Virus record (IMG/VR): IMGVR_UViG_3300047474_000090
Span: 1 to 24,149 of that record
Length of the DNA: 24,149 nt
Origin: a virus
Strand: one strand, 5' to 3'
Positions 1 to 24,149 of the stretch are shown piece after piece (position 1 is the first letter of the stretch; the number at the start of each line of letters is the position of its first letter). The translations under genes were made by a program, and so were the position numbers. The notes under the pieces are model-generated. The model was not told where the DNA came from. It was given only the letters and a program-made list of their open reading frames with translations, and searched no databases.

Positions 1-1033
1 TTGTTTTAGTTGGGAGTCCTTCTGAATCGCCTCCGCCCCAATATCTGTTTGAAAGAATTCCTGTGATTTTTCCGGCTTGTTGTCCCTTCCAAGCAATATC
101 AACATGTATGTCTCTATTTTTCATATAACCTCGTCCTATTCCAATACCAGTACAGCCTGCATTCGCACAAGCCTGGACAAAATTTAACATTATTTCAAGG
201 TCATCTTTATTAGTTGCATATAGTTCTTTGCCACCCATCTTATCTAAGTAGAGTACTACATCAGCACCGTAGCCTTTGTCGTGTCTGTTAGACCCTGTTC
301 TATTTTTACGATTAACTCCGCCTTGGTTCTTTGGAACTTGTCCACCGCTAGTAATTAAAACATCAACTTTTGCTGTTGCTGCTGCACCTTCTATAATACT
401 GTATAATTCTTGTTGTATAGGCAAAGACCTAAAAGTACCAGCATTGCCATATTTAACTTTGCCAGTAGCACTTCCTGTCTTAACTGAAAACGCACTAAAC
501 GGTGCATCAGGAAGTGAAACAATAGTTCCTTCTGGAGTTGTAACAACTTCTTTTCCTCCGTAACCTGTAGGTTTGTTTTGTGTAGTTCCTACTCCGCCTA
601 GATACCCGCCAATAGCAGCGCCTGCTGATTGCACAGATGCATATGTAGTAGGATTTACATTTACCCAATTTGTAGGATTTGCAAGTTCTCCGTTAATTTG
701 ATCTAACTGCCCTGAACTCTTAAGAGCTTCCATTTTCATTGCATGTTGTGCAATATTTGCAGGGTTGTTAGCTACGGTATCTGCTTGTCTCATATACACG
801 CCTTTAGTGTCAGTATCTAATCTATCTGCAATGATACGCATATCATATTGTATATCTTCAAATATAGATGCTATTTCTCTAAGACATGCTTGGTGTGCTA
901 AATCATGGTCAATATGAACGTGATCCGGAGGACTACTACCCGGATCAGTATCAATGTCTGTATGATTAACCGTGGTTTGGCCAGTACCTTCAACGGTCGC
1001 TTCTTCAAAAATATTGCCGGGTCTTGCAGCCAT
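1..1033 (-). CDS. Virion protein with C-terminal M15-type peptidoglycan peptidase domain (3' end beyond window)
   Basis: An open frame of 344 codons runs from ATG at 1033 off the left edge without a stop. A GAGGA ribosome site sits 6 bases before the ATG. Residues 1-130 hold an Asp/His-rich stretch and a helical segment, and residues 135-150 are Gly/Ala-rich. From about residue 185 the sequence resembles M15 (D-Ala-D-Ala or L-Ala-D-Glu) peptidases: H251-x3-G-x-G-A-D258 fits the HxxGxxxD zinc signature, and H310-V-D inside DIHVDIAW fits the third zinc ligand and catalytic acid region. Family knowledge says such enzymes cut peptide cross-links of the cell wall. The long N-terminal part suggests a baseplate or tail protein that opens the wall during infection rather than a free endolysin; that is inference. 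Fold assignment is from motifs only. Confidence 0.7.
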   Translation of the reverse strand, partial: MAARPGNIFEEATVEGTGQTTVNHTDIDTDPGSSPPDHVHIDHDLAHQACLREIASIFEDIQYDMRIIADRLDTDTKGVYMRQADTVANNPANIAQHAMKMEALKSSGQLDQINGELANPTNWVNVNPTTYASVQSAGAAIGGYLGGVGTTQNKPTGYGGKEVVTTPEGTIVSLPDAPFSAFSVKTGSATGKVKYGNAGTFRSLPIQQELYSIIEGAAATAKVDVLITSGGQVPKNQGGVNRKNRTGSNRHDKGYGADVVLYLDKMGGKELYATNKDDLEIMLNFVQACANAGCTGIGIGRGYMKNRDIHVDIAWKGQQAGKITGILSNRYWGGGDSEGLPTKT

Positions 1034-1057
1034 GGTAGTCCTCGCTTTATATTACTA

Positions 1058-1066
1058 TATATTTAG
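1058..1066 (-). promoter_or_regulatory. Late-promoter-like motif CTAAATATA
   Basis: On the minus strand this reads CTAAATATA, close to the T4 late promoter TATAAATA. It lies 25 bases before the M15-domain gene and is one of more than ten similar sites in the window. Confidence 0.5.
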
Positions 1067-1074
1067 CCGAGGTT

Positions 1075-1365
1075 TTAGACCATTTGAATATTGCTGGTAC
1101 TCGTAGTGTATTGTTTTGCGATATCTGATTCTGTTTTAGCAATACAACTTACTGTTGATGCTAAAACATTAAATTTAGCATCAGGTGATACGCTGTACAT
1201 GTATGGTGCTAGGCCTAGTCCTTGCTGTTGCATAACTAGTACCATAGGTTTATGTAGTGTAAATTTTGTATCTGATTCATCTTCAAGACGAGCAACAATC
1301 TCTTCGCCTGAGCTTAGTTTTAGAGACACGGTGTCTCCGTTTTTATATGGGGTTTCAATTAACAT
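1075..1365 (-). CDS. Small Sm-like (LSm-type) fold candidate
   Basis: This encodes 96 residues. A longer frame begins with TTG at 1407, but the ATG at 1365 lies one base after the glutaredoxin stop and is preferred because it is ATG and removes a 41-base overlap. The segment GDTVSLKLSSGEEIVARLED followed by a hydrophobic strand (KPMVLVM) resembles the first strands of Sm/LSm beta-barrels, where a bent strand carries the G-x-x-h-x-G-x-h pattern. No experimental function is known to me. It is the last gene of the nrdB-glutaredoxin transcript, so it may be co-expressed with deoxynucleotide synthesis. An alternative is a generic small beta-barrel without RNA binding. Confidence 0.6.
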   Translation of the reverse strand: MLIETPYKNGDTVSLKLSSGEEIVARLEDESDTKFTLHKPMVLVMQQQGLGLAPYMYSVSPDAKFNVLASTVSCIAKTESDIAKQYTTSTSNIQMV

Positions 1366-1366
1366 A

Positions 1367-1618
1367 TTATAAAGTGTATCCTGTTCCGTTATATCCGGTG
1401 TTATCAATGTATTCTATCATTTGCTCGTAGCCGCCTACACTTGTTCCGCTTATCTTAATTTGCGGAAATGTTCTTGCTGTAGGAAACTGTTCAAACAATT
1501 CTTCACGAGTAAAATCTGTGTCCAGTGTATAGTACTCAAATTTTAGATTATACTTTTCACAAAATGCCTTTGCCTTTGTACAACTTGGACATGCTGGCTT
1601 ACCGTAAATTTCAATCAT
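1367..1618 (-). CDS. Glutaredoxin
   Basis: This is an 83-residue glutaredoxin, the normal length for the single-domain family. The active-site motif is C10-P-S-C13, the cis-proline loop is TFPQI (residues 50-54), and the glutathione-binding region is GGYEQM. It should transfer electrons to the ribonucleotide reductase encoded next to it, as T4 NrdC does. Its ATG overlaps the nrdB stop in an ATGA junction, so the two are probably translationally coupled. Identity is firm; which thiol pool reduces it cannot be seen. Confidence 0.93.
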   Translation of the reverse strand: MIEIYGKPACPSCTKAKAFCEKYNLKFEYYTLDTDFTREELFEQFPTARTFPQIKISGTSVGGYEQMIEYIDNTGYNGTGYTL

Positions 1619-2718
1619 AATGAAAAGCCTTTCAATGAATCCTTGTCTACATCTTGTTTGATGCCGCCAATAATATAAGACTCTACTTCTGTCTCTTGTG
1701 GAGCAACTTGTAGCCCTGAGCTACTTAACCAATGTGTAGTCCAAGGAAGAGGGTTAGTATTTACTGGTTGATCAAATATTGCATTGAACCCCAGCGCCTT
1801 TAGTCTACGGTTTGCAATGTACTCCACATATTGATGTAATAATGTGCTGTTGAGTCCAATCATAGAACCGTCTTTGAACAGATAGTCTGCCCAATCTTTT
1901 TCTTCTGCAACACACTCGCGCCACAGATCATAAACTTCTTCTTCGCACTCTTTTGCAATCTTAGCCATCTCTGGATCGTCTTTGCCTTGCGCCCACAATT
2001 TCAATACGTGTGTGCTTAGTGCTAGGTGTTGTGCTTCATCACGAGCAATAAGACTAATAATCTTAGCTGAGCCTTCCATTAGCTTTAGTTCGCCGAAGCC
2101 AAACGTACATGCAAAACTTACATAGAAACGTAAGCCTTCTAAAATGTTTACAGTTTGCATTGCAAGATACATTTTCTTTTTTACATCTTTCATGCTGCCT
2201 TCGCCACGATGGAAATATGCATCAGCTGCATCGTTAAATGCATCGTAGTGTTTAGTTACACTTTCTGCTCGTGCAATAATTTTCTTATCATCTAGAATAG
2301 TATCAAACACTTCTGCAGGATCAGCATACACGTTCTTCATAATGTGTGTATAACTACGTGAGTGAATTGTTTCAAAGAAATCCCAAGTAACAATACATCC
2401 TTCTAGTTCCGGAAGTGAAACATGCGGCAAAAATGCTAGGCACGGTCCACGTCCTTGCACACTGTCAAGCAGTGTTTGATATTTTAAATTAGCAGTAAAG
2501 ATATGTTTCTGCTCTGGACGGAAGTTAGCAAAATCCGCTCTGTCTTTTTGTAGACTTACTTCTTCTGGGCGCCAAAAGTATCCAAGCATAGTTTGATTTA
2601 GTTTATCAAATACTGGGAACTTAAACACATCATAACGCTGTGTATTTTGATCTGCACCAAAGAACATATTCTGTTTGGTGAAGTCTACTTTTTCTTTATT
2701 AAAAACGGTCTTTGCCAT
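1615..2718 (-). CDS. nrdB: Ribonucleoside-diphosphate reductase class Ia, beta subunit
   Basis: This is a 367-residue diiron radical subunit close in length to E. coli NrdB. The metal ligands line up: D85, E116, H119 (in ETIHSRSY), E194, E228 and H231 (in RDEAQH). The radical tyrosine is Y123, four residues after H119 as in E. coli (H118/Y122). The C-terminal tail ends in GFSL, comparable to the tail that docks into NrdA. The enzyme makes deoxynucleotides for phage replication. ATG at 2718 has AGAGGAAAG just upstream. A separate sigma70-type promoter lies in the gap after nrdA, so nrdB can be made independently of nrdA. Confidence 0.97.
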   Translation of the reverse strand: MAKTVFNKEKVDFTKQNMFFGADQNTQRYDVFKFPVFDKLNQTMLGYFWRPEEVSLQKDRADFANFRPEQKHIFTANLKYQTLLDSVQGRGPCLAFLPHVSLPELEGCIVTWDFFETIHSRSYTHIMKNVYADPAEVFDTILDDKKIIARAESVTKHYDAFNDAADAYFHRGEGSMKDVKKKMYLAMQTVNILEGLRFYVSFACTFGFGELKLMEGSAKIISLIARDEAQHLALSTHVLKLWAQGKDDPEMAKIAKECEEEVYDLWRECVAEEKDWADYLFKDGSMIGLNSTLLHQYVEYIANRRLKALGFNAIFDQPVNTNPLPWTTHWLSSSGLQVAPQETEVESYIIGGIKQDVDKDSLKGFSL

Positions 2719-2743
2719 TTGCTTTCCTCTGTATATCTGTCTT

Positions 2744-2759
2744 ACTATACCAGTATAGT
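2744..2759. repeat. Perfect 16-base palindrome over the nrdB promoter
   Basis: ACTATAC-CA-GTATAGT has two 7-base perfect half-sites with a 2-base centre. It fully covers the -10 element of the minus-strand promoter in front of nrdB, the usual place for a repressor operator. It could instead be a chance AT-rich palindrome. Confidence 0.6.
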
Positions 2760-2780
2760 AGTTCTATGCGGTTTTGTCAA
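2752..2780 (-). promoter_or_regulatory. nrdB: Sigma70-type promoter for nrdB-glutaredoxin
   Basis: On the minus strand there is a consensus -35 TTGACA (2780 to 2775), a 17-base spacer, and -10 TATACT (2757 to 2752). Transcription would start about 30 bases before the nrdB ATG. Such host-type promoters suggest early or middle expression, unlike the late motifs elsewhere. Confidence 0.75.
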
Positions 2781-2783
2781 CCA

Positions 2784-5087
2784 TTAAATAGCGCATGCCT
2801 CGCACTCTTCGTCATCTTCTGTTATTTGTGAAGGTTGTAATTCAACCTTCGGCTGTTCATCTTCTAATTCACTTGGATCAGTTTTGTAATCGTAAGTGTT
2901 CTGGTAGTAAGATGTTTTCCAACCATACTTGTATGTGTTTAACAAATCTTTTATCATTACACTCATTGGTACTTCATTATTTTCAAACTGCGTAGGATTA
3001 TAACTCCAATTTCCTGATATGGCTTGATCAAAAAACTTCTGCATAACTGCAACAACATTAATATAACCTTCATTGTTTGGCATATCCCAAAGCAAAGAAT
3101 AATAATTTTTTAATGTTTGATACTGCGGAACAATCTGCTTAAGAGGCCCTTTCTTTGACTTCTTAACGGACAAGTAGCCTCTAGGTGGTTCAATTCCGTT
3201 TGTGGCATTTGACACAACAGAACTGCTCTCCGATGGCATTTGTGCGGACAAGGTCGAGTGGCGTAAGCCATGCTCCCTGATATCATTGCGTAAGCTATCC
3301 CAATCATAATTTAATTTATTCTCCACTACTGTGTCAACATCTGTCTTATAGGTATCAATAGGAAGGATGCCGTCTGCATATTTAGTACGCTCAAAGTAAT
3401 CACATGCGCCTCTCTCCTGCGCTAAATTGTTGCTGGCTTTAAGCAGATAGTATTGGAACGCTTCAGTTAAGTCATGTACTAACTTCCATGCTTCTTTATC
3501 ACTATATTGTACTTTATTCTTAGCAAGGAAGTGCGCTAGTCCAATGTAGCCTATACCTAATGAACGTCTTGCTTTTGTGCTAATTTCAGCTGCCTTGATT
3601 GGATACTTTTGATAATCAATAATTTCTTCTAATGCTCTAACTGCTAAATCGCACAATTCTTCTAAGTCGTCTAACTGTCTAATAATGCCAACGTTAATTG
3701 CTGACAAAATACATAATGCAATTTCACCTTCTGGATCATCAATGTGTGTTAAAGGCTTTGTTGGAAGTGTAATCTCTTGGCACAAGTTGCTCATGTATAC
3801 TGTATCTTTAAATGAACTGTGCGTGTTACAATGATCAACATTCATAATATAAATGCGTCCTGTTTCTGCACGTTCTTTAACTAGAGCAGAAAACAATTCC
3901 ATAGCTGGTATAGAACGTTTTTTAATACTTGTAGCACGTTCATACTTTTCATAAAGCTCTTGGAACTTGTCTGCATCACCAAAGTATGCTTCATATAGTC
4001 CAGGCACATCGTGTGGTGAGAAAAGGGTTATATCTCCGCCGGATAACAATCTTTCATACATTGTTTTGTTTAATTGTATGCTGTAGTCTAGCTTACGTAC
4101 TCTATTGTCCTCTGTGCCTTTGTTGTTCTTTAGCACAAGGATGTCTTCAATCTCTTGATGCCAAAACGGGAAGTGTGTTGTAGCACTGCCGCCACGTACA
4201 CCGTTTTGTGTACAACAACGTACAGTTGACTCGAACTTCTTTAGAAACGGGACAATACCTGTGTGTGCTACTTCCCCGCCCCTAATTTTTGAATTAACGC
4301 CTCTGATTCTTCCCGCATTGATGCCAATTCCTGCTCGTTGGGCCGTATAGCGTCCAATAGCCATGTCACTGGCAAAAATACTATCGAGAGTATCGTCACT
4401 GTCAACAAGAACACAACTAGCAAACTGGCGAACAGGGGTACGCACACCAGCCATAACGGGTGTCGGTATGTTGATCTTAAATAATGAGGTCGCATCATAG
4501 TATCTCCTTACGTAATGCATACGTGTTTCTTTTGGGTAGTTAGCAAACAATGTTGCTGCGATCATCATGTACATCATTTGAGGAGTTTCAAAAATTTCTC
4601 CAGTAGAACGATCCTGACATAGATACTTGTCAACTACTTGACGTAGTCCAGCATAAGTAAAGTTCTCATCTCGCTTGTGCCGAATGTAACTGTCTAATGT
4701 TGCAATCTCGTCTGCTGTGTATGACTCTAATATAGCTGGGTCGTATACCTTACGCTCAATATTACTATTAATATTTTGCTGTAATGTAATAGCATTGTAC
4801 TCGCCAAAGACCATTTTGTTTACACCATAAGATAGTAAACGTGCTGCCGCATATTGATAGTTTGGATTGTCTAAACTAATAAGATCGTTTGCGCTACGTA
4901 CTAACACTTCTTGAATCTCAGCAGTACTCATGCCATCGTAAAATTGTAAATTGGCGTTCATTTCAATTTGACTTGAACTCACACCGGCTAAGTTTTCACA
5001 TGCATGTTCCACAACTTTGTGGATCTTATCAATGTTGAGTGATTCTTTAGTGCCGTCACGCTTGACGATCATTGTTCCATTAGACAT
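2784..5087 (-). CDS. nrdA: Ribonucleoside-diphosphate reductase class Ia, alpha subunit
   Basis: This is a 767-residue catalytic subunit, near the 761 of E. coli NrdA. An N-terminal ATP-cone (residues about 5-95, starting VKRDGTKESLNIDKI) indicates dATP feedback control. Catalytic residues are visible: C225 (FASCVL), N434, C436 and E438 (SNLCQEI), and C459 (ALCILS). The radical-transfer tyrosine pair is in KTSYYQNTYD near the end, and the C-terminal redox cysteines are C762 and C765 (CEACAI). No intein or intron interrupts it. ATG at 5087 follows a GAGGA site, and a late-type CTAAATAT motif lies 23 bases upstream. A second frame inside the gene (4268-4498) has a good ribosome site and is discussed as a finding. 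Confidence 0.97.
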   Translation of the reverse strand: MSNGTMIVKRDGTKESLNIDKIHKVVEHACENLAGVSSSQIEMNANLQFYDGMSTAEIQEVLVRSANDLISLDNPNYQYAAARLLSYGVNKMVFGEYNAITLQQNINSNIERKVYDPAILESYTADEIATLDSYIRHKRDENFTYAGLRQVVDKYLCQDRSTGEIFETPQMMYMMIAATLFANYPKETRMHYVRRYYDATSLFKINIPTPVMAGVRTPVRQFASCVLVDSDDTLDSIFASDMAIGRYTAQRAGIGINAGRIRGVNSKIRGGEVAHTGIVPFLKKFESTVRCCTQNGVRGGSATTHFPFWHQEIEDILVLKNNKGTEDNRVRKLDYSIQLNKTMYERLLSGGDITLFSPHDVPGLYEAYFGDADKFQELYEKYERATSIKKRSIPAMELFSALVKERAETGRIYIMNVDHCNTHSSFKDTVYMSNLCQEITLPTKPLTHIDDPEGEIALCILSAINVGIIRQLDDLEELCDLAVRALEEIIDYQKYPIKAAEISTKARRSLGIGYIGLAHFLAKNKVQYSDKEAWKLVHDLTEAFQYYLLKASNNLAQERGACDYFERTKYADGILPIDTYKTDVDTVVENKLNYDWDSLRNDIREHGLRHSTLSAQMPSESSSVVSNATNGIEPPRGYLSVKKSKKGPLKQIVPQYQTLKNYYSLLWDMPNNEGYINVVAVMQKFFDQAISGNWSYNPTQFENNEVPMSVMIKDLLNTYKYGWKTSYYQNTYDYKTDPSELEDEQPKVELQPSQITEDDEECEACAI

Positions 5088-5109
5088 TTCTTTTCCTCTT
5101 TGTTATTTG

Positions 5110-5117
5110 ATATTTAG
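5110..5117 (-). promoter_or_regulatory. Late-promoter-like motif CTAAATAT before nrdA
   Basis: The minus strand reads CTAAATAT 23 bases before the nrdA ATG, overlapping the end of the preceding gene. The spacing allows a short leader with the GAGGA ribosome site. Confidence 0.5.
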
Positions 5118-5539
5118 TGAAGTGGAGGCATCTTATATTCAAGTTCAGAGTAGACGGTTTGTGGTAAGTCTTTTCTATGAACATAGGAATCTCCGTTGAA
5201 TCCAACAACAAAATTATCTATCATTAGTAGGTAATGAGTGTCTGAGTTTTTGTTGTCGCGTGTTATGTTTATCTCAAAATTCGAGGTAGATAAACGATCT
5301 GTTAACTGTAAAGAGTAACATATTGCAAGGATTTTTACAAATTTACAATAGACATTTTCCTCTAATAGTTGCCAAGGATCAGGCCATGTACTTTGTGTAT
5401 ATGGATCAATTGCAAGTGTAGTTAATGGTGCTTGATTATAGAAGTCGATTGCGGTTTGTATAGGGTCTTCGCAAATTTCTAACATATCTCTAAACTCACG
5501 CCAGAGAGACATTCTATCTTCAAATTTTTTGTCAAACAT
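5114..5539 (-). CDS. Unknown 141-residue phage protein
   Basis: I do not recognise a named family. The N-terminal third is helical and charged, with the motif WPDPWQLLEENVYCKF at about residues 52-67. The C-terminal half looks like beta strands (SNFEINITRDN, THYLLMIDNFVVGFNGDSY). There is no signal peptide or membrane segment. It starts 13 bases after the tail spike stop with no clear ribosome site, so it may depend on translation of the spike gene. It ends 26 bases before nrdA. A tail or fibre accessory role is possible from position only. Confidence 0.8.
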   Translation of the reverse strand: MFDKKFEDRMSLWREFRDMLEICEDPIQTAIDFYNQAPLTTLAIDPYTQSTWPDPWQLLEENVYCKFVKILAICYSLQLTDRLSTSNFEINITRDNKNSDTHYLLMIDNFVVGFNGDSYVHRKDLPQTVYSELEYKMPPLH

Positions 5540-5552
5540 TAATTTTTACACA

Positions 5553-7184
5553 TCATGCTTTTGTTTTTAATTTATAATGAAACTCTCCAACATCACTAGG
5601 CGTAGTGTTTCTTGCCTTAATTGATATAGTAGCTGTTCCATCGTCTACAGTATATTCAGCATCGAATGACAAATTATCAGCTTCGCTTTCTGTTCCTGTA
5701 AAATCAAAATCATCGGACAAATTGTACGTGTCATTTACAGGATCAACAATAATAGTCATCTTTCCCGAACGGTATGCTTGTATTATAGCAGATTTATACA
5801 AATAGTCAACCTCTAATGCACGAATTCCTTCAGCAGGTAGCTTAAATAATTTTGTAAACTCATTAAACTGCCCGATTGACAGTTGATGTGTGTAGTCTAG
5901 GTCAGTAATAACTGGACCTTTTACTTCTGGTACATATTGCATCGTTGTCCACTCTACATATGTATCATCTTGTGCCCAAGCCGGTGTACGGTTATTAGCT
6001 AAGATGTCTGTTCGTTCGAACCAATCTCCTTTTGAGGAGTTATACGAATTAGTAAAATCAATGACAGGATGAGTTATGTTAATATCTGTGCCTGCTTCAT
6101 TACCAACTCTATAAAATTTATTGTTAAGACTTTGATTCTCCTTGCCAGCAACAATTTTAATTGCAGATTGGTAGATGCTATCAAATTTACATTTTGTAAT
6201 TAAGTTATTGATTGGTCCTGTTAATTGTCCGTCAACACCTAATATAGTATCGAGTCCAAATGCAAAACCTTGCCACAATGTTTTAAACTCACAGTTTTGC
6301 CAAACGTTATCGATAATATCATTATTAGATTTAACTGCTGTTACAAAGCCTTCAACATTAACATTAGTAAATGTATTCCTTTTTGTATTAACTGTTGTGC
6401 TAAGAGCTGTTAGTTCAATTCCGTTTACTGTGCCATCTACTGCATCACCTAAACTATATGAACCAGTAATTTTTATGTTACTAAAGACACTGTCAACACA
6501 ACTTTGTAACGCAAGTCCTGCGCCTGCTGTTGATTGAATACTTAAACCGTCTAATGTAATATTTCTTGCTTGATTTAGTGTTGTACTAGTTGAATCAGGT
6601 GCAGGAGTGCCCGGAATACTTGTATCGTTTACTGTTTTAAATGCTGGAAATGCACCTGATATAAAGATTGTTTTATCAGCGCCTGCACCTTGTATAGTAC
6701 AGTACGGGGGTAAGTGTAATGAATCAGATAGTGTATACGTGCCTGCTTCAATATGCAAAACTACTCTAGACTGCGAAGTGCCTTTGTTTGATGGATTTAA
6801 AAATAACTGATCAATTGCTCGTTGAAGAGATGTTGTTTGATCTGATCCGTCACCCGAAGCTCCAAAAGAACGTATGCTTACTCTATCATCTAATCTAGCT
6901 TGCAGAGTTCTTAATACAGGTGCGTTAGTAGATGTGCCTGTCGTAATATTTAAATCTTTTCTATACGTATATGTGTTTGCAAACTCGAATAAGTTATCAT
7001 GCTCACTTAGCAGTTTTGTGTTGCCTACATATGGCGAGCCTTCTGATACTGCACCATTTCCAATAAACAGTTCTTGTGTATCAACAGCCCATCCAAGTTC
7101 GCCGCTTGCTAATTGCGGTAAACCTGTACCTTGATTCTTTTGTCCTCTACGAACTTGTATTCTTGATATTTGAACAACAGCCAC
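5553..7184 (-). CDS. Tail spike / receptor-binding protein with right-handed beta-helix
   Basis: The protein is 543 residues. Residues 1-60 (QISRIQVRRGQ, then LASGELGWAVDTQELFIGNG) match the N-terminal virion-anchoring domain seen in phage major tropism determinants. From about residue 100 the pattern RVSIRSFGASGDGSDQTTSLQRA is split here as RVSIRSFGA and GDGSDQTTSLQRAID; this is the classic entry into a pectate-lyase-like beta-helix. The helix continues with repeated short strands to about residue 390, and a beta-rich C-terminal domain (about 400-543) follows. It probably binds or trims surface polysaccharide on the host. The start is GTG at 7184, chosen because AGGAG lies 8 bases upstream and the N-terminal domain begins at once. 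No catalytic residues could be assigned. Confidence 0.88.
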   Translation of the reverse strand: MAVVQISRIQVRRGQKNQGTGLPQLASGELGWAVDTQELFIGNGAVSEGSPYVGNTKLLSEHDNLFEFANTYTYRKDLNITTGTSTNAPVLRTLQARLDDRVSIRSFGASGDGSDQTTSLQRAIDQLFLNPSNKGTSQSRVVLHIEAGTYTLSDSLHLPPYCTIQGAGADKTIFISGAFPAFKTVNDTSIPGTPAPDSTSTTLNQARNITLDGLSIQSTAGAGLALQSCVDSVFSNIKITGSYSLGDAVDGTVNGIELTALSTTVNTKRNTFTNVNVEGFVTAVKSNNDIIDNVWQNCEFKTLWQGFAFGLDTILGVDGQLTGPINNLITKCKFDSIYQSAIKIVAGKENQSLNNKFYRVGNEAGTDINITHPVIDFTNSYNSSKGDWFERTDILANNRTPAWAQDDTYVEWTTMQYVPEVKGPVITDLDYTHQLSIGQFNEFTKLFKLPAEGIRALEVDYLYKSAIIQAYRSGKMTIIVDPVNDTYNLSDDFDFTGTESEADNLSFDAEYTVDDGTATISIKARNTTPSDVGEFHYKLKTKA

Positions 7185-7211
7185 TGAGTGTCTCCTACAT
7201 TGTAATTATAT

Positions 7212-7220
7212 GTATTTATT
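7212..7220 (-). promoter_or_regulatory. Late-promoter-like motif AATAAATAC
   Basis: The minus strand reads AATAAATAC in the short gap before the tail spike gene, 28 bases from its GTG start. Confidence 0.55.
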
Positions 7221-7223
7221 CAA

Positions 7224-8822
7224 TTAAGGAAGTTGTCTGCGTTGTCTTAAACGATCAAAACCTTTTATCCTTTGTAGTTCTTTCCGTTGTAGTTGTTCAC
7301 CGTCTTCAAAGTCATATGTATAATCTTCTATAATTTCTAGAGGCTCACCTACACCTTCTATGTAGTAGTCTTGTTCTTCTAATTTGCCTCTTGGTGCATT
7401 ATCACACTTACTATCCTCGCAGTTAATAAGACTTACATCATATCTTACACGGTTAAGATGATAGGCTGCATCAGCATAGTCACGATATCCTGCTGGATCG
7501 TCCCAAGGCGCCCATGATCTAGGATCATTTCCTCGTATAAGATCACCGTACATCTCACCACAAGTAAGTTTAGAATTGTGATGTCCTCTTTCACCTGAAT
7601 CGTATGACATTATATCTGGAAAACTTCTACCACACAGCGATTCCCATCCATGACCAAACTCACTCCAAATGTATCCACTGTTTGCGTAAGCACGATTCTC
7701 AGGACCATGTGCTAATCCTACTGAGTGTCCTATTTCATGTAGGTCAGTGTATGCACCACATCTAGATAAACCCACAGGAGCTACGTTAGAGTTTTCCTGA
7801 AAATATCTGTTCACATATGCACATCCGCACGTATTCGGGCATACAGATCCTACACCTATACCAACGTCTGCATTAGTTTGAGTTCGAACAATAGATTTGA
7901 GACCTCCACTACCATGATAGTGCATACGGCCTACGTTGCCTTCCTTGAGTACATAACGTATGTGTATACCCGATCTTTCATACGCTTCGTTATAGGTGTT
8001 TACAGTTTTTTGAACTTTGTCCCATTCTGCTGATCCTTTTTCAAACAGTTCTGTAATGTGTGATTGATGATAATTCTCATCTGAAGATTCCTCGCTATCG
8101 TAAATAAAGTATGCAAGTTCCCATTCTACAATTTGATCGTCATCTTCGCCATAATAGATATATCCTTGTGTAGGCCCACTGTAGGCATAGCCTTGACAAT
8201 CTGGTGCATAGCCAGTGCTGGCTTTACCACATCTAGGTTCTTCTAAAATAGTAAACTGTATTTCCTCACGTCCAACTGTAACAATACCTTCTCCTGTTTG
8301 TCCAGCACCATAGACTAGTATGTCATTGCCTCTGCGTTCTATGTGTCCTAGTGTTGTTGAAGCATGAACCATACCCCACGGCTCTTCACGTCCTAAAAAG
8401 TCTGTGTAGATTACGTTTATCACAGCAGGTTTAAACCTGTCACCCTCTGCTTTCTCTAACTCTAACACTAGTGTTGGCGGTTCCCATCCACACTCTACAG
8501 ACTGGCTATCCTTTTCAGAATATGTTCCGCCTTCGCCATCAGCATATTGGAACCATTTGACACCAGGATAACTTTTAGAACAACCTTCGCGTAGCAGTGT
8601 GCCTGCTTCTGGAACAGGCGGCATATAACCACATTGTTCTGACTCTAAGTATAACATTGTTGTGCTGCCGCCTACACCGTCGGCAATCTCTTCTACTAAA
8701 GTTGTGCCGTTACAAGATGTGCCAAGGACAGTACCTTGCTCTGGATGTGTTGGAGGTTCAACACTGCACCAAGATGATAAAACTCCGTAGAGGAAAAGGG
8801 CGTTACAGATATCAATAAACAT
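7224..8822 (-). CDS. Secreted-type metzincin metalloprotease with N-terminal tandem modules
   Basis: The 532-residue protein carries HEIGHSVGLAH at residues 362-372, the metzincin zinc signature (H362, E363, H366, H372). A downstream Met-turn candidate DIMSY has M406. The hydrophobic first 20 residues look like a signal or membrane-entry segment, although they lack positive charges. Residues about 24-69 and 69-116 form two tandem modules sharing P-E-x-G-T-x-L, a cysteine, A-D-G-x-G-G, C-G and P-P. Similar modules occur in marine phage virion proteins as I recall them. Many cysteines suggest disulfides outside the cytoplasm. ATG at 8822 has AAGGAG 6 bases upstream, partly caught in a leader hairpin. 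It lies between the tail spike and a nuclease. Possible roles are degrading host surface or envelope proteins at entry or lysis, or acting as a virion-bound protease. Confidence 0.85.
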   Translation of the reverse strand: MFIDICNALFLYGVLSSWCSVEPPTHPEQGTVLGTSCNGTTLVEEIADGVGGSTTMLYLESEQCGYMPPVPEAGTLLREGCSKSYPGVKWFQYADGEGGTYSEKDSQSVECGWEPPTLVLELEKAEGDRFKPAVINVIYTDFLGREEPWGMVHASTTLGHIERRGNDILVYGAGQTGEGIVTVGREEIQFTILEEPRCGKASTGYAPDCQGYAYSGPTQGYIYYGEDDDQIVEWELAYFIYDSEESSDENYHQSHITELFEKGSAEWDKVQKTVNTYNEAYERSGIHIRYVLKEGNVGRMHYHGSGGLKSIVRTQTNADVGIGVGSVCPNTCGCAYVNRYFQENSNVAPVGLSRCGAYTDLHEIGHSVGLAHGPENRAYANSGYIWSEFGHGWESLCGRSFPDIMSYDSGERGHHNSKLTCGEMYGDLIRGNDPRSWAPWDDPAGYRDYADAAYHLNRVRYDVSLINCEDSKCDNAPRGKLEEQDYYIEGVGEPLEIIEDYTYDFEDGEQLQRKELQRIKGFDRLRQRRQLP

Positions 8823-8877
8823 AGCAGACTCCTTGACTTGCTTATGTCACAGCACATGATACCACCGTAAGTCTGCT
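8823..8877 (-). promoter_or_regulatory. Leader inverted repeat masking the protease ribosome site
   Basis: In the mRNA, AGCAGACT (8877 to 8870) is perfectly complementary to AGTCTGCT (8830 to 8823). The second arm overlaps the end of the AAGGAG site (8834 to 8829) and fills the spacer up to the ATG at 8822. A T-G pair extends the stem to 9. A small nested pair ATGT/ACAT lies in the loop. This layout would hinder initiation when folded. Confidence 0.55.
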
Positions 8878-8885
8878 GTATTTTT

Positions 8886-8893
8886 CTATTTAG
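8886..8893 (-). promoter_or_regulatory. Late-promoter-like motif CTAAATAG
   Basis: The minus strand reads CTAAATAG between the nuclease stop and the leader hairpin of the protease gene, so transcription from here would include the whole hairpin. Confidence 0.45.
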
Positions 8894-8900
8894 GGATTAA

Positions 8901-9584
8901 TTATCCGTGTTTCTCATAATACTGTCTGCATCTATTCCACCATTCTTGTTCCCACTCTGCGAACTCGTCTGGCCATAGATCAAACTGTTGGTACTGTAAG
9001 TCTCGGCTGCACATGAAGATATGTCCTTCACGTATATCTGTGCCGTGTACTTCGTTGTGTCCTAGTGCATAGGCTGTAAGTTGTAGATAATAATCTTCTA
9101 CCCATTCAGGCTTCTTAGGCTTGTTAGTTTGCTTGAAGTCCATAATACAAGGATTGCCTTTGTATTGTCCTACCAAGTCAGTTGTGCCTGCAAAGATACC
9201 AGGAACATAAAGTGGAACTTCACTGCCCCAGATTTCATCTACATCGCCCATAGCTTCGTCACGTATAACACATGCCATTTCATATGCTTGCTGTGCATAT
9301 GGATTGCTGCCTGCGCTTTCTGTCCATACACCATTATCAACATAGTCTTCAAGATACTTGTGCATACGTGTACCAACGCCACTTGCTTCAGTAACAATCT
9401 CTTGTGCTTTCTTTTCACCTACACGCTTCTTCCAAGCAATGAGATGACTCATGTCTTTGGTTCCGCTGAGGATAGTTGTAACACTTGCTACTGGAGGGTG
9501 ACCTGGTGCTGCATAACGGCGCTTGCCATCTACTTCAACACGTTTTAGTCGTTCGTATTTGTACTTCTCTATAATTAAGCTCAT
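8901..9584 (-). CDS. PD-(D/E)XK exonuclease, RecB/Cas4-like
   Basis: The 227-residue protein has the ordered motifs of RecB-type nucleases: GTRMH75KYLE, E122 (SEVPLY), D136 in GTTDLVG, D149-F-K151 in IMDFKQTNKPKK, and the QLTAYA motif (Q168). These residues bind metal and cut DNA. Such small nucleases occur in T4-like marine phages, where they are assumed to act in recombination, replication or host DNA degradation. There is no helicase domain. It starts at ATG 9584 without a strong ribosome site. It lies among virion genes rather than replication genes, so the step it serves is not clear from context. Confidence 0.85.
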   Translation of the reverse strand: MSLIIEKYKYERLKRVEVDGKRRYAAPGHPPVASVTTILSGTKDMSHLIAWKKRVGEKKAQEIVTEASGVGTRMHKYLEDYVDNGVWTESAGSNPYAQQAYEMACVIRDEAMGDVDEIWGSEVPLYVPGIFAGTTDLVGQYKGNPCIMDFKQTNKPKKPEWVEDYYLQLTAYALGHNEVHGTDIREGHIFMCSRDLQYQQFDLWPDEFAEWEQEWWNRCRQYYEKHG

Positions 9585-9599
9585 ACAACAAGTATAACA

Positions 9600-9845
9600 T
9601 CAAAGATCTGTTAAGTCAACCGCATTTTTGGCCATATTTCCCACTGTGTCGCTTGGACGTCCTGGATTGCCTGGCACTGCTCCTGCAACATCATCAACTT
9701 CACTTTGTTTGAACTCAATCTTTTCTTGATCAAAGTTAGTTACTAGTTGTTGTAGTCTTGGATCAGAATCATATGCTGCTTTGAACGTTTCATAGTCAAA
9801 GCTGCCGCGTCCTTGATTCTGCATAAATTTGTCTAGTTTAATCAT
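9600..9845 (-). CDS. Small unknown protein, possibly the frameshifted C-terminal extension of the upstream gene
   Basis: Starting at ATG 9845 it has 81 residues (MIKLDKFMQNQG at the start). A GTG at 9860 lies inside a GC-rich hairpin and is a poor start. The N-terminal half is helical; the end has VPGNPGRPSDTVGN and AVDLTDL. I recognise no family. The nearest ribosome-like GGAG is in the hairpin loop 14 bases upstream, too far for good initiation. The frame is open all the way back to the A9 run that ends the preceding gene in the other frame, so it may normally be made as part of a fusion. It could equally be a weakly translated separate gene. Confidence 0.6.
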   Translation of the reverse strand: MIKLDKFMQNQGRGSFDYETFKAAYDSDPRLQQLVTNFDQEKIEFKQSEVDDVAGAVPGNPGRPSDTVGNMAKNAVDLTDL

Positions 9846-9850
9846 AGATA

Positions 9851-9874
9851 AAGCGGCCACTCCGGCCGCTTTTT
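9851..9874. terminator. GC-rich hairpin with flanking A and T tracts
   Basis: AAGCGGCC (9851-9858) pairs with GGCCGCTT (9864-9871) around the loop ACTCC. The plus strand then has a run of five T; the minus strand has three T after the stem and five A before it. It looks like a bidirectional intrinsic terminator between 9600-9845 and 9920-10663, and stands out in an AT-rich region. Confidence 0.65.
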
Positions 9875-9919
9875 GTTGACGTAATAAACGATAAATGTAG
9901 TCTGAATCTACACCTTCAT

Positions 9920-10663
9920 TTACTTTTTTTTTGAATGGTCTACGCTCTCACGCTTTTCTCTGCCAGCTTCTTCTTCGCCGCCAGCTGCTGGATCTGCTGC
10001 ACCAAATTCGTCGTCCATGTCCATGTCATCTGCAGGAGCGTCCATGTCGTCAGTTGGCTCCATGTCCATATCCATGTCCATATCATCTGCACCCATTGTG
10101 TCCATTGGCTCAGCTTCGCCTGTTAGTTGACCAACACCTGATGTTAATGAACCTCGTGTGCTTTCCATTGCTGCATACATTGCTTCAAGCGCAGGCTTAA
10201 CTGTAGAAGTAAATGTTTCACTTGCTTCACTACCCATTTCATCACGGATAGCATCTGCTAATTCTAACATTGATTCAGTTTGCATTTCAGCTGTGTCTTC
10301 CATCCAACCAGTAACACGGTCGACCATATCTTTTGCTGCCATAACAAGCTCTGCTTTATCTTCTTCACCTTCGTTAAGAGATTCAATTGCTTCGTCAATT
10401 GCAACAGCAACATCGTCACGTTCAGAAAGTGCAGCATTTAAAACATCTAGGAATAATTTGTTTTTTGAATACTCATTTGTCTGAACGCCGTCATAGCTTT
10501 CAGTAGTTTCTACTTGACTAAGCGTTGTTCTTATTTTATTACGAGCATCTTGTAGTTGCTCAGTTGTAAACTGCTCGACATCAATCTTTGTGCCAAAGCG
10601 TTGTGCAAGACTCTCGTTGAGTGTCTTTGATGTTACTGGTTTGCTAAATTCTCTAATGTTCAT
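9920..10663 (-). CDS. Acidic structural or scaffold-like protein with Asp-Met repeats
   Basis: The protein has 247 residues from ATG 10663, chosen over a TTG 51 bases further up because AGGAAAG lies 7 bases before the ATG and a late-type motif precedes it. The N-terminus MNIREFSKP is followed by LNE17-S18, resembling a T4 prohead protease site; another LNE98-G99 occurs internally. Residues 30-180 are predicted long helices rich in Ala, Glu and Asp. Residues about 194-218 are a run of Asp-Met pairs, and the end is acidic then basic (SKKK). Acidity, helices and protease-like sites fit a head core or scaffold protein (T4 gp22 is similar in size and character), but no homology is claimed. It ends in an A9-G run before TAA. 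Confidence 0.75.
   Translation of the reverse strand: MNIREFSKPVTSKTLNESLAQRFGTKIDVEQFTTEQLQDARNKIRTTLSQVETTESYDGVQTNEYSKNKLFLDVLNAALSERDDVAVAIDEAIESLNEGEEDKAELVMAAKDMVDRVTGWMEDTAEMQTESMLELADAIRDEMGSEASETFTSTVKPALEAMYAAMESTRGSLTSGVGQLTGEAEPMDTMGADDMDMDMDMEPTDDMDAPADDMDMDDEFGAADPAAGGEEEAGREKRESVDHSKKK
9923..9932 (-). other. Slippery run AAAAAAAAAG before the stop
   Basis: The last codons read TCA AAA AAA AAG TAA, containing the heptamer A-AAA-AAG, the E. coli dnaX -1 frameshift sequence, within nine A. A -1 slip, or polymerase slippage adding one A, would bypass the TAA and join 107 more residues ending at 9600. Confidence 0.55.
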
Positions 10664-10696
10664 TGATTCTTTCCTAGATGAATGTTTTATATACTT

Positions 10697-10705
10697 ATAT
10701 TTATC
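10697..10705 (-). promoter_or_regulatory. Late-promoter-like motif GATAAATAT
   Basis: The minus strand reads GATAAATAT 34 bases before the ATG at 10663, overlapping the stop of the upstream gene. Confidence 0.55.
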
Positions 10706-11126
10706 ATTGTCCAAAAATAAATCTATCTAAACTGTTTCTTAGTTTTGAAGATTCTTCAAGTGCAATGTCTAATCTGTTCTCTCTTATTTGTATTTTAGAC
10801 TGATCTTTGCTTGTTTTTATAATATGTTTAAAAAATACCGCATCATTATAATGTTTTGCCATATCATTATCAATCTTTATAACTTTATCAAGTACATCGT
10901 TGTTACTTGCAAGGTTCTTTGCTATTGCAATTGCTGTAGATTTAAATACTGTGCGTGTAACTTGTACGTTATCCTTTGCATTATATATCAAATACCCATT
11001 GCGACTCTTGCGAATTACGATGTGTTTAATTCTTATACTATTTCCTTTTGCATAAGGAATGGCAACGTCTTCGAGACCCTTGTTTACAATCTCATCTAAA
11101 TCTTTTATTATTTTTTCAGAGTACAT
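10704..11126 (-). CDS. Unknown 140-residue basic protein
   Basis: I do not recognise this family. The first 25 residues are an acidic helix. Residues about 26-75 alternate hydrophobic and charged residues as in beta strands (IRIKHIVIRKSRNGYLIYNA), and the rest is helical with many Lys/Arg. There is no signal peptide or membrane segment. It overlaps the next upstream gene by 11 bases, so it belongs to the tight minus-strand run 10704-12219. Size and position fit a small head or neck accessory protein, but this is only context. Confidence 0.8.
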   Translation of the reverse strand: MYSEKIIKDLDEIVNKGLEDVAIPYAKGNSIRIKHIVIRKSRNGYLIYNAKDNVQVTRTVFKSTAIAIAKNLASNNDVLDKVIKIDNDMAKHYNDAVFFKHIIKTSKDQSKIQIRENRLDIALEESSKLRNSLDRFIFGQ

Positions 11127-11331
11127 TTGGCAACACCATAACAGATCCGTTGTATAGAACTTTACTTATTACACTTTTACGAATGAGATTATTAATTATG
11201 ACTTGCTCGCGTTCTGGAAAAGACGTTAGGGGTCGAGGCCGACTGTCGTCTAATGCTTCCAAAAGTTCACGTTCTTCATTAGTCATGTAAACTTTAACAT
11301 CAAAGGTTTTTATAAGTTCATTTAACTTCAT
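11116..11331 (-). CDS. Small protein with MKLNELI N-terminus
   Basis: This 71-residue protein begins MKLNELIKTFDVK, sharing the M-x-x-x-E-hydrophobic start with several genes in this window. The middle (TNEERELLEALDD, SFPEREQVIINNLIRKSVISKVL) looks like a compact helical domain, possibly winged-helix-like, ending in a short strand. ATG at 11331 overlaps the preceding stop (ATGA). Function unknown. Confidence 0.78.
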   Translation of the reverse strand: MKLNELIKTFDVKVYMTNEERELLEALDDSRPRPLTSFPEREQVIINNLIRKSVISKVLYNGSVMVLPNVL

Positions 11332-11582
11332 AATGTTCGTAACTGTGATTGTAATTGTTTCAACTGTTGTTGTGTTGCTTTAATTTGTGCTTGAATTTGT
11401 TTCTTTTGTTGTTGTGCAGCTTTTCTAGCTTCTGGTGAGTTTGGATCAGGTTGCCCTATAGTATTGTCTACGCCTGCTTGTTGGGCATTCATTTTTGACA
11501 TTTGTTGTTTCATTTGCCCTCCTGATACGCCTGAGGCACCTTGTTGATCTGCTGGAGTTCCTACTAGTTCATCTACTCTCAT
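11328..11582 (-). CDS. Glutamine-rich coiled-coil small protein
   Basis: The 84-residue protein begins MRVDELVGTPADQQG. Residues 21-35 are Met/Gln/Lys-rich, and residues about 48-82 form a low-complexity helix with Gln every few positions (KKQIQAQIKATQQQLKQLQ), a likely coiled coil. ATGA overlaps tie it to both neighbours. There is no catalytic motif. It may be an assembly or packaging accessory protein; this is inferred from context and shape. Confidence 0.78.
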   Translation of the reverse strand: MRVDELVGTPADQQGASGVSGGQMKQQMSKMNAQQAGVDNTIGQPDPNSPEARKAAQQQKKQIQAQIKATQQQLKQLQSQLRTL

Positions 11583-11923
11583 CTTGCACCTCTACGCTTC
11601 CTAGGTTTAATCCTACGTCTACCTGTATTTAATCTTTTCAATTTATTTGTAGTAGGACTTGTTCTAGTTGTTCTACTACGTTTAACATCTATAGTAGATG
11701 CTTTTGATCTACGTGTTTTCTTTAATTGATTGCTCTTCTTAACATTCATTGGAGCATTGCAGGTTGCTGCCTTAGCAACAACCCTACCTTTGCGTGGACC
11801 ACTAGTACAACGGTACTTGCGTGACGTATGACCTGTTCCACTTTTAGGCGTCTTCTTTGACCCGTGGCCAAATACTGTAGCGACACCTTCATCCACTTCA
11901 ATAAAGAGCTCTCGGAGTTGCAT
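11579..11923 (-). CDS. Very basic small protein, paralogue of the upstream gene
   Basis: The 114-residue protein is extremely rich in Arg and Lys, especially the last 60 residues (ending RRRIKPRKRRGAR). It begins MQLRELFIEVDE12-G13, a capsid-targeting-like start with a possible prohead protease site. The central motif RKYRCTSGPRKGRVVAKAATC (two cysteines 16 residues apart) is shared with the protein encoded at 11923-12219, so the two arose by duplication. A nucleic-acid-binding, DNA-condensing internal head protein fits, but no function is proven. Its ATG overlaps the previous TAA as TAATG, with AAGGAG upstream. Confidence 0.8.
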   Translation of the reverse strand: MQLRELFIEVDEGVATVFGHGSKKTPKSGTGHTSRKYRCTSGPRKGRVVAKAATCNAPMNVKKSNQLKKTRRSKASTIDVKRSRTTRTSPTTNKLKRLNTGRRRIKPRKRRGAR

Positions 11924-12219
11924 TAGCGTCTCCTTTTATTTAGAGCTTGTACTCTTTTACTTGCTGGATTAATACGTTTTGTTTTACGTGCTTTACGTGC
12001 CATTCTTCCGCCTAGTCTTGCTTTAGTCTTTTTAAGAGTCATTCTTTTCTTTATGTCAGGAGCAGCAAAACATTGTGCCATTTTTGATACAATTCGATTC
12101 TTGCGTGGGCCGCCAGTACAACGGTACTTGCGAACTACCTTCTTTCCAGAACGTGCCCAAGTTTGACCTTCATCGAGGTCCTGTTCATTTTGATCAATAA
12201 AAAACTCACGTAATAACAT
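11923..12219 (-). CDS. Very basic small protein, first of a tandem pair
   Basis: The 98-residue protein begins MLLREFFIDQNEQDLDE17-G18, where LDE-G resembles a T4 gp21 cleavage site. The core RKYRCTGGPRKNRIVSKMAQC matches its downstream paralogue, and the tail is Lys/Arg-rich (ending ALNKRRR). After cleavage the mature part would have almost no acidic residues. The ATG has no ribosome site and is only 5 bases from a GATAAATAA motif. A CTAAATAA motif (11936-11943) lies in its last codons and may help transcribe the next gene. A DNA-binding head role is inferred. Confidence 0.8.
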   Translation of the reverse strand: MLLREFFIDQNEQDLDEGQTWARSGKKVVRKYRCTGGPRKNRIVSKMAQCFAAPDIKKRMTLKKTKARLGGRMARKARKTKRINPASKRVQALNKRRR

Positions 12220-12223
12220 ATAG

Positions 12224-12232
12224 TTATTTATC
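12224..12232 (-). promoter_or_regulatory. Late-promoter-like motif GATAAATAA next to a start codon
   Basis: The minus strand reads GATAAATAA directly before CTAT-ATG of the basic protein gene. If it works as a T4 late promoter, the mRNA would begin almost at the ATG. Confidence 0.5.
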
Positions 12233-12241
12233 GTGAGCGGA

Positions 12242-12481
12242 TTAGAATTTCATTAATATGACAACTACTGTGGATAGTAATCCTGCAACAACTGTTCCTG
12301 CTGTACCTACTAGTACTTTAGTAACTGATGTTTGTCCAACTTTGATGTCTTGATGTATTTCTTTGAGGGTACCTTCGACTGTAGATAGTCGGTTGTCGAG
12401 GTTAGCGTAACGTAAGGCGCACAGATCAACGTGTGCTTCAAGGCTTGTTTTTTCTAAATCTGTTGTCGGTGCTGTTGGCAT
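12242..12481 (-). CDS. Putative holin / XhlA-like membrane protein
   Basis: The 79-residue protein has an N-terminal amphipathic helix (LEAHVDLCALRYANLDNRLSTVE region, residues about 13-45) and one C-terminal membrane segment (residues about 55-79, ending VVILMKF). This arrangement, a cytoplasmic coiled coil then a single membrane helix, resembles the XhlA hemolysin/holin-associated family. It may take part in lysis timing. GGAG lies 6 bases before ATG 12481, and a late-type motif lies further upstream. No endolysin is adjacent in this window, so the role is tentative. Confidence 0.7.
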   Translation of the reverse strand: MPTAPTTDLEKTSLEAHVDLCALRYANLDNRLSTVEGTLKEIHQDIKVGQTSVTKVLVGTAGTVVAGLLSTVVVILMKF

Positions 12482-12579
12482 TCATAACTCCATGTATGGT
12501 TAAAGTAAACTCGTAGTTGGCCTTTTATAATGTGTTAGTTTGAATGCCTAAAAAGTGTATTATTATTTCTGTTACAGTT

Positions 12580-12588
12580 TTATTTATC
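12580..12588 (-). promoter_or_regulatory. Late-promoter-like motif GATAAATAA
   Basis: The minus strand reads GATAAATAA over the end of the preceding gene, about 100 bases before the holin-like gene. Confidence 0.5.
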
Positions 12589-12975
12589 CGATATAATAAA
12601 ATTAATATTGTTTTTGTCAGGATTTTTGGTAATAAAATGAGGTATTTCTAAAACAACACTTTCTTGTAATCCTCCAATAATAGGTATTAGATCAAAGTCG
12701 TTTTCAAGTGTTTCTATATCTAATGCTGCTTCATACTCTACATCAAACGTATATTTCCATACAGTTTGTTTTGTTTTATATACTTTGCCTAGTCCTAATT
12801 TAGAAGGTATTTCTTTAATAGTTTCCGGTGGCATAACATATGTTGGGTTAACCCTCAATCCAATAGTTTGCATAACTGTAAGATAGTTCTGTTGTTGTCT
12901 ATGCTTTATTAGATCTTCGCCGCGACGACTATTGGTTTCTGTTATGTCAACTAGAGTATGTATTATAAAGCGCAT
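12580..12975 (-). CDS. Unknown 131-residue protein
   Basis: I recognise no characterised family, though the start MRFIIHTLVDITETNSRRG looks like a conserved phage protein. It appears to be alpha/beta: an N-terminal strand, a basic helix (GEDLIKHRQQQNYLTVMQTIG), a Pro-rich loop with two YVMPPE-like turns, then acidic strands (FDVEYEAALDIETLENDFD). There is no membrane segment. It lies just after a strong terminator and has no clear ribosome site, so how it is transcribed is uncertain. A tail or neck role is possible from position. Confidence 0.75.
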   Translation of the reverse strand: MRFIIHTLVDITETNSRRGEDLIKHRQQQNYLTVMQTIGLRVNPTYVMPPETIKEIPSKLGLGKVYKTKQTVWKYTFDVEYEAALDIETLENDFDLIPIIGGLQESVVLEIPHFITKNPDKNNINFIISDK

Positions 12976-12990
12976 ACTATACTTATGGTC

Positions 12991-13023
12991 ATAAAAAAAG
13001 AGCCCACATAAATGTGAGCTCTT
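12991..13023 (-). terminator. Strong intrinsic terminator
   Basis: In minus-strand RNA, a 12-base stem (13023 to 13012 pairing with 13009 to 12998, one G-T pair) is followed by seven T. It ends transcription after the 104-residue protein gene. Confidence 0.88.
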
Positions 13024-13069
13024 TGTGTGACGCCTGTCCGCGTTTCACGATACCTAAGGTAGTTAGGAT

Positions 13070-13384
13070 TTAGTCTTCAAACGTTGCTACTAATGCTGCT
13101 GTTACGCCTGTTACACCGCGGTATGCTGCGCCAGGTGTTAATACGCCTGTGCCTTGTACTGCAACGTGTGCAACGTCTGCTGATGTGTGATCAACGCCTG
13201 CAATTGTTACTGCATCGTCTGTACCTGCAACGCCGCCAGCTGTCATTGCTTCTACTACTGCGTTAAGATCTGCAATTGCTGTTGTTGTGATTGCTGTTTT
13301 TGAAAGCGAGATAATACGTGTTACTGGACCTAGTCCGTTACCTTCGATTACATTTACGCCGTTTACTTTAGTTACTGCTGCCAT
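13070..13384 (-). CDS. Small Ala/Thr/Val-rich, probably structural protein
   Basis: The 104-residue protein has low complexity, dominated by Ala, Thr, Val and Gly, with predicted strands (TRIISLSKTAITT, AVTIAGVDHT, HVAVQGTG) and no cysteines or catalytic motifs. It is a single-gene unit: a GATAAATAC late-type motif upstream, an AGGAGAAAT ribosome site before ATG 13384, and a strong terminator after it. Such isolated, strongly controlled genes often encode abundant virion proteins, for example head decoration or tail tube components. The assignment is from context, not homology. Confidence 0.78.
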   Translation of the reverse strand: MAAVTKVNGVNVIEGNGLGPVTRIISLSKTAITTTAIADLNAVVEAMTAGGVAGTDDAVTIAGVDHTSADVAHVAVQGTGVLTPGAAYRGVTGVTAALVATFED

Positions 13385-13439
13385 TTTATTTCTCCTAGAT
13401 TCTCTAATGGCAAGTTAGACCTCTTCTAACTTGTATAAA

Positions 13440-13448
13440 GTATTTATC
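13440..13448 (-). promoter_or_regulatory. Late-promoter-like motif GATAAATAC
   Basis: The minus strand reads GATAAATAC in the gap 56 bases before the 104-residue protein gene; this is one of the cleanest examples because it is intergenic. Confidence 0.6.
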
Positions 13449-13473
13449 AATTTAGGAGATTTTTGTGGTTATA

Positions 13474-14415
13474 TTAGCGTTTTTTAGCTCGTTGTTGAAG
13501 GGCTCTTAGCTGTTGTACAAACGCAGGGCCGCCTTGTACAATGTCATCTATTGCTTTAATTGCTGGCATGTATGCTTGAATCATGCTTGCAGATGCTGCT
13601 TTATTGTTCTTAGCTTGCTCTAAAAACTTCTTAGTCAATGCTAAATTACCTGTGCCAACTAGATAACGATATAGTGCTAATTCATCACCTGTAGTTGCAA
13701 TATCAGGTGTAGATACAGTTGGTTCTGGATCTATAACACTTGCTTTCTCTAGGTCTTTAACTGCTGCAAACTTTTCAAAGTCTTCAATTATATCTGAGTT
13801 TCTTAGTTTAGCCCTAACAGCAAATATTAAACGTGTTGATACTAGACGCTTTTCTGCTTTAGTTAAACGAGGAAAGTTAGCTATATTCCTACGTATTGCT
13901 TTGTAATCTGTATTAGATATGTTAAGTGCGCCTTCGATTGCCATTAACATCTTTCCAGGAGTTATAGGATTAGCTCCTTGCGCTAATGCCCGAAGGTATC
14001 TATTAATAGCTGCAATTGGTAGCTTAGTATTCTTCTTAAGAAGTTTAGCCTTGTCCGGATCTTTAAGTTTATCTTGAGCACTATCATCCCCTACTAGGAA
14101 ATAGATAAAGTTATATAGGTCAGTGCCCATTATACGATAAAATTTATAAAGATCAAAGCCAATAGTTTTCTTTGCGTATCGTTGTACATATCCTTTAAAG
14201 TCTGGATAGTTGCGCATTGTTTCAAATACTAAAAGCATAAGGTACATACGTTCGCCACAGTCAGTATACGTTAGACGTTGTGAGCTGCCATTGTCTTTGG
14301 TCATGCGTGACTCGTGCAAGTCTTTTAAGAAAGAAAATGCAACTTCAGAGTCGGGAGTCATTTCATGACCACCTTCAATCTCTGCCCACTGTGCTGCTGT
14401 ATACTTTTCAGACAT
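13474..14415 (-). CDS. Unknown helical 313-residue protein
   Basis: I recognise no domain. The sequence is mostly helical, with aromatic clusters (GFDLYKFYRIMGTDLYNFIYF at about residues 86-106) and a basic C-terminus (QLRALQQRAKKR). A disordered Pro/Thr segment lies around residues 232-245. There is no signal peptide; the aromatic stretch is amphipathic rather than a clear membrane helix. It starts 2 bases after the preceding gene and lies downstream of the two nucleotidyltransferase candidates in the same orientation, so it may be part of that module. It could also be an unrelated virion protein. Confidence 0.75.
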   Translation of the reverse strand: MSEKYTAAQWAEIEGGHEMTPDSEVAFSFLKDLHESRMTKDNGSSQRLTYTDCGERMYLMLLVFETMRNYPDFKGYVQRYAKKTIGFDLYKFYRIMGTDLYNFIYFLVGDDSAQDKLKDPDKAKLLKKNTKLPIAAINRYLRALAQGANPITPGKMLMAIEGALNISNTDYKAIRRNIANFPRLTKAEKRLVSTRLIFAVRAKLRNSDIIEDFEKFAAVKDLEKASVIDPEPTVSTPDIATTGDELALYRYLVGTGNLALTKKFLEQAKNNKAASASMIQAYMPAIKAIDDIVQGGPAFVQQLRALQQRAKKR

Positions 14416-14417
14416 TA

Positions 14418-14825
14418 TTAGCCTTTAGCATACATTTTTGCATCGCGATCAATCTCGTCATCGCTTGGACCTTTGTCATCTAACTCGTCATCATCTTCTG
14501 GATCTGCTGACGGTTCAGGGTCGGGCATAGCAACTTTACGGGCTTGTTTAGCTTTAGCCATAATGTCATCTAATTCATCTTTAGATACACCGGCTTTCTT
14601 AAGAGCTTCACCTGGAGTCTTTGCTTGTCCATCTGGTAATTCAGATAGCATAGTTCCTAGCATACTTGCTTTGTTCCATACTTCATCATCTGGCCATTTT
14701 ACACCAGACTTTGGTTCTAGTGCGTTTGTAATCTGTTGTCCAAGTCTACGAACGCCGGCTAACTTTTCTGCATTAGGGTCGTAAATTGAACTTCTTGGAC
14801 CTTCTGTTACTTCATTGATCTTCAT
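14418..14825 (-). CDS. Acidic protein with capsid-targeting-like start
   Basis: The 135-residue protein starts MKINEVTE8-G9, matching the shared N-terminal pattern and offering a V-T-E/G protease-like site. Residues 15-95 form a small helical region; residues 96-125 are Asp/Pro-rich (PDPEPSADPEDDDELDD), then a short charged end. AAGGAAA lies 8 bases before ATG 14825. It sits between the nucleotidyltransferase pair and the unknown 313-residue protein. The acidic tail could mimic DNA or shield a basic partner, but that is speculative. Confidence 0.75.
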   Translation of the reverse strand: MKINEVTEGPRSSIYDPNAEKLAGVRRLGQQITNALEPKSGVKWPDDEVWNKASMLGTMLSELPDGQAKTPGEALKKAGVSKDELDDIMAKAKQARKVAMPDPEPSADPEDDDELDDKGPSDDEIDRDAKMYAKG

Positions 14826-14846
14826 ATCTATTTCCTTTGGTTGTTT

Positions 14847-16022
14847 TTAATTTGGTTGCCATCTAGTACGTGGTACTAGTTTAGTTTTACTTCCAAGAGC
14901 CACGTAACCTTCGCCACCCTTCTCGCCTTTTGTTGTTGCCTTAACGTCTGCATCAGCATCGTCTAATTGATCTATGATATGATCTTTAGCAGACATAATT
15001 TGTTTTACAAGATTAAAAATAGCAGGTAGTGCTTTAGGATTACTTTGACTCATTGCTGCTAATCTTTGCTGCTGTCCTTGACTTACTTTTGATGTTTTGA
15101 GCCAATCAAAAAAGCCTGACTCTATATTTTTTATTTGTTGTGTTCGAGTCATGTGATTCATATATGTATATATAATTCCTGCAGGATTACTTAAACCTTT
15201 TTCACCTGCTAAGAATTGATCAATTGCTTGTGCATTTTTTTCTGCGTAGGCTCTAATACTTTTTACTTCTTTTGTATCTACTTTTGGTTGGTGTGTAACA
15301 TAAGTTTGTCCTAACACCACTGCATCTTGCGAGTTAAGTTCTTTTACATCCTTAATAGGAGTGCCTTGTTTGCTCCCCCAACTGTCAAATTTTGTGTGAA
15401 CTACTACACCAACTTTTGAATTCGCTATGCGTCCACCGAGTTGGCCCTTTGTATCTACTGTGTATTTGACATTGTTGGGTTCAAACTCTACTGCACCTTT
15501 AGTTACAGTAAAGGGTTTACGTGGACTGTATAACAAATCACCGTATACATATCCTCTAAAGTTTGGAGGTGTAGCTGCTTTCATTATGTTAAAAACTTCT
15601 GCCATCTCTTCACTAAAGTCTTCGCGCCAAGGCTCTTCTTCTACACCTTTGCCTGAGCTTCTAATAAAATTCATAAGATTCTCTGCGCTTGTTGATTTAT
15701 TACGGCCCCAGCCGTTCTTGCCAACAAGTACAAACTCTCCATCTGGCTCGCGCCCCCAATAGATAGTAGGGTTGCCGTCCCATTTGATTGCGATATCGCC
15801 TGAGTCACTGCCCATCTTTTCTAAGATGTCAGCAGCTTCTAATGCTCCAGCTGAACCTTTAACAAATACAAGATCCTCTAGGTGTTGATATTCTCTACCT
15901 ACCTTAGCTTCTGTGAGTTGATTACCTGTGTCTCTGTCTTTGTCCTTGCAGATGCAAGGCTCGGTGTAACACTTTTGACAGAACCAGGTTTCTTTTAATA
16001 CTTTAAACTCTGACCATCTCAT
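14847..16022 (-). CDS. Putative ligase-type nucleotidyltransferase (KxDG) with zinc-knuckle leader
   Basis: The protein is 391 residues. Residues 1-26 contain C15-x2-C18-x4-C23-x-C25, a possible zinc knuckle, behind the start MRWSEFKVL. LTE38-A39 resembles a T4 prohead protease site, so the knuckle part could be removed. The core shows IAIK80-W-D82-G83, the motif I lysine pattern of DNA/RNA ligases and capping enzymes, then FVLVGKNGWG, and GYVYG161-D162-LLY, like motif III. Motifs IV and V are less clear (a KVGVVVHTKF segment at 203-212 is the candidate). Family knowledge: K80 would be adenylated or guanylylated. The gene overlaps the next one by ATGA, so both products probably act together. 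It could be an inactive relative with a structural role. Confidence 0.65.
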   Translation of the reverse strand: MRWSEFKVLKETWFCQKCYTEPCICKDKDRDTGNQLTEAKVGREYQHLEDLVFVKGSAGALEAADILEKMGSDSGDIAIKWDGNPTIYWGREPDGEFVLVGKNGWGRNKSTSAENLMNFIRSSGKGVEEEPWREDFSEEMAEVFNIMKAATPPNFRGYVYGDLLYSPRKPFTVTKGAVEFEPNNVKYTVDTKGQLGGRIANSKVGVVVHTKFDSWGSKQGTPIKDVKELNSQDAVVLGQTYVTHQPKVDTKEVKSIRAYAEKNAQAIDQFLAGEKGLSNPAGIIYTYMNHMTRTQQIKNIESGFFDWLKTSKVSQGQQQRLAAMSQSNPKALPAIFNLVKQIMSAKDHIIDQLDDADADVKATTKGEKGGEGYVALGSKTKLVPRTRWQPN

Positions 16023-16879
16023 TTTACAAAACTTCCTGATACCATTACAGTACTGTTTAACAATACTCCGCTTAGTTCTTTAATACGATCAAGTTGTTTA
16101 TCTTCTAGTGTTTTAGATTGTGACTCAGGAACTTCTTTACCTGCTTTCTCCATCGCTTCTTTCCACGGAGCAATCAGTTCTTCGTAGTTTGGATCTTTCT
16201 TTAAATATTTAAGCATACTTTCAACAGTATGTGTATCAGTTTCTTTTGCACCTTTACCTAACAACGCTGGTGCAATTGTTTTCCATGTATCAGCAATAAC
16301 TTTGTCGCCTTGCTCTGGGTCAACTAATCCAAACTTAGGACTAAATTTTAAGCCTCTGCCTCTAGCAATTGCTGATAACAAGATAGCTCTGTCCTTGCCT
16401 GAATATTGTTGTGTTCCACCACGCTTGGCTCCACGCTGAAAGTCAGGATTAGATGTAAACATAAAGTCAGTCTGCACAAAGCCATTCTTAGAATTGCCGT
16501 CAATAGGTGTACGGAAGTGAATTTGGTCTCCTGCGTTATGTATCCAGCCGTCTGTCTTCCCTCTGCCTTGATTCATAATATCTGCTTTGTCAACACCTTG
16601 TGTTGCAAGCCATGCACTTAGTTTAGCAATCAATTGTTCTTTGCTTACTTTGTTTGCATCTGTGTTTAGATCTAAGTCGCCTGAACTATTCTTTTCAAAC
16701 GCTCCGTCTGGATCATTCTTTTTACCTGTTGTACCTAACCAATCTTCTTCGTCAAAGGTCAAGCCTGTAATCTTTTCAATAAACTGAATAGTAGGATGTA
16801 CATCCTTTGTAGCAATACGTTGAGTCAAAGGACCTTGTGGTGTTTTAAATACGTTTCCGCCTTCGTTAAGTATTGTCAT
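16019..16879 (-). CDS. Putative Pol-beta-type nucleotidyltransferase
   Basis: The 286-residue protein contains LGTTG (48-52) and then SSG67-D68-L-D70-L-N-T-D, resembling the metal-binding DxD of the Pol-beta nucleotidyltransferase superfamily. A third acid candidate is D138 in VQTDFMF after a strand (QIHFRTPI). Residues 150-200 are basic (RGAKRGGTQQ, ARGRGLKF). It begins MTILNE6-G7, with LNE-G resembling a prohead protease site. Members of this superfamily transfer nucleotides to RNA, proteins or small molecules; the substrate cannot be told. The downstream gene overlaps it by ATGA and encodes a ligase-like candidate, suggesting a two-enzyme system. Confidence 0.62.
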   Translation of the reverse strand: MTILNEGGNVFKTPQGPLTQRIATKDVHPTIQFIEKITGLTFDEEDWLGTTGKKNDPDGAFEKNSSGDLDLNTDANKVSKEQLIAKLSAWLATQGVDKADIMNQGRGKTDGWIHNAGDQIHFRTPIDGNSKNGFVQTDFMFTSNPDFQRGAKRGGTQQYSGKDRAILLSAIARGRGLKFSPKFGLVDPEQGDKVIADTWKTIAPALLGKGAKETDTHTVESMLKYLKKDPNYEELIAPWKEAMEKAGKEVPESQSKTLEDKQLDRIKELSGVLLNSTVMVSGSFVK

Positions 16880-17129
16880 TGTTTTTGTTCTCTATAATTT
16901 TGTTTATGCTGCGACGGAACTTACGGGGATCTCCCGATCTAATACTATTAATAAAACGTCTTTCAAGTTCAGAAGCAGTTTCCATATCAAATTGTTCGTG
17001 AATTCTGCTTAAAAGATTAATAGAACTTTCTATAATATTATTAGCAGTAGACTCAATCAAACGCTCGTTGTCGCGAGTCCCGTGGACACTGTTAAGTTCT
17101 TCTAAAATTGATCTAGTACGTTTTTTCAT
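16866..17129 (-). CDS. Small helical protein, unknown function
   Basis: The 87-residue protein begins MKKRTRSILEELN. ATG 17129 is preferred over ATG 17138 because the AGGA site touches the latter directly but sits 9 bases from the former. The sequence is a helical bundle type: ESTANNIIESSINLLSRI, then ELERRFINSIRSGDPRKF, with many charged residues. It looks conserved among T4-like marine phages as I recall the pattern, without known function. It overlaps the nucleotidyltransferase gene by 14 bases and is first in this minus-strand run, facing the lipase gene. Confidence 0.8.
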   Translation of the reverse strand: MKKRTRSILEELNSVHGTRDNERLIESTANNIIESSINLLSRIHEQFDMETASELERRFINSIRSGDPRKFRRSINKIIENKNNDNT

Positions 17130-17147
17130 GTTTTCCATTCCTATGCA

Positions 17148-17155
17148 GTATTTAG
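17148..17155 (-). promoter_or_regulatory. Late-promoter-like motif CTAAATAC
   Basis: The minus strand reads CTAAATAC 18 bases before ATG 17129; together with the plus-strand TATAAATA at 17168 it forms a divergent pair. Confidence 0.55.
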
Positions 17156-17167
17156 TGTCTTAACACA

Positions 17168-17175
17168 TATAAATA
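17168..17175 (+). promoter_or_regulatory. Perfect T4-type late promoter TATAAATA
   Basis: This is an exact match to the T4 late consensus on the plus strand, 24 bases before the lipase ATG with a CGGAG ribosome site between them. Confidence 0.75.
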
Positions 17176-17199
17176 TTATAACATCGAACGGAGAAAACA

Positions 17200-17985
17200 A
17201 TGACAAGCGGTATTAAGGACATTGACTTCAAAAAACGTTCTCTTTTATTTGCTAGACTATCCAAGATATCTTATAATAACATCAAAGTAGCTAAAAAGCA
17301 AGCGGAAAGATTAGGTTTCACTGAAGTAGAATTTTATAACAAAGACGGTGCGCAAGCATATCGTTTTATGAATGACACAGATATAGTAATTGCGTGTCGC
17401 GGAACACAACCTACACAATTTAACGATATTGCAGCAGATTTAAAAGCAATGCCTGTCGTTGCTGAAACTGTTAGTAGAGTTCATAGAGGATTTAAAGCAG
17501 AAGTAGATGAACTGTGGCCAAGAATAATGGCAGACCTAATGTCAAAGCAACCTAAGCAAAAACTTTGGTTCTGCGGTCATAGTTTAGGAGCTGCAATGGC
17601 AACTATAATGGCAAGTCGCTGTCACTTTAACACACGTTTGCCAAATCCAGAGGAATTATACACTTATGGTTCACCAAGAGTAGGTTGGAAAGGTTATGTT
17701 GTCCATTTAGGTGTCGTACACCATCGTTGGAAGAACAATAATGACATTGTCACTACTGTTCCTTATAAATGGATGGGTTATACACATCATGGCGAAGAAC
17801 ACTATATGAATGCATATGGCAATGTTCGCAATTTGACTAGGTGGCAGCGTGTTAAGGATCGCTGGCGTGGTATGTGGATGGGAATAAAGAGAGGAAAAAT
17901 TGATAACTTTTCTGATCATTCTATAGATAATTATATTCTTTATCTTTCATTATTTGCAAAGGGTAAAGAAAATACACAACACTAG
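17200..17985 (+). CDS. Class 3 lipase, alpha/beta hydrolase
   Basis: The 261-residue protein matches the Lipase_3 layout: VHRGF (94-98) before the helix, the nucleophile elbow G126-H-S128-L-G130, then YGSPRVG (156-162), the catalytic acid candidate D182 in NNNDIVTTVP, and H240 in FSDHSIDNY. Such enzymes hydrolyse acyl esters of lipids. No signal peptide is visible, so it would act in the cytoplasm or need holin access to membranes. A Trp/Arg-rich segment (WQRVKDRWRGMWMG, about 215-228) could bind membrane. It is a single plus-strand gene with a perfect late promoter and a terminator. Late timing suggests membrane damage or lipid remodelling at the end of infection. Confidence 0.88.
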   Translation: MTSGIKDIDFKKRSLLFARLSKISYNNIKVAKKQAERLGFTEVEFYNKDGAQAYRFMNDTDIVIACRGTQPTQFNDIAADLKAMPVVAETVSRVHRGFKAEVDELWPRIMADLMSKQPKQKLWFCGHSLGAAMATIMASRCHFNTRLPNPEELYTYGSPRVGWKGYVVHLGVVHHRWKNNNDIVTTVPYKWMGYTHHGEEHYMNAYGNVRNLTRWQRVKDRWRGMWMGIKRGKIDNFSDHSIDNYILYLSLFAKGKENTQH

Positions 17986-17994
17986 TCAAGAGAA

Positions 17995-18020
17995 AAGGTT
18001 GTGCCGTCGAACACAACCTT
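17995..18020. terminator. Bidirectional terminator between convergent genes
   Basis: AAGGTTGTG (17995-18003) pairs with CACAACCTT (18012-18020). Minus-strand RNA continues TTTTCTC after the stem; the plus side has a weaker T-rich tail. It separates the lipase and phosphate transporter genes. Confidence 0.75.
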
Positions 18021-18029
18021 CCTTGTTTG

Positions 18030-19001
18030 TTACATTCCGTTTGGTAAAATTATGTAATGTATAGCAAGAACTAGTGCAACACTTGCACCCAATCCTACCA
18101 TCATCTTACCAAAGTCCTTTGCTACTAACGGAAACACACTCTTGGTTTTCTTCTTGCCAAAGTATGTTGCCATAGCCAACTCACGTCCTGCTAACAAGCC
18201 TACGAACACCCATGTTGTACTCATTGGAATGTCATTCAGCTCTTTGAAGAAGTACAAGCACAACCAATAGAACAAGTCAATCAACGTTGCACTACGCACG
18301 TATCTTGTGTTGTGTTTCTCTAATACAATCTGTTGGATCTTGCCGCCACGTTCTTTAAACATAAAGAACAAGCCGCCTACAAACACTGCGCTGACTAGGA
18401 ACATTAGGTCCAGTGGAACTTCACGTGGAAGGAACACTGCAATGTTTGCCATGTCATGACTCAGCCATGTCCACCACAGGCCGCCTGTTGCTACCCATTG
18501 AGCAATGCGCCAAAACTTCTTGTTGCTTTCTGTGACAGGTGCTGTCTCATCATACCATTTGCCAAAATATTTGTGTATTGCAAACCATACTACATATGCA
18601 AAGCCTGCTGCTACACCATAGCCCATGATTGATTTCATAAGCATCTTCTCCAACACAAAGGTTGAAGCAAATACCGATAGCACTAAGAAACTTGTGCTAA
18701 CTGGTACGCCCATCCTTGTAAGTGCTACAAGAATAGCAGGTGCGGCTGCGTGATACCATTGTACCTCTTGCCATGGGATTTTGTTTAGTCGTCCATAACT
18801 GATGTCTCCACCATTTACATGCCAGCCATACCATAATGTGGCTAACAGTACAGCGGATGCTGCAATCCATAATGTTTTGTAGTTGAATCTCTCATTGTTT
18901 GATGCCATCCATGTACCGAGAGTTTGTACTGAATCATTTGCGATAACCGCATAAGCGGCAAATAGGAACCCGGTCAGGCTCCATAAGGTGAGTGCGTCCA
19001 T
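18030..19001 (-). CDS. PiT-family inorganic phosphate transporter
   Basis: The 323-residue membrane protein has about eight or more hydrophobic segments. The PiT family's duplicated signatures are present: ANDSVQTLGT (21-30) with PVSTS (100-104), and SHDMAN (181-186) with PMSTT (259-263). The family imports phosphate with H+ or Na+. It is shorter than usual (400-500), lacking the large central loop. A consensus sigma70-type promoter and AGGAGA before ATG 19001 indicate early, host-polymerase expression. It diverges from the DUF1127/oxidase operon. Phage DNA synthesis demands phosphate, so it is a plausible auxiliary gene. The alternative ion specificity (for example sulfate) cannot be excluded. 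Confidence 0.88.
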   Translation of the reverse strand: MDALTLWSLTGFLFAAYAVIANDSVQTLGTWMASNNERFNYKTLWIAASAVLLATLWYGWHVNGGDISYGRLNKIPWQEVQWYHAAAPAILVALTRMGVPVSTSFLVLSVFASTFVLEKMLMKSIMGYGVAAGFAYVVWFAIHKYFGKWYDETAPVTESNKKFWRIAQWVATGGLWWTWLSHDMANIAVFLPREVPLDLMFLVSAVFVGGLFFMFKERGGKIQQIVLEKHNTRYVRSATLIDLFYWLCLYFFKELNDIPMSTTWVFVGLLAGRELAMATYFGKKKTKSVFPLVAKDFGKMMVGLGASVALVLAIHYIILPNGM

Positions 19002-19075
19002 TGTTTTCTCCTCTGCTTGATGTCTTTACCACATCGCTCACATAGTCAAGAAGGCTCGACGTTGCCTTCGTGTTT

Positions 19076-19104
19076 ATAGTACTACAGGTTTGTTGTACTG
19101 TCAA
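19076..19104 (-). promoter_or_regulatory. Sigma70-type promoter for the phosphate transporter
   Basis: On the minus strand: -35 TTGACA (19104 to 19099), 17-base spacer, -10 TACTAT (19081 to 19076). The leader would be about 70 bases. This is the first of the divergent promoters in the 435-base gene-free stretch 19002-19436. Confidence 0.72.
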
Positions 19105-19120
19105 TATTTAATTGAATAAT

Positions 19121-19138
19121 GATTACATACAGATTACA
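19121..19138. repeat. GATTACA direct repeat with 11-base period
   Basis: GATTACA-TACA-GATTACA: two identical 7-mers separated by 4 bases, just upstream of the transporter -35. This is the geometry of PhoB-type operators (7-mer, 4-base gap, 7-mer), though the 7-mer differs from the CTGTCAT consensus. Confidence 0.5.
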
Positions 19139-19178
19139 CTCATGGTATTAACTACAAACATATCGTGTATGCATAAAA

Positions 19179-19204
19179 TACATACCAAAACGCTCAGGTA
19201 TGTA
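19179..19204. repeat. 8-base inverted repeat in the divergent control region
   Basis: TACATACC (19179-19186) and GGTATGTA (19197-19204) are perfect complements across a 10-base gap, 40 bases before the plus-strand -35. It could be an operator or an RNA hairpin. Confidence 0.5.
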
Positions 19205-19214
19205 GCTTGTGCAT

Positions 19215-19223
19215 GATAAATAA
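19215..19223 (+). promoter_or_regulatory. Late-promoter-like motif GATAAATAA
   Basis: The plus strand reads GATAAATAA 22 bases before the sigma70 -35 of the same operon, so the operon may be read both early and late. Confidence 0.4.
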
Positions 19224-19244
19224 AAGCGTTACAATAAGTAATGG

Positions 19245-19273
19245 TTGACATACACCCTGTAAGATGCTATTAT
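19245..19273 (+). promoter_or_regulatory. Sigma70-type promoter for the DUF1127/oxidase operon
   Basis: -35 TTGACA (19245-19250), 17-base spacer, -10 TATTAT (19268-19273). Like the nrdB promoter its -35 is preceded by TGG (TGGTTGACA). Transcription should begin near 19280. Confidence 0.78.
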
Positions 19274-19279
19274 ATACAA

Positions 19280-19436
19280 ACGTAACGAAGAGCGGCTTCA
19301 GCTCAGAAAAAATGAATGGCACTGGGAAAGACTAGGGCGTGTCTTACGCCATACAACAGACTGCACAGCCGGGGAAGTTCCGGGGTTAGTTGATTCCTAA
19401 AATCACACACACATATATACAAAGGAGAATGTAGCA
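19280..19436 (+). ncRNA. Structured 5' leader or small RNA candidate
   Basis: About 155 transcribed bases precede the DUF1127 ATG. Visible stems: GAGC/GCTC (19290-19304), GGCG/CGCC (19336-19350, 7-base loop), CCGG/CCGG (19369-19383), GATT/AATC (19392-19404). The region is G/C-richer than its surroundings and has no convincing open frame beyond a 7-codon one at 19312. AAAGGAG (19421-19427) is the ribosome site of the next gene. It does not match a riboswitch I know. It could be a regulatory leader, a processed small RNA, or unremarkable UTR. Confidence 0.45.
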
Positions 19437-19694
19437 ATGACTACGTTGACAATGGCGGCTGGTTACAGCCTTTCAGGAGTAGCGAACTGGATCAAAAAAA
19501 TAAACGCTAAAATGGCACACAGAAGATCTGTGCGTCAAGCAGTAAAAGACCTTTCATCACTATCAGACTATGAACTAAATGACATTGGTATTTCCCGTGG
19601 AGATATCCGTGCTGTTGCTAATGGTGATATCACTATGAAAAGAGGTATCCAAGTCCACACAGATGCTAACACAAACCTCAAGGGGTGGGTGTAA
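19437..19694 (+). CDS. DUF1127 (YjiS-like) small protein
   Basis: The 85-residue protein has the DUF1127 core at residues about 27-62: RRSVRQAVKDL, then LSDYELNDIGISRGDIRAV, where the L-S-D-x-E-L-x-D-I-G-I-S-R-x-D-I pattern is diagnostic. The family is common in alphaproteobacteria; one member (CcaF1 of Rhodobacter) binds RNA and affects small-RNA maturation. The N-terminus (TMAAGYSLSGVANWIKK) is amphipathic. It is first in a plus-strand operon behind a sigma70-type promoter and structured leader. A host-mimicking RNA regulator is a reasonable inference, and the gene was probably acquired from a host. Confidence 0.88.
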   Translation: MTTLTMAAGYSLSGVANWIKKINAKMAHRRSVRQAVKDLSSLSDYELNDIGISRGDIRAVANGDITMKRGIQVHTDANTNLKGWV

Positions 19695-19879
19695 TGGAAG
19701 CTGTAGGTGAGACAACTATTAAAATTAATCCTTTCAAAGCAATTGGCAAAACTATAATTGCAATTTGGATTGGCTTCATTGCATTTGGCGAGTCAGCAGG
19801 CAGAGCAAGAGCTGCCGCTGAATTAAGTCGTCAAGGCTATCACGCAGAAGCAAAACGTTTAATGTTAGAGAAACGCTAA
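19694..19879 (+). CDS. Mini-protein with RxRAAAELxxxGxxxEAKR motif
   Basis: It has 61 residues from ATG 19694, which overlaps the DUF1127 stop as TAATG and has AGGGG upstream; a GTG at 19685 is less likely. Residues about 15-33 are hydrophobic (TIIAIWIGFIAFG), a possible single membrane segment, followed by the helix GRARAAAELSRQGYHAEAKR. A related motif occurs in the next small gene. Function is unknown; coupled translation suggests it works with DUF1127. Confidence 0.75.
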   Translation: MEAVGETTIKINPFKAIGKTIIAIWIGFIAFGESAGRARAAAELSRQGYHAEAKRLMLEKR

Positions 19880-20013
19880 TGTGGAAACGTTTTATTAAAG
19901 CAATGGAATATAGAAGTTATTGTATGGCAATTAGAGAATTGCGTACAAAAGGTTTGTACAAAGAAGCTCAAAGAATTTCTGAGTTCAAACACAACATGTA
20001 TAAAACATCATAG
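19879..20013 (+). CDS. 44-residue mini-protein
   Basis: The short frame begins MWKRFIKAMEYRSYC at ATG 19879 (TAATG overlap with the previous stop) and ends at TAG 20011-20013. Its segment IRELRTKGLYKEAQRISEFK resembles AAELSRQGYHAEAKRLMLEK of the preceding mini-protein, suggesting duplication. It is basic, helical and without a membrane segment. The overlap and similarity support a real gene despite the size. Confidence 0.65.
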   Translation: MWKRFIKAMEYRSYCMAIRELRTKGLYKEAQRISEFKHNMYKTS

Positions 20014-20022
20014 GAGTTAAAA

Positions 20023-20148
20023 ATGAATAGGTTAAGAAATGCAATTAAGAATTGCGATGGACAATTTTGCGATCAGATTATGGAAGCGGCGCTTGCTATA
20101 ACTGTATTCAGCATCATGTACATATCTATTGCGCAAATGACTGCGTAG
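20023..20148 (+). CDS. 41-residue single-membrane-span mini-protein
   Basis: The frame runs from ATG 20023 to TAG 20146-20148, with AGGAG 7 bases upstream. It has a basic start ([10 protein letters not shown]), two cysteines (CDGQFC) and one membrane helix (residues about 20-40, [17 protein letters not shown]). It lies directly before the alternative oxidase, 4 bases away, and may couple its translation or assist it in the membrane. No family is recognised. Confidence 0.62.
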
Positions 20149-20152
20149 TAAT

Positions 20153-20773
20153 ATGACGCTGGTCCACTACAAGCCAACCTCTACGTCTGACTATTTTGCA
20201 TACGGCTTTACTAAAAGTATGCGATGGTTTGCGGATACGTTCTTCCGCAAGCGTTATGGACATAGAGCAGTTGTATTAGAAACAGTAGCCGCAGTGCCAG
20301 GAATGGTAGGCGGCATGTGGACGCATCTTAGAAGTTTGCGTAAACTACGCCCTGGATATGGGCCACTAATCCGTACCCTACTAGCAGAAGCAGAAAATGA
20401 ACGTATGCATTTAATGACGTTCATTGAAATTGCAAAGCCTAATTGGTTTGAAAGACTGCTCATACTGGTTGCACAAGTTATATTCTGGCATGTATACTTT
20501 ATAGTATTTCTTATATCGCCATCTACTGCACACAGAATAGTAGGTTACTTTGAAGAAGAAGCTGTGTATTCGTACACAGAATATCTTAATGAGCTTGACG
20601 AAGGGCGCATTGAGAATGTTCCTGCACCTAGAATTGCAATTACGTATTGGAACTTAGCGGATGATGCTAGGTTGCGTGATGTAATTCTAGCTGTTAGAGA
20701 TGACGAAGCAGGACATAGAGATGTTAATCATTATATTGCTACATACGGCAATGTAAAGGTTGACAAGTACTAA
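20153..20773 (+). CDS. aox: Alternative oxidase (quinol oxidase, diiron)
   Basis: The 206-residue protein has all expected diiron ligands: E43 in [11 protein letters not shown]83 and H86 in ENERMHL, E135 within [12 protein letters not shown], and E185 and H188 in [11 protein letters not shown]. The hydrophobic segment 101-122 fits the membrane-attached face. The enzyme oxidises quinol and reduces oxygen to water without pumping protons. The usual EAHH is EAGH here, but the liganding histidine is kept. It closely follows the mini-protein genes and lacks its own ribosome site, so it is probably coupled. Cyanophages carry the related plastoquinol oxidase; HRDVNH and the DUF1127 neighbour suggest a ubiquinol-type enzyme from a proteobacterium. 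It could keep respiration flowing or lower oxidative stress during infection. Confidence 0.92.
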
Positions 20774-20778
20774 ATAAT
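20770..20778 (+). promoter_or_regulatory. Late-promoter-like motif CTAAATAAT
   Basis: The plus strand reads CTAAATAAT over the oxidase stop codon, 46 bases before the next gene's ATG. Confidence 0.4.
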
Positions 20779-20824
20779 ACGTTATATTAATAACACTACA
20801 CACAGACACACAAGGAGAAATATT

Positions 20825-21142
20825 ATGTCAAAAGTAGAAACTACTTACGGTGAAACTATCTTGAAACAAACTCAAGAGATTGCAGATATGTTCAAGCAAG
20901 CAATGCCAAAAGTCACAACAAACAAAAACGGTTATGAGATTCGTACCAAAGTGCTAGAAATGGCGCAGAACAATATTTGGAACGACTACCACGCTAAACT
21001 AGGACAGTTTGAAACAACTGTTGCTAAGGACGGCGACGAAGTTGTAACTACAGTAAAAATGCCTGAAGTACCAGGTGCTGATGCTGTATTAGAAGCGGCT
21101 GAAAAGTTTTACGAGTTCGTAAACGGTAAACCAACTAAATAA
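20825..21142 (+). CDS. Unknown 105-residue helical protein
   Basis: It has AAGGAG 8 bases before ATG 20825. It is helical throughout: VETTYGETILKQTQEIADMF, then IRTKVLEMAQNNIWNDYHAKL, then a middle acidic hinge with VTTVKMPEVPG and a final helix. The amphipathic pattern resembles phasin-like or small chaperone-like proteins, but no firm family is recognised. It is the last plus-strand gene before the convergent hairpin, possibly with its own late motif. It may be a phage gene bordering the island rather than part of it. Confidence 0.78.
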   Translation: MSKVETTYGETILKQTQEIADMFKQAMPKVTTNKNGYEIRTKVLEMAQNNIWNDYHAKLGQFETTVAKDGDEVVTTVKMPEVPGADAVLEAAEKFYEFVNGKPTK

Positions 21143-21210
21143 TTATACACAAACAACCTTAAAGAATAAAATGCAGCATAGCTGTAAATAACTATAAGAG
21201 AGTATTTGGC

Positions 21211-21240
21211 AAGCCCGGGTTAGGAAACTAGCTCGGGCTT
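21211..21240. terminator. 13-bp hairpin with GAAA loop between convergent genes
   Basis: AAGCCCGGGTTAG pairs with CTAGCTCGGGCTT (two G-T pairs) around GAAA. It lies between the ends of a plus and a minus gene. There is no T tract, so it may work as an RNA-processing or 3'-protecting element as well as a terminator. Confidence 0.68.
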
Positions 21241-21248
21241 AATCTTGA

Positions 21249-22946
21249 TTAAAAGATAATACTATAAGCAAGAGCATCGTCGTCCGATACGCCGCCTGCT
21301 GCTGCAAGTTTACCTTGTACGTCAGTTAGGTCAGACACGTCAGGTTGATCTGCTAGATCATTATAACTGCCTGATGTTGCTACTGTTGCAAGATCAGCTG
21401 TGTTTGCTTTGAGCGCAATATTTCCGTTCAAAGTAGTTAAAAAGTCTGCATCATCGCCTATAGCATCTGCTAGTTCACTTAGCGTATCTAGTACAGCAGG
21501 AGCATCTCCTACTAGATTTGATACTGCTGTTGATACTGCGCTATCTGTTTCTGTTTTAGTATATACATCTGTAATGCCATATCCTGCTACAGTAGTAGGT
21601 GTTGTTGTTAGATCACCAAACGCAACTGATGTTAGATAACTTTGCAGATCACTTATTTGACTCTCTGTAATTAATAGAGCAGCCTGGTGTGTAGTAACAT
21701 CTGATTCTGTAACTGTATAACTCTGTAATGCTGTATCAGCTAATGCACCTTGGGCTGCTGTTGCTGCATCTGTTATTCCATATCCTACAAGTGTCGTAGG
21801 TTTACTAGTTAAATCTGCAAATGCTACTGTTGTAAGATATGTACCAAAGTCACTAATTTGACTTTCTGTTATACTTAGAGCTGCTTGATGAGCAGTAACT
21901 TGTGCTTCAGATACTGCTGTTAGATAACTTTGCAGATCGCTTATTTGGCTTTCTGTTATACTTAGAGCTGCTTGATGGGCAGTTACCATACCTTCTGTAA
22001 CTGTAAAACTTTGTAGTGCGCTGTCTGCTAGTGCGCCCTGTGCTGATGTAGCAGCGTCTGTAATTCCATAACCAGATAGTGTAGTAGGTTTGTTAGTTAA
22101 GTCAGTATAGTCTCCGCTGAACAATGCAGGAGTATCAGTTAGATCAGTATAGCTTCCGCTGAATAGTGTAGGCTTGCCTGTTAAGTCTGCATATGCTCCA
22201 CTAAAGGCAGTCGACGCTAGTTGATATACTGTTAAGTCGGGCAGATTAGTTAGATCATTATAGTTTGATGTACCTCCTCCGCCACCGCCTCCACCACCTA
22301 ACAAACTACCTGTGTCTGTTAGGTCACTTACATCTACAGGTATATTTGGCTTGCCAGTTAGGTCAGCATATGCTCCGCTGAATAAAGTTGGTAAGTCTGT
22401 AAGATTATTATAACTAGGTGTGCTAGTAATTGCTACGCCGCCAACTTTACTTCCAGAAGGTAAATCAATGCCGCCTCCTGAATTGCGGCTTATTTCTGCT
22501 GTACCTAAAAAGATTGTATTGCCGCTAAGATATAAGTCACGGAATTTTTTAGAAGTGCTACCTAAATCAATTAGTTCAGTTGTACCAGGAATAAGATTTG
22601 AAGTTATATTTGATGGATTAAACAGTGTAGGAGTATTAGTTAAAGAGTCATAGTCGCCATCAAAAACAGTTTCATCTACAAACTCAATTGCACTTGCTTG
22701 TGCATTTACTTTTAGATATTTGCCACCATGTCCACTGAAAGAACCAGGTGTATCTAAGAGTTGTCTAAATGTACTTGCTCCGCCTTCTCCGCCCCCAGAA
22801 CTTAGAGGTATTCCTCCTGGTGTGGCACCATCTGACAGGCGCATAACGCCATCGTCAATGTCAAAGAATATATTGCCGTCTTCTCCTACAAAATCATTTA
22901 CGCTGATTTTGACTAGACCGGCTTTGATTTTGCGGACCAATCCCAA
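21249..22946 (-). CDS. Repeat-rich tail fibre protein
   Basis: The 565-residue protein begins with a virion-attachment-like head (GNIFFDIDDGVMRLSDG, about 24-40). The shaft is built from recurring units: Y-x-D-L-T-x-K-P-T-L-F-S-G, T-L-x-G-Y-G-I-T-D-A, A-x-G-A-L-A-D-x-A-L-Q-S, and T-x-H-Q-A-A-L-x-I-T-E-S-Q-I-S-D. These are typical phage fibre repeats. A run of nine glycines (about residue 217-225) is a hinge. The C-terminus ends DDDALAYSIIF. The start is TTG at 22946, chosen because AGGAGG lies 8 bases upstream. It probably forms trimers that contact the host. No chaperone or tip enzyme is evident. Confidence 0.88.
   Translation of the reverse strand: MGLVRKIKAGLVKISVNDFVGEDGNIFFDIDDGVMRLSDGATPGGIPLSSGGGEGGASTFRQLLDTPGSFSGHGGKYLKVNAQASAIEFVDETVFDGDYDSLTNTPTLFNPSNITSNLIPGTTELIDLGSTSKKFRDLYLSGNTIFLGTAEISRNSGGGIDLPSGSKVGGVAITSTPSYNNLTDLPTLFSGAYADLTGKPNIPVDVSDLTDTGSLLGGGGGGGGGTSNYNDLTNLPDLTVYQLASTAFSGAYADLTGKPTLFSGSYTDLTDTPALFSGDYTDLTNKPTTLSGYGITDAATSAQGALADSALQSFTVTEGMVTAHQAALSITESQISDLQSYLTAVSEAQVTAHQAALSITESQISDFGTYLTTVAFADLTSKPTTLVGYGITDAATAAQGALADTALQSYTVTESDVTTHQAALLITESQISDLQSYLTSVAFGDLTTTPTTVAGYGITDVYTKTETDSAVSTAVSNLVGDAPAVLDTLSELADAIGDDADFLTTLNGNIALKANTADLATVATSGSYNDLADQPDVSDLTDVQGKLAAAGGVSDDDALAYSIIF
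21540..22420 (-). repeat. Tandem and interspersed coding repeats of the fibre shaft
   Basis: Near-identical DNA units recur. Three copies of the HQAALxITESQISD unit lie near 21636-21703, 21846-21903 and 21923-21986. GYGITDA units lie near 21571, 21773 and 22063. Short YxDLTxxP units recur from 22090 to 22400. Confidence 0.8.
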
Positions 22947-22971
22947 CTAGGTGCCCTCCTATAATACAACT

Positions 22972-22980
22972 GTATTTATT
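22972..22980 (-). promoter_or_regulatory. Late-promoter-like motif AATAAATAC
   Basis: The minus strand reads AATAAATAC 26 bases before the TTG start of the tail fibre gene, overlapping the previous stop. Confidence 0.55.
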
Positions 22981-23272
22981 TGGTTAAGCCGGCTAATGCT
23001 TTGATGTTATCGAGATTATCTTCTTGATCAGTAGTTTCTTCTGATCCTTCGTCGTCATCGTCAAGTAAAGTGTCAATATATGGACTTTCTTTACCTTGTT
23101 CTGATTTAGCAAGTTCAATTTCTTGCTGTGGAGGTGATAACATTACTGGATTTTGATCTAAATCACTATCATCTTTTTTAGTAGCATCCTTACCTGCTAC
23201 GTTTACACGAGGTTTGTCACCGTCTAGGTCAATTGTGATTGGAATGTTTATTGTGATTTCATCTATGCGCAT
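22976..23272 (-). CDS. Small acidic protein with MRIDEI start
   Basis: The 98-residue protein starts MRIDEITINIPITIDLDGDK, again with Glu at position 5, then predicted strands. A Pro/Gln segment (NPVMLSPPQQEIELAKSE) follows and then an acidic tail (LLDDDDEGSEETTDQED) and a short helix. I recall similar proteins in T4-like marine phages, without known function. A GGTAAATAC motif ends 3 bases before the ATG, and the ribosome site is weak. It lies between two structural genes. Confidence 0.75.
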   Translation of the reverse strand: MRIDEITINIPITIDLDGDKPRVNVAGKDATKKDDSDLDQNPVMLSPPQQEIELAKSEQGKESPYIDTLLDDDDEGSEETTDQEDNLDNIKALAGLTK

Positions 23273-23287
23273 AATGTATTTACCTAA

Positions 23288-24149
23288 TTAGGGAGTGCCT
23301 GCTGTATTATCTACTAATAAGATATCAAACGTGCAAGTATAACGTCCGTTGTTTGCAAGAGTGTGCATACGGGCATCAATGTCTGACTTCTCTGGAAATG
23401 ATTGTGGAATAGGATATTCCAACTGATACGGGCCGCCGCGGCCAACTACTTCAGCAACGTGCCTAATGGCAAACGATCCAGTGCCACCTTCTCTAACCAT
23501 TAATTTGAATTCGCCTGTTGCGTCATCCTGTGCTGTAACATCTAATCTCATCAAGTAACCTGTGAAGCCCGCAGGTACAGTATAGATAGCCATCAGTGTT
23601 TGACCTTGATTCTCTAGTATCTTTGCCACAGTCACATTAGTCTGTGTTTGTATTAATATACGAGCAGTTGTATTAACATCAAAGCCGCCGCCGTTTTGAT
23701 ATCTTGCTCTGTAGATTCTTTTGTAAGGATTGACTGTTGTTGCTGTTGAACCTGATATGGTTACAGTTTCAGTCTGTATTTCATAGTTTTCATCTAACCC
23801 TTGTATCTCTACTGTGTCACCATCTAAGTCTGTGTTGAGATTGTTTTCATTGTTTGGTTCAGTGACTTTGATATTCAACGCACCGTTGGCATCAATGTGT
23901 GCCCAAGGATAGATGGTATCGTTCTCGTCCCATATGGTTCCAACGGTGTTTATGCTCATAGTAGGAACAGCACCAAACTTGTGTACTTGGCCAAAGCCTG
24001 CTGGTAGGTTGATACTGTTGTAAATGTCTCCACCCACAGTTCTAATAACAGGTTGTCCTACACTGTTGTAGTCCATTGCCATTTCCAAACTGTTGGTGTT
24101 TGGCTCTGAACTGTGTGTGTAACTAGTTGAGTTTGGATTTAGATTAGGC
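23288..24149 (-). CDS. Probable virion structural protein (5' end beyond window)
   Basis: The frame is open to the right edge: before the ATG codons near 24082 it reads through EPNTNSLEMAMDYNSVG, so the true start lies outside. 286 or more residues are visible. The sequence is beta-rich, with no cysteine and few charged helices. Segments such as VHKFGAVPTMSINTVGTIWD, TVEIQGLDENYEIQTETVTI and GYLMRLDVTAQDD look like strands of a beta-sandwich. It probably belongs to the baseplate, neck or fibre-connector set, next to the tail fibre gene. No enzyme motif is seen. Confidence 0.75.
   Translation of the reverse strand, partial: PNLNPNSTSYTHSSEPNTNSLEMAMDYNSVGQPVIRTVGGDIYNSINLPAGFGQVHKFGAVPTMSINTVGTIWDENDTIYPWAHIDANGALNIKVTEPNNENNLNTDLDGDTVEIQGLDENYEIQTETVTISGSTATTVNPYKRIYRARYQNGGGFDVNTTARILIQTQTNVTVAKILENQGQTLMAIYTVPAGFTGYLMRLDVTAQDDATGEFKLMVREGGTGSFAIRHVAEVVGRGGPYQLEYPIPQSFPEKSDIDARMHTLANNGRYTCTFDILLVDNTAGTP

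What the first reader, a model, noticed from the sequence alone, without database searches (positions are those of the whole stretch)
14847..16879. Coupled pair of unlike nucleotidyltransferase candidates
Two overlapping genes (ATGA) encode a KxDG ligase/capping-type candidate (K80, D82, G83; motif III-like GDLLY) and a Pol-beta-type candidate (D68, D70, D138). Both carry N-termini with LxE-A/G sites like those cut by the T4 prohead protease. Seen: the motifs and overlap. Known: T4 Alt and internal proteins are packaged this way and act early in the host. Inferred: this may be an injected two-enzyme system that modifies or seals host or phage RNA, DNA or protein, possibly against host defences such as tRNA cleavage.
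Basis: partly seen in the sequence, partly recalled or inferred. Interest (0 to 1): 0.78.

Follow-up and report, generated by a model that had tools for sequence, protein, structure and literature searches.

The report
Virus-carried polymerase and ligase pair
A marine virus of bacteria carries two tightly linked genes that look like a small gap-filling DNA polymerase and a strand-joining enzyme, both apparently tagged to be packed inside the virus particle, so the virus may bring its own repair kit into the cell it infects.

Summary
P2 (16879-16019) and P1 (16022-14847) overlap by ATGA and all cited residues are in place. P1 is a DUF6267 protein with a ligase-type motif set (K80-x-D-G, G-D162, E371-G-x-V, K381); its AlphaFold2 model aligns to polynucleotide ligases in all 50 listed VIA rows (Z 7.5-5.3). 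P2 has a family-X polymerase palm and thumb (Z 10.3); its profile scores 33.8 against bacterial PolX (best of 200 decoys 24.0) and no better than decoys against CCA-adding or MNT-type enzymes. Catalytic residues are conserved in the homologues. Distant P2 relatives occur in jumbo phages of Agrobacterium, Sinorhizobium, Pseudomonas and Prevotella; in the first three a ligase-like gene overlaps P2 or lies two genes away. The PA5oct copy is annotated as a virion protein by ESI-MS/MS. Best reading: a virion-delivered PolX-like/ligase-like module that fills gaps and seals incoming DNA. Not shown: packaging of P1, substrate, activity. Against: P1 has no convincing profile link to known ligases; PA5oct's ligase-like protein carries no MS note; the LxE site alone is no more frequent in this window than chance. 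Nothing found supports tRNA repair.

The parts
16019..16879 (-). P2, 286 aa, PolX-like nucleotidyltransferase (palm + thumb)
   Evidence: AF2 pLDDT 89.8, pTM 0.79; Foldseek Pol mu/beta/lambda in the 50 rows shown, best E 1.0e-3, prob 1.00; VIA Z 10.3, 164 aligned, rmsd 3.5; hhalign to PolX
16862..16879 (-). P2 predicted leader, residues 1-6 (MTILNE), cut before G7
   Evidence: [LIV]xE|GGN in 210 of 234 P2 homologues; the 4 jumbo-phage homologues aligned start at M-[GS]-G
16670..16684 (-). P2 SGDLD, metal-binding Asp68 and Asp70
   Evidence: sequence; 230 of 230 rows
16466..16468 (-). P2 third catalytic Asp138
   Evidence: 230 of 230 rows; in register with the third Asp of PolX
16202..16408 (-). 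P2 thumb-like region, about residues 158-226
   Evidence: VIA model range to 220 against Pol beta to 335; hhalign columns 135-186 or 135-205 to the PolX palm/thumb
16019..16022 (-). ATGA overlap, P2 stop with P1 start
   Evidence: kept in 105 of 110 loci
14847..16022 (-). P1, 391 aa, DUF6267, ligase-like covalent nucleotidyltransferase
   Evidence: Pfam PF19782 E 3.6e-28; AF2 pLDDT 89.2, pTM 0.82; all 50 listed VIA rows are polynucleotide ligases, Z 7.5-5.3
15909..16022 (-). P1 predicted leader, residues 1-38: capsid-targeting-like MRWSEF start, Cys-rich stretch, then LTE|A39
   Evidence: [LIV]xE followed by A, G, F or E before the HxED box in 219 of 232 P1 homologues; R[FYWIL]x[EDQ][FIL] start in 195 of 232; low pLDDT
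15774..15785 (-). P1 motif I, K80-W-D-G
   Evidence: 234 of 234 rows
15528..15542 (-). P1 motif III-like GDLLY, D162
   Evidence: D162 in 234 of 234 rows; kept in all 11 cultured-phage homologues aligned
14952..15287 (-). P1 mostly helical stretch between motifs III and IV, about residues 246-357
   Evidence: DSSP of the model; homologues of syn9, P-SSM5, ACG-2014f and ACG-2014d are shorter overall, 296-335 aa
14901..14912 (-). P1 motif IV, E371-G-Y-V
   Evidence: E371 in 230 of 234 rows, gap in 4
14868..14882 (-). P1 motif V, K381-L-V-P-R385
   Evidence: K381 in 230 of 234 rows, gap in 4; K[LFI]VxR in all 11 cultured-phage homologues aligned
13474..14415 (-). P3, 313 aa, unknown protein, likely part of the module
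   Evidence: homologue directly downstream of the P2 homologue in Atu_ph07 (tblastn E 2e-17) and Phosso; downstream of P1 in 179 of the 188 loci that hold a P3 homologue
16866..17138 (-). 90-aa gene upstream of P2, phrog_11854 'virion structural protein'
   Evidence: PHROG E 2.6e-16; homologues near the module in Phosso and Atu_ph07 and PA5oct (7.8e-26)
14418..14825 (-). 135-aa gene between P1 and P3 with a capsid-targeting-like start (MKINEV); membership tentative
   Evidence: homologue in 143 loci, none in the two jumbo loci searched

Best explanation
P2 is a minimal family-X-type DNA polymerase core (palm and thumb, no 8-kDa lyase domain) and P1 a ligase-type enzyme that carries AMP or GMP on Lys80. 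They are translated together, placed in the prohead by short leaders, trimmed by the prohead protease after LNE6 and LTE38, packaged, and delivered with the genome. In the cell P2 would add nucleotides at gaps or ends of the incoming DNA and P1 would seal the nick. Shown here: conservation, predicted fold, gene coupling, leader sites. Reported by others in a record note: a P2 homologue found in PA5oct virions by MS. Inferred: cleavage, delivery, activity, DNA rather than RNA, cooperation of the two.
For: P2: the 50 Foldseek rows shown are all Pol mu, lambda or beta; VIA Z 10.3 over 164 residues from palm to the end of the thumb; hhalign to 15 bacterial PolX 33.8 (probability 45%, E 2.2e-4 for one comparison) against at most 24.0 in 200 shuffled decoys, and 32.9 against at most 24.7 of 60 with a wider profile; CCA-type 13.9 and MNT-type 13.7, below their best decoys. 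P1: motif set in uncultured and 11 cultured-phage homologues; 50 of 50 listed VIA rows are RNA or DNA ligases; BFVD match to 'RNA ligase [Agrobacterium phage Atu_ph07]', 324 aa, E 8e-3, the length of gp066, which overlaps that phage's P2 homologue. Pairing: P2 directly upstream in 84 of 105 P1-fetched loci, P1 directly downstream in 108 of 115 P2-fetched loci. Recurrence with a different ligase-like family in reversed order in Atu_ph07 and Phosso, and separated by two genes in PA5oct. Packaging; capsid-targeting-like starts in 7 of 32 window genes, at most 2 in 2000 shuffles, though I wrote the pattern after seeing the sequences. Replication genes (helicase, primase) nearby in the jumbo phages and cyanophages.
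Against: P1 has no profile match to bacterial RNA ligases (15.1/15.5; best decoys 26.5/26.8) or LigD (18.0/18.3; 21.8/21.7); a wider profile gives 24.2 for RNA ligase against a best decoy of 20.6, over 30 columns only, and 19.2 for LigD against 22.3. Its VIA Z stays under 8, which the tool warns can be a common arrangement. No ligase model is among the 25 of 28 Pfam families shown for the P1 members. For P2 one of 50 members touches the Pol beta palm model (E 0.14) and one touches AbiEii nucleotidyl transferase more strongly (E 0.012), 25 of 27 families shown. P1 ends 10 residues after motif V, so it lacks a C-terminal OB domain. Of 105 P1-fetched loci 17 show no P2 and 4 have it elsewhere. 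No P2 was found in the 4 Kyanoviridae loci searched with the profile, nor in any cyanophage record by tblastn; several of those P1 relatives have a cytidylyltransferase-like gene nearby instead. EST35_0228, the ligase-like gene of PA5oct, carries no MS note. The main text of PMC3037559 does not name T4-GC 71, so it gives no virion evidence for DUF6267 itself. The LxE[AG] site alone is not above chance in this window.
Confidence: 0.5

Rival explanations
1. RNA repair: P1 is an RNA ligase and P2 adds nucleotides to broken RNA 3' ends, restoring host or phage RNA cut by defence nucleases.
For: The best VIA rows for P1 are RNA ligases (Naegleria Rnl, Trl1, TbREL1, with T4 Rnl1 close below); the ligase-like partner in Atu_ph07 touches Pfam RNA_ligase at E 0.002, below the curated cut-off; P1 lacks an OB domain after motif V.
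Against: P2's profile matches PolX, not CCA-adding or MNT-type enzymes, and its listed fold matches are DNA polymerases. Rows whose Z differs by under 1 are tied, so the RNA versus DNA order within one search is weak. No tRNA gene in the window.
Confidence: 0.22
2. The pair are ordinary intracellular replication or repair enzymes that are not packaged; the LxE sites are incidental or serve another role.
For: Cyanophage DUF6267 sits between gp41 helicase and gp61 primase, and 7 of 11 cultured-phage homologues start within 8 residues of the HxEH box, so have no leader; PA5oct's ligase-like gene carries no MS note; the site alone is not above chance in the window.
Against: The site is kept while the residues before it vary; jumbo-phage P2 homologues start at the predicted mature end; the P2 homologue in PA5oct is annotated as an ESI-MS/MS structural protein; the DLP_6 homologue of P1 has its own T4-like start, MMKFTQFLAES.
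Confidence: 0.25
3. P1 and P2 transfer nucleotides to proteins or small molecules of the host rather than joining nucleic acid, a counterpart of T4 Alt in role.
For: In cyanophages the P1 relative neighbours a cytidylyltransferase-like gene, and in the S-PM2 record one gene product holds the C-terminal half of DUF6267 plus that domain. One of 50 P2 members touches the AbiEii nucleotidyl transferase model at E 0.012.
Against: The PolX thumb and the ligase-like partner in jumbo phages fit nucleic-acid ends better.
Confidence: 0.12

Closest known systems
Phaeocystis globosa virus PolX-ligase fusion (PgVPolX)
   Same: A virus joins a Pol beta-like core with a ligase; reported to fill gaps and seal nicks (PMC5537341, abstract and passages seen)
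   Different: Fused, NAD+-dependent ligase, with 5'-dRP lyase activity; a virus of eukaryotes; the word virion does not occur in its main text
African swine fever virus PolX plus DNA ligase
   Same: Small PolX without the 8-kDa domain (PMC5537341 passage) and a separate ligase (start of the abstracts of PMC5330486 and PMC6344480 in listings)
   Different: Unrelated virus; the PMC5330486 abstract says its PolX lacks the thumb, which P2 appears to keep
DUF6267 / T4-GC 71 of cyanophages
   Same: P1 is a member: Pfam E 3.6e-28, same motifs
   Different: 7 of 11 cultured-phage homologues have no leader; no P2 found; a cytidylyltransferase-like neighbour (T4-GC 190) in several instead
T4 internal proteins and Alt with capsid targeting sequence
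   Same: Short N-terminal leader removed by the prohead protease gp21 (PMC9026906 and PMC9958956, passages seen)
   Different: Alt is an ADP-ribosyltransferase; the leader letters differ
Trypanosome RNA editing, TUTase plus RNA ligase (recalled)
   Same: A Pol beta-superfamily enzyme working with a covalent ligase
   Different: P2's listed matches are PolX; TUTases were not compared directly

Membership tests
Family X DNA polymerase | DxD plus third Asp in a Pol beta-type palm | tested here: met
   D68, D70, D138 in 230 of 230 rows; palm fold
Family X DNA polymerase | Thumb following the palm | tested here: met
   Alignment reaches Pol beta residue 335; hhalign palm/thumb columns
Family X DNA polymerase | 8-kDa lyase domain (usual; absent in ASFV PolX, passage) | tested here: not met
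   Pol beta alignments mostly start at residue 102 or 139; only about 65 residues precede the DxD in P2
Family X DNA polymerase | Passes the curated Pfam PolX models | tested here: not met
   PF14792 touched by 1 of 50 members at E 0.14; so called PolX-like, not filed as a member
Family X DNA polymerase | Gap-filling activity | not testable with these tools
   Needs an assay
Polynucleotide ligase / capping covalent nucleotidyltransferases | Motif I KxDG, motif IV EGxV, motif V Lys | tested here: met
Polynucleotide ligase / capping covalent nucleotidyltransferases | Motif III acidic residue (usually Glu, recalled) | tested here: inconclusive
   Invariant Asp162 in place of Glu
Polynucleotide ligase / capping covalent nucleotidyltransferases | Nucleotidyltransferase fold | tested here: inconclusive
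   50 of 50 listed rows are ligases but Z 7.5-5.3; Foldseek best E 0.14
Canonical ATP-dependent DNA ligase | OB domain after motif V | tested here: not met
   P1 ends 10 residues after K381
DUF6267 (PF19782) | Passes the Pfam cut-off | tested here: met
   99.4 bits, cut-off 27; 44 of 44 members of A5 match
CCA-adding or MNT-type nucleotidyltransferase | Profile similarity to these families | tested here: not met
   hhalign 13.9 and 13.7, below the best decoys 20.7 and 18.9
T4-type packaged internal protein | Leader ending in LxE before A or G, kept in homologues | tested here: met
   but the site alone is not above chance in this window
T4-type packaged internal protein | Found in the virion | tested here: inconclusive
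   Record note ESI-MS/MS for the PA5oct P2 homologue; no data for this phage or for P1

The most novel reading that the evidence does not exclude
Tailed phages of several unrelated groups carry, inside the particle, a PolX-like polymerase together with a ligase-like enzyme from one of two distant families, with a third protein of unknown function (P3) in the window's clade, Atu_ph07 and Phosso, as a delivered end-repair kit that acts on the incoming genome before any phage gene is expressed.
Probability: 0.4. Interest if true: 0.78.

Novelty: new variant of a known kind. Interest (0 to 1): 0.62.

Why it matters
It proposes a testable function for DUF6267/T4-GC 71, a family with matches in 467 phage records, mostly cyanophages, and labelled of unknown function in Pfam and PHROGs. 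It would also be a phage counterpart of the PolX-plus-ligase repair known from giant viruses, delivered with the genome rather than made after infection. One search of the paper library for the term DUF6267 found nothing; I did not search it for other names of the family or for P2.

Tried and rejected
P1 versus bacterial RNA ligase and LigD profiles: no match; with a wider profile weak for RNA ligase, none for LigD. P1 and P2 profiles against single proteins from loci holding bacterial PolX and ligases: none of those detected; P2 needed PolX profiles. Profile searches of PDB sequences gave only chance-level hits. tRNA-repair reading: P2 does not match CCA-adding or MNT-type profiles, no tRNA in the window. 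T4 Alt-like ADP-ribosyltransferase: no such family for P1 or P2; the Certhrax rows (E 0.039, 0.15) and the AbiEii touch of one P2 member (E 0.012) were taken as weak or chance. TUTases and other RNA nucleotidyltransferases do not appear among the 50 listed rows, which are all Pol beta, lambda or mu; that list is crowded by Pol beta entries, so this is inconclusive. Bacterial genomes: 3 loci in 2 MAGs encode P1 relatives (one search places two of them in one genome); not followed. P1 loci without P2 mostly have instead a short gene with an MRIDEF-, MVKITEF- or MINEI-type start; not followed. Ligase near the Lak copy of P2: a KxDG scan of the fetched 12.7 kb found no candidate with EGxV. Packaging of the Atu_ph07 genes: the main text does not name gp064-066; its supplementary table was not read.

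Dropped rows: one search excludes homologues shorter than 85% of the query; one search counts P1 rows of 330 aa or more; one search excludes loci with under 1 kb upstream (P1) or under 1.2 kb downstream (P2). The same contig was often fetched more than once, so locus counts are not independent. The alignments sent for structure prediction (A5, 44 rows; A6, 50 rows) are thinned sets.
Full report
Observation. On the minus strand, P2 (16879-16019, 286 aa) runs into P1 (16022-14847, 391 aa) through an ATGA overlap. The window is a virus record of 24,149 bases as IMG/VR holds it. Its NrdA gives best listed matches to T4-like Synechococcus phages at 71-72% identity (8 rows seen), so the virus is of the T4-like marine kind.

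Homologues. Pairing: among P1-fetched loci with at least 1 kb upstream, 84 of 105 have P2 immediately upstream, 4 elsewhere and 17 none; among P2-fetched loci with at least 1.2 kb downstream, 108 of 115 have P1 immediately downstream, 2 elsewhere and 5 none. Contigs recur in these sets, so the counts are not independent.

P1. It is a member of Pfam DUF6267. Eleven homologues from cultured phages, 296 to 418 aa, keep KxDG, [GA]D, PNxxxY, EGxV and K[LFI]VxR (S-PM2, split over two annotated genes, was left out). The AlphaFold2 model (pLDDT 89.2) gives weak Foldseek hits to fungal tRNA ligase (E 0.14). In the VIA second look all 50 listed rows are RNA or DNA ligases, best Naegleria RNA ligase with Z 7.5, rmsd 4.5, 179 aligned; for chains from NHEJ complexes I took ligase IV from the residue ranges. 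In BFVD it matches DUF6267-like phage proteins, proteins named cytidyltransferase-like (S-PM2, E 4.5e-17), and 'RNA ligase [Agrobacterium phage Atu_ph07]', 324 aa, E 8e-3, prob 0.66. Against this, profile comparison with bacterial Rnl and LigD fails or is weak. I therefore hold P1 to be ligase-like on motifs plus fold, not on sequence homology.

P2. No Pfam family is found for it and the one PHROG touch is weak (E 0.074); of 50 members one touches AbiEii at E 0.012 and one the Pol beta palm at E 0.14. The model (pLDDT 89.8) matches Pol mu, lambda and beta (Foldseek best E 1.0e-3, prob 1.00; VIA Z 10.3 over 164 residues, rmsd 3.5), from palm through thumb. Profile against 15 bacterial PolX palm/thumb sequences: 33.8, hhalign probability 45%, best of 200 decoys 24.0, reversed 14.9. 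The same test with 17 CCA-type and 18 MNT-type rows gives 13.9 and 13.7, below the best of 60 decoys (20.7, 18.9). The aligned columns hold the third catalytic Asp and the start of the thumb; a two-sequence PolX template also aligns the DxD.

Distant relatives. tblastn and profile searches find P2 in jumbo phages Atu_ph07 and Phosso, in PA5oct and in all 11 near-identical Pseudomonas phage records matched (two of them PA5oct itself), and in 15 Lak records. In Atu_ph07 and Phosso the gene overlapping it upstream touches Pfam RNA_ligase at E 0.002 and 0.085, below the curated cut-off, and the gene downstream is a homologue of window P3. In PA5oct a gene related to Phosso's ligase-like gene (tblastn E 1e-5 over 26% of the query; KxDG and EGxV visible) is separated from the P2 homologue by two genes. 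All three have a homologue of the phrog_11854 gene nearby. The E-values come from a search of a few dozen ORFs, with a profile that already held the Atu_ph07 and Phosso members; a profile of those two alone gives 7.8e-14 for PA5oct.

Packaging. I did not see the original proteomics. P2 homologues keep [LIV]xE|GGN in 210 of 234; P1 homologues keep [LIV]xE before A, G, F or E, ahead of the HxED box, in 219 of 232, a looser rule than T4's. The four jumbo-phage P2 homologues begin M-[GS]-G, at the residue that follows the predicted cut. Of the 11 cultured P1 homologues 7 start within 8 residues of the HxEH box, syn9 and ACG-2014d have an internal Met shortly before it, and Melnitz and DLP_6 have extensions, that of DLP_6 (MMKFTQFLAES) resembling a T4-type leader. 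In the window 7 of 32 gene calls have a capsid-targeting-like start by my pattern (P1, 11116, 11328, 11579, 11923, 14418, 22976); 2000 shuffles give a mean of 0.12 and at most 2, but the pattern was written after seeing the sequences; the [LI]xE[AG] site by itself, 4 of 32, is not above chance (302 of 2000 shuffles). Two of these genes, 11579 and 11923, encode very basic proteins (+29, +24). PMC3037559 (passages seen) reports T4-GC190, the cytidylyltransferase cluster beside DUF6267 in several cyanophages, in S-SM1 virions; T4-GC 71 is not named in its main text and its Table S8 was not seen. In S-PM2 the T4-GC190 product also contains the C-terminal half of DUF6267.

Mechanism. The best reading is a virion-delivered gap-filling and sealing pair. 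Conservation and predicted fold are shown; cleavage, delivery, activity and substrate are inferred. The nearest precedent for the logic is the PolX-ligase fusion of Phaeocystis globosa virus (PMC5537341, abstract and passages). An RNA target remains possible, because P1's best rows are RNA ligases.

They pull in both directions and I left the odds as they were.

Noticed in passing
window 11579-11923 and 11923-12219: Two adjacent very basic small proteins (+29, +24) with capsid-targeting-like starts, likely packaged DNA-binding internal proteins.
   Followed up: partly
window 20153-20773: Alternative oxidase (Pfam AOX, E 1.1e-80) in a T4-like phage record, near a DUF1127 gene (19437-19694, E 3e-10).
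   Followed up: no
window 7224-8822: Large protein with a reprolysin-like metallopeptidase match (E 8.6e-7).
   Followed up: no
window 17200-17985: Class 3 lipase-like gene (E 2.6e-19) on the strand opposite to the module.
   Followed up: no
L008, L032-L034, L140-L142, L152-L155, L157, L158, L165, L166 upstream of P1: Loci without a detected P2 have instead a short ORF (111-154 aa) with an MRIDEF-, MVKITEF- or MINEI-type start directly before P1.
   Followed up: no
L301:3992-5771 (S-PM2): DUF6267 is split over two annotated genes, the second joined to a cytidylyltransferase-like domain; an S-PM2 protein in BFVD is one 591-aa product.
   Followed up: partly
L302:3959-5194 (Stenotrophomonas phage DLP_6): Its DUF6267 protein starts MMKFTQFLAES, much like the T4 capsid targeting sequence as recalled, unlike most cultured relatives.
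   Followed up: no
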